Shown here one piece after another: positions 1 to 64,000 of a DNA stretch of 64,000 nt; position 1 is the first letter of the stretch; each line of letters begins with the position of its first letter. The notes beneath the pieces are model-generated. The model worked only from the letters and a program-made list of their open reading frames with translations. It was not told the origin of the DNA and did no database searches. The DNA comes from a virus. The stretch spans positions 1-64,000 of the IMG/VR virus record IMGVR_UViG_3300036790_000366; one strand, written 5' to 3'. The translations under genes were made by a program, and so were the position numbers.

Positions 1-721
1 CCGATCGTTCCCACACGCTGGCTCCTACCGGCGGCACCCCCCCCCCCTGCCTAGCTGTCCGTCCTTGTGTCATGGGGGAAAGTCTTCCGCCGTTCCTCCC
101 TCTAGGGCCTACAGGAGCTCTCCTAGGGCGTGGGACGTCTTGCCGGTCCCTCAGTGCCAGACCAGCTCTACGGGGCTGTCAGGGGCTCTGTACGTGCGTC
201 TGCGGTTTTTTTTCTGTGCCGTAGGTGCGGGAAGTACTTCTAGAACTACTTCTCTCCAACTGGACTTTTGACCTGCACGTTTCTGCATCCTTGCAGGTCA
301 GAATGGGTGCAACCTCAGGCCAGCCTGTCATGATCGAATCAATCTTCCCTACAATCTGTCGGTAAAACATGCCGTCTGACCTGGGGTTATCAATCTGTAA
401 CCTGAACCTGGTCAATCCATGTTGTCCAAAACCCCAGGTCGGGTAGCTTTGTCCTTGCACCACTCCGCTAGCGCACGAACGAGGAACCGCCGGACCCCCG
501 GTAGGCCGCCCGCGCCAGCCGAGACAAGCGGTGTAGGAGAGCGCGGGCCCGGAGGGGTACCGGCAAGCGGAGCGAAGTGCCGCACGAATATGGTCAGTAC
601 CTAGGCAGGATCTCGCGGTGGAGCTTCGCTCCCGCACCTGCCAAGCAAGTTGTTTGGCTTTCGTGTTCCGCGGTTCTCACCGTGGGATGCGATGGCCGTG
701 CAACCTACAGAGGAGAAAATC
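1..721. other. Non-coding hairpin-rich region
   Basis: I see no credible gene in these 721 bases: the open frames have poor composition and no ribosome-binding sites. The stretch is strongly structured. It has a C11 run at 37-47, a near-palindrome at 232-251, a hairpin with 9-bp arms at 269-277/292-300, an 11-bp inverted repeat at 378-388/430-440, an 8-bp GC stem at 508-515/541-548, a two-level hairpin at 604-642 and a 7-bp hairpin (one G-U pair) at about 668-685, just before the first gene. None ends in a clear T run. It could be a genome-end region, an origin or a long structured leader; the sequence does not decide between these. Confidence 0.6.
422..449 (+). promoter_or_regulatory. Candidate rightward promoter
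   Basis: TTGTCC and TAGCTT are separated by 16 bp. The -10 hexamer is identical to that of the much stronger promoter candidate before the tRNA cluster (12441-12446). The left half overlaps one arm of the inverted repeat 378-388/430-440, so a bound protein or a cruciform could affect it. It would drive the small rightward genes from 722 onward. Confidence 0.3.
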
Positions 722-925
722 ATGACCAGCAACGAAACCAGTACCAAGGCGACCGCACTGTGGCACCTGTCCGGCAACGCGAGCGTGTACCAGACGGACG
801 TGGACACCTCGTTCAGTGTTTCCCGCGGTCTGTCCGTGGACGAGACGGTTCGCCGCTGCATCGCGATGCGTCAGAGCGTCAGTCCTGACGACGTCGTGAT
901 CGATCAGCTCTACGCGCAGAACTGA
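722..925 (+). CDS. Small hypothetical protein (67 aa)
   Basis: First gene of the rightward block. The ATG at 722 was chosen because AGAGGAG lies at a normal distance upstream and an upstream in-frame ATG has no such site. The product is acidic and polar, with a Ser/Thr-rich N-terminus and a helical-looking C-terminus (DETVRRCIAMRQ). No domain is recognised and no function can be given. It is followed after 37 nt by another tiny gene. Confidence 0.75.
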   Translation: MTSNETSTKATALWHLSGNASVYQTDVDTSFSVSRGLSVDETVRRCIAMRQSVSPDDVVIDQLYAQN

Positions 926-962
926 ACGCCCCGCTAGGGAAGTCAGAAAGGTTGGTGCCACC

Positions 963-1109
963 GTGTTCACCGTTTATTACCAGCACTCGCGCGACGGTTA
1001 CCTGAACGTTTTCGTCTGCGATGTTCCGACGCAGAAGCTCGCGGAAACCATCTGCAAGCATCTTCAGGATGACTTCAAAGTCTTCCGCGCTTGGGCGGAG
1101 AAAGACTGA
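963..1109 (+). CDS. Small hypothetical protein (48 aa)
   Basis: A 48-residue frame starting at GTG 963, preceded by the AGAAAGGTTG box used repeatedly in this block. It begins VFTVYYQHSRDGYL and ends in the helical segment FRAWAEKD. It has two cysteines and no recognised domain. The reading frame, spacing and ribosome-binding site support it; function is unknown. Confidence 0.65.
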   Translation: MFTVYYQHSRDGYLNVFVCDVPTQKLAETICKHLQDDFKVFRAWAEKD

Positions 1110-1128
1110 GCCACTGGGTTTTGAGCAT

Positions 1129-1175
1129 GGCGCCCACGATGTGGGTGCCGTGTCCTTTGCTCAGAGGGTGCAAGG
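1129..1175 (+). other. Tandem hairpin leader element
   Basis: A 9-bp hairpin with a 3-nt loop at 1129-1149 (one G-U pair) is followed by a bulged hairpin at 1154-1175, then by GGGGAAAGGTTG before the start codon at 1193. It is one of several leaders in this block with the same two-hairpin layout. Confidence 0.5.
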
Positions 1176-1192
1176 GGAAAGGTTGGAAGATC

Positions 1193-1375
1193 ATGGAATT
1201 GCAGATCGGCGGCTCGAAAGGGTCCAAGCACTACGTCGTCCGCGATGTCCACGGGAACGTGGTGAAGAATTTCCACACGAACGACGACGCTTTTGCTCAG
1301 CGCACGCTGGCACTGCTCGCCGAGTCCTACGAACTGCTCGGCGGTATCTGCTTAGACCCGGTGGTGACCTCCTGA
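1193..1375 (+). CDS. Small hypothetical protein (60 aa)
   Basis: The start at ATG 1193 follows GAAAGGTTGG. The protein opens MELQIGGSKGSKHYVVRD, which resembles a short beta-sheet domain, and continues with a helix (AQRTLALLAESYELL). No family is recognised. Its stop overlaps the next start as TGATG, so the two genes are probably translationally coupled. Confidence 0.75.
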   Translation: MELQIGGSKGSKHYVVRDVHGNVVKNFHTNDDAFAQRTLALLAESYELLGGICLDPVVTS

Positions 1376-1767
1376 TGGCCCCGCGCGGGCGCTACAGGAC
1401 GCCGCAGACGGCCGGACGCCCCGATCCGACACCACCGGCCGACAACCCGTTCCGCTCCATCCCTACAGGGCGCTACGCGCTTCTGCACACCGGGGAAGAC
1501 CGCTGGTACTTTTTCAGCGTGTCCAACCCGGATCAAGGCAAGTGGATGGGGTTCACGTTCCTCAAAGAGATGCAGGGTCCGAACGAAGTGCGGGTGCGCG
1601 GGGAAAGAGAGAAGTCGGTTCTCTCCGCCATCCTCCGCAATCCTCTCGGGTCCGCTCAGGACTACGGGCGGCAGACCGGCGAGTGCGGGAAGTGCCACAC
1701 GCAGCTGACCGACCCGAAGTCCATCGCGCTGGGCATCGGCCCTGTCTGCATCAAGCGCTACGGGTGA
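1375..1767 (+). CDS. DUF6011-like zinc-binding protein
   Basis: 130 residues starting at the ATG inside TGATG at 1375. The last 30 residues contain CGKCHTQLTDPKSIALGIGP followed by a further Cys. This is the pattern of the DUF6011 family found in many actinophage proteins: CxxC, then LTDPxSIAxGIGPxC. The N-terminal part is basic and proline-rich, and the middle (about residues 37-100) looks like an independent beta-rich domain that could bind nucleotide or nucleic acid. The family assignment rests on the motif only and the biochemical role is unknown. A T-tailed hairpin directly follows the stop. Confidence 0.8.
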   Translation: MAPRGRYRTPQTAGRPDPTPPADNPFRSIPTGRYALLHTGEDRWYFFSVSNPDQGKWMGFTFLKEMQGPNEVRVRGEREKSVLSAILRNPLGSAQDYGRQTGECGKCHTQLTDPKSIALGIGPVCIKRYG

Positions 1768-1786
1768 TTCTAGAAGCGGAGCGAGG

Positions 1787-1809
1787 AACCGGGCATCGTC
1801 CCGGTTTTT
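1787..1809 (+). terminator. Intrinsic terminator
   Basis: Stem AACCGGG/CCCGGTT (1787-1793 and 1800-1806) with a 6-nt loop, running into T5 (1805-1809). It ends the unit containing the DUF6011-like gene and is also the first hairpin of the tandem-hairpin leader of the next gene. Confidence 0.75.
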
Positions 1810-1811
1810 CG

Positions 1812-1828
1812 TCCTGCGGCTAGCAGGA
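1812..1828 (+). other. Second leader hairpin
   Basis: TCCTGC/GCAGGA with a 5-nt loop, directly after the terminator hairpin. Its 3' arm overlaps an AGGAGG sequence at 1825-1830 that lies too far from the ATG at 1850 to be the main ribosome-binding site. The likely site is AGAAGGGTTGAG at 1834-1845. Confidence 0.45.
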
Positions 1829-1849
1829 GGTTCAGAAGGGTTGAGAGAC

Positions 1850-1990
1850 ATGTGCAGTAGTGGCAAGGGCAGACGCTCGGTTTCGCACTACCGGCGCGTG
1901 GGGCGTTTCTCCCGCGCTTTCGGTGGCTACCGTCCGCAGAACTACACCATGCGCAGCTACTTCGGTGGCGCGTCCCGGCTGTGGTTCTGA
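1850..1990 (+). CDS. Small basic hypothetical protein (46 aa)
   Basis: Starts at ATG 1850 after the AGAAGGGTTGAGAG box. The product is very basic and rich in Arg, Tyr, Ser and Gly (MCSSGKGRRSVSHYRRVGRF), with a single Cys at residue 2. A nucleic-acid contact is conceivable but nothing proves it. Its stop overlaps the next start as TGATG. Confidence 0.65.
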   Translation: MCSSGKGRRSVSHYRRVGRFSRAFGGYRPQNYTMRSYFGGASRLWF

Positions 1991-2091
1991 TGCTGGCTTG
2001 GTACGAGCAGTACCGCGGACTTTGGTTCCGCATGTCGAAATACGGTTTCCTGATCGGAACCACGATCGGAGAATGGTGGACACACCGATGA
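1990..2091 (+). CDS. Tiny hypothetical protein (33 aa)
   Basis: A 33-residue frame starting in the TGATG overlap with the preceding gene and ending in an ATGA overlap with the next, so translational coupling on both sides is the main support. It is aromatic-rich (MLAWYEQYRGLWFRMSKYGF). The stretch YGFLIGTTIGEWW is moderately hydrophobic but short for a membrane helix. Function unknown. Confidence 0.55.
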   Translation: MLAWYEQYRGLWFRMSKYGFLIGTTIGEWWTHR

Positions 2092-2468
2092 GTGAAGACT
2101 ACGGACTTATCTGGGTATGCCGGTCGTGCATGCTCGTGCACGCGAACGGCGAGTGCGGCGAGCTCCATGCGGAGTCGTGCGCGTCGCTGGACGTCCAGCA
2201 ATTTGACTTCGACAGCCAAACCGACGCGTCCTGCGACTGCGGAGCGAAAGAGCCGCTGTCCAGCATCACAGACGGATTCCGCGTCGCCATGGGCATAGGC
2301 GCGGAGGAGCACGCGGAAGGCTGTGAGAACCGCTCTGTGACCCGTTCCGCGGACATCGTGGAGTGCGACTGCGCGGAGCAGACACACAGCACTTCTCAGT
2401 GCGAGGGGTGCGGGACGTACCTGCACGGCGAGCGGCACGCGATGCACTTGTACAAGGATCAAGCATGA
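2088..2468 (+). CDS. Cysteine-rich zinc-ribbon-like protein
   Basis: 126 residues starting at the ATGA overlap at 2088. The protein has many Cys/His motifs: CRSC and a His near the N-terminus, CDC around residue 50, CDC near 94 and CEGCG followed by HGERHAMH near the C-terminus. This suggests two or more structural zinc sites. It is acidic overall. Several genes in this block encode small Cys-rich proteins, which suggests roles in binding host proteins or RNA; this is inference from composition only. Confidence 0.75.
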   Translation: MSEDYGLIWVCRSCMLVHANGECGELHAESCASLDVQQFDFDSQTDASCDCGAKEPLSSITDGFRVAMGIGAEEHAEGCENRSVTRSADIVECDCAEQTHSTSQCEGCGTYLHGERHAMHLYKDQA

Positions 2469-2707
2469 GCAGCGTCAACACGAATCCGGCGTTCGGCATC
2501 ATTCCGGATAATTTCCCCTACACGGTGGAGTCCTTCCGGACGCATGTATCCGCCGTTCACCACGAAACGAAGTACACGCGGCCCGTTTCTTTCGCGATGG
2601 TTGCGGAAGTCTGGGCGCTCCACATGAACGCGTGGATGGATCCGCGGCTTCCCGAACCGGACTTCTACCGGATCATCGCGGAAGTCGCAACCGTGTACAG
2701 CACATGA
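2465..2707 (+). CDS. Hypothetical protein (80 aa)
   Basis: Begins with ATG 2465 overlapping the previous stop (ATGA). A compact 80-residue protein with a Pro/Asn-rich N-terminus and a helical C-terminal half (FAMVAEVWALHMNAWMD). No family recognised. The following 77 nt hold a tandem-hairpin leader. Confidence 0.75.
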   Translation: MSSVNTNPAFGIIPDNFPYTVESFRTHVSAVHHETKYTRPVSFAMVAEVWALHMNAWMDPRLPEPDFYRIIAEVATVYST

Positions 2708-2711
2708 CCGA

Positions 2712-2764
2712 ACGCCGTGCGTGCGCCACTCCACTCGGAGCGGCGTGCGTTCCCCGCTCGGGGA
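2712..2764 (+). other. Tandem hairpin leader element
   Basis: A hairpin with 6-bp arms ACGCCG/CGGCGT (2712-2717, 2741-2746) is followed by a 5-bp TCCCC/GGGGA hairpin with a 4-nt loop (2751-2764) and then a GGAAAGG box before ATG 2785. Confidence 0.5.
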
Positions 2765-2784
2765 CTTAGGAAAGGGTAAGTCAC

Positions 2785-3012
2785 ATGGCCTCTATGAGCC
2801 GTAAGCACTACCGGGAATTCGCAGCGACCATCCACAACGCGGTGGACGCGTTGGACGGGTTGACCCCCGTTCGCCGCGCTGCCGCAGTGGCCGTCATTGA
2901 GAACATCGCGGACGGCATTTCCTACACCTGCAAGCGAGACAACTACAACTTCCGGTACGACACGTTTTTCGAGGCGTGCGGACTGGACGCCTACGGGAAG
3001 GTTGTCAAGTAA
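2785..3012 (+). CDS. Hypothetical protein (75 aa)
   Basis: ATG 2785 follows AGGAAAGGG. The protein is mostly helical in appearance: RKHYREFAATIHNAVDALDG, then AAAVAVIENIADGIS. It ends with a Tyr/Phe-rich segment containing two Cys. That layout is typical of small phage proteins of unknown function; no domain recognised. Confidence 0.75.
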   Translation: MASMSRKHYREFAATIHNAVDALDGLTPVRRAAAVAVIENIADGISYTCKRDNYNFRYDTFFEACGLDAYGKVVK

Positions 3013-3014
3013 AC

Positions 3015-3560
3015 ATGATCATCCGAATGCAAGGAAGCGTCTCCGGCCTGATGCCGACTGCGGAAGTACTCCGGGAGTACGTCCGGCCGTTCAACATCGC
3101 GGCTGAGAACCGCTACGGGCGCGTCGTGAACGGACGGATTCTCAACCCGTGCGACAATAGCCAGCTTCGCGGCGGGTTGACTGTGGATGTCAAGCACGTC
3201 CGCAGCACGCGGAACGGGCACACGTACAGCGTCAAGCTTGGAGCGCTCAGCAAGTCACCTGCGGCCCGACAGAGCCATTCCGGGCGCAACGGTCCGTGGG
3301 CATGCTGGCACAGCGTCTACGCCTACCTAGAGAAGCTGTACGGCGAGTTCCCGGACGCGGTGGCGCGGTCCACTTTCATCACGTACCGCGGTGTGGAGGA
3401 TTTCGAGACCAACGCACCTAAAACGTTCTACCAGCGTGTGGGCAATTCCTACAGCCGCGAGGAATACTTCGGTGCGCTGTGCCACAACCTGGGCTGGCAC
3501 GATTGGCACGACGCGCCGGACCGGAGACTTCCGGACGGTACGGATCTGATGTCTCTGTAG
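3015..3560 (+). CDS. Hypothetical protein (181 aa)
   Basis: Start ATG 3015 chosen because GGGAAGG lies upstream and it follows the previous stop by two nt. The protein has a central Arg/Lys-rich region (DVKHVRSTRNGHTYSVKLG), followed by a Trp-containing helix (GPWACWHSVYAYLEKLYGEF) and an acidic tail. No family recognised. It is the second largest product of the leftmost block after the HerA-like ATPase, level with the 181-aa product of the gene at 4275. Confidence 0.8.
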   Translation: MIIRMQGSVSGLMPTAEVLREYVRPFNIAAENRYGRVVNGRILNPCDNSQLRGGLTVDVKHVRSTRNGHTYSVKLGALSKSPAARQSHSGRNGPWACWHSVYAYLEKLYGEFPDAVARSTFITYRGVEDFETNAPKTFYQRVGNSYSREEYFGALCHNLGWHDWHDAPDRRLPDGTDLMSL

Positions 3561-3576
3561 TCCGAACGAATTGCAT

Positions 3577-3618
3577 GCGGTACGGCACAAGCCGCGCCGC
3601 GTGTTGCCCGTTCGGGCA
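3577..3618 (+). other. Tandem hairpin leader element
   Basis: Hairpin 1 (3577-3600) has GCGG/CCGC and GGC/GCC stems around an internal loop. Hairpin 2 (3605-3618) is TGCCC/GGGCA with a GTTC loop. Flanking arms 3562-3568 and 3609-3615 could pair as an alternative fold that disrupts hairpin 2. The DNA resembles the leader at 6379-6430 in both sequence (ATTGC-TGCGG, GTTGCC, GGGCAG) and fold. Confidence 0.5.
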
Positions 3619-3629
3619 GGAATGAGGGT

Positions 3630-3989
3630 ATGGCAATGAAGAGATACCGGTTCATGGCACTGGCCGACAACTACCAAGTCCCGCGCGGGTATTTGCGCGG
3701 CACGCTCACGACTCACCAAGGTTTCGACGAGAGCGCCTACGTCGTGTCGTTCGAGGGAGTTCCCAAGAGCGCGCACCATGCAACCTACGTGCTGGACTTC
3801 GGAACGAGCGTGGAAGTCCGGTGGGTTGCCGGTTGGGCATCCGAAGATCTCAATCAGATCTTTCTCCAGCCCTTCCCGCTCAACGTCGGCACGCGGCCGG
3901 ACAACGGAAGGCCGATCGACATGTCCATGTGGATGCTGGGCCCGCGCCCCGCGTTCCACCTGAAGTTGACGGAGATTGAGAAGTGGTGA
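3630..3989 (+). CDS. Hypothetical protein (119 aa)
   Basis: ATG 3630 with an upstream AATGAGGGT site; a second ATG two codons on is possible. The sequence looks like a beta-rich domain (VSFEGVPKSAHHATYVLDFG, SVEVRWVAGWASEDLN), followed by a hydrophobic Met/Pro-rich segment. No family recognised. The next gene starts inside its final codons. Confidence 0.78.
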   Translation: MAMKRYRFMALADNYQVPRGYLRGTLTTHQGFDESAYVVSFEGVPKSAHHATYVLDFGTSVEVRWVAGWASEDLNQIFLQPFPLNVGTRPDNGRPIDMSMWMLGPRPAFHLKLTEIEKW

Positions 3990-4180
3990 CCGGCGGAGTC
4001 AACGGCGGTCCGTGCGTCTCAGGCACGGCGGACTGCCCGTGCTGCGGCTACCCCACCATGGTGGCGGATTGGCGCATTCCGGAGCTCTGTCCGGAGTGCG
4101 TGATGCACGACTGCGACATGTACGTCGAATGCAGCGTGCCAACCGACGCGTGGCCGTACGACACTGATCCGCGCGACTGA
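3983..4180 (+). CDS. Small double CxxC zinc-ribbon protein
   Basis: 65 residues starting at GTG 3983 (GTG 3986 is also possible), overlapping the previous gene by 7 nt. Contains CPCCG, then CPEC, then C and C (DCDMYVEC), a classic zinc-ribbon spacing. The C-terminus is acidic. A structural zinc site is likely; the partner is unknown. Confidence 0.7.
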   Translation: MVTGGVNGGPCVSGTADCPCCGYPTMVADWRIPELCPECVMHDCDMYVECSVPTDAWPYDTDPRD

Positions 4181-4194
4181 GTTTCTTGCGTGTC

Positions 4195-4256
4195 CCACCC
4201 CTACTCTCCTCAGGGGTGGTTCGCGCTGGAATCTCAATCAGAGGTTCTATCGAGAA
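4195..4256 (+). other. Leader hairpins
   Basis: Perfect 8-bp stem CCACCCCT/AGGGGTGG (4195-4202, 4212-4219) with a 9-nt loop, then a weaker TTCT/AGAA hairpin (4245-4256), then GAGAAAGGTTGA before ATG 4275. No T run follows the first hairpin, so termination is not obvious. Confidence 0.45.
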
Positions 4257-4274
4257 TCGAGAAAGGTTGAACAA

Positions 4275-4820
4275 ATGAGGATCACTGCAACCGTCGTCGT
4301 GGAAATCGACGACAACGCCGCGGTTCTGCTCGACGCGTCCGTTGTCGGCGGCGCGTTCGGTGCGGTCCGCACCATCGTCCGCAACGCCCTGTCCGACACG
4401 GCCGGTTTCAAGTCCGTCACCGTGGACACGGACGACACGGACGGCGAAATGGATGAGGGCGGCTCTGAGCGCCCCGCACGCGAGTTCGGGGACAGGGGCG
4501 TCACCGTGGCGTCCGCGCCGCGCAAGGCGCCCCGTAAGGCCGTGCAGGGCAAGACCGCGCGGACCGGACGGCCCAAGACGCTCACCGACATGGAGGCCAG
4601 CGACGGCGAGCCGGTTCGCGAGTGGGGTGTCCGTTCGCCGGAGTCGCTGGCAGAGCAGGGCATCAGCACGCGAGTCATCGGCGGGAACGGCGAGTGGACT
4701 CCCCCGCTGCCTGAGCGCAAGGTGCGGCGCCCCAAGAGCGCGGCGCCGGTCACCAAGGGCTACAGCGTCACCGAAGAGAAGTCGTCCGCGAAGTTCGGCG
4801 GCGCCCGCACGCGCAAGTAG
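4275..4820 (+). CDS. Hypothetical protein with basic disordered tail (181 aa)
   Basis: ATG 4275 with a strong AGAAAGGTTGA box. The first 60 residues look folded (RITATVVVEIDDNAAVLLDA). The rest is rich in Gly, Arg, Lys, Pro and Thr with repeated PRKAPRK-like stretches, suggesting a flexible nucleic-acid-binding tail. No family recognised. It precedes the HerA-like ATPase gene, from which it is separated by a leader with a T-tailed hairpin. Confidence 0.78.
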   Translation: MRITATVVVEIDDNAAVLLDASVVGGAFGAVRTIVRNALSDTAGFKSVTVDTDDTDGEMDEGGSERPAREFGDRGVTVASAPRKAPRKAVQGKTARTGRPKTLTDMEASDGEPVREWGVRSPESLAEQGISTRVIGGNGEWTPPLPERKVRRPKSAAPVTKGYSVTEEKSSAKFGGARTRK

Positions 4821-4847
4821 CGAAGTAGTTGTGCCGCTTTGGTGCGA

Positions 4848-4897
4848 CCGGAACTTTCCGGTTCCGGCCGTGCCATGGCAGTTCAACACTGCCTTTT
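4848..4897 (+). terminator. Tandem leader hairpins with T-tailed second stem
   Basis: Hairpin 1: CCGGAAC/GTTCCGG (4848-4854, 4861-4867). Hairpin 2: GGCAGT/ACTGCC (4877-4882, 4888-4893) with a 5-nt loop and TTTTC. The second resembles a weak intrinsic terminator or attenuator placed directly before the ribosome-binding site of the ATPase gene. Confidence 0.55.
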
Positions 4898-4912
4898 CAG
4901 AAAGGTTGAGAA

Positions 4913-6367
4913 ATGCAGGGAGTACTGGACGGATACGAAGTGCCAGACGCCTACGCTGTGCCGCTCGGTATCGACATGGAGAGCGGCAAGCGGGTGAGTC
5001 TGGACGTCCGGAAGTTCACGCAGCACGGTTTCATCGGCGGCGCGACCGGAGTCGGCAAGACGCGCACCCTTCAGCAGATCATCGAATGGTGCTCGCAGCG
5101 CGGTATCCCCGCTCTGGCCGTTGACGGCAAGGGCGACATGGGCGGTCTGGCCATCGCGGCCGAGGCGACTCGAGAGATTCTGGACCGCGTGCAGGATCTC
5201 GGGCAGGACGAATGGTGGGACGGCACTTCGACGCCGGTGGAATTTTTGGCTCTCGGCGGGAATGGCTCGGGCGTGCCCGTGAAGGTCTCCGCCAAGACGT
5301 TCCCCTACAAGATGCTGGCCCGTGTCATCGGCTTGACCAAGCCGCAGACGACGGGCCTCGGCTACGCCTACCTGGCGTCCAAGAATGCCACGTCCGGCGA
5401 CATGCACACGTTGGAGCAGCTCAGAGAATTCGTCCGCGGTATCAAGGACGACCCTGACAGCTCCCTCAGTGAAGCGGTGGCGAACCGCATCATCGCGCAG
5501 TCGCAGCTTTTCGAGGAGTCCAACCCTGGAATCTTCGGCGCACCGGAATTCGACCCGATGGACATCATCCGGAGGGACGATGGGTGGGGGCAGGTCTCGA
5601 TCATCGATTCCGCCGCCCTCGCAGACAATCCGGAAGTCATGACCACGTTCCTTTTGTGGTTCATGGATAAGCTTTCCAAGGTGCTGCCGCAGACGACGCA
5701 GGTGCTCCCCAAGCTCATGGTCTTCATCGATGAGGCGCACGCGTTGTTCGACCAGCCGTCACCGGAACTCAAGAAGGAATTCGTCCGCGAGTTCACCGGA
5801 ATGATCAAAAAGCTTCGTTCTCAGGGCGTCGGGATCTTCCTGATCTCGCAGTCTGCGGACGACATTCCGGAAAAGGTCATGCAGCAGATCGGTTCCCGTG
5901 TCCAGCACGCGCTGCGTGCGAACACGGTCCGCGAAGCGCGTGCCGTCAAGCGGACCGCGGAGACCTTCCCCATATCCAAGACGTACGACGTGGCGTCGGA
6001 GATCACGGAGATGGGGACCGGTGAGGCCATCGTCTCTGTGCTCAATGACGACGGCCGCATGACCCCTACCACGGTCGTCCGGATGTACGTCCCGCGGTCT
6101 TCCATGGATCCGCTGGATCCGGGAGTGCAGGCGGAGATAATCCATGCCAGCGAACTTCGTAAGAAGTACGCGAGACTGGCAAAGGAACAGCGCGAAGCAG
6201 AGCACCGGGCGTCGGTACCGGCAGCGCCGATCGTGGCTACGCGGCCTTCCAAGGGGCCGCAGGGCGACGACGACGGCGACAGCCCAGTGGAGCGCATGCG
6301 GAAGCGTCTGCGGTCCGGTAGCGGCGTCGTGACACTTGACGAGTGGGCTACCAGCACGACGGAGTAG
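4913..6367 (+). CDS. HerA/DUF853-like AAA ATPase
   Basis: 484 residues from ATG 4913, after CAGAAAGGTTGAGAA. Walker A GATGVGKT is at residues 43-50 and the Walker B acidic pair is D273-E274 in VFIDEAHALF. A Ser-Gln-Ser motif (ISQSADDIPEK) resembles sensor 1, and Arg residues follow. The strand order and the phrase AVDGKGDMGGLA resemble bacterial DUF853 (YjgR-type) relatives of HerA/FtsK, hexameric ATPases that move or remodel DNA. In a phage such a protein might act in DNA ejection, in processing or against host defence; none of this is shown. It is the only large gene in this block. The C-terminal 60 residues are charged and disordered. Confidence 0.85.
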   Translation: MQGVLDGYEVPDAYAVPLGIDMESGKRVSLDVRKFTQHGFIGGATGVGKTRTLQQIIEWCSQRGIPALAVDGKGDMGGLAIAAEATREILDRVQDLGQDEWWDGTSTPVEFLALGGNGSGVPVKVSAKTFPYKMLARVIGLTKPQTTGLGYAYLASKNATSGDMHTLEQLREFVRGIKDDPDSSLSEAVANRIIAQSQLFEESNPGIFGAPEFDPMDIIRRDDGWGQVSIIDSAALADNPEVMTTFLLWFMDKLSKVLPQTTQVLPKLMVFIDEAHALFDQPSPELKKEFVREFTGMIKKLRSQGVGIFLISQSADDIPEKVMQQIGSRVQHALRANTVREARAVKRTAETFPISKTYDVASEITEMGTGEAIVSVLNDDGRMTPTTVVRMYVPRSSMDPLDPGVQAEIIHASELRKKYARLAKEQREAEHRASVPAAPIVATRPSKGPQGDDDGDSPVERMRKRLRSGSGVVTLDEWATSTTE

Positions 6368-6387
6368 TGACCGTACAGATTGCGTGC

Positions 6388-6429
6388 GGCCGGAACACAG
6401 TGTCCGGCCGTGCGTTGCCTGTATGGGCA
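6388..6429 (+). other. Tandem hairpin leader element
   Basis: Hairpin 1: GGCCGGA/TCCGGCC (6388-6394, 6403-6409). Hairpin 2: TGCC/GGCA (6416-6419, 6426-6429). Sequence and layout match the leader at 3571-3620. The downstream region contains repeated GAAGTAG words before the SD of the next gene. Confidence 0.45.
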
Positions 6430-6473
6430 GCGCAGCATCGAAGTAGTGCAGCAACGAAGTAGGAAGGAAGGAA

Positions 6474-6617
6474 ATGACGACGCACATCATCGCGATGTCG
6501 GTTCCCGCGGTCTTCACCGTGGGATTCCGTTTCGCTTTCACCACCTGGTGGAACCGCTTCACTTTCCGCCACGGTGTCCGGCGTCAGGTGCGCGAGAACT
6601 ATCGGAGGGCATCATGA
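6474..6617 (+). CDS. Small basic hydrophobic protein (47 aa)
   Basis: ATG 6474 follows AGGAAGGAA. The first 25 residues are hydrophobic (MTTHIIAMSVPAVFTVGFRF), followed by AFTTWWNR and a strongly basic tail (RRQVRENYRR). This could be a short membrane peptide with a cytoplasmic basic tail. Function unknown. The DNA at 6507-6528 can fold as an 8-bp hairpin very like the one at 668-685. Its stop overlaps the next ATG (ATGA). Confidence 0.62.
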   Translation: MTTHIIAMSVPAVFTVGFRFAFTTWWNRFTFRHGVRRQVRENYRRAS

Positions 6618-6919
6618 CGGCCATCGCGGTAAGGGCGAAGGACATGCGCGCGGGGGATGTTCTCTACTCCCGTACGGATGCAGCCGCGCTGTTCTCGCAG
6701 TGGAACGCGCACCAGATCTACGCCAGCGCTTTCTCTACTCTCGCGGAGGGCTACCCCTACCCGGAGTTCATGCTCGCCCGGCTGCTCCTGATGAGTCAGG
6801 CGCAGCACATCGAACACGTGTCGTACGGGCCGTTCAAGGCCAGGATCGTGACCGCGGGCGGGGCCGTCGTTCTCGTGCGCAGGAACATGATGGTGGCGGT
6901 TCTCAGGGGCAGCGCGTGA
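6614..6919 (+). CDS. Hypothetical protein (101 aa)
   Basis: Starts in the ATGA overlap at 6614. Opens MTAIAVRAKDMRAGDVLYSR, a pattern seen in small beta-barrel-like domains (motif AKDMRAGD). It is followed by helices (FMLARLLLMSQAQHIEH) and a valine-rich C-terminus. No family recognised with certainty. The next gene begins in a GTGA overlap. Confidence 0.75.
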   Translation: MTAIAVRAKDMRAGDVLYSRTDAAALFSQWNAHQIYASAFSTLAEGYPYPEFMLARLLLMSQAQHIEHVSYGPFKARIVTAGGAVVLVRRNMMVAVLRGSA

Positions 6920-7221
6920 GCGCCGTCACGGGCACGGAACCGGCCCACTGGCACGACGCGGGCGGGTGCCACCGCATGACCGATCCGCGGACCATCCGGG
7001 GCTACAGCGAACGATGGTGGGACATGGATGAGCGGGCTTTCGTCACGCACCTGCAAACGCACGAGGGTGAGCGCAAGGATCCCGTGCCGACTGCCGAGGA
7101 CTCCCCGCGTGTCCGTCAACTTTTCGAGCTCATGGAAGCGCGGTTGAAGGAATTGGAGACCATGAAGGAACTGATCTGGGCTATCCGTCAATCGGAAGCT
7201 TTCTCCAAGAGCTCTTCCTAG
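6916..7221 (+). CDS. Hypothetical protein (101 aa)
   Basis: Starts at GTG 6916 overlapping the previous stop. Contains a His/Trp-rich N-terminus (HWHDAGGCHRM) and a long C-terminal amphipathic helix (VRQLFELMEARLKELETMKE) suited to coiled-coil dimerisation. Last gene of the rightward block; direct GAACTAG repeats and an intrinsic terminator follow. Confidence 0.75.
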   Translation: MSAVTGTEPAHWHDAGGCHRMTDPRTIRGYSERWWDMDERAFVTHLQTHEGERKDPVPTAEDSPRVRQLFELMEARLKELETMKELIWAIRQSEAFSKSSS

Positions 7222-7258
7222 GAACTAGGAACTAGCGCAGCAGTGAGTGAAACGAACT

Positions 7259-7300
7259 AGGGCGTCTGGCTCACTTCGGTGGGCTGGTCGCCCTTTTTCT
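7259..7300 (+). terminator. Rightward intrinsic terminator
   Basis: Stem AGGGCG/CGCCCT (7259-7264, 7289-7294) encloses GCTCAC/GTGGGC closed by a TTCG tetraloop. T5CT follows at 7294-7300. It ends the 722-7221 block. The opposite strand has no T run, so it should not stop leftward transcription. 7301-7425 holds only a small GACGT/ACGTC hairpin (7374-7389) between the convergent units. Confidence 0.9.
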
Positions 7301-7425
7301 TTGCCCGCGCCGCTTCATGGCGCTGCACGGCCCGCCACGCTCCGGCGAGCAACCATTCCAGGACGGGCACAGCGACGTTCTGAGACGTCCACGCGACTAC
7401 TTGGAGTACCAGTACCGGCATGGCC

Positions 7426-7983
7426 TTACCGGCCTCTCTTGTTGGCTGTCAGGCTGTCCACCGTGGCGCCTAGTCCAGTGGCCGCGCGGGTGCGGTTGGT
7501 CTGCCGCTCGTACCGGTCCGCCTTTCCCGCACGGTAGGAACGGCGCTCGATTTCCGTCTTGGTTTCCGGGAACTTCGACATGGCCGCGGGGAACGGGTTG
7601 TCGGATATTTCTTCCGCCGCTTCCGGCTCTTCGAAGAAAACATCGCGGCCGATCATCTGCGCGATTTCCTCGTCCGTACGGGCGGCGTAGGCCTCGTATT
7701 CGCCTTCGAGCCACGGGACGTCCCCGCTAGCCAGGCGCTCCAGCATCACCCCGCACACGTGCACCCGGTTGATCAGGTACGCGATGGCGCTCGGGTTGGA
7801 AATTCCCGCGGGCGCCTGAGGGTGCCGAACGTTCCACCAAATCGTCTGCTTCGCGCCGCAGATTTTTTCCGTGCACTCGCGCCGGTGCTTGACCTTGGAC
7901 TCGTGTGCCCAGGCGTCGATCTCCCGGAGGGATCGCAGGTCATTGCGCTCCTGCTGCGCCTTGGTGATCTTCCTGACCGCCAT
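7426..7983 (-). CDS. Hypothetical protein (185 aa)
   Basis: Leftward, ATG at 7983 with GGAGGAAAA upstream. A mostly helical, charged protein with an N-terminal KITKAQQERNDLRSLREID, a central aromatic segment with two Cys (CTEKICGAKQTIWWNVRH) and an acidic then basic C-terminus. No family recognised. Last gene of its leftward block. Confidence 0.8.
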   Translation of the reverse strand: MAVRKITKAQQERNDLRSLREIDAWAHESKVKHRRECTEKICGAKQTIWWNVRHPQAPAGISNPSAIAYLINRVHVCGVMLERLASGDVPWLEGEYEAYAARTDEEIAQMIGRDVFFEEPEAAEEISDNPFPAAMSKFPETKTEIERRSYRAGKADRYERQTNRTRAATGLGATVDSLTANKRGR

Positions 7984-8019
7984 AAAAATTTTCCTCCCTA
8001 CTGCGTGTGTGAAGCGCTT

Positions 8020-8364
8020 CTACAGGCGGATTCCACGTTCTTCCGGCAAACGCTCCGACTCTGTGATTCCTTCGTAGACTTCCCACTCGCGGATCTGCGC
8101 CCCGTGGTGTGCCAGGTCTAGGAAGTCCTGAGCCAGATCGTAGTACTTCAGCAGCTTCAACGACTCGCGGTCGCTCAGGTGCGCGTAGAAGTACGTGTCA
8201 CTGCGTTCCTTCGGCCAGTCGTTCTTGGCACAGTACTGCAAGAACTTGTCCACCTTGCCGATGCCGAAAACATCTTCCACGCACCGGTACATGAGAAGTT
8301 TCGCCTCCGCGAATTCCTCCACCGTGTACCGGCCGCAGTACCGCTTGTTCGAAAGTCTTCGCAT
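8020..8364 (-). CDS. Hypothetical protein (114 aa)
   Basis: ATG at 8364. All-helical in appearance with many charged residues (YTVEEFAEAKLLMYRCVEDV, ESLKLLKYYDLAQDFLDLAH). The upstream SD is weak; GAGGAA lies rather far away. No family recognised. It is preceded by a non-coding gap that holds a terminator for the upstream gene. Confidence 0.75.
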   Translation of the reverse strand: MRRLSNKRYCGRYTVEEFAEAKLLMYRCVEDVFGIGKVDKFLQYCAKNDWPKERSDTYFYAHLSDRESLKLLKYYDLAQDFLDLAHHGAQIREWEVYEGITESERLPEERGIRL

Positions 8365-8456
8365 GTCAGCCGCCCGAATTCCTCGTCCTGTGGAAAAGTT
8401 TACCCTGGTCCGTGTTGCGTGAAGTAAAGCTTACGCCTGGCTGGGGAGACGAAGAA

Positions 8457-8489
8457 ACCCTCCCTCCGGCGCCTGGCTGGAAGGAGGGT
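8457..8489 (-). terminator. Leftward terminator
   Basis: On the minus strand a stem of 10 pairs with one mismatch (arms 8479-8489 and 8457-8467) is followed by TTTCTTC. It ends the unit with the gene at 8503-8829. Confidence 0.7.
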
Positions 8490-8502
8490 CACCCTCCGCG
8501 GA

Positions 8503-8829
8503 CTACAGATCCTTGTCGAGCTCTTCGTCCTTCTGTCCGGTGACCGGCTCATCAAGGATCTCGCGCACATTGGCCAGCCGGAGGCTGGTCACGTAAGGCG
8601 GCACGTTCACTTCCACGTCCTCGGCCAGCAGGCGCAGGGACAGCGTCGGGTAGCCGTTCTTCGCGTCGTGATTGAAGTCGGCGGCCATGATGACGGCCTG
8701 CGGAATCTCCACGGCGTTGTCCGCGTCGAAGTGGATCCACGCAGTGGTCTGCTGGTGCCAGCCGTTCTCGCTGCGTACCTGCTGGCTGCGCAGCTGGACG
8801 TGCGGGTAGCTCTTATCGCCCTCGAACAT
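8503..8829 (-). CDS. Hypothetical protein (108 aa)
   Basis: ATG at 8829 after GAGGAATAAA. The composition suggests an all-beta domain: alternating hydrophobic strands such as TAWIHFDADNAVEIP and VEVNVPPYVTSLRL. The tail is acidic. No family recognised; it may be a virion-associated or structural accessory, judging only from the fold style. Confidence 0.78.
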   Translation of the reverse strand: MFEGDKSYPHVQLRSQQVRSENGWHQQTTAWIHFDADNAVEIPQAVIMAADFNHDAKNGYPTLSLRLLAEDVEVNVPPYVTSLRLANVREILDEPVTGQKDEELDKDL

Positions 8830-8850
8830 TTTATTCCTCGTCGAGATTCG

Positions 8851-9285
8851 TTACGAGCCGGACTTGTCAGTGCCGGTCGAAGTTGCGGAAGAGCTCGACG
8901 GGGTGGTCGTGGAAGTACCGGCCGATGATGTCGGCGAGACCCCAGCCTGAGACGACACGGCAGCCGCCGCGTCCTGCACCGCCGTCTCCGCCTGGCCCTC
9001 GGCCGTGGTGAGGTCCGTCTTGGCGTCCGTCTCGGCTTCACCGGCCAGCGTCTCGCCCTGCGCCTTCAGGGTGGCGTAGTCCGCCTTCACCGCCGCCGCG
9101 CCGTTGTCGTACGCCGCCTTCAGGCCGTTGAGTACCTGCGGCTTCAGCTCGTGCTCCGGCAGGTGCGACTCCACCCACTTCCACGCGCCGTCCATCACGC
9201 CGTGCAGTCGATCGAGAAGTGCCTGGTGCTCCGCGCCGTCACCGGCAAGGGTCTGCTCTTCGATGGGGGTGGCCTGCTCAGCCAT
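8851..9285 (-). CDS. Ala/Ser/Thr-rich helical protein (144 aa)
   Basis: ATG at 9285 with AGAGGAGAAACC. Residues about 20-105 form long amphipathic helices rich in Ala, Glu and Lys. The last 40 residues are a low-complexity Ser/Thr stretch, as in linkers. The protein could be an elongated coiled-coil. The start overlaps the end of the next upstream gene, so the pair is coupled. Function unknown. Confidence 0.78.
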   Translation of the reverse strand: MAEQATPIEEQTLAGDGAEHQALLDRLHGVMDGAWKWVESHLPEHELKPQVLNGLKAAYDNGAAAVKADYATLKAQGETLAGEAETDAKTDLTTAEGQAETAVQDAAAAVSSQAGVSPTSSAGTSTTTPSSSSATSTGTDKSGS

Positions 9286-9553
9286 GGTTTCTCCTCTTGG
9301 GGATGGTCGGTATGGGCAGCCACATGTGCGTGCCTGCGTTTTCTTCTTTCTCCCTGGTGGCGTTGGCCGCGTCGGCAGCAGAGTTCAGGCTGTCGGCGGA
9401 TTCGCCTTTCAGGAAGCGATATCCCAGCTCAGCCACGCGTAGAGCCGATGCGCGCTCAGAGCCGTGAGTGTGAGTGTATACCGCTGAGAAGCCGAGGCCA
9501 CCCAAGCGGCAGACGAGTTCAAGGATCTTGTCCGTCCCTGTGGTGCTCGCCAC
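9278..9553 (-). CDS. Hypothetical protein (91 aa)
   Basis: GTG start at 9553 with GAGGA immediately upstream. Contains a Gly-rich segment (RLGGLGFSAVYTHTHGSE) followed by helices. No family recognised. It overlaps the next gene by 8 nt. Its promoter should lie in the 78-bp gap shared with the divergent gene at 9632. Confidence 0.68.
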   Translation of the reverse strand: MASTTGTDKILELVCRLGGLGFSAVYTHTHGSERASALRVAELGYRFLKGESADSLNSAADAANATREKEENAGTHMWLPIPTIPKRRNHG

Positions 9554-9569
9554 TGGTCCTCATTTCCGA

Positions 9570-9599
9570 TTGACATATTACATCGCGGGTATGGAGGAT
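9570..9599 (+). promoter_or_regulatory. Rightward promoter candidate
   Basis: A consensus TTGACA (9570-9575) is followed after 18 bp by GAGGAT (9594-9599), close to the TAGGAT-type -10 box of actinomycete housekeeping promoters. It would drive the single rightward gene at 9632. Confidence 0.5.
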
Positions 9600-9631
9600 G
9601 CATCTAGGAAAACTTACCCGGAGGGACCGAC

Positions 9632-9823
9632 ATGACACTGACCATCGAGCGCAGGAGCACCGAAGAGCAGGTCGAGGCGGTTCTGGACCTGGAGAACGGC
9701 ACCTGGACCTGCACCGTGCACGGCGTCACCATGGACATCGCCAGCGGCGCCGAGTGTGCCGAGTGCCAGGACGCCCGGCGTGGCCCGCCCGCCCGCGGTG
9801 CTAAGCTCGGCCTGTTCAGCTGA
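9632..9823 (+). CDS. Small zinc-motif protein, lone rightward gene (63 aa)
   Basis: ATG 9632 after CGGAGGGACC. Contains a Cys-x2-His pair (CTVH) and, 15 residues later, CAEC, a plausible single zinc site, then a basic tail. It is the only rightward gene between 7.2 and 59 kb. It has its own promoter candidate and a strong terminator hairpin, so it is a self-contained cargo-like gene. Role unknown. Confidence 0.75.
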   Translation: MTLTIERRSTEEQVEAVLDLENGTWTCTVHGVTMDIASGAECAECQDARRGPPARGAKLGLFS

Positions 9824-9863
9824 CTCTCCTCTCGGCTGTGCGTGTGTGTGAGTTGTGGACGTG

Positions 9864-9910
9864 ACGAAGCCCCGGAACCCTCCCCACAAGGGAAAGGACC
9901 GGGGCTTCGT
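9864..9910. terminator. Bidirectional terminator-like hairpin
   Basis: Perfect 12-bp stem ACGAAGCCCCGG/CCGGGGCTTCGT (9864-9875, 9899-9910) between the convergent genes 9632-9823 and 9922-10701. T runs are weak on both sides. Position and stability support termination in both directions. Confidence 0.7.
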
Positions 9911-9921
9911 TGCGTTCTAGG

Positions 9922-10701
9922 TCACACGTTGGGGTTGAAGCCGAGCATCGCGAATCCTAGGAGCAAGGCCATGCCCACGCCCTTCAAAGCCCTGGCAGTG
10001 CCGCGCGGCTTGCGAGAAGACTTCTGCTTCGGGGATTCGTCGGGCAGGACCCGGTGCGGTGTCGGCGGCACCCCGCGCGGCTTCCACGCCTCGACCTCCT
10101 TCAGGTCCGCGTTCGTCGCGTGCCCGGAAGTGCCGTCCCCGTTCCGGTCCGAGTCCGAGGCCTCCTGTGAACCGCCGGGCGGCTCTTCCCCCTCGATCGC
10201 CGGAAAAGACTGCGTCGCCTCCAGCTCCAGCGGTTCCGACAGCTTGGCGACCGAGGCGTCCGTCTCCGCATCCACCTGCGCATGGGTGGGCGGACTCACC
10301 CACACCTGGGCCGAAGAAACGAGTTGGTTGGTGCCCAGGGGCGCGGGGACGGCCACCGGGTAGTCCGGGCCCGGTGCGGGCTGCGGGGGCTGCACAGGGA
10401 CTCTCCGGGGCTGCTGGTGGACATCGTGCCACTGCTGCTGGGCGTGGTGGTCGCCGAAGTGCTCGACACCGACCACGTGGATCCCGGCCGTGGTGTCGGC
10501 GGCGCGCCAGCGGGCGCGGGGGATGGCACCCGGACCGTCCGAGTAGGCGAAGACCAGAACCTCGCTCATGTTGTTCCGGACGGCGTAGCAGCCGGGGTAT
10601 TCCTTCTCCTCGAATTCGACACCGAAGCGGATGGTCAGCAGGACGGAGAGCGGGATCTCGGCACCGGTCAGTGTGTGCGTGGCGCGGACGGGCAGGCTCA
10701 T
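9922..10701 (-). CDS. Pro-rich protein with C-terminal hydrophobic segment (259 aa)
   Basis: ATG at 10701 after AGAGGAG. Residues 1-85 look like a folded beta domain. Residues 90-135 are rich in Gln, Pro and His, and residues 135-230 are acidic and disordered. The last 30 residues are basic (SSRKPRGTARALKG) followed by a hydrophobic stretch (VGMALLLGFAMLGF), which looks like a tail anchor in the membrane. Function unknown. Its start is coupled to the upstream zinc-ribbon gene. Confidence 0.75.
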   Translation of the reverse strand: MSLPVRATHTLTGAEIPLSVLLTIRFGVEFEEKEYPGCYAVRNNMSEVLVFAYSDGPGAIPRARWRAADTTAGIHVVGVEHFGDHHAQQQWHDVHQQPRRVPVQPPQPAPGPDYPVAVPAPLGTNQLVSSAQVWVSPPTHAQVDAETDASVAKLSEPLELEATQSFPAIEGEEPPGGSQEASDSDRNGDGTSGHATNADLKEVEAWKPRGVPPTPHRVLPDESPKQKSSRKPRGTARALKGVGMALLLGFAMLGFNPNV

Positions 10702-10702
10702 T

Positions 10703-10954
10703 TTAAAACTCCTCTACGTACATCGTGTATGAAGCGAGCGGGTACGAGCTGGTGATCAGGGAGCCGCACAGGGCGCAGGGGGTCTTCTCGTCCCGCTTCA
10801 CGGCCCGGCAGTCGGAGCGGAAGCAGCGCGGCAGCGACAGCAGCGAGGTGGGGTGGGGCTCGTACCGCGGCACGGACAAGGACGGGAAGCGTGAGCGCGG
10901 TACGCGCAGCTTGCGCCGCTTGACCTTCGAAAGCTGCGGCTGCTTCAGGAGCAT
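10703..10954 (-). CDS. Small basic zinc-ribbon protein (83 aa)
   Basis: ATG at 10954 chosen because GGAGGGCCC is directly upstream. The first 40 residues are basic (KVKRRKLRVPRSRF). Cys residues at CFRSDC and CALCG give a four-Cys zinc ribbon. It lies between the tRNA-unit terminator and the anchored protein, whose start overlaps its stop. Role unknown. Confidence 0.72.
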   Translation of the reverse strand: MLLKQPQLSKVKRRKLRVPRSRFPSLSVPRYEPHPTSLLSLPRCFRSDCRAVKRDEKTPCALCGSLITSSYPLASYTMYVEEF

Positions 10955-10992
10955 GGGCCCTCCATGGGATGTTGGAGTCAGGTGCTTGGGGA

Positions 10993-11058
10993 CAAAAATA
11001 CCCCGTCTGAAGCAAGGCACAAGGCGTACGGGCCGAGTTTCTCAAACTTCAGACGGGG
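10993..11058 (-). terminator. Terminator of the tRNA transcription unit
   Basis: On the minus strand a perfect 12-bp stem (arms 11047-11058 and 11001-11012) is followed by TATTTTTGTC (11000-10991). It lies downstream of all the tRNA genes and upstream of the gene at 10954. Confidence 0.85.
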
Positions 11059-11143
11059 ATCGTGCCGGAGCTTCGCGAGGTCTGGGCGGACCGCTCCGCT
11101 CCCTTCCACGAGGAGGCGGCCTCATGGTGGGAAGTTTTTGGGT

Positions 11144-11210
11144 GGGGTGGGCGCAGTACTTCTGTGGCGTTGAAGATACTCCGTGGAGAGGGACTCCGAG
11201 CGCCCACCCC
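11144..11210 (-). ncRNA. Long-stem branched RNA element in the tRNA unit
   Basis: A 67-nt element closed by a perfect 11-bp stem (11200-11210 with 11144-11154). Inside are a GGAG/CTCC hairpin and an 8-bp hairpin with one bulge around a 9-nt loop. It is close to tRNA length but has no T-loop sequence, so it is not called a tRNA. Function unknown. It shares the word GCGCAGTACT with the leader hairpin at 11635-11678. Confidence 0.4.
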
Positions 11211-11250
11211 TATGCAGTTGTCGCTTTGCCGTGGTGGTAAGTGCTGTGTT

Positions 11251-11328
11251 CTACAGCATCTTTCCTCCAACCCTTCGGGAGCAGGGGCATCGGTAAAACA
11301 GGTAAGACGAGCAGTTTTTGCAGGACAT
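11251..11328 (-). CDS. Possible 25-aa zinc-knuckle peptide
   Basis: ATG at 11328 to a stop at 11251, inside the tRNA unit. The peptide contains CKNC and, eight residues later, CPC, with several Arg/Lys, so it resembles a minimal zinc knuckle. The ribosome-binding site is weak (GACCTGAGC), so expression is uncertain. It could equally be chance in a structured RNA. Confidence 0.3.
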   Translation of the reverse strand: MSCKNCSSYLFYRCPCSRRVGGKML

Positions 11329-11346
11329 GCTCAGGTCCCGGTAGAG

Positions 11347-11374
11347 GGTCGCAACAACTAAGTTGCCAGCGACC
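11347..11374 (-). other. Hairpin 3' of tRNA-Glu(TTC)
   Basis: GGTCGC/GCGACC outer arms with an inner CAAC/GTTG stem. It begins 8 nt past the 3' end of the tRNA at 11383 on the minus strand, and probably marks or protects a 3' processing site. Confidence 0.45.
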
Positions 11375-11382
11375 ATACCACG

Positions 11383-11457
11383 TAGCCATGACGGGATTTG
11401 AACCCGCGATCTCCTACTTGAAAGGAAGGCGAGCTTTCCGAACAGCTCCACATGGCT
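11383..11457 (-). tRNA. tRNA-Glu (anticodon TTC)
   Basis: A 75-nt cloverleaf. Acceptor AGCCATG/CATGGCT has 7 pairs and discriminator A. D arm GAGC-10 nt-GCTC contains GG. The anticodon arm CCTTC/GTAGG has one mismatch and loop CTTTCAA, giving TTC. The variable loop is 5 nt and the T arm is GCGGG-TTCAAAT-CCCGT. CCA is not encoded. Its 5' end lies 4 nt after a strong leader hairpin (11462-11508). Confidence 0.9.
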
Positions 11458-11461
11458 TAGA

Positions 11462-11508
11462 GGGTGGTACAGAATCTAGTAGGCGCTAGATGCCCATCTG
11501 CACCACCC
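11462..11508 (-). other. Leader hairpin of tRNA-Glu(TTC)
   Basis: An 11-bp stem (11498-11508 with 11462-11472, one G-U pair) encloses ATCTAG/CTAGAT. It ends 4 nt upstream of the mature 5' end of the tRNA. Equivalent elements precede the other tRNAs. Confidence 0.6.
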
Positions 11509-11555
11509 CACCCTTGGCAGGGTCACAACCCTAATCACCCACGAGAACGAGGGCG

Positions 11556-11629
11556 CAGCCGGTACGGGATTCGAACCCGTAGTCTTCGCCTTGAGAGAGC
11601 GATGAGATTTCCATTTACTCCAACCAGCC
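11556..11629 (-). tRNA. tRNA-Glu (anticodon CTC)
   Basis: A 74-nt cloverleaf. Acceptor GGCTGGT/ACCGGCT includes two G-U pairs. The D arm has a 3-bp GAG/CTC stem and a GG loop. Anticodon arm TCGCT-CTCTCAA-GGCGA gives CTC. The variable loop is 5 nt and the T arm is ACGGG-TTCGAAT-CCCGT. CCA is not encoded. Together with the TTC tRNA it covers both Glu codons. Confidence 0.85.
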
Positions 11630-11634
11630 TTGCA

Positions 11635-11678
11635 GGCAGCGCAGTACTCGCCACAACGAGTCGTTACACCGCGCTGCC
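11635..11678 (-). other. Leader hairpin of tRNA-Glu(CTC)
   Basis: Perfect 8-bp stem GGCAGCGC/GCGCTGCC (11671-11678 with 11635-11642) enclosing an ACTCG/CGAGT hairpin. It ends 5 nt before the tRNA 5' end. Confidence 0.6.
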
Positions 11679-11745
11679 CTCTTGCGAATGAAGCAACCCA
11701 TACCAGCCCACTGGGATGGTGGTGCCCGGCCGTGGAGGCCAAGCG

Positions 11746-11817
11746 CGCCAAGAGAGGGAGTCGAACTCTCATATCCGGTTTCGTAAACCGGTGCTCTTTC
11801 CGTTGAGCTACCTCGGC
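11746..11817 (-). tRNA. tRNA-Arg (anticodon ACG)
   Basis: A 72-nt cloverleaf. Acceptor GCCGAGG/TCTTGGC has three G-U pairs and discriminator G. D arm GCTC-AACGGAAA-GAGC. Anticodon arm CCGGT-TTACGAA-ACCGG gives ACG, which would be ICG if the A34 deaminase acts. The variable loop is 4 nt. T arm GAGAG-TTCGACT-CCCTC has one mismatch. CCA is not encoded. Confidence 0.87.
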
Positions 11818-11819
11818 AT

Positions 11820-11868
11820 GGACGACGGCCCGGTCTGTGTAACCCATTAGACAGGCGAGCCGCCGCCC
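11820..11868 (-). other. Leader hairpin of tRNA-Arg
   Basis: A 10-bp stem with two G-U pairs (11859-11868 with 11820-11830) enclosing a GTCT/AGAC hairpin. It ends 2 nt before the tRNA 5' end. Same architecture as the leaders of the two Glu tRNAs. Confidence 0.6.
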
Positions 11869-11910
11869 TTTCCCAAACACCCGACCACGTACACCGTGGA
11901 AGGGCCGTGC

Positions 11911-11984
11911 GCGGAGAAGGCGATCAATGCGGGAAACATCCTAAGCCCGGTCTCGTCTTAATAGAGAACCTGTACCTTCTCCGC
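11911..11984 (-). ncRNA. tRNA-sized long-stem RNA element
   Basis: A 74-nt element closed by a perfect 10-bp stem GCGGAGAAGG/CCTTCTCCGC. Inside, on the minus strand, are a GGT-CTC/GAG-ACC hairpin and a CGGG/CCCG hairpin with a 12-nt loop. There is no T-loop consensus and no clear D arm, so it is not a standard tRNA. It may be a decayed or specialised tRNA-like RNA. Confidence 0.45.
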
Positions 11985-12009
11985 TGCTGTGCGTCCCTTG
12001 CGGGACTAG

Positions 12010-12156
12010 GAGCCCCGGACGGATTCGAACCGCCATCTTCTCTGGGTGCTCCGTGGACGATCGACTTGTGCAAAGCAGCGCACTTCAGAAAGGTTGAAAC
12101 TAAAGTTCGCCTACCGTCCACGGCAGAGGTGTTCTTCCTCTTGAACTACTGGGGCC
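12010..12156 (-). tRNA. Interrupted tRNA-like gene, structured insertion in the anticodon arm
   Basis: Both ends read as a tRNA. The acceptor is GGCCCCA against CGGGGCT (12011-12017) with one mismatch or bulge. D arm GTTC-AAGAGGAA-GAAC (12131-12146). T arm GGCGG-TTCGAAT-CCGTC (12018-12034) is canonical, preceded by a 5-nt variable loop. The anticodon stem is CTCTG/CAGAG (12124-12128, 12040-12044), but its loop is 79 nt instead of 7. The loop starts with a 9-bp stem stacked directly on the anticodon stem (12115-12123 with 12051-12059), and the rest can fold into small hairpins. Amino-acid identity cannot be assigned. It is either an intron-bearing tRNA or a tRNA mimic. Confidence 0.6.
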
Positions 12157-12257
12157 ATGGACACCGGCCGGTCTCACGTATGTTGCAGCTACGCCACCCG
12201 GGGGAGACAGGGTGACCTGCCCCTCTACAAAGCAGGGAGGTACAACCGGTGCCACTA

Positions 12258-12286
12258 CCGCGGGGAGGATCGGTGTTTCCCCGCGG
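12258..12286 (-). other. GC-rich hairpin in the tRNA-unit leader
   Basis: Perfect 9-bp stem CCGCGGGGA/TCCCCGCGG with an 11-nt loop, about 150 nt downstream of the promoter at 12441-12469. There is no T run on either strand, so a processing or stability element is more likely than a terminator. In the rest of 12157-12432 I see only weaker pairings, including a CCTGC/GCAGG arm with an 11-nt loop near 12219-12239. Confidence 0.5.
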
Positions 12287-12440
12287 AAGACAAATAATCA
12301 TCGCTGTGAAGTTTTCAAGTATCGAGGCACAAGACCGGCGCGGGGTCCGACCGTCATACATGGACGAGGGTAGGCGCCTAGGTATGAATTTTGGGTGGTG
12401 CTGCGGTGCTTTCCGGCCGCGCCGGTCTGTGCTGGTCTCA

Positions 12441-12469
12441 AAGCTAGTGGGAGTCTTGAGTTGTGTCAA
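12441..12469 (-). promoter_or_regulatory. Promoter of the tRNA unit
   Basis: On the minus strand a perfect TTGACA (12469-12464), a 17-bp spacer and TAGCTT (12446-12441). This is the best promoter match I found in the window. It lies between the stop of the tail fibre gene and the tRNA cluster, so the tRNAs have their own start signal. Confidence 0.7.
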
Positions 12470-12487
12470 ATGATGCAGGTGGGACGG

Positions 12488-14956
12488 CTAATCGAGCACC
12501 CACACGGCGCTCGGCAGCGTCGTCCCCGTGCTGGTGTTCACCTTGATCCACTGACCGGGACCCACTCTGACCGGGAAGGACGTCGCGATCGTGCCCGCCG
12601 TGGTGAAGTCGGCCACTGTGGCCACCGCGGGAGCCGACGCGCTACCGGCAAGGGAGCTCACCTGCACGGTCGTCAGATTCGCCCCGCCGGACAGGTAGAC
12701 GGTGGCGGTCCTGTACAGGGTGTTGCAGACCGCGGTGTTGGCCACCAGGGCGGGCGGGGACGCGTTGACGCCCGGGAGGATCTGCTCCCGAATGACGCGC
12801 AGTGTGGTGGGGAACGTGAAGGACGGCACGCTGGAGCTGCCGCACATGCGGATCTCTCCGGTGATACCTCCGAGCCCCGTGCCGGTGTTGGGGTTGTCCC
12901 GGAAGGCGACGGTGCCCTCCGTGTCCAGGATGCCGTGCACGGTGGCCGCAGGGCCGAACACCATGACGTGGAAGGAGCACGACTCCACCGCCAGCTGCCC
13001 GAAGTTGATCGCGTGCAGCGCGCCGATGGCGCTGCCGCTGTCCCCGTACACGCCGACCGGGCAGAAACCTCCCCAGCAGTACAGGATCGTGTTGACGCCT
13101 TCTCCCACGGTGTGTTCCATCCACAGTGGTCCGTAGGTGTAGCCGCCGTTCCACACGCAGTCCCGGATGACGTTGCTCGCATTGTTTCCGTTCGCGGGCA
13201 TCAGGCCGCCGATGGAGATGCCGCCGGAGAATGTCGGGATGGAGGAGAAGTCTCCGAGTCCCGGTTCGTTCTTGTAGTACTGCACCACGCCGTTCGTTCC
13301 GAAGGAGCACCTGTTCAAGTGCGCCCTGGCCATGCCGAAGAAGTTGAAAGGACAGTACGTCCAACCCGAGGCGCTGTGCGTGTTCATGATGACGAGGTCT
13401 TTCAGCACCACGGTGAAGTTGTTGTACACCGGGTCCGCGACGGAGTTCCCGTAGCCGAACTTACCGGTGGGTCCTCCCAGGACGCTCGGGTTCCCGAAGT
13501 TGGTGACCGAGGTGGCCTGCGTCGCCTGCGTGGAGAAGACGCCCGTGGAGAACCAGGTGGAACTGCCCAGCATCGGGTAGTCCTGGTCCCAGTACCTGGT
13601 GTTGCCGCCATCCAGCACGCCGGAGAAGGAGAGGACCCTTCCCGCGTTCCTTCCCGAGTTCAGGCCGATCGTCAGCTGCGAGTTGTATATCGCGTTGACG
13701 CCGTCGGTGTTCTTCAGCGCACCGGCGATCATGTACCCCGCACCGCCGACCGCGGCAGGGGTGATGATTTCCGAACCGACGCCGTAAGGAGATTCGAAAG
13801 CCACCGCGGCGTTGATGGCCGACTGGATCGCCGCCGTGTTGTCCGTGCCCCACAGAACTTGCAGGCTGGTTCCGTTGGCCACGGTTGCGGCAACGGCCAG
13901 CGTCACCTGAGAAGCCGACTGGTAGGAGGCGACCGTGGTGACCAGGGAAGTCTGCCCGGAGGTCAGCGCGCCCTTGACCACGATCGGTTTTCCCACGTCG
14001 CCGGGGGCGAAGGGGTTCGAGGTTCCGCATGTGAGGACCGCGGAAGCGTTCATCGCCCCGTCGATGGCGCACTTCATGTCCCCCACGGCCCCGTAAGCCG
14101 TTATGAGGAACTGCCAGGGCGCCATCGGGTGGATGTGCCCGGAGTCCACCACGAGGTTGTTGGAGCCCAGCGCAGCGACTCCGTTCGGCTGTAGGTGGGC
14201 CGCGTTCGACTCGTACTCGACGATACCGGCAACGCCTGTCGTGGCGTTCGACAGCGTGGGGGTTCCGTGTCCGTGGTCGCCTTTGGAGAAGGCTGCGGAA
14301 CTACCGGCCGAAGAAGTCTGGCCGAACGAGGTTCCGGCAGTGACCGTGCTGGACGGAGAAGGAACCGCCGGAAGCTGGCCCACCGTGGCGTAGTCGGTTC
14401 CGGCGGTTCCGTTCGCCGCGTTGGTTATCTTGTTCGATCCCATGTTGATGGGGCCGGTCATCGTTCCGCCGGAAGTCGGTAGCGAACCCGCTCCGGACGG
14501 TGCCTGCCAGTCCGCGGTCTGGTTCCCCAGGTTCGTGAGGACTTCTCCCGCGGTTCCGGTGCCCAGGATCGATATGCCGTTCACGGGCGTGAAGGAACTC
14601 GCCGGGGCGAGCGCGGAGAGGTCCACGGTGGACCCCAGCGTGTGCGGCAGGGAGACGGGGTAGTCGCTGATGACCGGGGTCTTCGAGGAACCGTAGAAAA
14701 GTTCCTGCCGGACGGTGACGGTGAAGCCGTTCGGGTTGACCGTCTCGTCGTTGACCGGAAGGACCACCGGAGTCATCACACCGCCGACCACCGGCGTGGA
14801 AGTCTGCGAGTCAGCGATGACGACCCCGTGGGTGGGATCGAGCAATTGCCCGGAGGCGATGAAGTAGACGGTGCCACTTGCCGCGGAATTTCCTTCCAGG
14901 TCGCATAGATTCTCACCTGTCACGATGATGGTGGCTATACCTGCGGGAAGTGACAT
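12488..14956 (-). CDS. Tail fibre or spike with beta-helix domain
   Basis: 822 residues, ATG at 14956. The N-terminal 130 residues look like a virion-attachment domain. Residues 150-240 contain the fibre motif TSGGTMTGPINMGSNKITN and a GDHGHG segment typical of trimeric tail fibres. From about residue 285 (ITAYGAVGD) the sequence resembles pectate-lyase-like right-handed beta-helix proteins, with repeated short strands and Asn/Gly turns. Such proteins bind or degrade cell-surface polysaccharide; catalytic residues were not identified. It is the last gene of the structural and lysis run and is separated from the tRNAs only by their promoter. Confidence 0.85.
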   Translation of the reverse strand: MSLPAGIATIIVTGENLCDLEGNSAASGTVYFIASGQLLDPTHGVVIADSQTSTPVVGGVMTPVVLPVNDETVNPNGFTVTVRQELFYGSSKTPVISDYPVSLPHTLGSTVDLSALAPASSFTPVNGISILGTGTAGEVLTNLGNQTADWQAPSGAGSLPTSGGTMTGPINMGSNKITNAANGTAGTDYATVGQLPAVPSPSSTVTAGTSFGQTSSAGSSAAFSKGDHGHGTPTLSNATTGVAGIVEYESNAAHLQPNGVAALGSNNLVVDSGHIHPMAPWQFLITAYGAVGDMKCAIDGAMNASAVLTCGTSNPFAPGDVGKPIVVKGALTSGQTSLVTTVASYQSASQVTLAVAATVANGTSLQVLWGTDNTAAIQSAINAAVAFESPYGVGSEIITPAAVGGAGYMIAGALKNTDGVNAIYNSQLTIGLNSGRNAGRVLSFSGVLDGGNTRYWDQDYPMLGSSTWFSTGVFSTQATQATSVTNFGNPSVLGGPTGKFGYGNSVADPVYNNFTVVLKDLVIMNTHSASGWTYCPFNFFGMARAHLNRCSFGTNGVVQYYKNEPGLGDFSSIPTFSGGISIGGLMPANGNNASNVIRDCVWNGGYTYGPLWMEHTVGEGVNTILYCWGGFCPVGVYGDSGSAIGALHAINFGQLAVESCSFHVMVFGPAATVHGILDTEGTVAFRDNPNTGTGLGGITGEIRMCGSSSVPSFTFPTTLRVIREQILPGVNASPPALVANTAVCNTLYRTATVYLSGGANLTTVQVSSLAGSASAPAVATVADFTTAGTIATSFPVRVGPGQWIKVNTSTGTTLPSAVWVLD

Positions 14957-14969
14957 CGTCTTCTCCTGC

Positions 14970-15659
14970 TCAGGAAGTGGTCTTGGCCAGCGTGGCTTCC
15001 AGCTTGGCCAGTGCCGCCGTGTTCGCCTGGATGGCGGCTGTGAGGTTCTGCATGTGCGCGTCGTTCCAGCCCACCATGGAACCTAGCGTGGTGCTGCCGT
15101 GCTCCGCGCCTCCGGCCGTGTTGCCCTGCCGGGGGACCGGGGCGTTGAGGATTACTTGTGCGTCTTCTGGGGTGAGTGCCATGTCTTCTCCTTGAGGTTC
15201 CGGGTCAACGCCCGGCCAGTAGTCGGCCACGCTGGAGATGTCCCAGTTCACGTCGCTCTCGTACTGGTGCGCGACGGCGCCGACTGGAATCGTCTGACTG
15301 CCGTTGTAGTTCGCCAGCCAGTAATGCGGCTCGACGACGTTCCGGGCCTTGAAAGCCGCCTGCACCAGCGGAAGGGTGTTCTCTTCGTTGCAGTAGACAG
15401 TCGGGTCCGCACCGGCCAGCCGACGCATGAGGACCCAGTCCACGGACTGCGCGGGGGAGGCGTTTCCCTCTTCCACGTCCAGAACTGCTCCGAAGTTGGA
15501 GGACTGGTGCACCACGATGTGCACGTGGACCGAGTCCGGGAACCTGGCCCAGTCGGTGTCCTTCCACGCGTAGAATCCGTCGTCGTATCCGGCGACGAGT
15601 TGTGCGCTCGTGGGGATGACGTCCGCGTCGGAGTCGATCCCGTCGTACATGATTCGCAT
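14970..15659 (-). CDS. Endolysin candidate, DUF1906 (Rv2525c-type) hydrolase
   Basis: 229 residues, ATG at 15659 with GGAGGATGAAGT. The N-terminal 160 residues (MRIMYDGIDSDADVIP, GYDDGFYAWKDTDW, VHIVVHQSS, LDVEEGNAS, YWLANYNGS) match the TIM-barrel-like glycoside hydrolase family DUF1906 common in actinobacteria and their phages. Acidic residues line the strand ends. The C-terminal 70 residues are helical and could bind or oligomerise. Next to it are three small genes for membrane-embedded or anchored proteins, so this is very probably the lysis cassette. The exact bond cut cannot be told. Confidence 0.75.
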   Translation of the reverse strand: MRIMYDGIDSDADVIPTSAQLVAGYDDGFYAWKDTDWARFPDSVHVHIVVHQSSNFGAVLDVEEGNASPAQSVDWVLMRRLAGADPTVYCNEENTLPLVQAAFKARNVVEPHYWLANYNGSQTIPVGAVAHQYESDVNWDISSVADYWPGVDPEPQGEDMALTPEDAQVILNAPVPRQGNTAGGAEHGSTTLGSMVGWNDAHMQNLTAAIQANTAALAKLEATLAKTTS

Positions 15660-15662
15660 ACT

Positions 15663-15782
15663 TCATCCTCCCAGGAACGGGCGCAAAGCCCCGATCACCG
15701 CTATGAGCAGGCCGACCCCTCGCAGCAGCTCGTCATGGCTCAGCCAGAACGAGTTGATCCGCCTGCTCGTAGGAGTACGCAT
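15663..15782 (-). CDS. Small membrane protein, holin candidate (39 aa)
   Basis: A 39-residue frame with ATG at 15782 after AGGAGCATCGAC. A basic N-terminus (MRTPTSRRINSFW) is followed by one hydrophobic helix (GVGLLIAVIGALRPFL). Its stop lies 3 nt before the endolysin start, so the two are coupled. Position and topology suggest a single-span holin or a pinholin-like peptide; this is inference. Confidence 0.65.
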   Translation of the reverse strand: MRTPTSRRINSFWLSHDELLRGVGLLIAVIGALRPFLGG

Positions 15783-15792
15783 GTCGATGCTC

Positions 15793-16155
15793 CTAGCAGC
15801 TGCCGATGTCGGGGTAAGTGGCGTGCTGTAGTTCGCCATTGATTTTCGCCAGTTCTGTCAGGTAGGTCTTGATGACCGCGGCATCCTGGGCTGGGGTGTT
15901 CTTCTTGGAGTTGATGAGAGCCACCACGAAGTTGTTGATGTTCGAGGTGTTCTCGTTCGAGATCGTGGCACGCTCCTTCAGCACGGCCAAGAATTCCTGA
16001 TTCACCTTCGTCTGGCAAGCAGCCGTCGCAGCGGTCCGGTGGACTTCGGTTGTTCTCTCACTCTGCTCGACCGAGGTGAAGACCACCGCCCCGATCGCGA
16101 GAAGCAACGCGAGCCAGCCAACATACCGCTGCGCCCGCTCCTTGGTCACACGCAT
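15793..16155 (-). CDS. Membrane-anchored lysis-cassette protein (120 aa)
   Basis: ATG at 16155. A short basic start (MRVTKERAQRYVG) precedes one membrane helix (WLALLLAIGAVVFTSV). The remaining 85 residues are a probable external helical domain with one internal Cys and a C-terminal Cys. Lysis cassettes of actinophages often hold such signal-anchored proteins. It could be an inner spanin-like factor or a holin regulator. Confidence 0.75.
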   Translation of the reverse strand: MRVTKERAQRYVGWLALLLAIGAVVFTSVEQSERTTEVHRTAATAACQTKVNQEFLAVLKERATISNENTSNINNFVVALINSKKNTPAQDAAVIKTYLTELAKINGELQHATYPDIGSC

Positions 16156-16161
16156 CTGAGA

Positions 16162-16362
16162 TCAGTCCTTGGTCTTGTCTTTTTTGGTCTTTACCGCGCT
16201 CACGACGCCCACCAGCGCCGCGAACGTCGTGTCAAAACCTCCGGAGACGGAGACGTGCTCGATGAGCCCGGCGAGATGGACGGAACCCCATGCGACGATG
16301 ACGACTCCGAGCAGAATCGTCTTTGCAGTTCCGTTCACCCGCTCTCCCCTCCGAAGTTCCAT
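16162..16362 (-). CDS. Two-span membrane protein, holin candidate (66 aa)
   Basis: ATG at 16362 chosen for GGAGGCATC directly upstream. Two hydrophobic stretches (TILLGVVIVAWGSVHLAGLI and TFAALVGVVSAV) are followed by a lysine-rich tail (KTKKDKTKD). This is the classic layout of small phage holins. It competes with the 39-aa protein for the holin role; both may act together. Confidence 0.68.
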   Translation of the reverse strand: MELRRGERVNGTAKTILLGVVIVAWGSVHLAGLIEHVSVSGGFDTTFAALVGVVSAVKTKKDKTKD

Positions 16363-16401
16363 GATGCCTCCACGGCAGGCTCCCACCAAGCCCTGAGACG
16401 G

Positions 16402-16629
16402 TTACGGGCCTTCCTGGCCCTCTGGTACCGCGGCCACGCTCAAAGGGACCGCACGGGCCCTCTGCGGGGTTCTGGGGCGTTCCTGGTCCTCTTCCGCCTT
16501 CTCGTACTTCTCCAGACGCTCCGACAGGTGCTGGTAGCCGATGCGGAGCACCATCAGTTGATGGTTGGCCTCCGCGAGCTGCTTCTTGTACTCCTCCAGC
16601 ATCTCCTCGTACGTGGCCGTGATTTCCAC
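16402..16629 (-). CDS. Coiled-coil protein (75 aa)
   Basis: GTG start at 16629. Residues 1-50 form one long amphipathic coiled-coil helix (YEEMLEEYKKQLAEANHQLM), followed by a Pro/Arg-rich tail. No family recognised. Situated between the minor tail gene and the lysis genes. The SD is weak. Confidence 0.68.
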   Translation of the reverse strand: MEITATYEEMLEEYKKQLAEANHQLMVLRIGYQHLSERLEKYEKAEEDQERPRTPQRARAVPLSVAAVPEGQEGP

Positions 16630-16719
16630 TCTACGCCCTTTTCATGATCATTTATGGATTCGAAAATTGCCGGAAAATTTTTGGGGCTTCTTTTTTTCGG
16701 GAAGTCGTTTTGACGAAAA
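16630..16719. other. AT-rich intergenic spacer
   Basis: 90 nt much richer in A/T than the surroundings, with several T or A runs (T7 at about 16690) and a short TCGT/ACGA hairpin just past the end of the gene at 16720. It probably contains a weak leftward terminator and/or a promoter for the lysis genes. I cannot identify clean -35/-10 boxes. Confidence 0.35.
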
Positions 16720-17754
16720 TCAGAAAGCTGCACCCATGTCTTCCACGTACAGGGTACGCCCGAGGGTACCAACCTCCACTGGTGTGAATGTACCGGTTCC
16801 GGCAGTCCTCTGCGCGGAGAAGCCGAAGACCGAGTTGCCCGTGGTACCGGTGTACTGGAAGGTACCGGTCATCGGGATGCCCACCCGGCCGCTGGTTCCG
16901 GTCAGCTGCGTGGTGTAGATGTTCTCAGCCACGAGGGTGGAAGTCGCTGTCGGGTTGCTTGCCGAGCCGGAGTTCCTGACACGCAAGTCGAACACATCGT
17001 TGACGACGGTACCGTTTCCGTCCAGTCCTTCCAACGTCACCCGGTAGCGGCGCCCGTTGATGAGGGCGCACGTGTAGTACCCGAGAACGGTGTCGAAAGT
17101 TTCTGTGCTGCCAGAGGTGGCTGTTCCGCTCGCATCCGAGTTGATGGGCGTGGCCATCAGGCCGCCCGCACCGGTCGGAACCCATGCGGATCCGGTGTAG
17201 ACCGTCGTCTTCCCGGTGTCGGTCTCGTACACCACCATTCCCGCACCCGCGGTGGGGCGTGTCGTGGACGTGCAGACGAGCGCGCCAGAATGGTTGTCCC
17301 AGCTCGACCCGTTCCACACCATGACGCGCTTCGTGTCGGTCTCGTAGATGTCCACGCCGTTTGCCAGGGCCACCGTGGGGCGCGTGCTGGACGTGCAGAT
17401 GACAGTTGACTGCCACTGCCATATCGAGCCCGTGTAGACCGCGACGGCGTTCTTGTCGGTGGTGTAGACGACGTCGCCGGTGATGGGGTTGGCGGGAAAG
17501 GCTGAGGAGAGGCAGCTCGCCATGCTCGTGTCCACCCACGAAGAGCCCTTGTAGACCCGGACGAACGTCGTGTCCGTCTCGTAGATGAGCATGCCCTGGA
17601 CGGGACTGGCAGGACGTGTGCTGGACGTGCAGACCTGCGTGCCCAGCTTCAGGTCGATGCCGTCCCAGTTCACGTTGAAGTCGTTGACCACGTCTACGTT
17701 GTCGGTGGCCTCGACGATTTTGTTCAGCGCGTAACGAGCGGTGGTGGTCGTCAC
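16720..17754 (-). CDS. Minor tail protein with four sequence repeats
   Basis: 344 residues, GTG at 17754 overlapping the upstream stop (GTGA). Residues about 40-195 contain four repeats of roughly 38 residues with the pattern (C)TSSTRP-x5-G-x3-YETDT-x4-VY-x-GSxW. The second is degenerate and lacks the TRP. The C-terminal 130 residues look like a separate jelly-roll-type beta domain. Repeats of this type occur in phage tail-tip and adhesion proteins. It is followed by the lysis genes. Confidence 0.75.
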   Translation of the reverse strand: MTTTTARYALNKIVEATDNVDVVNDFNVNWDGIDLKLGTQVCTSSTRPASPVQGMLIYETDTTFVRVYKGSSWVDTSMASCLSSAFPANPITGDVVYTTDKNAVAVYTGSIWQWQSTVICTSSTRPTVALANGVDIYETDTKRVMVWNGSSWDNHSGALVCTSTTRPTAGAGMVVYETDTGKTTVYTGSAWVPTGAGGLMATPINSDASGTATSGSTETFDTVLGYYTCALINGRRYRVTLEGLDGNGTVVNDVFDLRVRNSGSASNPTATSTLVAENIYTTQLTGTSGRVGIPMTGTFQYTGTTGNSVFGFSAQRTAGTGTFTPVEVGTLGRTLYVEDMGAAF

Positions 17755-18194
17755 TTCTTATCGCTCCTCGCCATGCGCTCGGCACGGATACCGGCACACC
17801 AGGCACGGTGCTTCTTGTGCAGATCGGAGTCGTGCAGCTCCGGATGCCGTTGGTGGATCTGGTCCAGCAGTCCGTTCGGGTCCTGCCATTGGATGTCTTT
17901 GGCCTTCACGTCCGCGATGTGCCCGAGCATGTTCTCCCGGGCGCTCGCCTCGTCCGTGTTGTAGACGAACCTCGGATGGTCGTGCACGTTGTCGGAGAAA
18001 TCCCGGACGCGTTCGTGCAGAATGATGTCCAGCACGGTGGCACTGTCTTCCGGGTCGATGCCGTATTCCGCAGCCCGGTAGTCCAGTTCGCTCGGCTTGA
18101 TATGGTAGATGTTTTCTAGTCCGCCGTCGGTCCAGTGGATCCACCAACCGTTCTCCGGCTGGTACTCCACCTTCAGTACCTGTCTGGTCTGCAC
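17751..18194 (-). CDS. Hypothetical tail-module protein (147 aa)
   Basis: GTG at 18194 after GAGGTGACGAC. A charged, His-rich protein with an N-terminal beta segment (VLKVEYQPENGWWIHWTDGG) and helical remainder. It lies between two minor tail genes and is coupled to the next, so a tail-associated role is likely. No family recognised. Confidence 0.72.
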   Translation of the reverse strand: MQTRQVLKVEYQPENGWWIHWTDGGLENIYHIKPSELDYRAAEYGIDPEDSATVLDIILHERVRDFSDNVHDHPRFVYNTDEASARENMLGHIADVKAKDIQWQDPNGLLDQIHQRHPELHDSDLHKKHRAWCAGIRAERMARSDKK

Positions 18195-18198
18195 GTCG

Positions 18199-21048
18199 TC
18201 ACCTCACTCGGAAAGTGTGCCAGAGGGCATAAGAAACTGTGGTGCTGTTCCATGCGATGGAGAACCCGGTGATGGAACTGACGCTGATGTAGCAGCCCCG
18301 GGTGGTGGGACTGCTCGTGGTGTCGATGACTCCTGGCAGCGTGACGACCGGCCCCGCCATGGTGGAACCGTACCCGATGCTGATGGCTCCGGCACCTGCC
18401 ACGCCTCCCAGGAACCCGGCGAAGATGCACCAGTTCGGAAAGGCGCCACCGGTCATGTTCCCGTTGTTCACGGTGTACCCGACGGTGCGCCAGGAAGCGT
18501 CGGAGTTGGTGGCGTCCCAGTTCATCTCCAGGCCGCCGTACTCCGTGCCGTGCTTCTGCACGGTCATGTACGACGTGGTGTCGCCGATGACGAACCCGCC
18601 ACCGCTGACGGACTGAGTGCTGTCGATGACTGCCAGATGTGCGAACGACGGACCCTGCAAATAAACGCGCTGCCCCACCGTCGTGCTGTCCAGGCCGGAA
18701 GTATAAGTGGCGGTGTTGATGCCGATGCCAGCGCCCGCCTGAGAACCGAACTCGACTGCGTTGATGAATGCAGGTTTGGTTCCGGTGATGTCGTAGAGGT
18801 AGAGCGTCGGGTAGGAACCGGAGCAGTCCACGGTGAACTCGTTGCCGCCCGCGCCGGAGGCAAGAATGATGGTGGTCGAGCTCGGGCTGACGTCGAAGAC
18901 CTTGAACCCGGCTGCGTTGTACGCGTGGAAGCCAAGGCTGTCCATCACCGCGCGGGCACCGGTGGCTGCCGTCTCGATCGTGCCGCCGAGGATGATGGTG
19001 GCCGTCACAGTGCCCGCGATGAGCTTGCTCACCGACAGGGAGGAGATGTGGGTGTCGTCGATCAGGACCGCGGTCACACCCGAACCCGGGGAGGGCGGGG
19101 AGGAGTTCCCCGAGATGTCCACCGCGATGAGCTTGATGTAGATGCCGGTGGTGGAAGTCACCTGGAAAGTTCCCACCGCCACGATTCCGGCGGCCATCAT
19201 GCCCGCGTTGGCGATGAGCTTTCCGAGATATGTCGGGGAGGTTATTCCGGGGACGGGAACGAACGCCGGGTCGTAGCTGTAGTGGACTTCCAGGTGGTCC
19301 AGGTCGTTGGCCAGGTTGAAGGTGCCGCCTGCCTCCGAGCCCATGTCGCTGAGAACCTGGACCGCGACCATGGAGGCGAACACCGTGGGCGCGTCCGGCT
19401 GGTTCGGTGCCAAGTCGTCCGTGGCCGTGACGAAAGCGCTCGTGGCGGAGAAGGTTCCGGTGTTCCCGGACACGTCCGTGCACGCTATCTGGAAGTCGTA
19501 CGTCTCCCCGCAGATGAGTCCCTGGATGACGAGGTTGTTGCTGTCGATCCCGACGGTCACCGTGGTCCACTGCTGGTTCTGCGGACTGTCCAGCGGGTTG
19601 CTCCACGGGTTCCCCTGGAGCGTGTTCCACGGCTTGCCCTGAAGCTGCGACCACTTGATGGGGTAGAGCGGCGTGCTCGCCAGCTTGTACTGCACCAGGT
19701 ACTGATAGCCGTCGATCATCGTGGTGCCATCGGTGTTCGCAGGCGTCGTCCACTGAAGTTCCATCTGCGCCAGCGTGGTGCCGGTCGCCGGGGAGAAGTA
19801 AGCGGCCGTGTAGATGCTCGTGGGGGTGAAAGCAGGCGTGCCGGGAACCGTCGGGTTCGGACCGGGTGCCGCAGTGACACCGGTTGCCGGACCAGCGATG
19901 ATTCCGCCGCTCAGTTTGTTCAGCGCGTTCGCTACCAGAATCTCGCGGCTGTAGAAAACGTTGTTCAGCGTGGGCTGTATGAAAGTCGGGCCGCCCGGAC
20001 CGCACTGCGCGGCGACCTGTGCCACCTGGTACTTGGTCGTGGTTCCGTTGACGTCCAGCGAAATGTAATTTCCGGAGAAGTAGTCCTTCCAGGGAATCGG
20101 GGTCCCCTTGGACGTGTCGATGACATACGTGGGTGTCAGCGAGATCAGCTGGTCGTCGATGGCTCCGAGCGCCTGCTCCGCCCAGTAGGTGAGCGTGGCG
20201 GCGTCGGTCACGCCGGACTGCGACATGTAAGTCTCTATGCGGCCGATCGTTCCTTCGGTACCGGCGATGGTCTCGATGTTCAGGCCGTTGTCGCCCTGCG
20301 CCAGCATCACGGTGGCGATCTGCGTGCGGTCGCGCCCCTGCGGGGAGGTGACGATCTCCCGCCCCTTGCGAATGAACACCGTGGAACTGTGGTCCACCGC
20401 GAGAGTCGTCTTCGGGTTGTACATGTGCAGAACGGTGCCGGTCATGGAGAAGTCGCACAGGCCTCCCTGCGACAGGGAGATGAGCAGGTCCATCATGAAC
20501 CCGCCCGCGTCGAACGCGTTCGTGTACGACTGCGTCCATGCCGCCCCGGAACTATCCTGTCCGTCGGTGAAGTCCCACGTGAGCAGAGGAAAACAACCGC
20601 GGGCCTGCGCTGCGGTCAGCAGGTCGTTCATCACCTTGCCCGCGGAGGCACCGGCGAAGGACCACGAGGTGGTGAGAGAACCGACACCGGCCTGCGGGTA
20701 GATGATGGCCTCTTGCAGGAGGGCGATGATACTTCTGCCGGATGCCTGCACGATGGACGACTCGTTCATCGACGGGTCGTAGTTGTCCTGCTCGTAGAAC
20801 CCGCGCCAGACTTCCTGGAACCCGTTGCCGTCACGCCGGTCCATCATGACGGCTATTTGCAGGTTCGTGTCCGAGATGAGGTTCGAGGCGCCGGGCGAGT
20901 TCAGGTTCCACTGCCACGTGAAGGACCCGACGTTGTTGTAGACGTCGAGGATGTTCAGGCTGGTGAAGTAGGGGAACTCGCAGAGAAGTGTGGTTCCGTT
21001 CGCTGCGTACACCCTCACCGTCATCGGGGTGTCGGCTGTAGTGGTCAC
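18199..21048 (-). CDS. Large minor tail protein
   Basis: 949 residues, GTG at 21048 with GAGGTAAGTGCC. The first 370 residues (EFPYFTSLNILDVYNNVGSF, VWRGFYEQDNYDP, IVQASGRSIIALLQ) resemble the siphoviral tail protein family around ReqiPepy6 Gp37 and the tail-associated hub proteins. After a linker come one or two fibronectin-III-like domains (TMIDGYQYLVQYKLA, TYDFQIACTDVSGNTG), then Gly/Ser/Thr-rich beta domains. The order after the distal tail protein fits the tail-tip hub or central fibre. Confidence 0.82.
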   Translation of the reverse strand: MTTTADTPMTVRVYAANGTTLLCEFPYFTSLNILDVYNNVGSFTWQWNLNSPGASNLISDTNLQIAVMMDRRDGNGFQEVWRGFYEQDNYDPSMNESSIVQASGRSIIALLQEAIIYPQAGVGSLTTSWSFAGASAGKVMNDLLTAAQARGCFPLLTWDFTDGQDSSGAAWTQSYTNAFDAGGFMMDLLISLSQGGLCDFSMTGTVLHMYNPKTTLAVDHSSTVFIRKGREIVTSPQGRDRTQIATVMLAQGDNGLNIETIAGTEGTIGRIETYMSQSGVTDAATLTYWAEQALGAIDDQLISLTPTYVIDTSKGTPIPWKDYFSGNYISLDVNGTTTKYQVAQVAAQCGPGGPTFIQPTLNNVFYSREILVANALNKLSGGIIAGPATGVTAAPGPNPTVPGTPAFTPTSIYTAAYFSPATGTTLAQMELQWTTPANTDGTTMIDGYQYLVQYKLASTPLYPIKWSQLQGKPWNTLQGNPWSNPLDSPQNQQWTTVTVGIDSNNLVIQGLICGETYDFQIACTDVSGNTGTFSATSAFVTATDDLAPNQPDAPTVFASMVAVQVLSDMGSEAGGTFNLANDLDHLEVHYSYDPAFVPVPGITSPTYLGKLIANAGMMAAGIVAVGTFQVTSTTGIYIKLIAVDISGNSSPPSPGSGVTAVLIDDTHISSLSVSKLIAGTVTATIILGGTIETAATGARAVMDSLGFHAYNAAGFKVFDVSPSSTTIILASGAGGNEFTVDCSGSYPTLYLYDITGTKPAFINAVEFGSQAGAGIGINTATYTSGLDSTTVGQRVYLQGPSFAHLAVIDSTQSVSGGGFVIGDTTSYMTVQKHGTEYGGLEMNWDATNSDASWRTVGYTVNNGNMTGGAFPNWCIFAGFLGGVAGAGAISIGYGSTMAGPVVTLPGVIDTTSSPTTRGCYISVSSITGFSIAWNSTTVSYALWHTFRVR

Positions 21049-21053
21049 GGCAC

Positions 21054-21950
21054 TTACCTCATGAACTTCTTATGGCCCACCAGGGCGAGGGCGGTGGCTC
21101 CGGAGGTGGAAGTCCCGCCGAAGGTTATGTTCACCCCGCCGAGTACCTGCGAGGGGTAGAGCACGAGCCATTCACCGTCGCCCGCGTGCTGCATGTTCGC
21201 CAATGCCGGAGACCACCCGGAACCGCCGTCGTCGATGCCCATGTTCGTGTTGTGCACCACGAGGGTTTTTCCCGCGGCCACGGTTCCGTTGTACTGGAAC
21301 CACGAGCCGGACTCGTTGTCGGTGACCCTCGGGTTCGTGACCGGACCGGTGATGTTGAACTGCATGTCGTTCATGGGCGCGGTGGCCGTGGCAAGGGCCG
21401 TCACGACCCCGGAGAAGCCCGCTGCGAGCGTCGCGAGGGTGGTGTCGGCACTGTCCCACCAGAAGGGGTCCGGGAACGTCAGCTCCACCGTTATAGAGGC
21501 GTCCGTGACGGGTATCAGGGTGGGCCGGTTGACCGAGGCCACGGTGACGTACCCCTTGCGGGTGGTTCCGTCGGAACGCAAACGAAGAACGGTCGCCAGG
21601 TTCCTGCGCCGCTGGAAGAGCAGGGACAGGGAGTCCAAGTTCGAGTCGAAGTTCTGCCGTGCCAGGTCGATCGAGGTGGGCGACGCCCCGGTGGACGGGT
21701 TGTTCGTCGTCACGTGCATGGTGAGGAGTCGCGTCATCGCCGTGAAGTACTGCGGGTACCAGTACTCCCCGTGCTTCTGCGCGAGCTGGAACATACCGTT
21801 GGTTCCGGTCGTCGCACCCGAAGCGCTGCCGTTGACGTTGACACCCGCGATGTCGTCCAGCCCGGACCACGTGCGGATGTCCCAGATCTTGTTGCCGCCG
21901 ACGTAGTTCGAGAGAGCGACACCGTCGTAGGTCCATGTCTCGGTAGCCAT
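21054..21950 (-). CDS. Distal tail / minor tail protein (298 aa)
   Basis: ATG at 21950, two nt after the tape measure stop. Begins MATETWTYDGVALSNYVGGN and contains DIRTWSGLDD and ELTFPDPFWWDS, the layout of siphoviral Dit-type proteins (N-terminal ring domain plus C-terminal beta domain). Immediately downstream of the tape measure gene, where Dit is normally encoded. Confidence 0.8.
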   Translation of the reverse strand: MATETWTYDGVALSNYVGGNKIWDIRTWSGLDDIAGVNVNGSASGATTGTNGMFQLAQKHGEYWYPQYFTAMTRLLTMHVTTNNPSTGASPTSIDLARQNFDSNLDSLSLLFQRRRNLATVLRLRSDGTTRKGYVTVASVNRPTLIPVTDASITVELTFPDPFWWDSADTTLATLAAGFSGVVTALATATAPMNDMQFNITGPVTNPRVTDNESGSWFQYNGTVAAGKTLVVHNTNMGIDDGGSGWSPALANMQHAGDGEWLVLYPSQVLGGVNITFGGTSTSGATALALVGHKKFMR

Positions 21951-21951
21951 G

Positions 21952-24543
21952 TCACACCTGCCCCGGGAACTGCGCACCCATCGGTGCCTGGTTTATTCCG
22001 AACACGGCCACGCTTTGCAGGGACTTCGTGAGGGACTGCGAGGCGGGCTCCGGAGTCGGGTTGTTTATCTGGATGGCACCGGCCGCGATGGTGACCGTCG
22101 TCCCACCGCCGGGAAGGTTTCCACCAGTGCCCAGTCCGGCTCCGAGACGGGAGTTCAGGTCCGCGTTCAGCTTGGTGGACAGGTCCGTGGTGAACTGCGA
22201 GCCGAAGGTGTTCCCGATGTTCTTCGTGAACCCGCCGAGGCTGCTCGCGACCGCGGGGTACTTCGACTCCAGCCCGTCCATGAAGCCTTGGATGACCATC
22301 TGCCCGGAACTGTAGAGGATCGTCTTGTCCTTGCTGGGCGGACCCTTCCAGCTGGGCAGCCATCCGGTCAGGGTCTTCAGGAGGGAGCTGAGTCCGGGAA
22401 TCGCGTTCTCGATACCGTTGATGAAGCCCTGTACAAGGTTCCAACCGGCGTTGATAAGAACTTCCGACATGTTGCCCAGCCAGCTGACCACTTCTCCGGG
22501 GAGCTTCGCGAAGAAGGTTCCTACGGTGGCCAGCTTTGAGGCGATCGTGTTGATGAAATTCGTTCCCCATGTTTCCGCACCGCTGACGACCCGGCCGAAG
22601 AAACTTTCCACGTTGGTGACGACACTGCCGAGAGTCTTCAGGAAGAAGTTCTCCACCGCGGTAAGCGGAGCCTCGAAAAGCTTGACCAGGTATGTCCACC
22701 CCATGGAGACCATGTTGCTGACGATGGCCCATGCGCCCTGGAAAATTCCTTCGATGATTTTCCAGAAGCCGGTGAAGACATCTTCGATCCCCTTCCAGAC
22801 CAGCGACCACTTGCCGGTGATCAGTCCGAAGAAGATGTCGAAGAGTCCTTCGATGACCTTCAGGCCGCCGCCGAATATTTTCCCCCATCCGGCGAACATC
22901 CCGGTGATGATCGACTCTATGTTCCCGCCGTAAGTCTTCCACGCACTTTCGATGTCCGGCCAGATCCCGATGAACCACTGCTTCACCTGGGACAGGTCGC
23001 CCTCGATGTCCTTGAACGTGGGGAGCAGGTTCTTGTTGACCCAGTCGCGGAAACTGGCGGACTTCTCGTAGAGGGTTACAAACCCGACGGCCAGCGCCAG
23101 CACGGCAGCGACGGCGGCGCCCATCGGCGTGGCTATGAAGCTCATCAGAGGCCCCAGGGCGGGGCCCAGCTTGCTCGCGGCCAGTGCCATTAGGCTCAGG
23201 TCGGTGGCGACCCCCGTCAGCCCCTCGTGGGTGCTCGTGAAGTTATTCAGGTCCTTCAGCATGTTGTCGAGGAAGGTGAGGAACCCTTTGTTCCCGGACT
23301 GCTCGCCGAGTGCGCCGACAAGATTGGCGACGAACTTGATGATCTGTCCGAGGATGTTCAGCACCAGCGGACCATCGGTCTCCACCGTGGCGATGAACTT
23401 CTTGAACCCCGCGGACTGAGCGAGGTGCTGTGCCCAGGTGTCGAAGCTCTGCGTCATCTTGTCGAAGCCGCCGGACATCGAGACACCGAGCGGCATGAAG
23501 GCGTCGAGGAGGGCGACGATTCCTTCGATGATGTTCAGGACGCCGTTGCCCCAGTCGCTGACGAGAAGCTGGACGTTGTCCGCCATGTCCTTGAAGAACT
23601 TCTGGAACGTGGGGTCGTTCATCCGGCCCGACATGTCCTGAAGTACTTCGTCGATCGCCTCTCCCGCACCGACTGCGGCCGGGGTCAGGTCTCCGATGGC
23701 CTGAGCCAGCAGGCCCATCGCGTCGGTGAGGATCGCCGTGGACTCCGGCTGTATCTCCTTCTGGAAGTCGGCCAGCTGCTGCTTCAGGAAGACGTACTCA
23801 AGAACCACACCCTGCGCGCTCTTGCTCATGGCCTTGAACGCGGCGGAGTTCTTGTCGAGGATTTTTATGCTCTGGTCCATGCTCTGCGAGTTCAGCAGGG
23901 CAGCCTGAGTCGCCGCGTTGAGGCCGGAGTAGAGCGTGCTGACGGACTGGTAGAGCTGGTCCGTGCCGTACGCCACGAGAGCCACCGGAGCCAGCATGGT
24001 GCCGAAGGCTGACGCCAGCCCCATGGCGCCGCCCACGGTGCTCAGGAGGGCGGCGCTGAGCGGTATGAGCAGGGGCGCCAGCATCTTGATGGAGAACTCG
24101 AACTTGCTGCTGGACTCCCCTGCGCTGTCCAGCTTCTTCGAGGTGTCGTCCACCTGCTTGCCGAACGTTTTCAGTTCTGTCTCGGACTCCGCCAGTCCAT
24201 CGATTTTTATCTTGTAGTCGATGTCGTGCGGGGCGTCTTCGAGTTCCCGGGTCACCATCACGAGGGAGACGATGTCCTCTTCGCCCTCGATGTTTATCTT
24301 GATGTCTACCGTGTAGTCTTTCGCGTCCAGCTCATCCAGGAACGCCTTCAGCTCGTCAAGCTTGTCCTGTCCGTCGATGACGACTTCGATGTTGACGCCC
24401 TTGTCGCCGATCTCGTCCAGCTTGGCGCCGACTTCGTCCAGCTTCGTTTCCAGCTCGTCCAACTTGTCGATGATGGCACTGACGTCTTCGACTATTCCGT
24501 CCGGGTCGATCGAAGCTTCGCCGGATACTTCGAAATCCGCCAC
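21952..24543 (-). CDS. Tape measure protein
   Basis: 863 residues, GTG at 24543 after AGAGGAGGTGGCAGC. An N-terminal coiled-coil rich in Asp, Glu, Lys and Leu (IIDKLDELETKLDEVGAKLD) precedes a hydrophobic region (LAPLLIPLSAALLSTVGGAM) and alternating helical Trp/Gly/Phe-rich segments. The C-terminal quarter has the PGLSSLLKTLTGWLPSWKGP-type motif common in tape measures. It sets tail length and is probably ejected with the DNA. It follows the frameshifted chaperone pair, as expected. Confidence 0.92.
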   Translation of the reverse strand: MADFEVSGEASIDPDGIVEDVSAIIDKLDELETKLDEVGAKLDEIGDKGVNIEVVIDGQDKLDELKAFLDELDAKDYTVDIKINIEGEEDIVSLVMVTRELEDAPHDIDYKIKIDGLAESETELKTFGKQVDDTSKKLDSAGESSSKFEFSIKMLAPLLIPLSAALLSTVGGAMGLASAFGTMLAPVALVAYGTDQLYQSVSTLYSGLNAATQAALLNSQSMDQSIKILDKNSAAFKAMSKSAQGVVLEYVFLKQQLADFQKEIQPESTAILTDAMGLLAQAIGDLTPAAVGAGEAIDEVLQDMSGRMNDPTFQKFFKDMADNVQLLVSDWGNGVLNIIEGIVALLDAFMPLGVSMSGGFDKMTQSFDTWAQHLAQSAGFKKFIATVETDGPLVLNILGQIIKFVANLVGALGEQSGNKGFLTFLDNMLKDLNNFTSTHEGLTGVATDLSLMALAASKLGPALGPLMSFIATPMGAAVAAVLALAVGFVTLYEKSASFRDWVNKNLLPTFKDIEGDLSQVKQWFIGIWPDIESAWKTYGGNIESIITGMFAGWGKIFGGGLKVIEGLFDIFFGLITGKWSLVWKGIEDVFTGFWKIIEGIFQGAWAIVSNMVSMGWTYLVKLFEAPLTAVENFFLKTLGSVVTNVESFFGRVVSGAETWGTNFINTIASKLATVGTFFAKLPGEVVSWLGNMSEVLINAGWNLVQGFINGIENAIPGLSSLLKTLTGWLPSWKGPPSKDKTILYSSGQMVIQGFMDGLESKYPAVASSLGGFTKNIGNTFGSQFTTDLSTKLNADLNSRLGAGLGTGGNLPGGGTTVTIAAGAIQINNPTPEPASQSLTKSLQSVAVFGINQAPMGAQFPGQV

Positions 24544-24580
24544 GCTGCCACCTCCTCTAGCTGTTGCCCTAGCTGCTGCC

Positions 24581-25247
24581 CTAGCTGTTGGACTTCTGCG
24601 TCTCGGCGTAGTGCCGCTTCACCTTGAAGTAGGTGCTCCACATGCGCAGTTCGCTGGACGACAACGGTGCACGTTTTCCGGTGAGGAGTTCGTGCACCGT
24701 CCTGTGAGTCAGCTCCGCGAGCTGGTAGGTGAAGAAGAGCTCATCGCTTTCGAGGAAATCGACGCTCCCTGGCCTTCTCCGCCTCTTCCCCCATCCCGGA
24801 CTTCTCCACGATGCGGTTCGTGATTCGGACGATCGCCCCGGCCGCACGCTGCTGGAGGACGTGGTAGTTCTGCACGTTGACCACCGGCTGGACCATACCG
24901 GCAATCAGCAGTTCCCGGTTGATGACGTCCGAACGGGTGCCGGACATCTTCACCTGCTTGGTACCCGCCCTCCGGCGGACGTGGGTCAGCTCCTCCATCG
25001 ACAGGCCCTTGAGCAGAACGTTGGCCTTCCACTCCTCCACGTAGAACTTCTCCTCCTCCGTGTCGTCCACGGCGGCGAGCTGGTCCATCGTGATGATGGG
25101 CGCGTCCTCGTGCGCGTGCGGGTCCTCCGGAGGAACTCCCGGGATCTCGTCTTCCGGCTCGTCATCTTCGTCGAAGTCGTACTCGTCGTCGATGTCGTCT
25201 TCCGGGAAGTCGATGTCCATCTCTTCTGGAGTGGCAAGCCTGTTCAT
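24581..25247 (-). CDS. Frameshifted tail assembly chaperone (long form)
   Basis: The downstream frame (24581-24787) lies +1 (equivalently -2) to the first chaperone frame and encodes DFLESDELFFTYQLAELTHR and a basic C-terminus. It has no good start of its own. A G5 run on the minus strand (24792-24788, codons ATG-GGG-GAA) lets the glycine tRNA re-pair after a +1 slip and joins the frames as GMG-KRRRRPGS. This gives the long GT-type product that helps load tail tube protein on the tape measure. Direction and site of the slip are inferred. Confidence 0.7.
24741..25247 (-). CDS. Tail assembly chaperone (short form)
   Basis: 168 residues, ATG at 25247. The first 60 residues are highly acidic (EMDIDFPEDDIDDEYDFDED). 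The folded part follows (YVEEWKANVLLKGLSMEELT, VVNVQNYHVLQQRAAGAIVR). Position between tail tube and tape measure genes and the overlapping second frame identify it as the gpG-type chaperone. Confidence 0.85.
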   Translation of the reverse strand: MNRLATPEEMDIDFPEDDIDDEYDFDEDDEPEDEIPGVPPEDPHAHEDAPIITMDQLAAVDDTEEEKFYVEEWKANVLLKGLSMEELTHVRRRAGTKQVKMSGTRSDVINRELLIAGMVQPVVNVQNYHVLQQRAAGAIVRITNRIVEKSGMGEEAEKARERRFPRKR

Positions 25248-25276
25248 GTCTTCGCCCTTGGTGTCGGTGGATTTTC

Positions 25277-25714
25277 TTACTGAGTCGTGCGCACCGGGGT
25301 GCCGGAGTTCTGGAAGTTCGCGGTCCAGACGTAGGCACCGGCGGTGGAGACCTTCTCCTCGAACTTGTCGAAGAAGCCCACGCCAGTGTAGAGCCCGGTT
25401 CCGGTGGTGCCTATTCCGACCGGCGCGTACTCCCACGCGATGGCGTTTCCAGCACCCGTCATGATGAACAGGTTGTAGATCTGACTGGAGATGTTCGAGT
25501 CGGACGGTCCGGTCAGCGGAATCGACAGGTCGCACAGACCGGCGACGTACGCCTTGAACAGGTTCTTGAACGCGGACACGTCCGCCTTGTCCCGGGAGAA
25601 GCTGAGAGACGTGTCGTTGAGGTACTGCGTGATGGCGATGGCAGTGCCGGGGGTACCGGAAGTACCCACGTAAAAGTCTGCCCGTGAGCCGTGGGTCGGT
25701 GCCAGTGCGGTCAT
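25277..25714 (-). CDS. Tail tube-like protein, short paralogue (145 aa)
   Basis: ATG at 25714. Starts MTALAPTHGSRADFYVG and contains SFSRDKADVSAFKNLFKAYV. The larger neighbour upstream has the same elements at the same positions. Major tail proteins of this type polymerise into hexameric tail tube rings. This copy lacks the C-terminal extension domain of its paralogue, so it is a good candidate for the tube subunit proper. Confidence 0.8.
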   Translation of the reverse strand: MTALAPTHGSRADFYVGTSGTPGTAIAITQYLNDTSLSFSRDKADVSAFKNLFKAYVAGLCDLSIPLTGPSDSNISSQIYNLFIMTGAGNAIAWEYAPVGIGTTGTGLYTGVGFFDKFEEKVSTAGAYVWTANFQNSGTPVRTTQ

Positions 25715-25726
25715 TTCAGCTCCTTC

Positions 25727-26485
25727 TTACTTCCTGGAGAACAGGGCGAGGAAGGTCCCCGTGCCCGTCCACGTGACCCGGGTGTACTGACGGACGGTCC
25801 CGGACGGCGCAGTTCCGGCTGCCGGGTACCTGTACGCCCCTGCAACGCTGTTCGTGGGGCTCACCGTGACTCCGGTGACGTTCGCCCACGTGGCGTTGTC
25901 CGCGGAGTCCTGAAGGTTCACCACAAGGCTCGCGACGTCCGAGAAGGCGTGCACCACCAGGACGCAGCCGTTCGTGGAGCTGGTCGCGCCGTAGTTCGTG
26001 GAGCTTCCGTTGCCGCTGCCCACCTGTGTCACCCACGGGGACAGGATCAGGCCGGAGTCGAGGCCGCCGCCGGTCGCGTCCATCTGCACTTCCGCGGAGA
26101 CGACGTTGGCCGAACTGGTCGCCGACTTTATCTCGTACTTCGTGGTCAGTCCGGTGATGGACTTCCCCGTGTTCCCGAACGCTCCGGCCCCCTGTGCCCC
26201 GAGCGGTGCGTAGAACCAGTTGCTGTCCACCGCGGTCGCCGCGGAGAGGTACGAGTACAGCAACGGGTCCTCAGCCGTGGTGTTGGACGAGTCGTACATC
26301 CCCGCAATGGCGACCGTTCCGTCGGCCTCGCCTGCGACGTAGGACTTGAACAACTGCTTGAAGGCGGAGACGTCGGCCTTGTCGCGGGAGAGCGAGGGGG
26401 AGAAGTCGTTGAAGTACTGGCTCACCACCAGACCGTTGACGAGCACGTCGGTGTTTACACCGTGGCTCGGAAGAAGAGCTGTCAC
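25727..26485 (-). CDS. Tail tube-like protein with extra C-terminal domain (252 aa)
   Basis: GTG at 26485. Residues 1-120 parallel the next gene (MTALLPSHG, YFNDFSPSLSRDKADVSAFK, LFKSYVAG). Residues 150-252 add a beta-sandwich-like domain (VLVVHAFSDVASLVVNLQDS) of the kind that decorates tail tubes. It could be the major tail protein, a decorated minor ring component, or a tail terminator-adjacent ring. The duplication is clear; the division of labour is not. Confidence 0.8.
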   Translation of the reverse strand: MTALLPSHGVNTDVLVNGLVVSQYFNDFSPSLSRDKADVSAFKQLFKSYVAGEADGTVAIAGMYDSSNTTAEDPLLYSYLSAATAVDSNWFYAPLGAQGAGAFGNTGKSITGLTTKYEIKSATSSANVVSAEVQMDATGGGLDSGLILSPWVTQVGSGNGSSTNYGATSSTNGCVLVVHAFSDVASLVVNLQDSADNATWANVTGVTVSPTNSVAGAYRYPAAGTAPSGTVRQYTRVTWTGTGTFLALFSRK

Positions 26486-26655
26486 TGCGGTTCACCTTCT
26501 TCCACGCGTTCGATGTTCCCGTGCTCCTGTTCCAGCCGGGTGGCGAGCCTCGGCATGTCGTCGAAGACGTCGCCGGGTTCCACATGGGCGTACAGCCCCG
26601 TGCGAGTGCTCGGGTAGTCGATGACGTTCAGTGCCCGGAACTTAGGCTTGGGCAT
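26482..26655 (-). CDS. Small head-tail region protein (57 aa)
   Basis: ATG at 26655 after AGGAGGAA. Begins MPKPKFRALNVIDYPSTRTG, contains HVEPGDVFDDMP, and ends with an acidic helix. Its stop overlaps the start of the tail tube gene (GTGA). A small connector or tube accessory; no family recognised. Confidence 0.75.
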   Translation of the reverse strand: MPKPKFRALNVIDYPSTRTGLYAHVEPGDVFDDMPRLATRLEQEHGNIERVEEGEPQ

Positions 26656-26675
26656 TTCCTCCTCCTTCGCACCCG

Positions 26676-27101
26676 CTACGCATCGAAGTACTTCATGACC
26701 GTGAACTCCTGCACGTACACCGGCCGGTTGTTCGGGTCCAGCTCCTGCGGCGCGGGGTTCCCCACCGGATCGATGATCATGTAGAAGACCCCGTTCACGC
26801 TCTGGTTCACCACCGTCTTGAGCAGGTTCCAGATGGCCAGGGCATCGGTCTGCGCCTGCCCGTAGCCCTGCTCCTCGGAGACCCGGTTGGTTATCTTCAG
26901 CCGCGGGTTCTCCCAAGCGAAGTGGTTCCCGAAAGTCCTGAACGGCTTGACCCCGGGAAGCTCGTACACGCATACGCACTGGTCCGGCTCGGTCGGCTGC
27001 TGCTCCATGAAGATGTTCCCGGTGGCCGCGGTGACCGACGGGTCGATCCAGGTGCCGATATTCGCCACGACGTACTTCACGATATCCAGGTTCATGGGCA
27101 C
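26676..27101 (-). CDS. Tail terminator / minor capsid-like connector (141 aa)
   Basis: Starts at GTG 27101 or ATG 27095. The layout (DIVKYVVANIGTWID, PDQCVCVYELPGVKPFRTFG, RVSEEQGYGQAQTDALAIWN) resembles the phage minor capsid / tail-terminator-type family PF12691, and its place just after the gp10-like gene fits. The product would cap the tail tube at the neck. Confidence 0.72.
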   Translation of the reverse strand: MPMNLDIVKYVVANIGTWIDPSVTAATGNIFMEQQPTEPDQCVCVYELPGVKPFRTFGNHFAWENPRLKITNRVSEEQGYGQAQTDALAIWNLLKTVVNQSVNGVFYMIIDPVGNPAPQELDPNNRPVYVQEFTVMKYFDA

Positions 27102-27107
27102 GTCCGG

Positions 27108-27503
27108 TCACCCCCGGGCCAGTTCGTCCAGCTTTTCCGCGGCCCGTTCCTTCAACTTCGGAACAGAGTTCTTCAGCGGCTGCTCCACGAAGTGCGCCTG
27201 CGTCGGCGGATCGTGGTGGTGCTCGTCGATGACTTCCACCGCAGCCGCGTAGTCCACCATCTCCCGGTTGTTCACCGGGGAGTCGCCGAAGTGGACGGCC
27301 CACCCGCCTGCCCTCGACCCTGCACGCAGTTCTCCCGTCCCTGCAAGGGCCCCTGTGGCCTTCGGGACCTTCTCCATGGACTCCGGGAGCACGACCTGCT
27401 CCATGTGGTCCCTGGTGGCCTGTGAGAGGGTGTCGCCGCCCTTGTCCCGCAGACGCTGGAACGCGGCACGGAACTCGCTGAGCCCGTCCACCTTCAGTCC
27501 CAT
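27108..27503 (-). CDS. HK97 gp10-like tail completion protein (131 aa)
   Basis: ATG at 27503 chosen because GGAGGGCGAC precedes it. The pattern LSEFRAAFQRLRDKGGDTLS followed by LKERAAEKLDELARG and the central AVHFGDSPVNNREMVDYAAA match gp10-like neck proteins. Neighbours are connector genes on both sides. Confidence 0.78.
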   Translation of the reverse strand: MGLKVDGLSEFRAAFQRLRDKGGDTLSQATRDHMEQVVLPESMEKVPKATGALAGTGELRAGSRAGGWAVHFGDSPVNNREMVDYAAAVEVIDEHHHDPPTQAHFVEQPLKNSVPKLKERAAEKLDELARG

Positions 27504-27514
27504 GTCGCCCTCCC

Positions 27515-27904
27515 TCACTCGAAAGTGATCGTCTGTACGAAGATGTTTCCGTACTGGTCCGGGTAAGTCTTCACGAGTCCGAGCCGTCTGGTCAGACCGG
27601 TGAGGTACGCGGGTTCCAGGACTTGTATCTGTTCTTCCGCGCGGATCGGATAGGCGTCCGTGCCACCGACCGGGATCGACAGCACGTAGGCGATGTACGG
27701 GAACTTGTCCGTGGAACTGGCTACGGTCCAGTCCGTTCCCTCGTTCGGTTGTATCAGGCAGTTGTACGTCCGGATCTCGGAGGGGTCTGTGGTGACGACC
27801 CTCTTCGAGTAGGCGTCGTGCCCGCCGGTGTAGGTGGAAACTTGTATCTGGTGGTGCGCGTCGATCAGGAATGCGGCTTGTGCGTTGATCAGTTCGCTGG
27901 CCAT
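27515..27904 (-). CDS. Head closure / stopper-like protein (129 aa)
   Basis: ATG at 27904, 8 nt upstream of the end of the preceding gene. A beta-rich protein (QIQVSTYTGGHDAYSKRVVT, YIAYVLSIPVGGTDAYPIRA). Its position between the adaptor and the gp10-like gene is that of the head-tail stopper. No exact family match by eye. Confidence 0.7.
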   Translation of the reverse strand: MASELINAQAAFLIDAHHQIQVSTYTGGHDAYSKRVVTTDPSEIRTYNCLIQPNEGTDWTVASSTDKFPYIAYVLSIPVGGTDAYPIRAEEQIQVLEPAYLTGLTRRLGLVKTYPDQYGNIFVQTITFE

Positions 27905-27911
27905 CAGCCGC

Positions 27912-28385
27912 TCACGGGTAGGTGTACAGCGGAGGGAGGTCGGCGGGCGGCCAGAAGACGGACGTCGCGGGGAAGTCGTCCATGCCCACCTTGAAGATGT
28001 GCTGCGGTCCGCCGTTCCCGCAGTTCGTGTCCTGGTACCCGTTCTGGTTCTGCGGGTAGAAAACCACCGACGCACCGGCCCAGCGCGACGCGGTCTGCAT
28101 GAGCGACTGCGCCAGCGCCTGATAGAAGGGGACCGCCTGACCGCGCTGGATATTCAGCGGGCCGATGCGGGTGTTCTGAATCTTCGCCCAGTAGGCAGCA
28201 ATGACCTGGCAGCACTCGGCGGCAGCGAGGAACACGTTCGACTGCTGCGACAGCGTCCAGTTTATTTCCTCGTCTGCGAGGCGGACGATGCCAGTCGTCA
28301 TGTCGGTGTCCTGGCACAGGAACCGGACCGCGTCCTTCAGAGAACTGTTCGGGTCGAAGGAGTACGTGTACGTGCCCGGCATCAT
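27912..28385 (-). CDS. Head-tail adaptor (157 aa)
   Basis: ATG at 28385 after GAGGAGGTGG. The N-terminal half is helical with the signature SLKDAVRFLCQDTDMTTG, then RLADEEINWTLSQQ and AECCQVIAAYWAK, as in gp6/gp15-type DNA-packaging adaptors that dock under the portal. The C-terminus is Pro/Gly-rich. Confidence 0.78.
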   Translation of the reverse strand: MMPGTYTYSFDPNSSLKDAVRFLCQDTDMTTGIVRLADEEINWTLSQQSNVFLAAAECCQVIAAYWAKIQNTRIGPLNIQRGQAVPFYQALAQSLMQTASRWAGASVVFYPQNQNGYQDTNCGNGGPQHIFKVGMDDFPATSVFWPPADLPPLYTYP

Positions 28386-28394
28386 CCACCTCCT

Positions 28395-28805
28395 CTACGT
28401 GACTGGCTGGCTGCTCGGAAAAGCGGTGTAGTTCCTCGTTATCGCAACACCGCTCAGTGTCACCCCAGTGGCGTCCTGGTAGCACCCCGCCAGAAAAGAC
28501 TCAACAGCAGACTGGATGCCGGAAGAAAGACCTGAAACCAACGTGTCCAGCTGAGAGACGGTTGGGGTGTTGAAAACGTGGCCGTCACCGACTCCGGCAA
28601 TCTGAACAGAATCGGAGTCACCGAACACACCAGCCTGCGGGGCGTCCGACGTCTCAATGTTCGGAGCGATCTGGACATTCACAGAAAACCCGTTCGGGCT
28701 TCCGCCGTCTTCCGAGTCTACCGCTACAAAACTCAGCGTAACGTTGTAGTACAGGCCAGTGGTCAACAGACCAAGGCCGCTCTCGTTCTCAACTACAACG
28801 CTCAC
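28395..28805 (-). CDS. Hypothetical virion-module protein (136 aa)
   Basis: GTG at 28805 in a GTGA overlap with the previous gene. Beta-rich N-terminal half (YYNVTLSFVAVDSEDGG), then a helix (SQLDTLVSGLSSGIQSAVES) and a variable tail. Base composition is lower in GC than the neighbours and Ser/Val/Thr codons are less biased, hinting at recent acquisition. No family recognised. Confidence 0.68.
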   Translation of the reverse strand: MSVVVENESGLGLLTTGLYYNVTLSFVAVDSEDGGSPNGFSVNVQIAPNIETSDAPQAGVFGDSDSVQIAGVGDGHVFNTPTVSQLDTLVSGLSSGIQSAVESFLAGCYQDATGVTLSGVAITRNYTAFPSSQPVT

Positions 28806-29467
28806 GAGTTGGCCACTCCCATCAAGGGCAAGAACGCCATGGCAGACGTGCTCCCAGGGATGGCAATGGACGCCGGAAAACTTGTCTGAGTTCCGTTGGT
28901 GTAGCCCTGACTGATCGCTACGCCCTTGATGTTCAGGGTATTCGCCGTGATGGTAGCTGCGTAGCAGTTCGGTTCCGTGGTGAACGTCGCGATGAACGAC
29001 GCGTACAGATACCCCGGGGCGGAACTGACCGGAGCCGTCAGGGTTCCCTCGTAGTACTTCGAAGCACCGGAGGTGACCCACGCCGCGCCGGTGTCCGCGC
29101 CGGTGTCGGCCAGCTTCGTCATCGCAGCAGCACCCGGGACGTAGCTGTACACGGCCAGACCGGAATAGGTTCCCGGGGTTGCCAGCACGGCGGCGCCGAG
29201 GTGCAGGCCTACCTTGTTGATGGCGTTGTTGTTGTTCGCGTTCAGGTTGCACGGGTTCGACAAGCGAACAAGGTACTGCGTGCCGGAGACGAGCGCCTGC
29301 GTGATGGTGCTGACGTCCATCGGGTCGATGGACCAGCCGAGAAGTCCGAAGTCGCCCGGCAGCGGGCCCATCGGAATTGCTTCCGGGTTGTTCTGCACGA
29401 TCTTCCGGAACGGAGTCTGACCGCCGCCGGAGTTCACGTAGACATCGAAAGCTGACTGCTTGGGCAT
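28802..29467 (-). CDS. Hypothetical structural protein (221 aa)
   Basis: ATG at 29467. An all-beta, Ala/Thr/Gly-rich protein (GLAVYSYVPGAAAMTKLADT, GYLYASFIATFTTEPNC) typical of head fibre or decoration proteins. It is coupled to the next gene, which may assist or complete it. Function inferred only from composition and position in the head module. Confidence 0.7.
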   Translation of the reverse strand: MPKQSAFDVYVNSGGGQTPFRKIVQNNPEAIPMGPLPGDFGLLGWSIDPMDVSTITQALVSGTQYLVRLSNPCNLNANNNNAINKVGLHLGAAVLATPGTYSGLAVYSYVPGAAAMTKLADTGADTGAAWVTSGASKYYEGTLTAPVSSAPGYLYASFIATFTTEPNCYAATITANTLNIKGVAISQGYTNGTQTSFPASIAIPGSTSAMAFLPLMGVANS

Positions 29468-29686
29468 TTACGCCTCCGACTTGTCGAAGGTCAGCGTGAA
29501 GTGGTCGCCGTTGTTCCAGTCAGCCGCGACCTCGTCCAGCACCGTCATGCTCAGGCTCAGAGCAGGCGTGTACTTCGCCCACTCCTTGTTCTGGCCGTCG
29601 GCGTAGTCGGCGTTGAAGTCCAGCGTCGTCTGACCGTCGCTGGATTCCGACTTCCTCCACAAGAAAATCTTCGCGGTGGTGGCCAT
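29468..29686 (-). CDS. Small hypothetical protein (72 aa)
   Basis: ATG at 29686 overlapping the upstream stop (TAATG), with GGTGGAAGCG upstream. A compact beta-rich protein (KIFLWRKSESSDGQTTLDFN, DHFTLTFDKSEA). No family recognised; part of the head-to-connector run. Confidence 0.72.
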   Translation of the reverse strand: MATTAKIFLWRKSESSDGQTTLDFNADYADGQNKEWAKYTPALSLSMTVLDEVAADWNNGDHFTLTFDKSEA

Positions 29687-30204
29687 TACGCTTCCACCTT
29701 CCCGCCGCCGCCGCCGGTCTCGATGGCCGCCGCTAGCTCGCCCTGGTACCCGGGCTGGAGCGCGTCCCACGTGGGGGACGGACGGGCGGCCGGGTCGAGC
29801 GCCACCCGCTCCGGGAAGGAGACGAGCTGCGTTTCGATCTGCTTGGCCAGCCAGGAATCCGGAACCGACGGGTCGGAAGTCGGCGTGTATTCCTTGTCAC
29901 CCGGCTTGAACGAGTAGCGCTGCTGGTCCCCGGAATGGGTGACTTCGTACACTTCCCACTCGGAGTTGCTCCGCGGGTAGGAGTCGTGCCGCGTGTGCAC
30001 CACGGAACCGTCCGGCATGACCACGTGCTGACCGGCGTCGTCGTTCACGACCACCGGACCGGTCGGTGCTTCCGCCTCCGGGTCCTCTTCCTCGTCCTCC
30101 GCGGGGGCTTCCGGCGCCTCCGCCCCCTCTTCGGTGGTCTCGGTCTCCGGCTCTTCCTCCGGGGCCTCTACGGGCTCCTGCGGGGCTTCGGTCGTGTCGG
30201 TCAT
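29686..30204 (-). CDS. Acidic N-terminal head-module protein (172 aa)
   Basis: ATG at 30204. The first 50 residues are a Glu/Pro/Ala low-complexity stretch. The rest looks folded (VVMPDGSVVHTRHDSYPRSN, SEWEVYEVTHSG). Its place just downstream of the capsid genes suggests a capsid accessory or chaperone. The acidic part may mimic DNA or regulate assembly; this is speculation. Confidence 0.72.
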   Translation of the reverse strand: MTDTTEAPQEPVEAPEEEPETETTEEGAEAPEAPAEDEEEDPEAEAPTGPVVVNDDAGQHVVMPDGSVVHTRHDSYPRSNSEWEVYEVTHSGDQQRYSFKPGDKEYTPTSDPSVPDSWLAKQIETQLVSFPERVALDPAARPSPTWDALQPGYQGELAAAIETGGGGGKVEA

Positions 30205-30207
30205 GGC

Positions 30208-30813
30208 CTATCCCTTCTTCCTCAGAACCTTCGTCGGAGCCTTGCGGTTCTCTCCGACGTTCGGGAGGTTCGTGGTGTTGCGGACGGTGGGGAGCGCGGC
30301 GGGGCGCGGCATCCCGGTGTGCTTGGACTTCACGCCGCCGAGGTCGATCTTCTCCACGATGGTCTTCTCACCGGTGGGGTCGAATTCCTCCGTGGGCTTG
30401 GCGGCAGGGGCCTGAGCCTTCCCCTGCTTGGCCAGAAGTTCGGCACGGCGTGCGTCCAGCTCTGCGATTTCCTCGGCGATGGTCTGCGCGGCGAACTTCT
30501 CCGCGTCCTGCGCGGCAACCCGCTCCGCGTACTCCGCCAACCACCGGTCGAGCTCCGACTGATTGATGTAGACGGGTTCGAGCAGCTGCTGACGCAGGTA
30601 CATGCCGATGTTCTTCCACGACTGCGCCTCGGGAACGTAGTCCCCGAAGACCCGGTCGTGCGCGCCGACGCCGTCCCCGTCGGCCACCAGGAGCTTGGTC
30701 AGCGCCTTGTAGCACTTGATGGTGGGGTCGTTGCTCGGGACGGCACGGGGCTTCGCCGGTCGAACTGCGGCCGCCCCGGGCTTCCGCGGCTTCTTCAAAG
30801 TCTTCTCGGTCAT
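30208..30813 (-). CDS. Head-module protein with basic ends (201 aa)
   Basis: ATG at 30813. A basic, Pro/Ala-rich N-terminus (KKPRKPGAAAVRPAKPR) is followed by a folded segment, a long helix (AQTIAEEIAELDARRAELLA) and a basic C-terminus. No family recognised. Directly downstream of the major capsid gene. Confidence 0.72.
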   Translation of the reverse strand: MTEKTLKKPRKPGAAAVRPAKPRAVPSNDPTIKCYKALTKLLVADGDGVGAHDRVFGDYVPEAQSWKNIGMYLRQQLLEPVYINQSELDRWLAEYAERVAAQDAEKFAAQTIAEEIAELDARRAELLAKQGKAQAPAAKPTEEFDPTGEKTIVEKIDLGGVKSKHTGMPRPAALPTVRNTTNLPNVGENRKAPTKVLRKKG

Positions 30814-30825
30814 GTTCTTCGGTCC

Positions 30826-31851
30826 TTACGAAACCGGGTTGGCGACGCAGCCGGAAAGGAACGTTCCCAGTTCCGGAGCCGTCAGCTGGCAGACGTACGA
30901 GGCCTCGATCTCGATGCGGTCCGAGGCGATGTGCTCCATGCGGTACTTCTTGATGCGCCCGCCCCACGCGGAGGCACCGAGGTAGCCATTCCACGCGAAG
31001 GTGTAGCCCGCGGACGGGGTGTTCCGGGAGGGACGCGGGGCCGAGTAGATGAGCAGGATTCCGTTGGAGTCCGCCGCGTTGCTCGCACCGGTGATCCACT
31101 GCGTGGTCGGCGCGGTGTCCGCAACGATTTCTTCGTCCTGGTTCGTGGCCTGGACGGCGGACGCCACGAGAACCTGGTCGATGCCCACGGCACGCGCGAT
31201 CAGCTGCTCCGTGATGAAGCCCGCCTGCGTGTACTTGATGCGCTCGATGATTTCCGGGTGGTCCAACAGCGCGTTGTACGCGTTCGCGGAGAAGACCGCG
31301 ATGTTCGGCATCATGCCGGTGCGCCGCTTGAAACGCAGCATCGCAGCGCGGAACACCTCGATCGGCTGCGAACCCGCCAGGTCGAACTGCGTGAACTGCG
31401 TGGAACTCGGCGAAGTGCTCGCCACGCCGGTGAGGGTTTCTCCCCAGACGCTCGAAGCGAAGTAGGAACTCACCCACTGGAGGTCGCGCCGGATGAGCAG
31501 CTGCTGCGTGATGAGTTCCGTGCCCGCGGTGTCGAACTGAAAATTTGCGTCCGCGTTGGAACGCAGCTGGTCTTCCACGTCGTAGTGCAGGCCCCACACC
31601 TGAGTGGTGTAGGTGTTCTTCGTGAACGTCCAGTCCACACCCGGGGTTTCAGTACCCGGCGCGCGGAGCGCAGCCTGAGACTGAAGGTAGCTCCTACGGC
31701 CGAAGCGGTAGTAGAAGTCGGAGATGTGGTCCACCGGAACGACGGGGAAGACCTTGTCCGCGATGAAGTCCTTGCTCTGCTGCGCGTAGGCAATCATCAC
31801 CTGCGTCAGCGGGACCATCACGTGGACGTCGGACGGGCTGATGTTCGGCAC
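30826..31851 (-). CDS. Major capsid protein
   Basis: 341 residues, ATG at 31851. The order of segments (FIADKVFPVVPVDHISDFYY; YDVEDQLRSNAD; RFKRRTGMMPNIAVFSANAY; a C-terminal IASDRIEIEASYVCQL) fits major capsid proteins of the HK97 fold in actinophages. The decoration protein lies upstream and scaffold and protease genes precede it, as expected. Confidence 0.9.
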   Translation of the reverse strand: MPNISPSDVHVMVPLTQVMIAYAQQSKDFIADKVFPVVPVDHISDFYYRFGRRSYLQSQAALRAPGTETPGVDWTFTKNTYTTQVWGLHYDVEDQLRSNADANFQFDTAGTELITQQLLIRRDLQWVSSYFASSVWGETLTGVASTSPSSTQFTQFDLAGSQPIEVFRAAMLRFKRRTGMMPNIAVFSANAYNALLDHPEIIERIKYTQAGFITEQLIARAVGIDQVLVASAVQATNQDEEIVADTAPTTQWITGASNAADSNGILLIYSAPRPSRNTPSAGYTFAWNGYLGASAWGGRIKKYRMEHIASDRIEIEASYVCQLTAPELGTFLSGCVANPVS

Positions 31852-31882
31852 TAGTTCACCCTCTCTGTTTTCTCGTGGCCGT

Positions 31883-32317
31883 TTAGATAACCGCGCCGAA
31901 AGGCTTCAGGCACACGGCGATCATGAAGCCCGTCGCGTTGGCCGAAGCCTCTTCGGCGATACCGATGCAGCCCGCGGAGGAGGTCTGCGTGTGGGTGACC
32001 ATGCCGAAAGCGTCCAGGTACAGCTTCGTACCGACCACGATCGAGGCGTCGGAGGAACGCACCCGGCTGACGCCGGAGAGCATCACCGTGGCCGCCTGCG
32101 TGGGCGGTGTCTTGGACTGAATGATGCCCACCGCGTTGTCCGTGGCGGCCGTCACCGGGACCAGCAGACCGGCCGAGAACTTCACGAACATGTACTGGTA
32201 CCCGTTCGGGCACGAGATGCCGTTGACCGTGCACGCGACGGACAGGTCCGAGTTCGCGGAACCGGCCGTGCCGCCCGCGATCCAGCTGCGCTGGAAGCCC
32301 TGGATTTCGAGAGCCAT
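31883..32317 (-). CDS. Head decoration / DUF2190-like protein (144 aa)
   Basis: ATG at 32317. A beta-barrel-type protein (GLLVPVTAATDNAVGIIQSK, GTKLYLDAFGMVTHT, SANATGFMIAVCLKP) with the signature of small capsid-stabilising proteins. It sits between the scaffold-like gene and the major capsid gene. Confidence 0.8.
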   Translation of the reverse strand: MALEIQGFQRSWIAGGTAGSANSDLSVACTVNGISCPNGYQYMFVKFSAGLLVPVTAATDNAVGIIQSKTPPTQAATVMLSGVSRVRSSDASIVVGTKLYLDAFGMVTHTQTSSAGCIGIAEEASANATGFMIAVCLKPFGAVI

Positions 32318-32353
32318 TTTCTTCCTTCCTACTTCTCGGAGTTTCCAGGGCCT

Positions 32354-34252
32354 TTAGAGGTGCTTGGCTTCCTGGTAGAACTCGCCCGGGTGCTCCTTCA
32401 TGTAGTCCACCACGAGCTGTTCCTTGGTGGGGCCGTCCGCGCCGGACTTCGCCACGATGGACTCGGCAGCCGCGTAGGCCTGCGTCATCTTGGCCTGCAT
32501 GTCGTCCCCGCCGAGGACCGCTCCGCCGGTCATCCCGTGCTGCTTGAGAACGGTGGAGTCCGACACGATGTTCGCCGAGGCCTGAAGCATCTGCTCCAGT
32601 TCCGCGCCCATCTCCGGGTCGGTCTCGTAGGCGGTGCGCAGCTGCTTGGCGACCTTCGCCTCGTCGTAGCCGGGAATCCCCTTGAGGTTCCGCGCCTTCC
32701 CGATGTACGTGGCGACCTGCTTCTCTTCCAGAAGCTCGTCCAGCCGCGCGAACTTCGCCTTGGTCAGCGCATCCGGCTCGTTCTCGCCCTGGCCGCCGAC
32801 GTTCTTGTACAGCTTCTTCTTGCCCACGACGGTTTCCACCTTCTCATTCTTGTTGGCACGGGTGGAGGTCTTCAGCCTCCCCATGGAGTTCGTCGCCACC
32901 GAATCCATCTTGTCCGCGTCCTCGCCCTCGGACGCCTCGTCGGACATCTCGGAGGCCGGGGAGGCCTTGGCGAGAAGTTCGTACACCTCGGATGCGACGG
33001 ACTCCACCTGAGCGTCCAGCGTTGTGGACTTCGTGATGGAGGAACCGGCGAACCATTCCTGCGCGCCAGCGTTCAGCACGTCCAGGAAGTCTTCTACCAC
33101 CGCCGGGTACAGGTCCGGACGGTTCTTCTCGTGGATGGCCGCGAGGTTCTTCGCCAGCCGCACGGACAGGTTCGCCGCCTCCACGGCCACGAGGGCCTTC
33201 TGCACGTCCTCGGCACTCATGCCCTTGGACTTGTCCAGCGGGTTGTTCGGAGGCGCCACAGCGGTCCTCTGCCGGGTCGTGTGCTTGCTGTGACCCGTGC
33301 CGGTTCCGTTCCGCTTCACCCCCGGCTTGCTATAGATGCCGTCGGAGGTCCCGTGGTCCATGATGTCCAGACCTTCGGAGTTGGTCTTCTTCTTCCGCGC
33401 CTTGCCGATCCGGAGCGCGCGGTTCGCATCGGACATCGTGGATTCCAGCCGTGTCTGCGCCGGGACGGTGGGCTGCGAGTTCTCGCGGTAGAGCTGCGCC
33501 GCGTTCTCGGTCACCGTCTGGCTGCCGCCGTCGGTCAGGTCGTAGGAGTCGAGGCCGGGATTCTTCTTGGCCAGCTTCTTCTTCTTGCCCAGCGGGGCAC
33601 GCGACTTGTGCGTGGCCATGGTGGAGTCGGAAGCGTTCGTCGCGGTGTTCTGGAAGCCGCCGCCCTTGTTCGGACGGGTTCCGGTGGGCTTGGTCTCGGC
33701 GAGCGCCTCGATGTCCGAGTCGTCGTCTTCGCCCTCCTTCTCGGATTCCAGGGCCTCGTTGTCCACCGTGTCCACGGACTCGCCGGTGGCCTTCCCGATT
33801 TCCTCGTCGAACCAACCGTCGTTGCTCTTGCTCATCGAAGACCTCTCAACAGAATCCCCCAGCGCTTCGCCGTTCTCCCCGTTGTCCTGGTCGTACTGCT
33901 CGTCCTCGAACGTGTAGCCGCTGGCGTTCGAAGTCGAGTTCGTTGCGTCGTCGTTCTTCGGGGGCTTCTTCGGGTTCGTCACCGTCTTCGTGACCAGGAC
34001 CCTGGTCTTGGCCAGATCGGTGGAACCGCAGCGCTTGCACTTGCTGGCACCCTTGGCGTTCATCATGCCGCAGTGGTTGCACTTGATCTGGCCCATGGCC
34101 TTGCGCACGGTGAACGTCTGGGGAGAGTTCCTGCGCAGCCCCTTGTTCTTGGCCAGAAGAATGTCGGCGTGCTCGTTGGCGCCGTCGCCCACCAGGTCCA
34201 CCCGGTTGTACTTCATTCCGGTGAGCGCCTGCCGCTTTCGTACCTGCGTCAC
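32354..34252 (-). CDS. Scaffold-like protein with zinc ribbon and protease C-terminal motif (632 aa)
   Basis: GTG at 34252 overlapping the stop of the protease gene (GTGA), with GGAGGAGG upstream. The first 35 residues (NRVDLVGDGANEHADILLAK) look like the conserved end of XkdF-type proteases. Residues about 55-80 form a double CxxC zinc ribbon (CNHCGMMNAKGASKCKRCG). The rest is long, polar, charged and mostly helical with disordered linkers, as expected of a scaffold. The position before decoration and major capsid genes supports that. It might also be made as a fusion with the protease by frameshifting. Confidence 0.75.
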   Translation of the reverse strand: MTQVRKRQALTGMKYNRVDLVGDGANEHADILLAKNKGLRRNSPQTFTVRKAMGQIKCNHCGMMNAKGASKCKRCGSTDLAKTRVLVTKTVTNPKKPPKNDDATNSTSNASGYTFEDEQYDQDNGENGEALGDSVERSSMSKSNDGWFDEEIGKATGESVDTVDNEALESEKEGEDDDSDIEALAETKPTGTRPNKGGGFQNTATNASDSTMATHKSRAPLGKKKKLAKKNPGLDSYDLTDGGSQTVTENAAQLYRENSQPTVPAQTRLESTMSDANRALRIGKARKKKTNSEGLDIMDHGTSDGIYSKPGVKRNGTGTGHSKHTTRQRTAVAPPNNPLDKSKGMSAEDVQKALVAVEAANLSVRLAKNLAAIHEKNRPDLYPAVVEDFLDVLNAGAQEWFAGSSITKSTTLDAQVESVASEVYELLAKASPASEMSDEASEGEDADKMDSVATNSMGRLKTSTRANKNEKVETVVGKKKLYKNVGGQGENEPDALTKAKFARLDELLEEKQVATYIGKARNLKGIPGYDEAKVAKQLRTAYETDPEMGAELEQMLQASANIVSDSTVLKQHGMTGGAVLGGDDMQAKMTQAYAAAESIVAKSGADGPTKEQLVVDYMKEHPGEFYQEAKHL

Positions 34253-34764
34253 AGCGGGATCCTCCTCCCTGTTCCCTGGACCGAGAACATCTTGTACTTG
34301 CCTTTCTTCACACCGTCCCACGCCATCGGGTCGTCGATGTGGAAGCCGGTCCACCACGCGATGGGGAGAACCCCCGAGGGGATTCCCATGGCTTTCCACT
34401 TCTCCGGGGTGGACACGAAGCTCTCGATGAGAGTCCCCTTGCCGCCCTTGCCGATGTGCTCGGTTCCCTGGTCGCGCCCGTTGAGGGTGAAGTCGTAGGC
34501 CGCGTCCTCGATGTCCTCGACACTTTTGAGGACGTCGCCCTGCCAGTCGGTGTACTCGCGGTACCGCCCGTTGTCCGGAAGATATCCGACGGAAGCCCAT
34601 CCGAAGACGTTCTGCTTCTCGACGTTGAACTTCTGGATCCGGTGGACGGTACGGAAAGAAAAATCGTCCCGCCCCTTTAGAACTCGTCCCTCCATGCTCG
34701 GAATTTTCACTCCGACACTTTCGGAAAAGTTCCAGAACTCCTCGTCCGTGATTGTAAGGCCCAT
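34249..34764 (-). CDS. XkdF-like prohead protease
   Basis: 171 residues, ATG at 34764. The core (KQNVFGWASVGYLPDNGRYR, DWQGDVLKSVEDIEDAAYDF, HIGKGGKGTLIESFVSTPE, GFHIDDPMAWDGVKKGKYK, MFSVQGTG) follows the XkdF/S78-type phage serine protease pattern. A His (TEHIG) and a Ser (ESFVS or SVQG) are candidate catalytic residues. The usual C-terminal motif is missing here and appears at the start of the next, overlapping gene. Confidence 0.8.
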   Translation of the reverse strand: MGLTITDEEFWNFSESVGVKIPSMEGRVLKGRDDFSFRTVHRIQKFNVEKQNVFGWASVGYLPDNGRYREYTDWQGDVLKSVEDIEDAAYDFTLNGRDQGTEHIGKGGKGTLIESFVSTPEKWKAMGIPSGVLPIAWWTGFHIDDPMAWDGVKKGKYKMFSVQGTGRRIPL

Positions 34765-34768
34765 GTTT

Positions 34769-35260
34769 TTACTCCGTCAAACCGGAGAAGCAGGAAACCG
34801 CGGACTCGAAAAGTTCCGCAGACTTGTCCACGGAAGTCTTTTGCGCCAGCGGGTTCTTCACGCCCATCGCCCTGGCCCGCCTTCCGATCAGGCGCTTTGC
34901 CGCACCGACGTCCCCGTGGCCGGAACGCGCAAGGGTCGCCGCGTTCTTCAGATCCTCCGGGTCCTGGATCGGATACGAGTTGTTGGGGAGCGCCTTGCCC
35001 TGCGCCGCCAGGGACCGGCGGTTCTTCGCCGAGTGGAACTTCTTCTGGATTTTCATCTTGTTCACCCAATCGGGACTGTACTCGATCTGCTTCACCTTGC
35101 GCTTATGGTTCTTGTTCCGCGCCTTGCGCTCGTCGTCCATCGCGGTGGAGAACTTCTTCTGCTTCTTCCGCGGAGGCGCCATACCGGCGCCGTCCGTCTC
35201 GCTGTTCACCTCAGCGAGGACGTGAACGTCCGACGGGGTCAGGTTCGGCAAGGGAGTCAC
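34769..35260 (-). CDS. DUF6582-like capsid-region protein (163 aa)
   Basis: ATG at 35260. A basic N-terminal region (APPRKKQKKF, KARNKNHKRKVKQ) precedes the motif ALPNNSYPIQDPEDLKNAAT and AAKRLIGRRARAMG, which matches DUF6582-type domains seen next to phage capsid proteases. It may be a capsid-assembly or nucleic-acid-binding accessory. Starts with PNLTPSDVHVL, which resembles the first residues of the major capsid protein (PNISPSDVHVM). Confidence 0.75.
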   Translation of the reverse strand: MTPLPNLTPSDVHVLAEVNSETDGAGMAPPRKKQKKFSTAMDDERKARNKNHKRKVKQIEYSPDWVNKMKIQKKFHSAKNRRSLAAQGKALPNNSYPIQDPEDLKNAATLARSGHGDVGAAKRLIGRRARAMGVKNPLAQKTSVDKSAELFESAVSCFSGLTE

Positions 35261-35741
35261 CCCGCTCCGCGTTCTTGAACCGGGCGAGAGCCAGTTCTAT
35301 GGCCTTGTCCGTCCACGCGTTGGCCAGCAGGTTCCACCGCGTGGTGAGCAGCGACTTCCGGCGTACCTGCACTGCACTGGACCCGGGATTGTCGCGCGCG
35401 TACTGGATCATCACCCGGGACATCTCCGCGCTCAGCCCCAGGGTGAGGCCGCGGATTTTCTTGGCCTCCTCCTGAGAGAAAGTCAGAAGTACCTGGTCGT
35501 TCGTGCGCTTGGCCAGCAGATCCTGCTGCGCCTGCACGACCTGCTCCAGGATCTCCTTGCCCATGTTCCTGTCCTGGAGCAGAAACGTGGACCCCAGGAA
35601 ATAGGCCACGTTCGCGTATACCTCGTAGAAGCCCAGCTGGATCGGGCCCATGTCCAGGCTCGGGAAGTTCCGGCAGCCGCGTGTCGTGGCCAGCCGCATC
35701 TTCGACTTCGCGTCGCCTTCTAGTTCCGGTGTCAGGTTCAC
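35211..35741 (-). CDS. Hypothetical head-module protein (176 aa)
   Basis: GTG at 35741 in a GTGA overlap with the portal gene. Helical throughout (ILEQVVQAQQDLLAKRTNDQ, LTTRWNLLANAWTDKAIELA). Overlaps the start of the next gene by 50 nt. Position between portal and protease suggests a head-assembly accessory. No family recognised. Confidence 0.72.
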   Translation of the reverse strand: MNLTPELEGDAKSKMRLATTRGCRNFPSLDMGPIQLGFYEVYANVAYFLGSTFLLQDRNMGKEILEQVVQAQQDLLAKRTNDQVLLTFSQEEAKKIRGLTLGLSAEMSRVMIQYARDNPGSSAVQVRRKSLLTTRWNLLANAWTDKAIELALARFKNAERGDSLAEPDPVGRSRPR

Positions 35742-38347
35742 TGTGCGATCACCCTCGGGAAGGGAGTGTTCGGGCTCCCGTTGACGGGACTGACCTGGTT
35801 GTTCGCAGACCATCTGATTTCCGCCTTGGCCTGCGGGACGTGCGCGTTGCAGCAGCGGTGCACGATCGCGTCGCCCTGCATGAAACGCTGCTTCTCCGGC
35901 TTCTGGCAGAAGTCGCACTTCTTCATCGCATACTTCACCGGGACCTGATTGACCGGTGCGCTCTTGGAGACCTTCGCCTCCCACCTGTCGCAGACGTCCT
36001 CGGAGTCGATCGCCCCCTTCACCAGGGAGCAGCCGTGCGGGCCGCGGAACATGACGCAGTTCCCGCACTTCCGGGAACCGATGGCCGGGCGGTATCGGAC
36101 GTCCTGCTTGGACATCTTCAGCCGCTTGGCCAGGGCGGCACTCGAATCCGGGTCGTCGCTGGTGTACTGCTGCGCGTGCATCTCGTCCCAGGGACCCGTG
36201 TTCTGTTCCACGTGCGCCACGTAGGTGGGGGCCGGGTAGCCCAGCCCGTGATAGGCCATGTAGTGGTGGTGGCCGTCCACGATCCTCAGCTTGTTGGAAC
36301 CGGGAACCCGCACCGCGACGATCGGCTTGTGCTTGCCCTCCTTGATCTCCTTGGAGAAGTCCTTCACCTTCTCCGGTTCGTGGGAGGCCGCCCAGGACTT
36401 CTGGTCCGCGGTGTCGAACATCTCCGTGGGGACCATCTCCGGGCCGGTCCACACCGCGTCCTTCATCCACTTCATGGACGACTTCGGGAAGTCGGAGGAC
36501 ATCTGCTTCTTCACGCGCTTGCGCACGCCGACGGTGTCCTGCGGCGCGATGTGCTTGGCCACGGAGCGGTTCTTCAGTCCGCCGGTGGACTTCGCCGGGG
36601 CGTTCTGCGCCGCCCTCGTGGAGATGGTGGCCCGCCGTGCCGCCGGGGGCTGCTTCGACTTCACCGGACCGGTGGACTTCGTCGGAGCGCCCGGCTTGGA
36701 GCCCTTCTGCTTCCCGCCGGACCCGACCGTCTTCGCCGCCCGGTTCGTCGCGGTCGCCTGCGCCGCGCCCTTGGCCGGTGCGTTGGCGCCCGTGGAGGGG
36801 GCACCAGGGGCCGCACCCGCCGCCCCGGCCGGTGGCTTAAGGGTGACCGGGTCCATGCGCTCCACGATGCTTCCCTGGGGCGCGGGGACCACACCTTCCG
36901 CGTTCGCGTCCCTCGCGGTGCGCTGCGCCATGTCCTGCTCCGCGGAGGAACTGGCCAGCATCGTGTCCAGCTGCTGGTTGATGATTTTCTCTTCGATGCC
37001 CTCGTTGACCGGGTTGCTCTCCCGGATCGGGAGCTTCGCGAACTCCCGCAGGTGGTTCTCCAGCTCGCTGTCCGGGAACAGCTGGGCACCGGCACCGGCC
37101 ATGGCGGAGATCAGGGTGGCCAGGTCGGTGAGCGTCGGCTTCTGCACGATGTCGTGCCGGAGCTTCGGGTAGGGGCCGTTGTTGATTCCGTTCATCCGGA
37201 ACAGCAGCGGGATGGCCCGGTTGTTTATCTCGTTCTCGATGTCGTTCAGGAAGGTTTCCAGGGCGGACTGGAACATGCTGGCCTTGGAGGTGGACAGCGC
37301 GTAGGAGCCGTTGTTCGTGGCGTCGTTCCCCAGCAGGAGGAAGTCGGCCAGAACCGTCATGGCGATGCGGGACTCGTACCGGCTGATGATTTCCTGCGTG
37401 GGGAACTGCCGGGAGCCGCCGGAGGTCAGGAGCTTGAACGTGTAGAGCTCGTGGCCCGCCGCGTCGTACGCCTGCGGCCAGACGATGCCCTCCTGCTCGT
37501 CCCGCCGGACGTTCTGCACCAGCTTGACGACCGAGGCCACCATGGCCTGATCCGCCTCGCTGGCGTTCTCCCCCAGCATCTCCGCGGGAACCGTGGCGAT
37601 CGGGATACCGGCCAGGTCGCGCTCTACGCCGATGGCCTCGATCTCTTCGATCCGCTTCAGGAAGTACCAGGAGCGGTAGGCCGTGCGCAGGACGGAGACG
37701 CCTTCCGGGTTGTCCTTCCAGGACTTCGTCCGGAAGTGCAGCGACTTCCCCAGCGGAAGATACCGCTCCGAGTAGTCGGGCGCGGGGCGCTGCCACATGC
37801 CGATCGTCTTGCCGGAGACCGGGGAGAAGTCCCACCTCCACCAGGATTCCTGAGCGATCGGCATGAACTTCTGCCAGCCGATCAGCCCGTCGTTCCACTG
37901 GGACGCGGTGGTGCCGAATTCGTCGATGACATCGTTGAAGCGCTGCTTGTAGCAGATCTCGAACCAGGACCACCCGTACGGCAGCATCGAGTTGACTTCG
38001 GAGATGAAGTCGGGCCAGCTCATCTCCATGTCGTCCCGGCACGAGGCGAGGAACTTGGCGCGCTCCTTGTCCACCTTCGATTCGCTGGCCGCCTCCTCGC
38101 GCCACAGCACCTTGCGCATGAACATGTCGATGGCGAACAAGACGGCGCCGATGACGGAGGAGTTCTGGGACATCTCCTGGTAGACGCTGACGGCCTTGCG
38201 GCCCATCAGCTGCGGGAGAAGTTCCTCGTAGATGTAGCCGTACGATCGCTTCAGGCCGCTCTGACCGAACTGTACGGCACCGAGACCCATCCGCGGTTCG
38301 GCGCCGGTAAGCGTGGGTGTCTTCCTCACCTTCAACTTCTGCGCCAC
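35738..38347 (-). CDS. Portal protein fused to ParB-like and Cys-rich modules (869 aa)
   Basis: GTG at 38347 (GAGGAAAAA upstream) preferred over GTG 38380, which would overlap the terminase by 26 nt. Residues 1-460 resemble Mu gp29/DUF935-type portals (SYGYIYEELLPQLMGRKAVS, WSWFEICYKQRF, FRTKSWKDNPEGVSVLRTAY). A long Ala/Pro/Lys linker follows. A ParB-like segment (KPIVAVRVPGSNKLRIVDG, HHHYMAYHGLGYP) is followed by a four-Cys motif (CGNCVMFRGPHGCSLVKG and a later Cys) and a final CDFCQ-CC zinc-like motif. The fusion of portal with a possible ParB-fold nuclease is unusual. Confidence 0.82.
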   Translation of the reverse strand: MAQKLKVRKTPTLTGAEPRMGLGAVQFGQSGLKRSYGYIYEELLPQLMGRKAVSVYQEMSQNSSVIGAVLFAIDMFMRKVLWREEAASESKVDKERAKFLASCRDDMEMSWPDFISEVNSMLPYGWSWFEICYKQRFNDVIDEFGTTASQWNDGLIGWQKFMPIAQESWWRWDFSPVSGKTIGMWQRPAPDYSERYLPLGKSLHFRTKSWKDNPEGVSVLRTAYRSWYFLKRIEEIEAIGVERDLAGIPIATVPAEMLGENASEADQAMVASVVKLVQNVRRDEQEGIVWPQAYDAAGHELYTFKLLTSGGSRQFPTQEIISRYESRIAMTVLADFLLLGNDATNNGSYALSTSKASMFQSALETFLNDIENEINNRAIPLLFRMNGINNGPYPKLRHDIVQKPTLTDLATLISAMAGAGAQLFPDSELENHLREFAKLPIRESNPVNEGIEEKIINQQLDTMLASSSAEQDMAQRTARDANAEGVVPAPQGSIVERMDPVTLKPPAGAAGAAPGAPSTGANAPAKGAAQATATNRAAKTVGSGGKQKGSKPGAPTKSTGPVKSKQPPAARRATISTRAAQNAPAKSTGGLKNRSVAKHIAPQDTVGVRKRVKKQMSSDFPKSSMKWMKDAVWTGPEMVPTEMFDTADQKSWAASHEPEKVKDFSKEIKEGKHKPIVAVRVPGSNKLRIVDGHHHYMAYHGLGYPAPTYVAHVEQNTGPWDEMHAQQYTSDDPDSSAALAKRLKMSKQDVRYRPAIGSRKCGNCVMFRGPHGCSLVKGAIDSEDVCDRWEAKVSKSAPVNQVPVKYAMKKCDFCQKPEKQRFMQGDAIVHRCCNAHVPQAKAEIRWSANNQVSPVNGSPNTPFPRVIAQ

Positions 38348-38354
38348 TTTTTCC

Positions 38355-39770
38355 TCAAATCTTCCAGGGTGAAGTCTCACGGGTGATGGAGATCACGCTC
38401 GTGTTCCTGTTCGCGTTCCGCTTCCGTGCCGACCATGCCAGCGCGGTGGAGGCGATGGTGTCCGGCAGGTGGGAAGAGGTGCCGACGTTGTACAGGTCGT
38501 CCGCGGTGACCAGACGGAAGTCGTCGTACATCGAGATGATACGCGGGGACAGGAAGTTGTGGCTTTCCACCCCGTGCACGAACTCGGTGATCATGTCTGT
38601 GCGGATCTTGCCGTTCATGGAGATCTCGGTCAGGTTGTCCCGCACGGTTCCCGGGGGATAGACGATGTAGTCGCTGACCACCGCACCGACACCGGTCGCG
38701 TCGGAGACCACGTCGCCGCCGTACATGGCCCAGCGCTTGTTCAACCGACCGATCAGAACATCCCATGGCCTCTTGTTTATCTTCTCGAACGCCGCCATCT
38801 TCCACTGCCCCACCGTGACGTCCCAGGTGGTGATGACCGTGAAGTCCCGCGACTTCGCCCAGTCCACCCCGGTCACGTAGTCGCGGTCCGGCCGTGGCTT
38901 CATGAACTGGTAGAACATCCCGTCCTCGCCCTTGACGATGTCCCACCGCGGATCGAACATCTTCTCCACGGCTTCTTCGTCCAGCGCACGGCCTTCGAAG
39001 TTCGGTTCAAGGATGTCGTATTCGTTCCGCCACATCTGGGCAGGGATTTCGAGGCGCTTGCGCTCGATCTCCTCGGGGTCCAGCCATCCGTCCACCGGGT
39101 TCGAGGTTTCCTTGTAGCACCACGAGTAGACAGGGAAACCCTTCTCCGCGAACTCTCTCTTGTAGTAGGTGACCGGACCGTCCGGGTAGGTGTGCGTGCT
39201 GGAGAAGACGGTGGAAGTCTCGATCCTCTCCCCGGTGAGCATCGACTTCCCGCGCATGGGCTGGCCGAGGGCGGCTTGGACGATGCTCAGGTCCGCCTCG
39301 TCGATCTCGTCGATCCGCAGACGGGAAGGGTGGGGGCCACGCACGGAGGTCTGCGAGGCCATGAGGGTTCGGGCCTTTCCTCCGTTCGTGAGAACCGTGT
39401 CGAACTTCGTCGGAGACTTCTCCAGCAGATACTTCGGTGCCCGCGGTGCGTGCCACAGGGCGTTCATGGATTCCTGCACGCGCATGGCCTGCGCGCCGGA
39501 GCCGCCGAGGATCGAGACGAACGCACCGAGGTAGGTGAGCTCCATCATGCCCAGCAGCGACATGGTGAAGGTCTTGCCGGAGAAGCCACGAGAGCCGAGC
39601 CACATCGCCTGAGGACTTCTCGCGAAGAACGCGTTGCAGAAAGCCTCGAACGGTGTGTCGTGGTTCAGACACACCTTAGTCCGTGGAATCTTCACACCCC
39701 ACGTGGCGAGCACGGCGTACCAGAGTTCCGCGTCCGTCTGCGGTGGCCTCTGGATGACGAAGTCGGTCAC
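38355..39770 (-). CDS. terL: Terminase large subunit
   Basis: 471 residues, GTG at 39770. Walker A GSRGFSGKT is at residues 59-67, Walker B LRIDEIDE at D154-E155, and the C-terminal nuclease domain starts at GVDWAKSRDF (D303). This motor pumps DNA into the prohead and cuts concatemers. The portal gene follows directly. No separate small terminase gene was recognised in the window. Confidence 0.93.
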   Translation of the reverse strand: MTDFVIQRPPQTDAELWYAVLATWGVKIPRTKVCLNHDTPFEAFCNAFFARSPQAMWLGSRGFSGKTFTMSLLGMMELTYLGAFVSILGGSGAQAMRVQESMNALWHAPRAPKYLLEKSPTKFDTVLTNGGKARTLMASQTSVRGPHPSRLRIDEIDEADLSIVQAALGQPMRGKSMLTGERIETSTVFSSTHTYPDGPVTYYKREFAEKGFPVYSWCYKETSNPVDGWLDPEEIERKRLEIPAQMWRNEYDILEPNFEGRALDEEAVEKMFDPRWDIVKGEDGMFYQFMKPRPDRDYVTGVDWAKSRDFTVITTWDVTVGQWKMAAFEKINKRPWDVLIGRLNKRWAMYGGDVVSDATGVGAVVSDYIVYPPGTVRDNLTEISMNGKIRTDMITEFVHGVESHNFLSPRIISMYDDFRLVTADDLYNVGTSSHLPDTIASTALAWSARKRNANRNTSVISITRETSPWKI

Positions 39771-39773
39771 TTC

Positions 39774-40148
39774 CTACCGCCGCAGACCGCCGATGGACCC
39801 CAGGTAGTCAGCGGTCAGCATGACGTTGTACGCGCCGACACTGGTATTCGCACCGACTTGGGCCACAACATCCGTGGATCCGTCCAGAGTCACAATGAAC
39901 TTGTAAGGGCCGTAACCCGCGGACACGGCTGCGATCGGAACAGGCAGCGTGATACTTCCGATCACGACGGAGATGTTTCCCGCGTCGTTCGCCCCGACAC
40001 CGGAACCTACGCTCGCATAGACGGCTAGTTCGTACTGACCAGCCTGCGTGACCTGGTTCGTATGGCTCAGAGTCGCAATGGCAGTTCCCGTGACGGTTCC
40101 GCCAGCAGCGTTCCCCGCCTTGAAAATCGTGGAAACTCCGACAGTCAT
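39774..40148 (-). CDS. Small beta-rich virion-like protein (124 aa)
   Basis: ATG at 40148 with AAGGAGAGAC upstream. Repeated Ala/Thr/Val/Gly-rich strands (YELAVYASVGSGVGANDAGN, GPYKFIVTLDGSTDVVAQVG) suggest a small structural or adhesin-like domain. Upstream is a 70-nt long-stem element. No family recognised. Confidence 0.72.
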   Translation of the reverse strand: MTVGVSTIFKAGNAAGGTVTGTAIATLSHTNQVTQAGQYELAVYASVGSGVGANDAGNISVVIGSITLPVPIAAVSAGYGPYKFIVTLDGSTDVVAQVGANTSVGAYNVMLTADYLGSIGGLRR

Positions 40149-40168
40149 GTCTCTCCTTTCCAAGGTTC

Positions 40169-40238
40169 GGGGGCGGACGCAGGTCACCCCGCAGGGTGCC
40201 TTGCACCCGGGCGATTATCTGGGCTGACGTCCGCCCCC
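40169..40238 (-). other. Long-stem leader element before the packaging operon
   Basis: Perfect 11-bp stem GGGGGCGGACG/CGTCCGCCCCC enclosing alternative CACCC/GGGTG hairpins, 70 nt in all, located just upstream of the ribosome-binding site of the gene at 40148. Architecture resembles the branched long-stem elements of the tRNA unit. It may act as a terminator, a processing site or a translational control. Confidence 0.55.
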
Positions 40239-40286
40239 GGAGGACATGATAGAGCACGGGGAAGTTTTTTCCGACTTGCCGACCCG

Positions 40287-40679
40287 CTAGTTCGGCGTCT
40301 TGTTCGTCTTCTGCTTGGTCAGCTTCTCCCGCGGCGCCTTCAGTTTCGGCATCTTCGGCTGCTTCGGAGTCGGAACCCGAGTGGCAACCGTGCTGGTCGT
40401 ACCCTTCTTCGCACTACCAGAACTGCCGGAAGAAGACTTCTTGCCGAGGTTCGGCAGGCCTAGATTCGGCAGGCCTAGATTCGGAAAGTTCCGGTTCCGG
40501 AGAAGGTTCCCCTTGCCTTTACCAGAGTCGCTCTTCTTCTTGTCTTCCGGCTTCGTCTCCCCCGGCTTCTTTTCCCCCTCGCCGACGCGCTTGGGTTCCT
40601 TGGCGCCTTCCTTGTCCTCCCGCACGCGGCTGCCGGAAGCCGTCAGACCGCCGTTGCCGCCCTTCGAGCCCTGCCCCAT
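40287..40679 (-). CDS. Very basic low-complexity protein (130 aa)
   Basis: ATG at 40679 (GTG 40682 is possible), overlapping the upstream stop. Lys/Gly/Pro/Ser-rich, with LGLPNLGLPNLGK encoded by a 15-bp direct repeat (40450-40464, 40465-40479). It probably binds nucleic acid or packages with DNA. Function unknown. Confidence 0.65.
   Translation of the reverse strand: MGQGSKGGNGGLTASGSRVREDKEGAKEPKRVGEGEKKPGETKPEDKKKSDSGKGKGNLLRNRNFPNLGLPNLGLPNLGKKSSSGSSGSAKKGTTSTVATRVPTPKQPKMPKLKAPREKLTKQKTNKTPN
40450..40484. repeat. 15-bp tandem direct repeat
   Basis: TTCGGCAGGCCTAGA occurs twice in tandem, followed by a partial third copy, inside the basic protein gene. It encodes the LPNLG repeat in frame, so copy number can change without breaking the frame. 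Confidence 0.85.
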
Positions 40680-40804
40680 CACTGACCCCCGCTCTTCTTC
40701 TGCACGGGCTTGGGAACGCGCTTCACGGCCGTCTGCGCCTTGCGCGCCCGCTTCCCCTTGGTGCCAGCCGCAGCGCGGCGGGCCGATCGAGCGTTAGTCC
40801 CCAT
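40679..40804 (-). CDS. Tiny basic protein (41 aa)
   Basis: ATG at 40804 overlapping the end of the ParB-like gene, stop overlapping the next start. Sequence MGTNARSARRAAAGTKGKRA continues equally basic. Resembles histone-tail or protamine-like peptides, hence a possible DNA condensation role. Both overlaps support expression. Confidence 0.6.
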   Translation of the reverse strand: MGTNARSARRAAAGTKGKRARKAQTAVKRVPKPVQKKSGGQ

Positions 40805-42107
40805 CCTCTTCGAATCCTCTCGTCCGCTTCTTGGAGCGAGTCTGCCGCTGCCCCTTCACCGTGGTCCCGGAGTCCAGAAGTTCTCTGCGCCGGTTGGTCC
40901 GAGTCTCCACCCGCACGACTTCCGCGTCCAGACCGGCACGCTTCACCACTTCGTCCGCGTCGGTGTGCCCGTAGACGAGGATCTGGCCGAAACCTATTTT
41001 CTCTTCCGCCTTCTTCAGCAACCGGGCGGTGGTGCGGATCCTGTCCTGGTCCCCGCGGATCGTCTGGATCTGCGTGGCCACCAGCGGTGCGCCCTCCGGA
41101 ATGCATTCCAGGCACAGTTCCAGGGCCTCGTCGCTGCCGCCGTACTGGATGTCCGGGATGACCAGGAACCCGGCTTCCTGCCAGTACCTCGCCACGTACG
41201 CGCTGCGGTAGGCGGACCAGATCCACAGAGCAGGGGGCCAGCCCTGGTTCACAGAATAGTTCGGCATGATGCAGGTGGTGATCCCGCAGTTCATTATCTT
41301 CTTGGTGTTCTCCGCGGGGTCGGTGTACAGACCTTCGAAGTGGAAGTCCTCCGTGTACAGGCTGAGGATGGCGCGCTCGAACGGAATCCCGCGGTTGCCC
41401 GTGTGCCACTGGGAAACCCACCACTGATCCTTGTCGGGGACCCGGTCGCCGTCGATCTCGACACCGCCCCACATGTCCAGCTTCTCCGGCAGCCGGTCCG
41501 GAATCCGGTCGAGGCGAAGTTCCGGGATGCCGTAGTTCTTGTCCGACTCGAACAGCACATAGCGGCTCAGGTCTTCGACGCCGTCCAGGTCGGACGGAGC
41601 TTCTTCGATGGAGTCGATGGAGTCGATCGGGTTCCTGTTCATCTCCACCAGGAGTTTGCCCAGGACGTCATCGCTGTACGTGGTGCCGATCAGATGGCCG
41701 GTCTGCTTCTTCTGGTCCTCCAGAAGCTGGGCGAGAAGACCCGGGTCGTAGGTGGCGTCGTCGGTGGAACCGTTGTCGGCCAGCACGATGCGGCGGGCGT
41801 GGTCGTCGTCCACGTCCACCCATGCCACTTTTATCTTCTTCCAGCCCAGGGACTTGGCCGCCTTGGCGGTGTGGTTACCGGCCAGTATCTCGTTCTCCCG
41901 GCCGGTCTTCGTTCCGCGGTTCACCACGATCGGCTTGAACTGGCTGTTGGACCGCAGGCTCTCGGCGACCTTTTCCAGGTTCCCCACCCGCGGGTTCTGG
42001 TGGTAGTACTTCAGCCCGCGGAGCTGCACCTCTTCGTAGTCCAGTTCCAGCGGGCCGGTGTCGCAGGGCGATTCAGACACGCTCTTCTTCAACTTTTTTA
42101 CGGCCAC
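40794..42107 (-). CDS. ParB-like nuclease domain fused to DUF4417-like domain (437 aa)
   Basis: ATG at 42107. The N-terminal ParB/Srx-fold domain (YYHQNPRVGNLEKVAESLRS, PIVVNRG, ILAGNHTAKAAKSLGWKKIK) precedes a helical section. The C-terminal part from about residue 250 (RAILSLYTEDFHFEGLYTDP, CIMPNYSVNQGWPPALWIW, GFLVIPDIQYGG) matches the DUF4417 pattern. Such ParB-like proteins are common near phage terminases and may nick DNA or act as CTP switches. DUF4417 is of unknown function. It has a basic tail. Confidence 0.8.
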   Translation of the reverse strand: MAVKKLKKSVSESPCDTGPLELDYEEVQLRGLKYYHQNPRVGNLEKVAESLRSNSQFKPIVVNRGTKTGRENEILAGNHTAKAAKSLGWKKIKVAWVDVDDDHARRIVLADNGSTDDATYDPGLLAQLLEDQKKQTGHLIGTTYSDDVLGKLLVEMNRNPIDSIDSIEEAPSDLDGVEDLSRYVLFESDKNYGIPELRLDRIPDRLPEKLDMWGGVEIDGDRVPDKDQWWVSQWHTGNRGIPFERAILSLYTEDFHFEGLYTDPAENTKKIMNCGITTCIMPNYSVNQGWPPALWIWSAYRSAYVARYWQEAGFLVIPDIQYGGSDEALELCLECIPEGAPLVATQIQTIRGDQDRIRTTARLLKKAEEKIGFGQILVYGHTDADEVVKRAGLDAEVVRVETRTNRRRELLDSGTTVKGQRQTRSKKRTRGFEEDGD

Positions 42108-42591
42108 GGATTCTCCTCGACAACAGTCGCTCGTACATGACGCCGTACCGGTTCAGGCATACGGCGTCGATCAGGTCTTGGTCCCCCTCTGCCAGATGAT
42201 AGGCCTCGGGGCAGTTCTTCTCCACCCACTCCGCAATTTCCGGCTTCTTGGCGTTCCCCTTCCCGACGACCTGCTTCTTCCAGGTTCCGACGTTCACCAG
42301 TTTCAACGGCACGGCAAGGTTCTGCGCGGCAGCCATCACCGCACCGCCCACCTGGGCCTGCACGATGGTGGAGTGCACGCCGCCGACACCGACCAGTGGG
42401 GCTTCCAGGTAGACCGCCACCGGTCCTTCAGCGAACTTCAGAAACGAAAAAGCCTCCCTGTAGGCCGCACCCGTCGCCGAGTACAACCCACCAGGGAGGT
42501 CTATTACATGAAGTTCTGAGTAGAAGCCGTTTCCGGAACAGCACAGTGCGAGCTTCTTGGAGCTGGGGTCGATGCCGATGACTGATCTCAT
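42073..42591 (-). CDS. RuvC-like Holliday junction resolvase
   Basis: 172 residues, ATG at 42591. RNase H-fold catalytic residues are visible: D8 in VIGIDPSSKK, E63 in VYLEAP and the acidic pair in GDQDLIDAVCL (D139, D142). Phage RuvC homologues resolve branched DNA before packaging. It overlaps the next gene's start by 35 nt. The ParB-like gene and terminase lie downstream. Confidence 0.85.
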   Translation of the reverse strand: MRSVIGIDPSSKKLALCCSGNGFYSELHVIDLPGGLYSATGAAYREAFSFLKFAEGPVAVYLEAPLVGVGGVHSTIVQAQVGGAVMAAAQNLAVPLKLVNVGTWKKQVVGKGNAKKPEIAEWVEKNCPEAYHLAEGDQDLIDAVCLNRYGVMYERLLSRRIRGRKKVEEERV

Positions 42592-42603
42592 CCGACCAGG
42601 GTA

Positions 42604-43674
42604 TCAGCGTTTCATCCACTGAGCTCCATACTTATTTTGCAGCATGGCTTCTTGGACCTGGTCCGTTATGGACTTGGTGTCGATGTGAATTTGTACAGTA
42701 GGGGTGCTTGTCGCTGGGGTGCCAAGGGGAATGAAGGTCGTGGCTGCGATGGGAGTGCCGGGCGTACTTTCCACCTCCGGACTTTTCAGCGTCATGCTGA
42801 AGTTGGTTATATCTACAGAGCGCTCCTCCTTCGGATTGAGCCGCGCCTTCTTCTTGCAGCCGGGAGTCAGGCACTTCCAGTACTCGTCGTCGTGCAGCTT
42901 GTCCGTCACGTGCGCCATCTGGCCGCCGTGGACCGGGCACTCCAGCACGAACGGCTTGGTGTATTGGGCCACCTTCGGTTCCTCCTTCTCCAGATCCACG
43001 TAACCGAGGCTCTTCTTCTGCTCGTCAATCTCCTTCTTGCAATCGGACAGCTTCGTACCCCGTATCCCCATGTTCAGAGACACCTTCGAGGCGCCGTAGT
43101 CGTCGTGTCTGATGAAGAGCTCGCCTATCTCAGTACCGTTGACGTAACTCGTGCTGACTGTCAGGTCGAACGGCTTGGCGTATTCGCACAGCTCGGCACG
43201 CATGTCAGGAGTCAGACTGCTGAGCCCTTCCGGGTGCAGGCGCAGCATCTCCTTCTTCATGTCCGCGACAGCTGCCTTCAGGACTTCGCCCGGCTGCCTG
43301 GCGTCATCGACCAGTTCTCTGCCGAGCGTCCTCGACACGGAGTCTCCGTTGGTCGGATGCTCCAGGAGCAGCTGATAGCTCATAATAGCTTCGCTCGTGA
43401 TTATGTTCAGCCGGTACGGCTTCGCGAAGGCGATGAGTTCGTTCTGCCGCCGCATGTTACTTGTGTACTCGCTTGTGCTCACCACGTCCTTCACCTCTTT
43501 CCTGATGGCGTCCTTTATCTGCCTGTCGATCCGCTCCTCAGCGCGCAGATTCTCGTCCGAGTCTTGCTTGCTCGACTTCGACAGTGCGTGCTGTAAGCCG
43601 TCGCGAACCGAGCTGAGCAGCTGCTCTCGCCAGTTCCCGGAAGGTACGTAGCTCTCCGGTACGGAACTTGGCAT
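42604..43674 (-). CDS. Hypothetical zinc-motif protein (356 aa)
   Basis: ATG at 43674 (AGAGGA upstream) gives a 137-nt out-of-frame overlap with the previous gene; GTG 43485 with GAGGTGAAGGAC would avoid it. N-terminal part helical and polar, middle mixed, and near residue 265 a zinc motif ECPVHGG-...-WKCLTPGCKKK. C-terminus Thr/Pro-rich ending QWMKR. No family recognised. Codon use is less GC-biased than in the neighbours. Confidence 0.7.
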   Translation of the reverse strand: MPSSVPESYVPSGNWREQLLSSVRDGLQHALSKSSKQDSDENLRAEERIDRQIKDAIRKEVKDVVSTSEYTSNMRRQNELIAFAKPYRLNIITSEAIMSYQLLLEHPTNGDSVSRTLGRELVDDARQPGEVLKAAVADMKKEMLRLHPEGLSSLTPDMRAELCEYAKPFDLTVSTSYVNGTEIGELFIRHDDYGASKVSLNMGIRGTKLSDCKKEIDEQKKSLGYVDLEKEEPKVAQYTKPFVLECPVHGGQMAHVTDKLHDDEYWKCLTPGCKKKARLNPKEERSVDITNFSMTLKSPEVESTPGTPIAATTFIPLGTPATSTPTVQIHIDTKSITDQVQEAMLQNKYGAQWMKR

Positions 43675-43954
43675 AGTCCGATCCTCTTTTGACCGTCCCA
43701 TCCGCCTCTCCTCTCTGGATGAGCGCCGTCATCTCGCTGGCACGTGCGTAGTACTGGTCCGCGACTTCTTGGAGGGCATGCGTACCGGTGACGGGAGATA
43801 TCAGCCTACCCATGAGCACATCCATGTACCCGTCCAGTTCTCTACGGAGTTCGGCCACGGGCCCCAGCCCGAAGTCCACCGGAACGGCGCGGAGGACTGC
43901 GTTCGTGTAGCCGCGCTCCTGGCTCTTGTGCTGCATCGGTGGGAGCTTCTTCAT
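43538..43954 (-). CDS. Hypothetical helical protein (138 aa)
   Basis: ATG at 43954 in an ATGA overlap with the Cas4-like gene, GAGGA upstream. Helical throughout, with DFGLGPVAELRRELDGYMDV and EVADQYYARASEMTALIQRG. The last 45 residues lie in the overlap with the next gene and are still helix-like (ELRTFRELARAAAQLG). No family recognised; its setting suggests DNA metabolism. Confidence 0.7.
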   Translation of the reverse strand: MKKLPPMQHKSQERGYTNAVLRAVPVDFGLGPVAELRRELDGYMDVLMGRLISPVTGTHALQEVADQYYARASEMTALIQRGEADGTVKRGSDYAKFRTGELRTFRELARAAAQLGSRRLTARTVEVEQARLGRESAR

Positions 43955-44802
43955 CTGGTCCTCGCTGGCCACGAGCCGGAGTTGACGCACGCCCCGCCGG
44001 GAGTTCCGAACGGGCACTTGTAGAACTCACCGGACTTGTTCTGCTTCACGCACTCGGCCAGCATCGGGTGCAGCACCTGCCTGTCCACCGCGCGGTTCAG
44101 CGCCTTCAGTTCTTTCCGGGCCTCCGAGATCCTGGACTCGTCCCGTTCCAGAACAAACTCGCTGATCTCCTGCGTGTCCTTGTTTTCATTTGTCACCGCC
44201 GCCAGGTCGAAACCAGTCAGCAGAAGCTGCATGTCGGTCTGCTTCCGCGTCTTCTCGTCCGGAACCCCTGCGCGGTCCTGCTTGCTCCACACGAAGGACA
44301 TGCGGCCCTTGTGCTCCCAGACGAAGTCGGCGCCGTCCCAGCGGCCTCCCAGGGCCTTCCCGAGGCCGTCCAGGTTCGCCCGCGCCCGCAGCTTGGAGGA
44401 CGTCACCTTGTACTCGATGTCGTCGATTATTTCCGCCCCGAGCAGACCGATCTGCCAGCGCAGGTGCACGAAGGTTCCGTTGTTGAATATCCGGATCCCG
44501 CGGGGGTCCGCAACCTGATTCTGCTGCTGCCCGGTGAAGGCGAGTTCCTGCCGACGCAGGCAGTACCCGGCGGAACTCGCGGAGAAGGATCGCGACCGGT
44601 CTCTGGGCTTGTGCGTGAGCTCCGCCATCACCCGCAGGAACATGATCCGGTCCATCAGGACGTCCGGGTTGTGCAGCAGGTATTTCTCGTACCGCGGGGT
44701 GATGATGAGGTTCTCGTCCACCGGCTGCGACCCGTCATACTTCTTCGGGACGGTGGGGTAGACCACGGGATGGTAGCCCTTGAGGACCGGTGCGACGCGC
44801 AT
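43951..44802 (-). CDS. Cas4-like PD-(D/E)XK exonuclease with Fe-S cysteines
   Basis: 283 residues, ATG at 44802. The RecB/Cas4 nuclease motifs are in order: H113 (NNGTFVHLRW), D145 (RANLDGLGK), E163-x-K165 (FVWEHKGRMS) and Q188 or Q192. One Cys at 81 (AGYCLRRQE) and three near the end (C251, C263, C272) match the four-Cys iron-sulphur cluster of Cas4/AddB-type nucleases. Such phage proteins process DNA ends for recombination with the RecA-like protein encoded upstream in the same operon. No CRISPR array is nearby. Confidence 0.85.
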   Translation of the reverse strand: MRVAPVLKGYHPVVYPTVPKKYDGSQPVDENLIITPRYEKYLLHNPDVLMDRIMFLRVMAELTHKPRDRSRSFSASSAGYCLRRQELAFTGQQQNQVADPRGIRIFNNGTFVHLRWQIGLLGAEIIDDIEYKVTSSKLRARANLDGLGKALGGRWDGADFVWEHKGRMSFVWSKQDRAGVPDEKTRKQTDMQLLLTGFDLAAVTNENKDTQEISEFVLERDESRISEARKELKALNRAVDRQVLHPMLAECVKQNKSGEFYKCPFGTPGGACVNSGSWPARTR

Positions 44803-45005
44803 CAGAAAGGCACCTTCGTGTAGGCGCCGTACTTGTCGCGGTACTCCCGCGCCACCCGTACGGCTTCCTTCTTGGATTCGTATCCGGACTTGGACGTCTT
44901 TCCCGCGATGCCCCGGCTGTCCATGTCGCAGACGAACCAGCAACCGCAGTAAACGTACGCCGCCCGGGCGCGGCTCACCCCGCGGCTCACGTAGAAGCGA
45001 ACCAC
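44802..45005 (-). CDS. Small protein with CGC/C motif (67 aa)
   Basis: GTG at 45005 after GGAGCGCGGAAG. Contains YCGCWFVC and a basic helical C-terminus (SKKEAVRVAREYRDKYGAY). Stop overlaps the Cas4-like start (TGATG). A short AP2-like or zinc-binding DNA contact is possible, but the family is uncertain. Confidence 0.65.
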   Translation of the reverse strand: MVRFYVSRGVSRARAAYVYCGCWFVCDMDSRGIAGKTSKSGYESKKEAVRVAREYRDKYGAYTKVPF

Positions 45006-45030
45006 CTTCCGCGCTCCGGAGCGGTAGGCC

Positions 45031-45276
45031 TTATAGGCCTTGGGCCCCTGCGTCGTCTTCGGGTACTTCGGAGCCGAAGTACTTTCTGAGAAGCCAGAGC
45101 GAGTAGTGGAACGAACTGCCCCAGTGGATGACGGAACAGCCGAGCGCTTCACAGTCGTGGAGGCCGACGCGTTCGACTTCCCCCGAGTCCGCGCGGGTGG
45201 GGTCGGCCGTGTAGCTGAACTTCCCGCCCGCGCTGTACCAATGCGTCGATTGCTGAGGGACATGTTCAAACTCCAT
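45031..45276 (-). CDS. Hypothetical protein (81 aa)
   Basis: ATG at 45276 overlapping the end of the nuclease frame that follows recA. Contains HDCEALGCSVIHWGSSFHYS, and Trp and His are frequent. No family recognised. The ribosome-binding site is weak, so translation may be coupled to the preceding frame. Confidence 0.62.
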   Translation of the reverse strand: MEFEHVPQQSTHWYSAGGKFSYTADPTRADSGEVERVGLHDCEALGCSVIHWGSSFHYSLWLLRKYFGSEVPEDDAGAQGL

Positions 45277-45535
45277 CGTCAGGCCTGTCCGGGGGAAGGA
45301 TCCTGCACTCCAGCCTCAGCCCCGGGAAGACGACGACAAGGACGCCTTGCTTGCCCTTGGCCGCAGCTTCTTTACGGAGACGGCGGAGGTAGGCGATGTC
45401 AAGACGGAAGGACTTGAGGGCGTCTTTGATCTCGATGACTTCGAAGTCGTTACTTCCGTCGAACTTCTCGTGTCCCGCACCGGAGTTGCTGTGCGCCCGC
45501 GCGCCGTAGAGGGGGAGGATGCGCTTTTCCGTTTT
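45266..45535 (-). CDS. PD-(D/E)XK-like nuclease frame fused to RecA by -1 frameshift (candidate)
   Basis: This frame encodes RILPLYGARAHSNSGAGHEK, then FDGSNDFEVIEIKDALKSFR and KQGVLVVVFPGLRLE. The Asp, then Glu-x-Lys, then beta-strand pattern is that of small PD-(D/E)XK resolvase-like nucleases. No ATG, GTG or TTG lies in frame between the recA C-terminal region and this domain. It is in the -1 frame to recA. At GGA-AAA-CGG (45537-45529) the lysine tRNA can slip back onto AAA, giving a RecA-nuclease fusion. A sequencing error is the alternative. Confidence 0.55.
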   Translation of the reverse strand, partial: KTEKRILPLYGARAHSNSGAGHEKFDGSNDFEVIEIKDALKSFRLDIAYLRRLRKEAAAKGKQGVLVVVFPGLRLECRILPPDRPDDGV

Positions 45536-46593
45536 CCGTCCCTCTTCTTGGCGGCTGGGGCGCTTCCAGCCGCTTCTACTCCGTCCACCGTTCCCGCCAG
45601 CATCTCCTTCAGCTTCTCCAGCGGAACGTGCCCACGGAACAGTTCGGGGACCATTCTCTTGCTGTCGTCCGGATGCCACCACTTGCCCCTCTCGTAGCCG
45701 AGAAGACCGTTGTCGAGTGCTTGGTTGGCCAGGTACGACCAGTCGTCGATCTGGCCCTTCTCCAAGTCGTAGACGAAGTTCGTCTCCCGGTGCGGCTTGT
45801 TCAGCTTGGACTTCTTCACGTCCACCCTGATCCGCATGCCGACGACCTTCTTTATCTTCTTCTTGACCGGACGCCCGTCCTCCCCGGTTATCCAGACCTC
45901 CGTGTCCTCCTTCGCCTTGCCCGCGTGGTACAGGCCGATGATGTAGGAGCAGTAGAACTGGAGCGCACGACCGGCGGGAACTGATTCCTGGCTGCCGAAC
46001 ATGATGTTCGGGTTGGTCCGCGTCTGGTTTATCCAGAGGACCCCGGTGTTCTGGCGCATGGAAGCCGTCAGCTTCCGCATGGCCTTGGACATCATGTCGG
46101 CCTGCCGGGCGAGCTGCTTGGCGTCCCCCATGGACTTGCTGTACTCCGCGCTGGGGAGGAGCGCTGCCACGGAGTCCACCACGATCAGGTCCACCCCTCC
46201 GCGGATGAGGGACTCCATCAAGTCGATGGCCTTCTCGCCAGTTTCCATCTTGTGCTTCGGCGGCATGATCAGATTCAGCGTGTCCACGCCGAGGTTCTTG
46301 GCCCACGCGGAGTCGAAGGACTTCTCCGTGTCCAGCAGTGCGGTCAGCTTCCCGTGTCTCTGAGCCGAGGCGATCAGGCACAACCCGATATAACTTTTCA
46401 GCGTGCTGAAGTCACCGTGGATCATCACGTGCCGACCGAGCGGGAAACCTCCCTGCCAGATCTCGTCCATCGGGGCGAGCCCGGTCGGGATCGTCAGGAT
46501 TTTGAAGTCGTCGTCGCTGGCCAACTTCACCGTTCCGGCACCGAGCTGCTGGTTTACCAGGTCCAGAACTTCCTGCGTGCGCGCACTCGTCAC
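45316..46593 (-). CDS. RecA-like recombinase
   Basis: 425 residues in the zero frame, GTG or ATG at 46593. P-loop GDFSTLKS is at residues 60-67 and Walker B LIVVDSVAAL at D140. An L2-like segment (QTRTNPNIMFGSQ) and ATP-cap region follow. The core ends near residue 330. The last 80-90 residues are Ser/Thr/Lys low complexity and are probably only the shadow of the overlapping nuclease frame. It catalyses strand exchange in phage recombination-dependent replication. The polymerase gene ends 3 nt upstream. Confidence 0.88.
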   Translation of the reverse strand: MTSARTQEVLDLVNQQLGAGTVKLASDDDFKILTIPTGLAPMDEIWQGGFPLGRHVMIHGDFSTLKSYIGLCLIASAQRHGKLTALLDTEKSFDSAWAKNLGVDTLNLIMPPKHKMETGEKAIDLMESLIRGGVDLIVVDSVAALLPSAEYSKSMGDAKQLARQADMMSKAMRKLTASMRQNTGVLWINQTRTNPNIMFGSQESVPAGRALQFYCSYIIGLYHAGKAKEDTEVWITGEDGRPVKKKIKKVVGMRIRVDVKKSKLNKPHRETNFVYDLEKGQIDDWSYLANQALDNGLLGYERGKWWHPDDSKRMVPELFRGHVPLEKLKEMLAGTVDGVEAAGSAPAAKKRDGKRKSASSPSTARGRTATPVRDTRSSTEVTTSKSSRSKTPSSPSVLTSPTSAVSVKKLRPRASKASLSSSSRG

Positions 46594-46596
46594 TCG

Positions 46597-49335
46597 TCAT
46601 GCCTCCAAGCTCTCCAGCGCCCCGGCTTCCTTGAGCGCCTTCATGGTGCCGATCCAGCCGCCGAGAGGCGTGCCGTCGCGCTTAGTCTTCCCGCGCAAGA
46701 GGTCCAAGTACTGGTTCCGGCCGCTCAGGATGCCCGCAGGCAGGCTCTCGGCCAGCTCCTCGATACTACTCCACCCGCCGTCCGGCCGGGCCGCCAGAAT
46801 GCCCGCAGCGCGGTCCGGGGAGATCCCCTTGATGCTGGCCAGCCCCTTGGTGATCGCCTTGCGGCTCACGGCCATCGTCCAGCGCACACCGGCGGTGTTG
46901 ACGTCCGCGGGGAGGATCCGGATGCCGATGCGCCGGGTCTCCTTCACGTACATCAGCTCCTTATCCACCTTCCCCGTGTTCTTGCCCGCCACACTCTCCA
47001 GAGCGGCCGTCATGAACTCCAGCGGGTGGTGCGTCTTGAGGTAGGCACAGCGGTAGGACCGGACGCCGTAGCCGGTGGCGTGCGCCTGATTGAAGCCGTA
47101 CTTCACATACCCCTCGATGTAGTGCCACGCGCCCTCTACGTCCGAGATTCCGTTCTTCTTGCAGATGCCGCGCCACTGCTGCTTGACCTCCTTCGCCCGT
47201 TGTAGGTTCCGGCCGGTCGCGCCCTTGCCGGAGTCCTTGACGATTTTGAAGAAGACGTTGATACCCGCGTAGTCCAGACCGAGGGCCCGCATGATCTGTA
47301 GTACCTGCTCCTGGAACAGGACGCACCCGTAAGTCGGTTTGAGAGCTTCCTCGAAAGCTCGGTGCGGGTACCGGAGATTCGCCCGTAGCGCCTTGTTCTT
47401 GCGACGTTCGAGGTATAGGTCCGTGACTCCGGAGTCCATGCACGCCGGGCGGAATAGGGACGCCGCAAGTATGCAGTCCAGTGTGCTTCGTATTCCCATA
47501 GCCTGCGCACCTTTCGCCATGGCATAGCCTTCAAACTGGAATACGGCATTGTGGGTCCTCCCTTCCGAGAGGCTGGTGCAGGTCGCCGGATCGTCCAGCG
47601 GTATCCAGGAGAAGTCTGCCTTGTCCTTGCGGCCCATGAGCTCTTGCGCTCGTGCCATGACCCACAGAGTACGCTGCCCGAGGACGTCATCTTTCAGGAA
47701 CCCCACTTTCTCCACGTCGTCCATCGTGTACTGGCTGACGATGGTGTCGCTGGACGGGACCAGCATGGTGGGGACATATTCTTCGAGCCTCAGGTGGGCG
47801 CCCGGCAGAAGAAGTCCCGAGGCGTGCACGCCGTGCGAGCGGAACGGGGTGGACTTCGCCAGCTTCCGCACGCCGTTGTAGTCCTTGGTGCTGATCTTCT
47901 TGATTTCCGCGATGGTGTCGATGCCCTTGCCGAACCGGGCGTTGAACGCGGCCGGTGTGAGCCGACTGCGCATGTACGCGTTGTAGGAGACCAGGATGGA
48001 ACCCTTGCCGTCGTCGCGCTCCCCCAGCATGGAGTAGTTCCCGATGGCGATGGCGCCGTACTTGTGCTTGATGTACTCGACCAGTTCCCCGCGACGGATG
48101 TCCTCGATGTCGATGTCGATGTCCGGCGGCTTCTGCCTGTCGAGAGAAAGGAAACGCTCGAACGTCAGGCCCCACTGAACCGGGTCCACCTGCGTGATGC
48201 CGAGACAGAAGCAGACGAGGGAGGCGTTCGCAGAGCCGCGGGCCTCGATGACGATTTTCTTCCGATTGCAGAACTCGACAAGATCGAGGACGTGCAGGAA
48301 GTAGTCGGCGTACCCGAGCTTGTTGATGATTCCCAGCTCGTAGAGAAGGCGGTCCCGGTACTTCCCTTCCTGGTTCCCGGAGGTATCGATGACCCGGTTC
48401 ATACTCAGGCCGAGAAGACCCTTGTAGACCTTGTCCCGCAAGTCCTGCTTGGGGGTCTTTGACATCTTCGGGACGAAGGGGTTGTAGGAGTCCAGCGCTG
48501 GCATCTCCAGGTCGTGCAGGGACAGCACCAGCTCGTGCCCTTCCTCCGACCTCTCCCACTGCCTCTTGGTGTAGTGGGACTGCACCCACTCCGTGGAGGC
48601 GAAGTGGTAGCTGTCCCCGGGGAACTCCGCCTCGTCCCCCTTCCGGAACACCATCTTCTTCATGGTGTTGTGCGCCGCCTTGTCTGACGGCTTCAGGTAG
48701 TGGCTGTCCTGCGTGGCCACCACGGGCAGCCCTACTTCGTCCGCGATCTGGACGAGGGCTTCCACGATGTCGTCGTCGGTCCAGCCGTCCGGGTGCGGCG
48801 TCTCGTGGTTCTGCACTTCCACGAAGGTGTTCGGGAACCACTGGGCGTACATCTCGGCTACCGCGCGAGCTTGGACAGGGCCTTTTGTAACCAGCGTCTG
48901 CTGAAGGAGTCCAAAATAACAGCCAGTGAGAAGGACCAGAGAGCCCACGGCCCCGCTGTCAGCCAGGGCTGCCAGGTCGGATAGATCATGCCGAGGAAAG
49001 CGATTGAAATGCGGACGGGTGTGAGACAGAGAACTGAAGCTGGCAAGGCTGCGGAAGCCAGACAGATCAGTAGCCAGTAGACCGAAGTGATGACGCGGCG
49101 CCTTGCCGTCGTTGACGTCCTCCACCAGGTATCCCTCAAAACCTGGAAAAACTTGAACACCTTGCTTCTTGCCTTCTGTGTAGAGCTGGACCGTTCCGGA
49201 CATGCTCCCGTGGTCGGTGAGGGCCATGGCTGGCTGCCCCCACCCCTTCGCGTGCGCCACCATGTCCGCGACGGACTGTGTGGAGTCGACACAGGAGAAC
49301 TTCGAGTGCGCGTGCAAGTGGGAGAAGTAAGTCAC
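46597..49335 (-). CDS. DnaE-like DNA polymerase III alpha subunit
   Basis: 912 residues, GTG at 49335 after GGAAGGCGAACG. The PHP domain starts at once (YFSHLHAHSKFSCVDS; H6, H8). The C-family palm carries PDIDIDIEDIRR (D405, D407) and a further catalytic Asp later. The segments GSANASLVCFCLGITQVDPV, TYGCVLFQEQVLQIMRALG, YGFNQAHATGYGV and the C-terminal HhH (IKGISPDRAAGILA) are all in DnaE order. It is shorter than bacterial DnaE (about 1160) because C-terminal clamp-binding/OB parts are reduced. It indicates self-reliant replication. Confidence 0.92.
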   Translation of the reverse strand: MTYFSHLHAHSKFSCVDSTQSVADMVAHAKGWGQPAMALTDHGSMSGTVQLYTEGKKQGVQVFPGFEGYLVEDVNDGKAPRHHFGLLATDLSGFRSLASFSSLSHTRPHFNRFPRHDLSDLAALADSGAVGSLVLLTGCYFGLLQQTLVTKGPVQARAVAEMYAQWFPNTFVEVQNHETPHPDGWTDDDIVEALVQIADEVGLPVVATQDSHYLKPSDKAAHNTMKKMVFRKGDEAEFPGDSYHFASTEWVQSHYTKRQWERSEEGHELVLSLHDLEMPALDSYNPFVPKMSKTPKQDLRDKVYKGLLGLSMNRVIDTSGNQEGKYRDRLLYELGIINKLGYADYFLHVLDLVEFCNRKKIVIEARGSANASLVCFCLGITQVDPVQWGLTFERFLSLDRQKPPDIDIDIEDIRRGELVEYIKHKYGAIAIGNYSMLGERDDGKGSILVSYNAYMRSRLTPAAFNARFGKGIDTIAEIKKISTKDYNGVRKLAKSTPFRSHGVHASGLLLPGAHLRLEEYVPTMLVPSSDTIVSQYTMDDVEKVGFLKDDVLGQRTLWVMARAQELMGRKDKADFSWIPLDDPATCTSLSEGRTHNAVFQFEGYAMAKGAQAMGIRSTLDCILAASLFRPACMDSGVTDLYLERRKNKALRANLRYPHRAFEEALKPTYGCVLFQEQVLQIMRALGLDYAGINVFFKIVKDSGKGATGRNLQRAKEVKQQWRGICKKNGISDVEGAWHYIEGYVKYGFNQAHATGYGVRSYRCAYLKTHHPLEFMTAALESVAGKNTGKVDKELMYVKETRRIGIRILPADVNTAGVRWTMAVSRKAITKGLASIKGISPDRAAGILAARPDGGWSSIEELAESLPAGILSGRNQYLDLLRGKTKRDGTPLGGWIGTMKALKEAGALESLEA

Positions 49336-49354
49336 CGTTCGCCTTCCGGTACGA

Positions 49355-49398
49355 GAAAGCCCCCTCCGCATCTGTGGAATACGAAGGGGGCGGCTTTC
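49355..49398 (-). terminator. Leftward terminator-like hairpin
   Basis: On the minus strand a 12-pair stem with one bulge (GAAAGCC/GGCTTTC plus C-rich inner pairs) ends in CTTTCTC, between the acidic-tail protein gene and the polymerase gene. Confidence 0.65.
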
Positions 49399-49412
49399 AG
49401 GGACGGGACGGC

Positions 49413-50567
49413 CTACTCCTCGTCGTCGTCCTCTTCTTCCTCGTCATCGTCGTCGGCCTCCACGTACGGGAGCAGCCACGCACGCAGCTTCTCCGCGTTG
49501 TTGAAGGTGGACTTCTTGGGCGTCCCGTCGCACTCCTCCGAGAGCTTCTGGAGCGCTTCCAGGTCCATCTTGGGGAGGTCTTCGGCGGTCACGTAGCCGC
49601 CGTCCTCACCCTCGTCGTCTTCGTCGTCGTCTTCCTCGTCCTGGTCGTCCTCGTCCTCTTCTTCCTCCGAGGCGGCACGGACGAGCGCCTTCAGCTCGTC
49701 ACGGAGAGCGTCCTCCGACTTCCCCTTGATGGGGACGTTGCTCTCCTCCGCGACTTCACGGAGCTGCTTGAGGGTGTAGTCGTCCAGGTCCTCTTCGGTC
49801 AGGACGCCGTCCTCGTCGGACTCGTCTTCATCCTCGTCAGCAGCATCGTCATCGTCGTCGTCATCGGACTCTTCGTCGTCGTCCTCGAAGTCGTCCTCTT
49901 CCTCATCGTCCTCAGCGTCGAATGCCTCGTCGGAAGACTCGTCGTCCTCAGCAGAATCATCAGCCACCTCCTCCCGAAAGTAACCGTTCTTCTCCATCTG
50001 GGCGAGGATCGACTTCTTGACGAGGGTTTCCTCCAGCCGCTCGTCCCCCTCGCATAGCTCCTTGAAGATCTTCCGAAGTTCCGGAAGGGAAGTGTGGCTC
50101 TCCAGCCGCTCCCGGTCGTAGACCTCGCCGATGACGCTCTTGCTCGGCTCGACCATCGCACGGCGGGCCGGTCCGTCCTTGCGGCGCGGTCCGCTCTGCT
50201 TCGGCGCGTCCAGCTCGGAGACGGCCTTTGCGGTGTCCACGGCGAAGTCGAGGACTTCCCCGTACTCCGCCCAGTAGGCGGCGTGCAGCTCGTCCGCGAC
50301 GTGCCGGGCCTTGCGTGCGTCCAGCTCCGCCCGCAGGACGTCATGCGCCTGAATCTTGGAGCGCGAGGACACGGTCTCCCGCACTTCCTGGACGGGCTTG
50401 GCAGCGGGCTTGCGGGCCGGGGCGCTGCGCTTGGCTGCCGGGGGAGCTGCCTTGCGGGCGGGGGCGGCAGCGGCCCTCTTGGCGGCCGGAGCGGGCTTCG
50501 CGGCGGGCCGGGCGGTGCGGGACGAAGTCGCCTTCTTCGCCGGAGCGGTACGGGTACGGGTAGCCAT
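49413..50567 (-). CDS. Bipolar protein: basic H1-like N-terminus, very acidic C-terminus (384 aa)
   Basis: ATG at 50567 after GAGAGACA. Residues 1-60 are Lys/Ala/Pro/Arg-rich like histone H1 tails. Residues 65-190 are folded and helical. Residues 200-250 and 310-335 are almost pure Asp/Glu. Between them lies a SAP/LEM-like helix pair (TEEDLDDYTLKQLREVAEES). Last residues are Asp/Glu again. A DNA-organising or nucleoid-interfering role is plausible. It sits between the SSB-like protein and the polymerase, with its own terminator. Confidence 0.75.
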   Translation of the reverse strand: MATRTRTAPAKKATSSRTARPAAKPAPAAKRAAAAPARKAAPPAAKRSAPARKPAAKPVQEVRETVSSRSKIQAHDVLRAELDARKARHVADELHAAYWAEYGEVLDFAVDTAKAVSELDAPKQSGPRRKDGPARRAMVEPSKSVIGEVYDRERLESHTSLPELRKIFKELCEGDERLEETLVKKSILAQMEKNGYFREEVADDSAEDDESSDEAFDAEDDEEEDDFEDDDEESDDDDDDDAADEDEDESDEDGVLTEEDLDDYTLKQLREVAEESNVPIKGKSEDALRDELKALVRAASEEEEDEDDQDEEDDDEDDEGEDGGYVTAEDLPKMDLEALQKLSEECDGTPKKSTFNNAEKLRAWLLPYVEADDDDEEEEDDDEE

Positions 50568-50603
50568 TGTCTCTCGGAATCCTTTTTCTTCAGTGGTATG
50601 GGT

Positions 50604-51437
50604 TTACTTGCGGAGCTTGCGGACCCGGGACGCTTCCGGGTGACGGGACTTCTCGGGCTTGAACTCGTCGTACCCGTCTTCACGGGCCGGGCGCTTCTTC
50701 TTCTTCACCGGAGGACTGGCCGAAGAAGTGCGGGCTGGCTTGCGGCGCGGTCGGTACTCTTCCTCTTCCTCTTCCTCTTCCTCTTCCTCGGGCTCCTCTT
50801 CGTCGTCTTCCTCTTCGTCGTCCTCGTAGTCGTCTTCCTCCTCGGGCTCCTCCCGGGAACGGCGCGTCGGGCGCGACTTGGACTTCGGCTTGGAGGAACG
50901 CGGTTCCTCGTCCTCGGGCTCTTCGCCGCCCGGGTCGAATCCGAGTTCCGAGATGATGGCCGCTTCCACGTCCAGAAGCGTGTACCGGGAGAGGTCGCAC
51001 CTGGTGGGGTCCAGACGATCCGCGCCGTAGGTCGTGTTCTCCTTGGTGGAACCCTCGCGCCAGATCGTGTAGTCCGCGGTCGTGATGGGGCGGTCGATCT
51101 TCCCGGCCACGCTGTCCGCGAGCTGGGAAGTCATCTGGATGATGCGCACCTTGCCGGACTCGCGGTCCAGAACGTTCGTGAGAACACGCTTCGACGGGGA
51201 ATTTCCGCTCTGGCAGCTCTCGCAGCTCTTGCGCCCGTCCGGATCCGAACACCAGACGAACTCGCCCGCGACGTAATGCTGCGCAGCCTCGTACCAGTCC
51301 TTCGGCTCTTGCAGGTACCGAACAGTGAACTGTTCGTCAGCCTTGAGCCGCCAGAGGAAGTCGGCACCCCCGCTGGCGCCCTTCTTGATTGCGGCACGCG
51401 CCTTCTTCGACGTGCCGTACTGCTTCGCTAATGCCAC
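50604..51437 (-). CDS. Candidate ssDNA-binding protein with acidic C-terminal region (277 aa)
   Basis: GTG at 51437 after AGGAGAG. The N-terminal 180 residues look like one folded domain (FLWRLKADEQFTVRYLQEPK) with a Cys cluster (WCSDPDGRKSCESCQSG). Then follow a long Glu/Asp run, Arg/Lys stretches and a basic C-terminus. Zinc-containing DNA-binding core plus acidic region resembles phage T4 gp32-type organisation. The position among replication genes supports it. This is inference from architecture, not a clear family match. Confidence 0.65.
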   Translation of the reverse strand: MALAKQYGTSKKARAAIKKGASGGADFLWRLKADEQFTVRYLQEPKDWYEAAQHYVAGEFVWCSDPDGRKSCESCQSGNSPSKRVLTNVLDRESGKVRIIQMTSQLADSVAGKIDRPITTADYTIWREGSTKENTTYGADRLDPTRCDLSRYTLLDVEAAIISELGFDPGGEEPEDEEPRSSKPKSKSRPTRRSREEPEEEDDYEDDEEEDDEEEPEEEEEEEEEEEYRPRRKPARTSSASPPVKKKKRPAREDGYDEFKPEKSRHPEASRVRKLRK

Positions 51438-51514
51438 GGATTCTCTCCTGAGATTTTTGCCGGGCCGGAGTCGCCACACTAGCACGGCTCCGGCTTAGCC
51501 GTCGATGACGCAGG

Positions 51515-51709
51515 TCAGATGCCGTAGGTGGAGTGACCCTCCCATTCACAGGGGCACCCGGAGGTCTTACCGTTCGTGAAAAGGACGGTCGGATCGATTC
51601 CGCTTCGCCGCACCGTTGCCTCGTACAGCGGATTTGGTGACCTCTGGATTTCGCTCGGGACGACGCTTCCCTGAATCACGTTGTGGCTGTCGCCCGGGGA
51701 ACTGCTCAT
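51515..51709 (-). CDS. Small hypothetical protein (64 aa)
   Basis: ATG at 51709 with a good AAGGAG site. Ser/Pro-rich N-terminus, then SGIDPTVLFTNGKTSGCPCE. Overlaps the previous gene by about 143 nt in another frame. The ribosome-binding site favours this frame in the overlap. Function unknown. Confidence 0.6.
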   Translation of the reverse strand: MSSSPGDSHNVIQGSVVPSEIQRSPNPLYEATVRRSGIDPTVLFTNGKTSGCPCEWEGHSTYGI

Positions 51710-51866
51710 GCAGCTTCTCCTTCGTCTCTTTGTGTGTCGGCGCTCCTGCCGACTTGGTCTCGTAGAACCAGTGGTACAGGCACTGGACCCTGCCGTCGCA
51801 GGCGCAGAAGTGCTCCTGCGGCCCTGCCGCCGTCTGGTAGACGTCCTTGCGGACTCCGCAGATCAT
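51567..51866 (-). CDS. Hypothetical protein with Cys motif (99 aa)
   Basis: ATG at 51866 in an ATGA overlap with the upstream gene, GGAAGGCAAA upstream. Residues 1-55 (MICGVRKDVYQTAAGPQEHF, CACDGRVQCLYHWFYETKS) look coding. The last 45 are Arg/Asn/Lys-rich and overlap the next gene. The N-terminal part is well supported; the C-terminal part may be passive. Confidence 0.62.
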   Translation of the reverse strand: MICGVRKDVYQTAAGPQEHFCACDGRVQCLYHWFYETKSAGAPTHKETKEKLHEQFPGRQPQRDSGKRRPERNPEVTKSAVRGNGAAKRNRSDRPFHER

Positions 51867-52192
51867 TTTGCCTTCCTCCTGAGCTTCTTCACGGGAGGCA
51901 CGTGCCCGGGGACCTGCTCTCCGGCAGCCACCGCCCGGTCCCGGGCCTCACGCTGGTCTCTGACGGCCTGCTGCTGCTTGCTGAGCACCGGAGGGCGCTC
52001 GGCACGCTCCAGGGCCGCCACGGCGCTCTCCGGGATTTCCAGCACCAGGACGGGACCGAGCTCCGGATGCACCTGGTAGTGGAACCTGGCCCGCGGTCCG
52101 GCCCCCAGCGTCTCGGCCTGACCCACGAAGTCCTTCAGCGCTTGCAGGTATTCGGAGTACTCGGTCAGGCGCAGGACCACGCGGCGGCTCAC
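51863..52192 (-). CDS. Hypothetical protein (109 aa)
   Basis: GTG at 52192 in a GTGA overlap. A beta-alpha N-terminal domain (RVVLRLTEYSEYLQALKDFV, PVLVLEIPESAVAALER) and a basic, Gln/Arg-rich helix with a Pro/Lys tail. No family recognised. Confidence 0.72.
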   Translation of the reverse strand: MSRRVVLRLTEYSEYLQALKDFVGQAETLGAGPRARFHYQVHPELGPVLVLEIPESAVAALERAERPPVLSKQQQAVRDQREARDRAVAAGEQVPGHVPPVKKLRRKAK

Positions 52193-52734
52193 TTCGTCCT
52201 CCGCAGCTTCTTCGTCGGCTTCAGTACTTTCTGCGGGGCTGGCTCCTCCGGCTTGGGCCTCGGGCCCGGAGGGAGCTTGCTGCGCCGACTGGCCGCCACC
52301 TCTTCCGTCTCCTTGGCGGTGAGCAGGTTCGGCGGCTGCATGGCCATGGCGTTCTTCGGCGGGTTCTTGGCCACCTCCTCAGCACGTTCGGCGAGAAGCG
52401 CCGCCTTCTTCTCGTCACCGGCCACCGACCACGACGGCGGGAAAGTACCCGGCTTGCGGTCCATCGTCTTCGGGTCGAAGTCCATATGACGGCACATCTT
52501 TCCGTCGATCAGGTAGTAGCCACCGGTGGAGGTGACTCTGGCATCCGGAAACTCCGCGAGGATCGCCTTCTGGATCCGCTCCATGAACTCTTCGTAGAGG
52601 ATGTTCCTGGAGTCGTTCCCCTGGGAGATCGTGTAGGAGTTCTGCACTTCGATCTGCACCGACTTCTGCACCGCCCTACCGGTGTCCGTCGGCTTCTTCT
52701 GCGCCGCCACCTTCGGACGCAGCATCTTCGCCAT
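52189..52734 (-). CDS. Hypothetical protein (181 aa)
   Basis: ATG at 52734 chosen over the upstream ATG because AAGGAGGAG precedes it correctly. An alpha/beta core (SRNILYEEFMERIQKAILAE, ARVTSTGGYYLIDGKMCRHM), then a Pro/Lys-rich C-terminus (RPKPEEPAPQKVLKPTKK). No family recognised. First gene after a strong hairpin, so possibly a separate promoter lies here. Confidence 0.75.
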   Translation of the reverse strand: MAKMLRPKVAAQKKPTDTGRAVQKSVQIEVQNSYTISQGNDSRNILYEEFMERIQKAILAEFPDARVTSTGGYYLIDGKMCRHMDFDPKTMDRKPGTFPPSWSVAGDEKKAALLAERAEEVAKNPPKNAMAMQPPNLLTAKETEEVAASRRSKLPPGPRPKPEEPAPQKVLKPTKKLRRTK

Positions 52735-52765
52735 CTGCTCCTCCTTCATACTGCCGGGTTTCCAA

Positions 52766-52798
52766 GCTCCCCCTCCCCGCGACCATCGGGGAGGGAGG
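52766..52798 (-). terminator. GC-rich terminator-like hairpin
   Basis: CCCTCCCCG/CGGGGAGGG with a 7-nt loop, extendable by further C/G pairs, between the genes at 52817 and 52734. It lacks a T run. It may attenuate or protect rather than end transcription fully. Confidence 0.55.
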
Positions 52799-52816
52799 GC
52801 AAGGGAATCCTACAGA

Positions 52817-53008
52817 CTATCCGTAGACGTCCGACATGATGACGATCTCGGGGTCAGGGAGTTCTCGAACGACCAGCGGAGAAAGCTCGTGGAAGCATTC
52901 GCTCTCCGAGACGATGCTCCTGGCCTCCTTCTCGGTTTCAGCCTGGACCACCGCCATGGAGGACAAGCCATAGGCTGGCTCGTCCGTGGTGAAGAGGAAC
53001 ACCTTCAT
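52817..53008 (-). CDS. Small acidic hypothetical protein (63 aa)
   Basis: ATG at 53008 in a TGATG overlap. A beta-alpha-beta pattern (MKVFLFTTDEPAYGLSSMAV, VVQAETEKEARSIVSE) like a small ferredoxin-like domain. No family recognised. Confidence 0.72.
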   Translation of the reverse strand: MKVFLFTTDEPAYGLSSMAVVQAETEKEARSIVSESECFHELSPLVVRELPDPEIVIMSDVYG

Positions 53009-53451
53009 CACAGGGAATCCGCGCTCGGGTTGACCCACTTGACGGACGGGGTGGACGGCTCGATCCGGACCATGAACTTCTCCACGTCCTTCACGTCGAT
53101 GTCCCCGAGCGCCAGCAGGGCGTGCAGCTTGTCCGGGTCGAGCTCCTGCGTGCTCGCCTTCTTCCAGAGGTTCTTCTCCTTCAGGTACTCGATGAGCGGG
53201 GCCACGTCCCACTTCTGGCCCGCGTCGCCCTGCGACACCTTCGCCCCGAGCTCCTTGCCGTCGAGCTGGAAGCGGATCGTCTTGCCGTTCACCCCGATCA
53301 GCTCGGAGAGTTCGGGCACGAGTTCCGCCGAGTACTCCTTCCGGACGTCCTCCGCATCCTTCGCCTGCACCGAGAGCCGCTTGAGCATGGCCAAGTGCTC
53401 CCGGGCGTCGTCCAGGGCGCGCTTCTCCGCCAGCTCCTCGTTGATGGACAT
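53008..53451 (-). CDS. Hypothetical protein (147 aa)
   Basis: ATG at 53451 directly after the VWA gene's stop. A coiled-coil N-terminus (NEELAEKRALDDAREHLAML) and a folded C-terminus (TIRFQLDGKELGAKVSQGDA, LHALLALGDIDVKDVEKF). It may be an accessory of the MoxR/VWA pair, judging by tight linkage only. Confidence 0.72.
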   Translation of the reverse strand: MSINEELAEKRALDDAREHLAMLKRLSVQAKDAEDVRKEYSAELVPELSELIGVNGKTIRFQLDGKELGAKVSQGDAGQKWDVAPLIEYLKEKNLWKKASTQELDPDKLHALLALGDIDVKDVEKFMVRIEPSTPSVKWVNPSADSL

Positions 53452-55395
53452 CTAGTACCAACCTTCCAGGTTTCTCGACATGAGTTCCGTTACTGTTTCC
53501 GCCATCAGCCAGAAGACGTCACCGGTGGTGCGTCGGACGATGTCGAAGTTCTTTTCGTAGGACCACTTGTTGTCCTCACCGAAGCCGATGAGGCCGCACG
53601 CCTTGACGACGTCCGTCATGGACGCCAGGGATTTCGCTATCACATCGGATTCGTTCCACTGGCCGTCCGTCAGCGAGATGAGGAACTTCCCCGGTGTCTG
53701 CACCTGAGACAGGATCCTGCGCGCCTCCACGATGGCGTCGATCGCGTTCGTCCCGCCGGAGGCGTGCGGGTAGATGAAAGTGCTGTGCTCCACTTTGTCG
53801 TCGAGCTCGTAGAGCAGCCGCGAGGAGCTGTCGTAGGTGATGACGCAGACTTTCACGTCCACCTGCTCGCACGCCTTCTTGATGCACCAGATGGCTTGCG
53901 CGGCCAGCAGACCGCGGACACCGACGGACCTTCCTTGGCTGTCTCTCACAGCGGTGTCCATCGAAGCGGATTCGTCCGAGATGATGATGCCGGTCGCGGC
54001 GGAGTTGTGCTGCTGCCCCTCGCTCCAGTCGGCGTAGACGTCCTCTGTGTCCTCGTCCGACATGGCCGCCGTGAAGACACGGCTCATGTCCAGACGAGAG
54101 CCGTCGGAGACCCCGTAGCGCCAGCCGGGCTCCATGGCCTGCCAGATGCGCGCGAGCTCGCCAGCGTAGCGCTCAGAGCGTTCCCGCATGCCCGTGGTCA
54201 CAGCGTGCTGGTGGGCGCGGATCGCCGGGTGGCGCTCCATGGAGGAGTGCAGGCCGTTGGTCATGTCGTCCATGACGTCGCGAACATTCTGGACGTCCGT
54301 CTTGACCGTCTCGCTGTCCAGGATGTCTTCCATCAGGACTTCCAGGGCGCCCCGGATGTCCCGGTCGCTCAGGGCGTCGCGGCCCTTCCCGCTGCCAGCT
54401 TTCTGACCGGCTCCGTTATCACCAGAGGAACCACCTCCCCGCTCCTCCGAACCACCTTCACCGTCGTCTCCGTCCAGCTCTCCAGGATTTCGGTTACCGG
54501 GTTGAGAACCAGCACCCGGCGGATTCTGCCCACCGCCATCCTGCGTACCGGACGAGTCGTCATCCGCTTCTGTATCGCCATCCTGGAAATCGGGATCGTC
54601 TGCGCCATCTTCCTCCCCCTTCTCGGCCTTCTCCTGATCCTGCTTCTGCTGCCCCGGCTGCGTCATCTTGTTGCTGCCGTCGTTCGCTCCGGCAACCGCT
54701 TGGCTGTGGTTCGGCGCCGTCGCGCTGGCGGGGATGAGCTTGGCGAACTCCTTGATGATCCTCCCGGCCTCGGCCATGTCCTGCGGGTAGAGAAGAAGGC
54801 GGTACCTGTCGATCAGTTCTTCCGCCTGCTTCGTCTGGGGCTCGCCGAAAGCTGCGGCGTACCTCTGGCGAAGTACCCCCCGCACCTTCTTCGGAAGGTA
54901 CTTGCGCCCGTGCACCAGAAGATAGGTCTCCGGATCCGGCGAACCGATGATGAGGTCCGCCACGATGAGCGTGAAGTACTTCTTCAGGCGCGGGTACCGG
55001 GCGGAGAGAAGTGTCTCCACGCGCCCTTCCTCCAGGATGTTGTACGCATCCTCGAAGTTTGTCGCACTGTCTACTGCCCTCTTGATCCTCTCCACGTCGC
55101 TGAAGGTGTAGACGACGTGCGCGAGCTCGTGGTAATTCAGCCCCAGTATGGTGGCGATACCACGGTCCGACAGCGTGTCTCGCACCTTGTCCGGGTGGAT
55201 GTAGATCTCGTTTTTGACGGAGAAGGCGGGGTGCCTGCCCAGCCCCCCGCTCAGCACGCTTCTCCGGAGCGTGACGTTCACCGACTCGATTCCGGACAGC
55301 GTGCGGTCGGCCAGCTGGAGAGACCAGCGCAGCCCCTGCAACCGGGTCGTCTGCCGGTCCCATTCCTGGTAGACGTCCCCGTTAGCGGTCGCCAT
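53452..55395 (-). CDS. VWA-domain protein with HExxH motif (647 aa)
   Basis: ATG at 55395, overlapping the ATPase gene end by 14 nt. Residues 1-230 contain NYHELAHVVYT (H89-E90-x2-H93), a zinc metallopeptidase-type motif. Residues 235-335 are a Gly/Asp/Gln-rich linker. The C-terminal VWA domain carries a MIDAS motif (IIISDESASMD, D474) and SLTDGQWNESD. This pairs with a MoxR-type AAA ATPase, as in CobN/CobT- or RavA/ViaA-like remodelling systems. The architecture resembles phage CobT-like proteins; the substrate is unknown. Confidence 0.82.
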   Translation of the reverse strand: MATANGDVYQEWDRQTTRLQGLRWSLQLADRTLSGIESVNVTLRRSVLSGGLGRHPAFSVKNEIYIHPDKVRDTLSDRGIATILGLNYHELAHVVYTFSDVERIKRAVDSATNFEDAYNILEEGRVETLLSARYPRLKKYFTLIVADLIIGSPDPETYLLVHGRKYLPKKVRGVLRQRYAAAFGEPQTKQAEELIDRYRLLLYPQDMAEAGRIIKEFAKLIPASATAPNHSQAVAGANDGSNKMTQPGQQKQDQEKAEKGEEDGADDPDFQDGDTEADDDSSGTQDGGGQNPPGAGSQPGNRNPGELDGDDGEGGSEERGGGSSGDNGAGQKAGSGKGRDALSDRDIRGALEVLMEDILDSETVKTDVQNVRDVMDDMTNGLHSSMERHPAIRAHQHAVTTGMRERSERYAGELARIWQAMEPGWRYGVSDGSRLDMSRVFTAAMSDEDTEDVYADWSEGQQHNSAATGIIISDESASMDTAVRDSQGRSVGVRGLLAAQAIWCIKKACEQVDVKVCVITYDSSSRLLYELDDKVEHSTFIYPHASGGTNAIDAIVEARRILSQVQTPGKFLISLTDGQWNESDVIAKSLASMTDVVKACGLIGFGEDNKWSYEKNFDIVRRTTGDVFWLMAETVTELMSRNLEGWY

Positions 55396-56410
55396 CGTCG
55401 TCCTCGAAAGTGAAGTCGGTCTGCTTGAGCCCCTGGCCCATCTTCGCGTTCCAGTCCACGTCGTATTCCGTGTCCGGAAGTACCGTGTCGAGCTTCGCGC
55501 CGAGGAGCTTCTTGGCGATACCGGCGATCTGCGGCTTCAGCTTGTCGGAGTGCGCATCGACGATGAGCTTCAGGGCGCCGCGCTCCCCGGTGGAGAACAT
55601 GGCGTTGAAGTTCGCTTCGGCGAAGTTGTAGCCCAGCGCCACCGCGATGTCGATGAACTCCATCAAACTGTTCGTGCTCACCGGGGTCTTGATTCCCGGA
55701 CTGGCCCGGATCTTCTTGGCCATCTCCAGGAGCTCCGAGGACTTGATCAGCCTGCCCTCGACCGCTTCGTTGTAGTCCCACGGGATCTTGATGGCGAACC
55801 GGTTCAGGAAGGCCTCGTTCAGCTGCATCGTGCCCCGGTAGTCCGGGTTGTAGTCCGTCACGACGAGAAGCTTTTCGTGCGCCTTGACGATTTCCCCGCC
55901 CTTGCGCAGCAGGGGAAGTTCCCGGCGGTGGTCCAGCAGGGGGAAAAGACTCGCCGCGACCTTCGGCGACATGAAGTTCGCCTCGCTGATGTCCAGAACT
56001 CCGCCGCTCCGGACGAGCTCCGTCACCGGGCCGTCCTGCCACACGAAGCCGCCTTCCCCGTCCGGCTGCCAGCCACCGAGCAAAGCACCCGGCTCCATGG
56101 AGACGTCGCAGGGGACCGCGTAGAAATTCAGCCCCTTCAGGGCGGCCCACGCCATCGGGAACATCGTCTTCCCGGAACCCGTCGGACCGCGGACCAGAAG
56201 GTTGACCCTGCGGTCCATGCAGAACTGCAAGACGTCGAAGTCCTTCTGCCCGTTCACGGTCCGGCTGACGTACTTCAGGCCGTAGTCCGGATGGGGGACG
56301 TAGGAATGCCTCTCCTCCGGACGCTGCTCCGCCTCCAGCACCTCGACTTCTTCGGGTACCACCACCTTTCCGTTCCTCAGGTTCTTCGTCACCTTGACGT
56401 CGCTCGCCAC
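55382..56410 (-). CDS. MoxR-type AAA+ ATPase
   Basis: 342 residues, GTG at 56410 after GGAAGGAAGATGAC. Walker A GPTGSGKT at residues 75-82, Walker B VLDISEAN at about 139-144, sensor and arginine-finger region TDYNPDYRGTMQLNEAFLNR, and a C-terminal lid. MoxR proteins remodel a substrate through a partner VWA protein, encoded here by the overlapping downstream gene. Confidence 0.88.
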   Translation of the reverse strand: MASDVKVTKNLRNGKVVVPEEVEVLEAEQRPEERHSYVPHPDYGLKYVSRTVNGQKDFDVLQFCMDRRVNLLVRGPTGSGKTMFPMAWAALKGLNFYAVPCDVSMEPGALLGGWQPDGEGGFVWQDGPVTELVRSGGVLDISEANFMSPKVAASLFPLLDHRRELPLLRKGGEIVKAHEKLLVVTDYNPDYRGTMQLNEAFLNRFAIKIPWDYNEAVEGRLIKSSELLEMAKKIRASPGIKTPVSTNSLMEFIDIAVALGYNFAEANFNAMFSTGERGALKLIVDAHSDKLKPQIAGIAKKLLGAKLDTVLPDTEYDVDWNAKMGQGLKQTDFTFEDDDGDR

Positions 56411-56411
56411 G

Positions 56412-56855
56412 TCATCTTCCTTCCGGGTCCGGGACCCTGCGGTCCAGAGCGCTCTCGGGTATGCGGTACGTGTTTCCTTCGACGAGGCTTTCGTTCCCGC
56501 CGTTGCGCAGAACCTCCACGCGGACCTTTCCGTCGCTGTAGAGCTCGATGAAGCGGACCACCACGTGCCGGTAGGAGGCCCCCAGAAGCTCGTAGCAGGC
56601 CTCCGGGGCCAGAGCCGGAGCTCCCTCCCGGTAGTGCCGTACGCGCTTGAGGAAGGCTGTCCGGAAGGCGTCCGGGTCCTGCGCCTCCAAGCCCATCCGG
56701 TCGGAGATCCGGGAGTCGATGGCCTCCACGAGCTCGTAGAGGTACGGGTCGAATTCCCCGCGCACCAGAGCATCCGTGAATTCTTCGACGAAGTCCAGGA
56801 CTTCGTTCATCGGGGACAGCGGGAGGGACTTGCGGCGAACCTTCTTCTCCGCCAT
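56412..56855 (-). CDS. Hypothetical protein (147 aa)
   Basis: ATG at 56855. Helical N-terminal half (NEVLDFVEEFTDALVRGEFD, RTAFLKRVRHYREG) and a short beta C-terminus (RFIELYSDGKVRVEVLRNGG). It lies 1 nt before the ATPase start and may be co-translated with the MoxR/VWA pair. No family recognised. Confidence 0.75.
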   Translation of the reverse strand: MAEKKVRRKSLPLSPMNEVLDFVEEFTDALVRGEFDPYLYELVEAIDSRISDRMGLEAQDPDAFRTAFLKRVRHYREGAPALAPEACYELLGASYRHVVVRFIELYSDGKVRVEVLRNGGNESLVEGNTYRIPESALDRRVPDPEGR

Positions 56856-57052
56856 CAGGTAGCGCCCTTCATGGCTTCCCGGTACGCCTTGGCCATATTG
56901 CCGTACTCACCGATGGCGATGGCCTGCTCTGGAGTGAGCTCCATGGTTCCCGAGAGGCACCCGTCGTAGAAGCACACGAAAACAGTGTCCCGGTGCTTGA
57001 TGTGGTTCACCGTCATGCGCTCAGGACCGTTTCTAGTCTTCTTCTTGGCCAT
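56855..57052 (-). CDS. Small hypothetical protein (65 aa)
   Basis: ATG at 57052 in a TGATG overlap with the previous gene. Basic start (MAKKKTRNGPERMTV), then HRDTVFVCFYDGCLSG and a helix. Two Cys may bind zinc. No family recognised. Confidence 0.7.
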   Translation of the reverse strand: MAKKKTRNGPERMTVNHIKHRDTVFVCFYDGCLSGTMELTPEQAIAIGEYGNMAKAYREAMKGAT

Positions 57053-57255
57053 CAGAAGTCGAGCTCCGTCTCTTCCACGCGGATGAGCTTCACCTTGAAG
57101 CCGCGCCTCCGCTGATCCTGCGCCAGTTCCATGGCCGACTCGATGGCGCGGCGGATCAGACTGGTGACCGAGAGCCCGTCCTTTATCTTGCTCTTCCACT
57201 CGACCCGGTAGAAGACGTTCCTGTCGTGCTCATATTCCACTACTCCCTCCGGCAC
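57052..57255 (-). CDS. Small hypothetical protein (67 aa)
   Basis: GTG at 57255 after GGGAGGAAGAA. Pattern VVEYEHDRNVFYRVEW, then an amphipathic helix (SLIRRAIESAMELAQD) and a strand (GFKVKLIRVEETEL). Starts 28 nt after the 3' end of the tRNA-like gene. Confidence 0.72.
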   Translation of the reverse strand: MPEGVVEYEHDRNVFYRVEWKSKIKDGLSVTSLIRRAIESAMELAQDQRRRGFKVKLIRVEETELDF

Positions 57256-57282
57256 TTCTTCCTCCCTTGTCTGTTGCTTGCG

Positions 57283-57350
57283 CGGACCGGACGGGAATCG
57301 AACCCGTGACCGAGGCGTATTGCTCTGCTCTACCACTGAGCTACCGGCCC
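57283..57350 (-). tRNA. tRNA-like gene with shortened anticodon arm (68 nt)
   Basis: Acceptor GGGCCGG/CCGGTCC (one G-U pair), discriminator G. D arm GCTC-AGTGGTA-GAGC and T arm ACGGG-TTCGATT-CCCGT are textbook. Only 18 nt lie between D arm and T arm (after A26) where 21-22 are normal, and they do not form a 5-bp stem with a 7-nt loop. The best fold is GAG/CTC around an 8-nt loop. No anticodon can be assigned. It is either a decayed tRNA or a functional mimic lacking decoding ability. Confidence 0.65.
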
Positions 57351-57354
57351 GTGT

Positions 57355-57370
57355 GGGGCCTTTCGGCCCC
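57355..57370 (-). other. Leader hairpin of the tRNA-like gene
   Basis: On the minus strand GGGGCC-GAAA-GGCCCC, a 6-bp stem with a GNRA tetraloop. It ends 4 nt before the 5' end of the tRNA-like gene at 57350, as in the tRNA cluster. Confidence 0.65.
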
Positions 57371-57379
57371 GTCGTGCTG

Positions 57380-57616
57380 TTACTTCGCTTCCAGGATCTC
57401 GACGACCACGCGCACCCGGACGGGCACCGTGCCGTCCAGCGGCCCCTTCTTCAGGTACAGGCCGCCGATGACGTGTCCGTCGGGGTCTCCGGTCTCGTTG
57501 AGCCGGTAGGTCCCGGGAGTCTCCTTGAAAGAGACGAACTCCGCCTCCATCCGGACGACACCGGGCTTCTTCGCCGCAGCCTTCTTGGCCGGGCGCTTGA
57601 CGACTGGAACGGTCAT
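57380..57616 (-). CDS. Small basic-tailed hypothetical protein (78 aa)
   Basis: ATG at 57616 chosen for GAAGGAAGC upstream. The N-terminus is Lys/Ala-rich (VKRPAKKAAAKKPG), followed by a beta domain (EAEFVSFKETPGTYRLNETG, VPVRVRVVVEILEAK). The protein resembles small DNA-binding beta proteins of actinophages; no firm family. The leader hairpin and tRNA-like gene follow. Confidence 0.72.
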   Translation of the reverse strand: MTVPVVKRPAKKAAAKKPGVVRMEAEFVSFKETPGTYRLNETGDPDGHVIGGLYLKKGPLDGTVPVRVRVVVEILEAK

Positions 57617-57627
57617 GCTTCCTTCTC

Positions 57628-58155
57628 TCATGTCTTGAAAGCCTCCCGGAAGCACTCCACGTGCCCCCCGGTTCCCTCTGCTTCTTCCTCGCTGAGCTCT
57701 TCCGAGCAGACTGCGCAGCGGAGGAACAACTTACCGTACTCGACCATGCAGTCCATCGGACCGGCCTTCCGAATCTCCAGGACCGCGTAAGTCCGGTCGT
57801 AGACGCCGGAGAGGAGCTGTGCCGCCCCGGTGTCCATGTCGAACCCGGTGACGAACCAGAACTCCGCCCAGCGTCCCTCCTGGAACTGCCGGACCAGGAA
57901 GTGCGCGCCGGACGGGCCCCAGGTCTGCGGCGGGATGTAATAGTGCCCGTTCGGCACTGCCAGGGACTCGATGTACTCGGCGAGCAGCTGGCTCTTGGAC
58001 AGCGCAGCCTCGGAGGGCACGGCCTTCGACGGTGCCCACATGTCGATTTTTGCGTTCCGCGCTCTCCGCTGCCTGCGCTCGGCTGCCTCCGCGCATTTCT
58101 TCCCCGTCTCCGGGCTCCGGTGGTTACCGCCGCAGTGCGCGCAGTGGTACGACAC
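57628..58155 (-). CDS. Protein with two terminal zinc motifs (175 aa)
   Basis: GTG at 58155. N-terminal C2H-type motif (YHCAHCGGNHRSPETGKKC), a central domain (GHYYIPPQTWGPSGAHFLVR, EFWFVTGFDMDTGAAQ) and a C-terminal CAVCSEELSEEEAEGTGGHV with a following Cys. A zinc-finger fold at both ends suggests a nucleic-acid or protein adaptor. No family recognised. Confidence 0.75.
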   Translation of the reverse strand: MSYHCAHCGGNHRSPETGKKCAEAAERRQRRARNAKIDMWAPSKAVPSEAALSKSQLLAEYIESLAVPNGHYYIPPQTWGPSGAHFLVRQFQEGRWAEFWFVTGFDMDTGAAQLLSGVYDRTYAVLEIRKAGPMDCMVEYGKLFLRCAVCSEELSEEEAEGTGGHVECFREAFKT

Positions 58156-58158
58156 CTG

Positions 58159-58401
58159 CTAGTCCTCCTCCTTCGATTTTGCGTACTTTTTCAGGTCCTT
58201 CCAGTTGGAAAAGCCTCCGAAGTCATCGCCACTGATGACGTCCACTCCTATGAAACGGAGTGCTACGGTCTCGTCGTCGTAGACCATGGACATGGTCTGA
58301 AGCTCCTGAAAGATCTTCTGAGCCACGTCGCTGACGTCGATCCCGTCCGGGTGCGCTTCGGCAGTGATGAGGATGTAGACCTTCTCACGGTATTCAGCCA
58401 T
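58159..58401 (-). CDS. First gene of the leftward operon (80 aa)
   Basis: ATG at 58401 after AAGGAGAGAAA. An alpha/beta protein (KVYILITAEAHPDGIDVSDV, KIFQELQTMSMVYDDETVA) with an acidic-basic tail. First gene of the long leftward run, next to the divergent control region, so a regulatory role is possible but unproven. Confidence 0.75.
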   Translation of the reverse strand: MAEYREKVYILITAEAHPDGIDVSDVAQKIFQELQTMSMVYDDETVALRFIGVDVISGDDFGGFSNWKDLKKYAKSKEED

Positions 58402-58785
58402 TTTCTCTCCTTCGGTTGGCCGTCCAGGGATCTGCTCGTGCTTCGCGGTCTACGACTGCAAGACGAGCAAGACCCTGAGCTTCCAATCTCCGCGGTGCTG
58501 GCTGTTCCGACCCGGACCGGCTGTCATGGCGAGGTGGCGTGTAGGAGGCTCTGGCAGCCGCTCTGACGAGCGTCCACCGTCTTCGCCTGCTTCCCCTTGG
58601 CGCTAGGCCTGCCGAGGTCTCACAGCGGCTCTCCGCGGTTTTCCGTCTCTGTGGAGTTCTCAAGATCCGTCCGCCAGTCCCGTCCTGCCCTGTGGTAGCG
58701 GCCGGTGTGGTGCGGTGGGTTGAAGCTATCAGCTCGTCAGACGGTGCGCAAGAGGCCAACTCAAGTCTGTAGTTGGCGGCCGTGT

Positions 58786-58814
58786 TTGCCACGCTTTGGA
58801 TCATCTAGTAGAGT
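58786..58814 (+). promoter_or_regulatory. Rightward promoter candidate
   Basis: TTGCCA (58786-58791), 17-bp spacer, TAGAGT (58809-58814). Transcripts would start near 58821 and pass through the nested inverted repeat before the gene at 59112. Confidence 0.5.
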
Positions 58815-58898
58815 GCCCGGTTGGGCCGACGTCGATTCCTCTCCTGCCGCGTCTGACGGAATGTTGAAACATCCGGAGGTGGCTGGTTTGAGGTAGAT

Positions 58899-59002
58899 GG
58901 CCCCCTACTCCAAAACTTTTCTGGAAACATTCGATGCGCTCGCAACTACGGCAGCGTCTTGCAGTTGAAACTGGGAAAAGTTCTTCATGGGGGTAGGGGG
59001 CC
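58899..59002. repeat. Nested inverted repeat
   Basis: Outer arms GGCCCCCTAC/GTAGGGGGCC (58899-58908, 58993-59002) and inner arms AACTTTTC/GAAAAGTT (58914-58921, 58975-58982) in the same order, with further CAACT/AGTTG pairing inside. The two perfect arm pairs are co-linear, so a single 104-nt structure can form in the rightward transcript or as a cruciform. Confidence 0.75.
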
Positions 59003-59111
59003 TTCTATCTTAAGCCTTCCACCGTTCCTCCGGAATGTGATAAATCAAAAGAGTCATAATAGTAGATGGATAGTGCTGTGGCTTCTACATGTAGTAGAAA
59101 CTAGGAAAAAC

Positions 59112-59843
59112 ATGTCTAGAGGACGTAAACGCAAATTCAACACTCCTACTAGCTACTACACGGAGGAAGAACTTCTAGCTCTGAGAGAAACAATCAGATC
59201 TGTGAAGTGTCCCTACTGCCAAGCAGAACCTGGAGAAAAATGCTTGGGGGTCACGAGAAGGGACGGAACACGAAGAGACCGAGTCACCAACCACGCAGAA
59301 CGAGGATACAGGTACCGGGCGTGGAGCAACGAACTCGGACTTGACCTGCGTAGGAAGACTGACCTAGTATTGCCGTCTTCCGACGAAAGGAACGACATGC
59401 CCGTCAAGAAGACCCTGGCGAAGAAGAAGACCGGGATCGCGAAGAAGAAGACTTCTCCGGTCACCAAGCCCTCCTCCAGCTCCCCGAAGAAGACCGTCAC
59501 CCGCAAGAAGACGATCGATTCGCCCAAGCCCCGCTTCACGCACCTGGACCGGGAACGCGACGGCAAGCTCCGCATCCAGGGAATGAGCTACCTCCAGTTG
59601 GAAGAGCTCACCGGGATCCGGATCGAGACCGAGGGTTTCCAGATCGCCCTTGAGCTCCTGCGGGGCGGGATGGACCGCCAGGAGATCAACAACCGGTGCC
59701 GGGACCTGCTGCCCACGCACACCAGCAGCGGTACGCGCAAGCCCGTCCCGAACCTCGTGGCCGGGGTGCTCAAGAAGCTTCAGGCCAGCGGCTTCACCGT
59801 CAAGGGTGCCTGGAAGGTCGTCAAGCCGCCGAAGAGCATGTGA
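59112..59843 (+). CDS. Zinc-finger protein with Lys-rich linker (243 aa)
   Basis: ATG 59112 after TAGGAAAAAC. Residues 34-70 hold a CPYCQAEPGEKCLG-type zinc motif followed by a conserved His, frequent in actinophages. Residues 95-135 are very Lys/Ser/Thr-rich. The C-terminal 100 residues form a helical domain (SYLQLEELTGIRIETEGFQI). An internal ATG at 59398 has a strong GAAAGGAACGAC site and could give a 148-residue short form lacking the zinc domain. The first 290 nt have lower GC than the rest, suggesting a fusion of unlike segments. Confidence 0.75.
   Translation: MSRGRKRKFNTPTSYYTEEELLALRETIRSVKCPYCQAEPGEKCLGVTRRDGTRRDRVTNHAERGYRYRAWSNELGLDLRRKTDLVLPSSDERNDMPVKKTLAKKKTGIAKKKTSPVTKPSSSSPKKTVTRKKTIDSPKPRFTHLDRERDGKLRIQGMSYLQLEELTGIRIETEGFQIALELLRGGMDRQEINNRCRDLLPTHTSSGTRKPVPNLVAGVLKKLQASGFTVKGAWKVVKPPKSM
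59398..59843 (+). CDS. Possible short form of the zinc-finger gene (148 aa)
   Basis: Internal in-frame start at 59398 preceded by GAAAGGAACGAC. The product begins MPVKKTLAKKKTGIAKKKTS and keeps the helical C-terminal domain. Two products from one frame would allow dimers with one or two zinc domains. Which form dominates is unknown. Confidence 0.4.
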
Positions 59844-59873
59844 GTCGTGTACGATCAACTCAGCATTTGATCC

Positions 59874-59914
59874 ACCGAGAGGCAGCTTTGGTCCACAAGG
59901 CTGCCTTTCTCGGT
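59874..59914 (+). terminator. Attenuator-like hairpin
   Basis: ACCGAGA-GGCAGC paired with GCTGCC-T-TTCTCGGT, a 13-pair stem with a bulge, followed by CTTCCC. It lies between the zinc-finger gene and the helicase gene. The T content is modest, so partial termination is more likely. Confidence 0.6.
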
Positions 59915-59939
59915 CTTCCCAGCCGGTGGAGGCGCAGCT

Positions 59940-61415
59940 GTGACATCGCCTGAAATTCTCCTCATCTCCGCGATCATGAGGTCCCGAGACTGCACCACGG
60001 CAGTGATGGCAGGGGTCACCCCCGAGATGTTCTACGGGTACAGGGAGGAGTACGAGTGGTTGAGCAAGTACGTCGAGAACCGCGGGAGGACGCCGTCACG
60101 GGGAGCTTTCCGCGAAGCCTTCTCGGAGATCGTCCTGAAGAACGTGGACGACGTGGAGCTCTTCTCCGAGGAAGTGAAGGACAACCACTCGCGCCAGCTC
60201 ATGCTGAAGAGCATGAAGAGGGTCAGCACGGCGATCCAGCAAAAAGACATCAAGCGCGCCTCCGCTCTGCTGCACGAGGCCTCGATAGAGGTGGAGAGCT
60301 CTCTGCTCGGTTCTTCCTTCGACAGCGACATCTTCCAGGACTACGGGGACATCGAGAAGGAAGTCCTGGACCGCAAGCGCAGGATGGAGGCGACCGGCTT
60401 CTCCGGCATCCCCACCGGCTTCCCCACCCTGGACGAGCTGACCGGCGGAATCCAGCCCGGCTGGTTTGTCATCGTCTGCGCCCGCGCCGGTGTGGGGAAA
60501 ACCCGCTCGCTCACCCGAATGTCCTGCGCCGCCTCCTTCTCCGGCTTCATCTCCCAGTACGACGCCCTTGAGCAGTCCCGGGCCGAGATAGCCATGCAGG
60601 TGCACGCGTTCGTCTCCAGCGAGTTCGGGCAGGGCACCTTCAAATCCCTGGACCTGGCCAAGGGGACCGGGTACAGCGAGACGGAGTACAAGCGCTTCCT
60701 GCGCGAGACGAGCCGACAGGTCGCAGGAAAGATGCACGTGGCGGACAACAGGTACGTCACCATCGGACCGGCCGTCATCAAGGCGCAGATCAAGCGGAAC
60801 AACCCGGACATCTTCTTCCTGGACTACCTGACCCTGATGGAGGGGGCCGACGACTGGCAGTCCTCCGCGAACCTCGTCACCTCTCTCTCCAGGTGCGCGA
60901 AGCGGACCGGCTGCGCCATCGTCACGGCGGCCCAGATCAACCGGAAGGGCGCGGAGTCCAAGGAGGTGGACACCGAGCATCTCTCGGTGACGGACCGCTT
61001 GGGACAGGACGCGGACCTCGTGGTGGTCGTGGAGAAGTTCGGCGGCTGCCAGTCCGTCGTGCGCATGAAAGTCATCAAGTTCCGGCACGGACCGAGCGGT
61101 TACGTCTTCTTCCTGAAGTTCGACCCGAACCAGGGGGTCATGGAGGAGATCACCTACCAGGAGGCCTGCGACATCCGGGACAACGAAAAAGACGCCCAGG
61201 AGGAAGTCCGTGAGGTCAAGAAGTTCACCCCGCGCAAGAAGGGATCCTTCGCTGCGACCGCCAAAACCCGGAAGGCGGCCAAGAAGCCAGCAGAAGCCCC
61301 TGTGACGTCCTCCGAGCCCCGCCGGGTACCTCGGACACCGCAGGCGGCCCCCAAGCGGACACAGCACCGCTCAGCCCCGCCGGGACCGGTGCGCCGCTAC
61401 CGGCGTGATGCTTGA
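59940..61415 (+). CDS. DnaB-like replicative helicase
   Basis: 491 residues, GTG 59940 after GGTGGAGG. The N-terminal helical domain is followed by the RecA-like motor: Walker A ARAGVGKT (181-188), Walker B IFFLDYL (D295), TAAQINRKG and an arginine-finger region (RMKVIKFRHGPSG). The C-terminal 80 residues are basic, Pro/Ala-rich and disordered. Shares its operon with the primase gene. It would unwind DNA ahead of the phage polymerase. Confidence 0.9.
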   Translation: MTSPEILLISAIMRSRDCTTAVMAGVTPEMFYGYREEYEWLSKYVENRGRTPSRGAFREAFSEIVLKNVDDVELFSEEVKDNHSRQLMLKSMKRVSTAIQQKDIKRASALLHEASIEVESSLLGSSFDSDIFQDYGDIEKEVLDRKRRMEATGFSGIPTGFPTLDELTGGIQPGWFVIVCARAGVGKTRSLTRMSCAASFSGFISQYDALEQSRAEIAMQVHAFVSSEFGQGTFKSLDLAKGTGYSETEYKRFLRETSRQVAGKMHVADNRYVTIGPAVIKAQIKRNNPDIFFLDYLTLMEGADDWQSSANLVTSLSRCAKRTGCAIVTAAQINRKGAESKEVDTEHLSVTDRLGQDADLVVVVEKFGGCQSVVRMKVIKFRHGPSGYVFFLKFDPNQGVMEEITYQEACDIRDNEKDAQEEVREVKKFTPRKKGSFAATAKTRKAAKKPAEAPVTSSEPRRVPRTPQAAPKRTQHRSAPPGPVRRYRRDA

Positions 61416-61453
61416 CCTGAGCGTTTGCCGCTGATCTGCCGGACGGCGTACGG

Positions 61454-62482
61454 TTGACCACTGTGACTCAAGGATCCAGTTTGAATTCGTACAGCCGCAT
61501 CATGTACGACCACCTCGACGTCCTCGGCGCGGACGGAGAAGAGCACCTGTGCGTCTGCCCGATCTGTGGCGGACGTTCTCTCTACTTCAACGACCACAAA
61601 GGTCTGTGGAAGTGCTTCAAGTGCGCCGAGGGCGGATCCGCGAGAAAACTCGTGGAACTGCTGGACGGAACCTACTCCGAACCGGAGATGTCCCTGTCCG
61701 AGCTGAACGCTGATCTGGCGGCGCTGTCCGCGGACCCGTACGAACCTCCGCGGATAATCCCCGAGTCCATGCTTCTGCGGTACAGCAACAGAACGGCAAC
61801 ACCTCATCAGCACTGGCTGGACCGCGGGTTCGACAAGGAGACCTGCACGAAGTGGGAACTGGGTTTCGACGCCTTGGGGGAGAACGGCGGCCAGCTGACC
61901 CTCCCCTACCGCAGCCCGGCCACCGGACATCTGGACGGAATCATCTTCCGGGCCCTGAACCCGGGGGAAGGACCCCGGTACCGCTTTCCCAAGGGGTTCA
62001 AGCGCAGCCTCTCCCTGTACGGCTCGTGGATCCCCCAGCACGCCGCGGGCTGCGTCTCCTTGGTGGAGGGGCCCACGGACGCCATCCGGGTCTCACAGAC
62101 CGGCAGGAGCGCCTTCTCGCAGTACGGCAGCTCCGTCTCCACCGGGCAGACGAGGCTGCTGCACCGGCTCGGGATAACCTCCCTGGTCCTGTTCTACGAC
62201 TACGACCGCGCCGGACTCCGGGCCACGGAGAAGGGCGAGCACCTGGCGGAGGAGTTCTTCGTCCGCAAGGTGCGGTGGAGCAGGGAGAAGTACTGCTGGC
62301 ACGAAACCGTGTGCGGCTGCCCTTTCGGGGACACGCGCAAGGCGACCTGGATAACGCACACGACCGTGGGGAACTGCCCGGTGAAGCGCCCGTGCAAGTG
62401 CGGGCGCGTCCACGAACCGGACCCGGGCTCGCTGCCCCTGGAAGATATCGAAGACATGCACAGAAAGGCGGTAGAAGTATGA
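61454..62482 (+). CDS. DnaG-like primase (zinc + TOPRIM)
   Basis: 342 residues from TTG 61454 (GTG 61463 also possible). Zinc-binding domain CPICGG...WKCFKC (C35, C38, C54, C57). TOPRIM motifs SLVEGPTDAIR (E205, D209) and FYDYDRAGLRATEKG (D249, D251). An extra Cys-rich C-terminus (CGCPFGD, CPVKRPCKCG) is unusual. It is shorter than bacterial DnaG because the helicase-binding domain is absent. It primes synthesis with the adjacent helicase. Confidence 0.88.
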   Translation: MTTVTQGSSLNSYSRIMYDHLDVLGADGEEHLCVCPICGGRSLYFNDHKGLWKCFKCAEGGSARKLVELLDGTYSEPEMSLSELNADLAALSADPYEPPRIIPESMLLRYSNRTATPHQHWLDRGFDKETCTKWELGFDALGENGGQLTLPYRSPATGHLDGIIFRALNPGEGPRYRFPKGFKRSLSLYGSWIPQHAAGCVSLVEGPTDAIRVSQTGRSAFSQYGSSVSTGQTRLLHRLGITSLVLFYDYDRAGLRATEKGEHLAEEFFVRKVRWSREKYCWHETVCGCPFGDTRKATWITHTTVGNCPVKRPCKCGRVHEPDPGSLPLEDIEDMHRKAVEV

Positions 62483-62922
62483 ACAACGATGTTCCCGAGC
62501 TCGGCCGTGCCAAGCCCGTGGAGGACGTGGGCCAAGCACCCGACATGTCCGCGGCGGGGGAGGCCGTCTTCCGGGACATGCTGGCCAACATGAAACTCTT
62601 CATGGCTCCGGGAGTCTCCTCCGCGGGGTGGGTCATCGCCGAGGCGGAGCAGGACGGCAGACCGGTCCCGAACGCCGTCCTGATGATCGCTCAGAACAAC
62701 ACGGTCAGCGCCGTCTGGTACAGCCCGGAGGACATGGAGAACTTCGTGCAGAACACCATGGTGGCGTGGCAGGCCATGCAGGGCGAGATGGCCAAGAAGG
62801 TTCCGCTGATCGTGGCGAACCCCGACCAGATGAACGCGGCCCTGTCCAACAAGCGGGACATGGACGGGAAGTTCGGCGCGCACCGTCAGCCGAACTGGCC
62901 CCCGGAAGGATGGAATAAGTAA
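62479..62922 (+). CDS. Hypothetical protein of the replication operon (147 aa)
   Basis: ATG 62479 in an overlap with the primase stop, GAAAGGCGG upstream. An alpha/beta protein (GWVIAEAEQDGRPVPNAVLM, MENFVQNTMVAWQAMQGEMA) with an Asn/Pro-rich tail. Linked tightly to primase; possibly a replication accessory. No family recognised. Confidence 0.78.
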   Translation: MNNDVPELGRAKPVEDVGQAPDMSAAGEAVFRDMLANMKLFMAPGVSSAGWVIAEAEQDGRPVPNAVLMIAQNNTVSAVWYSPEDMENFVQNTMVAWQAMQGEMAKKVPLIVANPDQMNAALSNKRDMDGKFGAHRQPNWPPEGWNK

Positions 62923-63197
62923 TGGCCGACGTAGTCAGCAGGCGTGGCGGATTCTCCGAAGCCCAGATGGACCAGATCGCCGAAGAAGCGAACCTGTATC
63001 AGGCCGTCCGCGGAGTTCTCCGGTTCTTCGTGGACGACGGGAACCTTCCGGACGACCTGGCCCAGATCCACAACCAGTACGCGCACCTGGCGGTCTTCGT
63101 CGCCGTGAAGTCCCCGCAGGACCCGGAGACCACCGTGGCCGTCAGGAAGCTGCTGGATTCCAAGGAAGCGGCGTTCCGGGCGGCGCGCTGTGCCTGA
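62922..63197 (+). CDS. Small helical protein (91 aa)
   Basis: ATG 62922 in a TAATG overlap. Helical (FSEAQMDQIAEEANLYQAVR, QYAHLAVFVAVKS). No family recognised. Coupled to genes on both sides. Confidence 0.75.
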   Translation: MADVVSRRGGFSEAQMDQIAEEANLYQAVRGVLRFFVDDGNLPDDLAQIHNQYAHLAVFVAVKSPQDPETTVAVRKLLDSKEAAFRAARCA

Positions 63198-63417
63198 CGG
63201 AACCCCTCACGCGAAGAAGGCGAATCCCCTGAAGTCGTGGTGGGAGAACAGGGGCAGCCGCTTCGCCTTCCAGCAGGACAGCAACATGGGCGTCGTCCGC
63301 GGTGTCTTCAAGCGGATCGACGCCATGGACTACCGCAGGTACGTCGTCGTGGAGATCTCCACGAACAACTACATCTCCCTCAACATCGATCACATCATCT
63401 CAGTGGAGGAATACTAG
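63190..63417 (+). CDS. Small basic beta protein (75 aa)
   Basis: GTG 63190 overlapping the previous stop. A basic start (PHAKKANPLKSWWENRG) and a short beta-barrel-like C-terminal part (MGVVRGVFKRIDAMDYRRYV, ISLNIDHIISVEEY) like Sm or CsrA-style strands. No family recognised. Confidence 0.72.
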   Translation: MPDGTPHAKKANPLKSWWENRGSRFAFQQDSNMGVVRGVFKRIDAMDYRRYVVVEISTNNYISLNIDHIISVEEY

Positions 63418-63418
63418 A

Positions 63419-63856
63419 ATGGCCGGTCACAACGCGAGCTTCCACGTCTCCTCGGAAGAGATCGCAGATCTCATTCCCGCGATCGAGAAGGTCGCCACAC
63501 TTCCGCAGTTCCTGCACCGCTCCCTCGTCGGCGTCACTTTCAGCGAGGGCGGCTGGCACGTGGAGCTCGTCTCCGGGAGTGCCCGCAACCTGATGGAGCT
63601 GACCACCCGGATCTACATGGAGCTCCCGCCGCAGGAGGACGTGTGGGCGCCGTCGGTGACCGCGGAGGAGGATGTCCCCGAGAACTCCGAGGAAGAAGCA
63701 GACGGGGAAGAAGAGGAGGAAGTCCTCCCCGGGACCTCCGACGGCCCGGTGGCGGAGGAAGTGGCGGAAGCCGCCCCGAACCCGCGGCCCAAGCCGCTGA
63801 AGAAGCCCTCCGGCAACAAGGTGGCCAGCAAGGCCGTCACGGTCGAGAGCGACTGA
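63419..63856 (+). CDS. Hypothetical protein with acidic tail (145 aa)
   Basis: ATG 63419 after GGAGGAA. An N-terminal folded domain of 75 residues (FHVSSEEIADLIPAIEKVAT) precedes a Glu-rich stretch and a Pro/Lys-rich C-terminus. No family recognised. Last complete gene; a terminator follows. Confidence 0.75.
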   Translation: MAGHNASFHVSSEEIADLIPAIEKVATLPQFLHRSLVGVTFSEGGWHVELVSGSARNLMELTTRIYMELPPQEDVWAPSVTAEEDVPENSEEEADGEEEEEVLPGTSDGPVAEEVAEAAPNPRPKPLKKPSGNKVASKAVTVESD

Positions 63857-63872
63857 CCAAGAAGAAGTAAGC

Positions 63873-63907
63873 AGGGCCGGGGCTTTCGAGTTCCGGCCCT
63901 TTTCTTT
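63873..63907 (+). terminator. Rightward intrinsic terminator
   Basis: AGGGCCGG/CCGGCCCT (63873-63880, 63893-63900) followed by TTTTCTTT. It lies only 3-8 nt before the ribosome-binding site of the next gene, so it may act as an attenuator for that gene. Confidence 0.85.
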
Positions 63908-63919
63908 CCAGGAGGATAA

Positions 63920-64000
63920 ATGTCCGTCGTGCACAACCACCCGCACCCCATGGCCCAGCAGGTCATTCAGCCGCAGAACGCCGAGATCTACCGGAAGTTC
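63920..64000 (+). CDS. Partial gene at the window edge
   Basis: ATG 63920 after GGAGGATAA. Only 27 residues are visible (MSVVHNHPHPMAQQVIQPQN and a few more). His/Gln/Pro-rich start. Product cannot be judged. Runs off the window. Confidence 0.7.
   Translation, partial: MSVVHNHPHPMAQQVIQPQNAEIYRKF

Follow-up and report, generated by a model that had tools for sequence, protein, structure and literature searches.

It is a matter of debate what phages gain from encoding tRNAs by the dozen, and the excision of these tRNAs from mixed transcripts has been little studied. A published precedent for structure near an RNase P site comes from the valV-valW precursor of Escherichia coli, where a stem-loop at a distance of 2 nt makes RNase P about ten-fold slower (PMC10731613). 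Among phages, the records of T4 and T5 annotate non-tRNA RNAs next to tRNA genes, namely species 1 and 2 of T4 and RNA I/III of T5. No earlier description of the leader hairpin presented below was found in the open-licence literature.

The window analysed here is a 64-kb stretch of DNA forming part of a 76.4-kb virus record. The DNA polymerase shares 45% identity along its length with the enzyme of Gordonia phage GMA6, which makes the source a tailed phage, probably of an actinobacterial host. There was no near match to the window among the phages searched; its tail, tape-measure, 788-aa and ATPase proteins, used as queries against viral_contigs, yielded at most a distant match; and five of the closest cultured relatives, as judged by DNA polymerase, contained no tRNA genes. 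A related contig, G004, has a polymerase that is 44% identical.

A hairpin precedes every tRNA-like gene of the window (5/5; Table 1), the leader at 57283 alone being non-significant in the helix test described below. The sequence-only reading had reported such hairpins before tRNA-Glu(TTC), tRNA-Glu(CTC) and tRNA-Arg(ACG), and these were recovered in the same places in slightly longer form; the GNRA hairpin that it placed 4 nt upstream of the tRNA-like gene at 57283 is likewise present. The latter hairpin sits between a TAA stop codon (57380-57382) and the gene, whose anticodon arm is shortened and which is accepted by Rfam and not by ARAGORN. The non-coding region around the cluster extends from about 11021 to 12487, and other perfect or near-perfect stems of 11–12 bp that do not abut a tRNA occur in or beside it (11001-11058, 11144-11210, 12255-12289 and 12332-12428). 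Both Glu leader hairpins possess a 5–7 nt bulge on the 5′ side, which could pair with the apical loop to give a pseudoknot or an alternative fold.

Table 1. Positions of tRNA genes and leader hairpins in the 64-kb window
Feature	Position	Strand	Stem sequence	Pairs	Gap to tRNA (nt)	Basis
tRNA-Glu(TTC)	11383..11457	-				ARAGORN and Rfam agree
Leader hairpin of tRNA-Glu(TTC)	11461..11509	-	GGGGUGGUGCAGA/UCUGUACCACCCU	13	3	
tRNA-Glu(CTC)	11556..11629	-				ARAGORN and Rfam agree
Leader hairpin of tRNA-Glu(CTC)	11634..11679	-	GGGCAGCGCGGUGU/GUACUGCGCUGCCU	14	4	
tRNA-Arg(ACG)	11746..11817	-				ARAGORN and Rfam agree
Leader hairpin of tRNA-Arg(ACG)	11820..11868	-	GGGCGGCGGCUCG/CGGGCCGUCGUCC	13	2	
His(GTG)-like interrupted tRNA	12009..12156	-				ARAGORN with introns allowed
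Long closing helix before interrupted His-like tRNA	12160..12253	-	GGCACCGGUUG/CGGCCGGUGUC	11	3	
Isolated tRNA-like gene, 68 nt	57283..57350	-				Rfam, 50.6 bits
GNRA leader hairpin of 57283 tRNA-like gene	57355..57370	-	GGGGCCGAAAGGCCCC	6 (GAAA)	4	

The His-like gene is called neither by ARAGORN with default settings nor by Rfam. Its anticodon loop holds an insert of ~72 nt with a 9-bp closing stem (CCGTGGACG/CGTCCACGG), position 33 is C rather than U, and the acceptor stem has one mismatch; it may represent an intron, an insertion or a decayed tRNA. Two interrupted tRNA-like genes also occur in another related contig (G005; L126 1040-1179 and 1323-1439), the first of which is called by ARAGORN as tRNA-His(GTG) with a 52-nt insert and follows, at a distance of a few nucleotides, a long perfect hairpin. 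In KVP40 (L219, 173000-181600), three Rfam tRNA matches span 113–121 nt, which suggests that they carry inserts.

The strength of the leaders was measured with a helix test, in which the strongest contiguous helix whose 3′ arm ends 0–8 nt before the tRNA is compared with dinucleotide shuffles; the test is blind to 4-bp tetraloop hairpins. With 3000 shuffles, p values of 0.0013, 0.0023 and 0.0017 were obtained for the Glu(TTC), Glu(CTC) and Arg(ACG) leaders, each exceeding about 99.8% of the shuffles, and among positions sampled across the window only 0.05–0.1% match these three helices. Shuffled sequence, which the sequence-only reading had named as the yardstick, thus rarely equals the stems (p about 0.002 each). 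Folded in isolation, the same three hairpins have z scores of -4.35, -3.89 and -3.91, respectively, and the 60-nt stretches upstream give z of about -3.3. The closing helix at 12160-12253 reaches p 0.018 in the helix test and is ordinary as a whole fold (z -0.94); the hairpin at 57355-57370 gives p 0.13 in the helix test, yet an isolated-fold z of -4.35. In favor of chance formation in GC-rich, hairpin-rich sequence, these last two are each unremarkable in one of the two measures, but the combined helix-test p for four leaders is 2e-7 and the pattern is replicated in other phage groups, so that chance is scarcely credible. The leader hairpins of the window are real and more extensive than first reported.

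Outside the window, the element was followed as the mean helix z at gaps of 3–6 nt. This was -3.95 in the window (n = 4), -1.28±0.32 in its relatives without the window (n = 34), -0.70±0.06 in Streptomyces phages (n = 290), and -0.57±0.13 in A3Wally, Alice and Neville together (n = 63). No excess was seen at these gaps in non-actinobacterial phages (-0.01±0.11, n = 65) or on the Streptomyces atratus chromosome (0.09±0.10, n = 48), and with one chromosome and 65 non-actinobacterial tRNAs as controls, the labels “phage-specific” and “actinobacterial” are weakly controlled. The mixed non-actinobacterial pool shows a weak excess at larger gaps, and T5 alone is weak. The gap profiles peak at ~3–6 nt in the window and its relatives, in Streptomyces phages and in Microbacterium phage A3Wally, while the excess in Mycobacterium phage Alice lies at 5–7 nt. 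The related contig G004 carries 25 tRNAs, 23 of them spread across ~16 kb, and 11 of these 23 rank within the top 10% of positions when scored for a leader helix, mostly with gaps of 2–6 nt; in the cultured Streptomyces phage BRock, the count is 13/29 (KS 1.6e-8). Leaders reaching p 0.05 in the helix test amount to 23% in Streptomyces phages and 41% in the clade. The leader hairpin is consequently common to many, though not all, tRNAs of the actinobacterial phages tested.

The same gap profiles bear on RNase P. It is conceivable that the stem regulates this enzyme by delaying 5′ processing or by imposing a cutting order, as in valV-valW of E. coli, which supplies the published precedent (PMC10731613). 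By expectation, however, gaps of 0–1 nt would be the most inhibitory, and the actinobacterial phage sets show no helix excess at 0–1 nt or at >15 nt (mean z at 0–1 nt of 0.41 in the window and 0.18±0.05 in Streptomyces phages), as though inhibition were being avoided. Regulation of this kind is accordingly unlikely. The ten-fold slowdown speaks against any easy RNase P story, and a puzzle is left in that inhibition is predicted from the E. coli data, yet the stem is retained by phages.

Leader stems have a median length of 7.5–10 bp across the phage sets, and many are tetraloop hairpins of 4–6 bp. UNCG or GNRA hairpins lie 1–6 nt upstream of 54/329 Streptomyces-phage tRNAs, a 33-fold enrichment over background, and a tetraloop hairpin is found near upstream in 4/57 chromosomal tRNAs of the host control. 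Similar hairpins precede the tmRNAs of Genie2, Jay2Jay, Mildred21 and Paradiddles, with weak single p values and with a hairpin in only some of the tmRNA leaders; tmRNAs are substrates of RNase P too. These lengths are pertinent to the proposal that the hairpins steer RNase III or help to evade host nucleases. An RNase III processing stem would be an extended duplex spanning one to two helical turns; the three window stems have 13–14 pairs, but most leader stems elsewhere are 5–10 bp in length, and the usual substrates of RNase III are longer than these leader stems. RNase III steering is disfavored because most of the stems are short, and the proposal as a whole is very improbable.

Evidence for selection was sought in Streptomyces phages sharing the same architecture, with stem covariation, a check that the sequence-only reading had proposed for relatives, as the measure. 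When closely orthologous leaders were compared, pairing persisted at 66% of the changed pairs (28% via double changes), whereas control helices of equal strength from the same spacers retained pairing in 20–39% (5–16% via double changes; Fisher 1e-7). For example, double changes preserve the stem in tRNA-Pro leaders (GCGCUA/UAGCGC versus GCGGUA/UACCGC) and in tRNA-Asp leaders (GCGGGGAGG/CCUCCCCGC versus GCGGAGAGG/CCUCUCCGC). Pairwise orthologue comparisons are not independent, and a recount by tRNA family put the leader stems ahead in 12/18 (p 0.026). When pairs were formally counted in four tRNA-Pro leaders, one compensatory pair emerged, which is not significant alone. Close orthologues were used here in place of loose orthology or an unmasked preceding tRNA, either of which left the comparison uninformative. 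Leader pairing is thus maintained by selection in Streptomyces phages.

Taken together, the non-chance placement, the recurrence, the compensatory changes and the lack of excess in the host fit a dedicated phage pre-tRNA element. The earlier suggestion of a dedicated mechanism for phage tRNAs therefore gains from all four lines of evidence, while its RNase III component is not supported, most of the stems being short. Its other component, steering of RNase P by the hairpin, is possible, although the sole published test found, in E. coli, shows slowing (PMC10731613). The element itself is real, conserved and present beyond the window, and neither shuffling nor, outside the window, covariation spoke against it; its function is one that we infer.

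Between hairpin and tRNA lies a linker of 2–6 unpaired nucleotides, mostly pyrimidine-A-U in phages. In Streptomyces phages, U occupies position -1 in 74% of cases and A position -2 in 63%, and the host lacks such a bias. Native leaders also give better predicted pairing of the acceptor stem than their shuffled versions do, both in Streptomyces phages (0.64 versus 0.45, p 3e-7) and in the window (0.61 versus 0.35, n = 3 tRNAs); the gain is not significant for host tRNAs (0.55 versus 0.49, p 0.23). This result backs a role in keeping the tRNA insulated from the RNA upstream, although the folding gain may be a by-product of any stable hairpin.

We give an even chance to the reading that the leader hairpin is an insulator element of phage tRNA precursors, positioned at the RNase P site. 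The precursor would be laid out as a local stem-loop, 2–6 unpaired nucleotides and then the tRNA, with phage tRNA genes presumably embedded in shared transcripts, downstream of other RNA and often of a protein gene. The hairpin would fold as the RNA emerges and block pairing between the upstream RNA and the tRNA, and RNase P, whose cut falls at the 5′ end of the tRNA, would meet just a short linker; selection would then favor insulation in RNase P cutting. Counting against such a role are the slowing of E. coli RNase P by a nearby stem-loop, the lack of a hairpin before some phage tRNAs, and the fact that a pure insulator need not lie so close to the cut. The hairpin may have a second role, which its closeness to the cut would also fit, as cleavage by RNase P would leave the upstream RNA ending in a hairpin plus a tail of a few nucleotides.

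A rival explanation makes that upstream end the principal point, with the hairpin and its 3–5 nt tail capping the RNase P-made 3′ end against 3′-5′ exonucleases in a terminator-like manner. These exonucleases require a single-stranded 3′ overhang (PMC10503654), the tight placement observed near the cut would suit a cap, and the tested host chromosome shows no excess. Moreover, several protein genes of Jay2Jay end <15 nt before a tRNA, such that the hairpin spans the gene end, and the enrichment in this phage is strong after protein genes (KS 8e-6). Enrichment is also seen after tRNA neighbors (KS 0.005), however, and the clustered hairpins of the window have a non-coding spacer or a tRNA upstream, which renders a cap doubtful as the primary function. 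A broader version may be entertained just as tentatively, in which a general, sequence-independent leader hairpin makes RNase P sites in mRNAs into double ends, yielding a mature tRNA or tmRNA on one side and a capped, exonuclease-resistant mRNA on the other. If true, tRNA and protein genes could share transcripts.

The spacers could alternatively encode stable small RNAs, comparable to those annotated beside the tRNAs of T4 and T5 or to Ro-bound Y RNAs, with the hairpin as their 3′ part. G004, BRock, Jay2Jay and others do carry Ro-like genes within their tRNA regions, and the window region possesses several further perfect stems. Yet no Rfam match supports such RNAs, the Ro gene is absent from this record as well as from Wakanda and Annadreamy, both of which are still enriched, and many leader hairpins are <20 nt, all of which makes this a distinctly unlikely explanation. 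Genes for Ro-like RNA-binding proteins were observed in or beside the tRNA regions of many actinobacterial phages, at L124 (12978-14585) and in BRock, Jay2Jay, Comrade, Paradiddles, Mildred21 and Genie2.

A conserved leader structure in phages would account for tRNA genes placed directly after protein genes, and the leader hairpin offers an added signal for locating the true 5′ ends of phage tRNAs and for recognizing degenerate ones.

Comparison with known RNAs sets the element apart. At gathering thresholds, Rfam 15 reported only tRNA in the window, with no other credible match at E up to 5, and a large ornate RNA (GOLLD/ROOL) was rejected for lack of an Rfam match. The Y RNA idea was rejected as well, since no Ro (TROVE) gene occurs in this record, which is possibly incomplete; one is present in G004. 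Species 1 and 2 of T4 and RNA I/III of T5 are likewise non-tRNA RNAs of a phage tRNA region, but they are at least 100 nt in length, whereas the leader element is a short hairpin whose distance is fixed and whose sequence varies. Intrinsic terminators similarly put a stable hairpin close to where the upstream RNA ends; the leader hairpins differ in having no U-tract and in being followed 2–6 nt on by a tRNA. A terminator was rejected for the window, where the 2–4 nt linkers contain no U-run and a pattern scan calls no terminator at these positions.

The closest likeness is to the valV-valW precursor of E. coli, which also carries a stem-loop near upstream of the RNase P site (PMC10731613). As in that precursor, a stable stem-loop in the window occupies the part of the leader that the RNase P protein binds, 2–4 nt upstream of the tRNA (p 0.0013–0.018). 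Unlike it, the phage hairpins usually lie 3–6 nt away behind a pyrimidine-A-U linker and have no counterpart excess on the host chromosome. Finally, the valV-valW stem-loop is an inhibitor in one operon, whereas the phage hairpins recur before many tRNAs in several phage groups.

Follow-up and report, generated by a model that had tools for sequence, protein, structure and literature searches.

The window analysed here comprises 64,000 nt (positions 1 to 64,000 of IMG/VR virus record IMGVR_UViG_3300036790_000366) and is part of a 76-kb virus contig. The DnaE polymerase of this virus is 43–45% identical to those of Gordonia Bendigovirus phages and Brevibacterium phage Cantare, and RecA, DnaB, primase-like, Mu-type portal and capsid genes are also carried. 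These genes identify the source, a soil-type phage, as an actinophage-like tailed phage. None of the five phage relatives examined contained tRNAs. No coding ORFs were called between 10,702 and 12,487, and a short ORF was seen by eye to end near 10,960. The intervening noncoding region holds three ordinary tRNA genes, a terminator-like stem and an unusual tRNA-like RNA near 12 kb (Table 1). Judged from the genes and tRNAs, this array region appears to be transcribed leftward. A further tRNA of the same phage, at 57283–57350 (−), has an anticodon stem of only 3 bp and an 8-nt loop; it is reported by the Rfam tRNA model but not by default ARAGORN, and is probably truncated or decayed.

The array region is rich in secondary structure. 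Between 10702 and 12487, seven short-spaced perfect inverted repeats of 9 bp or longer were found, where shuffles gave 0.6 ± 0.8 and other tiles of the window a median of one. The helix that closes the insert described below is one of these seven. Across 120-nt windows, the array region gave a mean folding z of −1.27, compared with −0.5 to +0.3 in four coding stretches. Stem-closed modules, in which perfect repeats of 9–12 bp enclose 11–73 nt, are packed between the tRNAs (10960–12487), and none of them had an Rfam match. The motif GTCCATG closely precedes the tRNA-like element, also precedes tRNA-Arg, and recurs at about 12364–12370. These modules and motifs are perhaps processing sites or further small RNAs.

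Table 1. Features of the tRNA-like RNA and of the surrounding array (window coordinates).
Feature	Position	Strand	Evidence or remark
tRNA-like RNA with extended anticodon arm, whole element	12009..12156	-	148 nt; ARAGORN with introns only; unconstrained MFE
Acceptor 5′ strand GGCCCC (G1-U72)	12151..12156	-	fold; pair probabilities 0.7–1.0
Bulged or mismatched A after acceptor 5′ strand	12150	-	MFE fold
D arm GTTC-AAGAGGAA-GAAC	12131..12146	-	sequence; pair probability 0.85
Anticodon stem 5′ strand CTCTG	12124..12128	-	pair probability 0.9
79-nt insert replacing anticodon loop	12045..12123	-	
9-bp helix 5′ strand CCGTGGACG	12115..12123	-	perfect inverted repeat; 2/20,000 shuffles
Inner hairpin of insert	12077..12111	-	core pair probability 0.65–0.95
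9-bp helix 3′ strand CGTCCACGG	12051..12059	-	perfect inverted repeat; pair probabilities
Spacer of six unpaired nt, AGCACC, from helix to anticodon stem	12045..12050	-	MFE fold
Anticodon stem 3′ strand CAGAG	12040..12044	-	pair probabilities
T arm GGCGG-TTCGAAT-CCGTC	12018..12034	-	pair probabilities
Acceptor 3′ strand GGGGCT, then C73; CCA not encoded	12011..12016	-	sequence
tRNA-Arg(ACG), ordinary neighbour	11745..11817	-	
tRNA-Glu(CTC), ordinary neighbour	11555..11629	-	
tRNA-Glu(TTC), ordinary neighbour	11382..11457	-	
Terminator-like 12-bp stem with T-rich tail, end of RNA array	10994..11058	-	stem 11058–11001, then TATTTTTG
Noncoding hairpin-rich region with tRNA array, about 1.5 kb	10960..12487	-	ORF calls; inverted repeats

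The tRNA-like RNA reads, 5′ to 3′, GGCCCCAGTA GTTC AAGAGGAA GAAC AC CTCTG, then the 79-nt insert, then CAGAG AAGAT GGCGG TTCGAAT CCGTC C GGGGCT C, where AAGAT is the variable loop. The insert begins with CCGTGGACG and ends with CGTCCACGG AGCACC. G18G19 in the D loop and the key bases of the T loop are intact, and the anticodon loop is gone. The D and T arms thus carry the conserved bases of a decoding tRNA. In place of a regular 7-bp acceptor, an irregular stem was found, with G1-U72, five G-C pairs and then an A-C mismatch or a bulged A plus one extra nucleotide. The perfect helix of the insert grows to 11 bp with a G-U and a U-A pair. It stacks on the 5′ side of the anticodon stem, and AGCACC is left unpaired on the 3′ side.

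Folding statistics were consistent with this architecture. The unconstrained MFE structure of the minus strand is this long-armed cloverleaf (−54.1 kcal/mol, z −2.1), and the insert folded alone gave a z of −2.8. A 9-bp terminal helix was reached in 2 of 20,000 dinucleotide shuffles of the insert, and the closing helix is beyond chance. Pair probabilities were 0.7–1.0 for the acceptor, D, anticodon and helix pairs; in the T stem they were 0.60–0.63 for the first two pairs and 0.93 for the remaining ones. These results bear out a preliminary description of the locus, which had noted an intact CTCTG/CAGAG stem, an insert of 79 nt (exactly so, 12123–12045) in place of the anticodon loop and a perfect 9-bp stem stacked on the anticodon stem. 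Its claim of tRNA-like arms held for the D arm, T arm and variable loop; the acceptor proved irregular. It had also named tRNA finders as a check. Default ARAGORN made no call, and the Rfam tRNA model gave no match to 12009–12156 even at E ≤ 10. ARAGORN with introns allowed, the only gene caller to report the element, called it a tRNA-His(GTG) with a 72-nt intron.

Relatives of the 12-kb RNA were sought in viral contigs and phage records with exact and degenerate patterns, by blastn on phages and through the neighbours' proteins, and none was found. Nor was an orthologous locus found; the sole overlap with one record (L049) is a tail-fibre-like protein. Use of a pattern modelled on the 12-kb element retrieved tRNA-like RNAs in L054 (3127–3235, −), L088 (7283–7389), L094, L171, L172 and L173, in which the anticodon arm is 47–49 nt longer. 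They share the hairpin CCGACTAGTAGGCCACTAGTT, followed by a conserved structured 3′ element of about 85 nt, and their farther flanks differ. These GCCCCA RNAs were rejected as homologues, having a different insert and their own conserved 3′ element. The single match among genome contigs was in Bacteroidales (L174). ARAGORN intron-mode calls in phage loci L008, L034 and L047 were discarded as false positives.

IMG/VR was then scanned for D and T arms lying 72–100 nt apart (26 nt in a normal tRNA), which returned at least 80 loci. Among the 81 matches listed, about half were tandem ordinary tRNAs or contained one, and 41 were without an ordinary tRNA. Many phage tRNA genes among the matches listed carried 46–74 extra nt between the two arms. 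Three classes were distinguished: (a) intron-like, (b) Y-RNA-bearing and (c) those with no canonical excision, as in the window element. Some interrupted genes give perfect tRNAs once 46–70 nt are removed. For Phe(GAA) in L068 (6874–7003), Asn(GTT) in L117 (8241–8359, −) and Lys(TTT) in L129 (957–1077, −), a cut after position 28 left a perfect 5-bp arm with the loops CTGAAAA, ATGTTAA and CTTTTAA, respectively. Their inserts, of about 46–57 nt, contain a common hairpin and then a CAGCAA-like sequence, and are possibly one family of small introns. A similar motif was seen in L078, L082 and L096. In L066 (3202–3345 and 4879–4948), a tRNA-Lys(TTT) carries an insert of about 70 nt near position 36/37, with the cut near position 36. 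This 194-kb phage contig also has a Pistol ribozyme 1.5 kb from the interrupted tRNA-Lys. The Rfam tRNA model scores several of the intron-like interrupted tRNAs above threshold. Phage-borne tmRNA genes were observed in L105 (9849–10255) and L117 (8742–9115, −), on contigs that also hold interrupted tRNAs.

The Y-RNA-bearing class is marked by a helix followed by (G)UUAC, and most records with this motif hold a TROVE gene. Tandem permuted Y RNAs with tetraloop-closed acceptors lie just upstream of a Ro gene in L070 (3390–3780) and L089 (980–1460). Further permuted tRNA-like Y RNA arrays occur in L053, L057, L085, L122, L125 and L126, either upstream of a Ro gene or on one record with it. Permuted phage Y RNAs matched the YrlA model at E values of 3.6e-12 to about 1e-5; the arrays (E 3.6e-12 to 1e-6 for those tested) score below the Rfam YrlA gathering score and are likely unannotated. 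In Streptomyces phage Kenrey (L002, OQ995430), an unannotated permuted Y RNA (4955–5104; YrlA E 2.6e-5) lies 0.7 kb upstream of an annotated Ro-like gene, and a second full-length YrlA match was found at record positions 67087–67199 (E 1.7e-5).

Other members of this class keep the order of a tRNA. In L076 (IMGVR_UViG_3300005830_000265), two consecutive genes (3953–4075 and 4088–4212) have 7/7 acceptor pairs and a Y stem inside the anticodon arm, and lie downstream of the Ro gene, about 340 bp from where its ORF ends. A YrlA model match spans the junction between the two genes (E 4.8e-6), yet acceptor pairing is possible only in the tRNA register, and the genes are therefore unpermuted. Normal-order tRNA genes with mostly good acceptors and a Y-RNA-type stem, then a GUUAC-like sequence, in the anticodon arm were also seen in L080, L092, L093 and L105/L106. 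Removal of the insert yielded canonical arms, for example Arg(CCG) in L076, Lys(TTT) in L093 and Cys(GCA) in L080. The L076-type genes look, from their sequences, like unpermuted relatives of YrlA, and such genes beside a Ro gene are a more striking lead than the 12-kb element. A literature search that did not cover the main Y RNA papers returned no paper on unpermuted Y RNAs.

Several known systems resemble the 12-kb element in part. Like YrlA (RF02553), it has tRNA-like D, T and acceptor-like arms and a long stem at the place of the anticodon arm. YrlA, however, is circularly permuted, ending in the long stem with its acceptor closed, binds Ro and has a conserved motif; the 12-kb element ends in its acceptor and lacks both motif and Ro. 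The stem and tRNA-like domain of YrlA tether Rsr and PNPase (review, PMC8394870), and it has been suggested that the tRNA-like domain competitively inhibits an anticodon nuclease (PMC7790460). tmRNA also combines a tRNA-like body with other RNA at the anticodon arm, but the 12-kb element, at 148 nt, has no tag reading frame and no tmRNA call. Protein-spliced introns of archaea and eukaryotes are likewise short anticodon-loop insertions that pair with loop sequence. Their bulge–helix–bulge is a 4-bp helix between two 3-nt bulges, whereas the MFE fold here has a helix of 9–11 bp and one 6-nt bulge, and such an intron was therefore rejected. A bacterial host would not be expected to contain the splicing enzymes concerned. 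Group I introns of bacterial tRNA genes are also anticodon-arm insertions. Their catalytic core takes roughly 200 nt or more, and the present insert is far shorter than any of them. The Lak megaphage introns (Devoto et al., 2019, PMC6784885), with which introns in phage tRNAs were first claimed, similarly interrupt tRNA genes with sequence of unknown nature. For those genes the tRNA type was assigned after removal, while the 12-kb element yields no canonical anticodon loop.

The last point was established by enumerating all single excisions that leave an anticodon arm of tRNA length. No excision combined a stem of 4 bp or more with a 7-nt loop carrying U33. On a 5-bp stem, the possible loops were GAGCACC, CAGCACC, CCGCACC, CCGTACC, CCGTGCC, CCGTGGC and CCGTGGA; the last two would read GTG (His), but with C33. 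The best excision in the window was no better than in shuffles (p = 0.20), and no 5-bp hairpin with a 7-nt loop, U33 and purine 37 was present elsewhere in the insert to supply an ordinary anticodon. The element thus neither shows the U33 loop on a 5-bp stem of a decoding tRNA nor acquires a canonical anticodon arm by one removal, as an intron-containing phage tRNA would. A novel intron, as raised in the preliminary description, is accordingly disfavoured. That account was also mistaken in holding that short structured inserts are not known in phage tRNAs, given the Lak-phage introns reported in 2019 (PMC6784885) and the many interrupted tRNAs of the IMG/VR scan. It was right that 79 nt, with no Rfam match, is too short for a group I intron. 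A C after the acceptor is a feature of tRNA-His, and the element may on this ground be an aberrant tRNA-His. A spliced tRNA-His(GTG), with a 72-nt intron after position 37 and its anticodon paired to the intron, would agree with the ARAGORN call, with C73 as discriminator and with the existence of intron-bearing phage tRNAs, many of them among the matches listed in the scan. It is nevertheless quite improbable: the product would carry C33, neither RNA_ligase nor RtcB families were found in the 76-kb contig, and the recurrent intron motifs of other phage tRNAs are not matched.

A highly divergent, non-permuted Y RNA, with a tRNA body, a Ro-binding stem and its Ro gene in the missing part of the genome, is less probable still, indeed very improbable. 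Its overall topology would be that of the two L076 genes, which follow a Ro gene, and the 12-kb element shares the build of these unpermuted Y-type genes. But the YrlA model, searched up to E 10, finds nothing at 12 kb, the UUAC that follows the arm helix in the phage Y RNAs examined is absent, and no Ro/TROVE gene was found in the 76-kb contig, which may be incomplete. YrlA identity was therefore rejected, and, with the ligase families absent and the intron test failed, the element was classified no more specifically than as a tRNA-like RNA whose anticodon arm is extended. The main alternative, a tRNA gene that a hairpin-forming insertion has interrupted and turned into a nonfunctional pseudogene, is unlikely but stronger. 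The irregular acceptor, the lack of relatives and the hairpin-like modules scattered over the region would fit it, as would the silence of the Rfam tRNA model when other phage tRNAs with 46–70 nt inserts score. The second abnormal tRNA of the same phage, with its 3-bp anticodon stem, also makes decay plausible. However, the four stems and both key loops are all preserved, as is a strongly closed arm, and a random insertion need not hit the anticodon loop exactly and stack on its stem.

We tentatively favour, at somewhat under an even chance, a non-decoding actinophage tRNA-like RNA, most likely a tRNA mimic, the other possibility named in the preliminary description, acting as a decoy, an inhibitor or a protein-binding scaffold. 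This reading is suggested by the long-armed cloverleaf being the unconstrained fold, by an insert placed exactly in the anticodon loop with a closing helix beyond chance, by the retention of D- and T-loop key bases while the anticodon loop is lost, by the failure of every single excision to give a U33 loop and by the position of the element in a noncoding tRNA array with many inverted repeats. Counted against the mimic are its single copy without relatives in viral contigs or phage records, its irregular acceptor and the absence of a Ro, RtcB or RNA_ligase partner family from the contig. With its loop absent, the element almost certainly cannot decode. The RNA would be transcribed from the minus strand together with the three ordinary tRNAs and the hairpins, up to the terminator, and its ends may be processed by tRNA enzymes. 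Its D arm, T arm and acceptor-like stem could be recognised by host factors that bind tRNA. The anticodon loop has given way to a rigid, side-bulged helical arm of 14–16 bp, which would make codons unreadable and would offer nothing to an anticodon nuclease. The RNA might then act against a tRNA-targeting enzyme, as decoy or inhibitor, or serve as a scaffold whose arm binds a protein, by analogy with the YrlA stem. An intact tRNA body with a blocked anticodon, considered with the roles described for YrlA (PMC8394870, PMC7790460), makes decoy or scaffold the most natural reading.

Herein, a broader proposal can be framed, which we regard as rather doubtful: the element would be a dedicated phage tRNA mimic within a largely uncatalogued set of phage genes that join a normal-order tRNA body to a structured module in place of the anticodon loop. 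Elsewhere this module would be the Ro-binding stem of a Y RNA, and those genes would be counterparts of the bacterial Y RNAs without the permutation, and possibly their ancestors. Because tRNA genes with inserts this long escape annotation pipelines, a group of phage tRNA-like RNAs has probably gone unrecorded. If such RNAs are mimics, they would bear on how phages handle tRNA-cleaving defences. Normal-order tRNAs with a Y-RNA stem beside a Ro gene would make a tRNA origin of bacterial Y RNAs directly testable.
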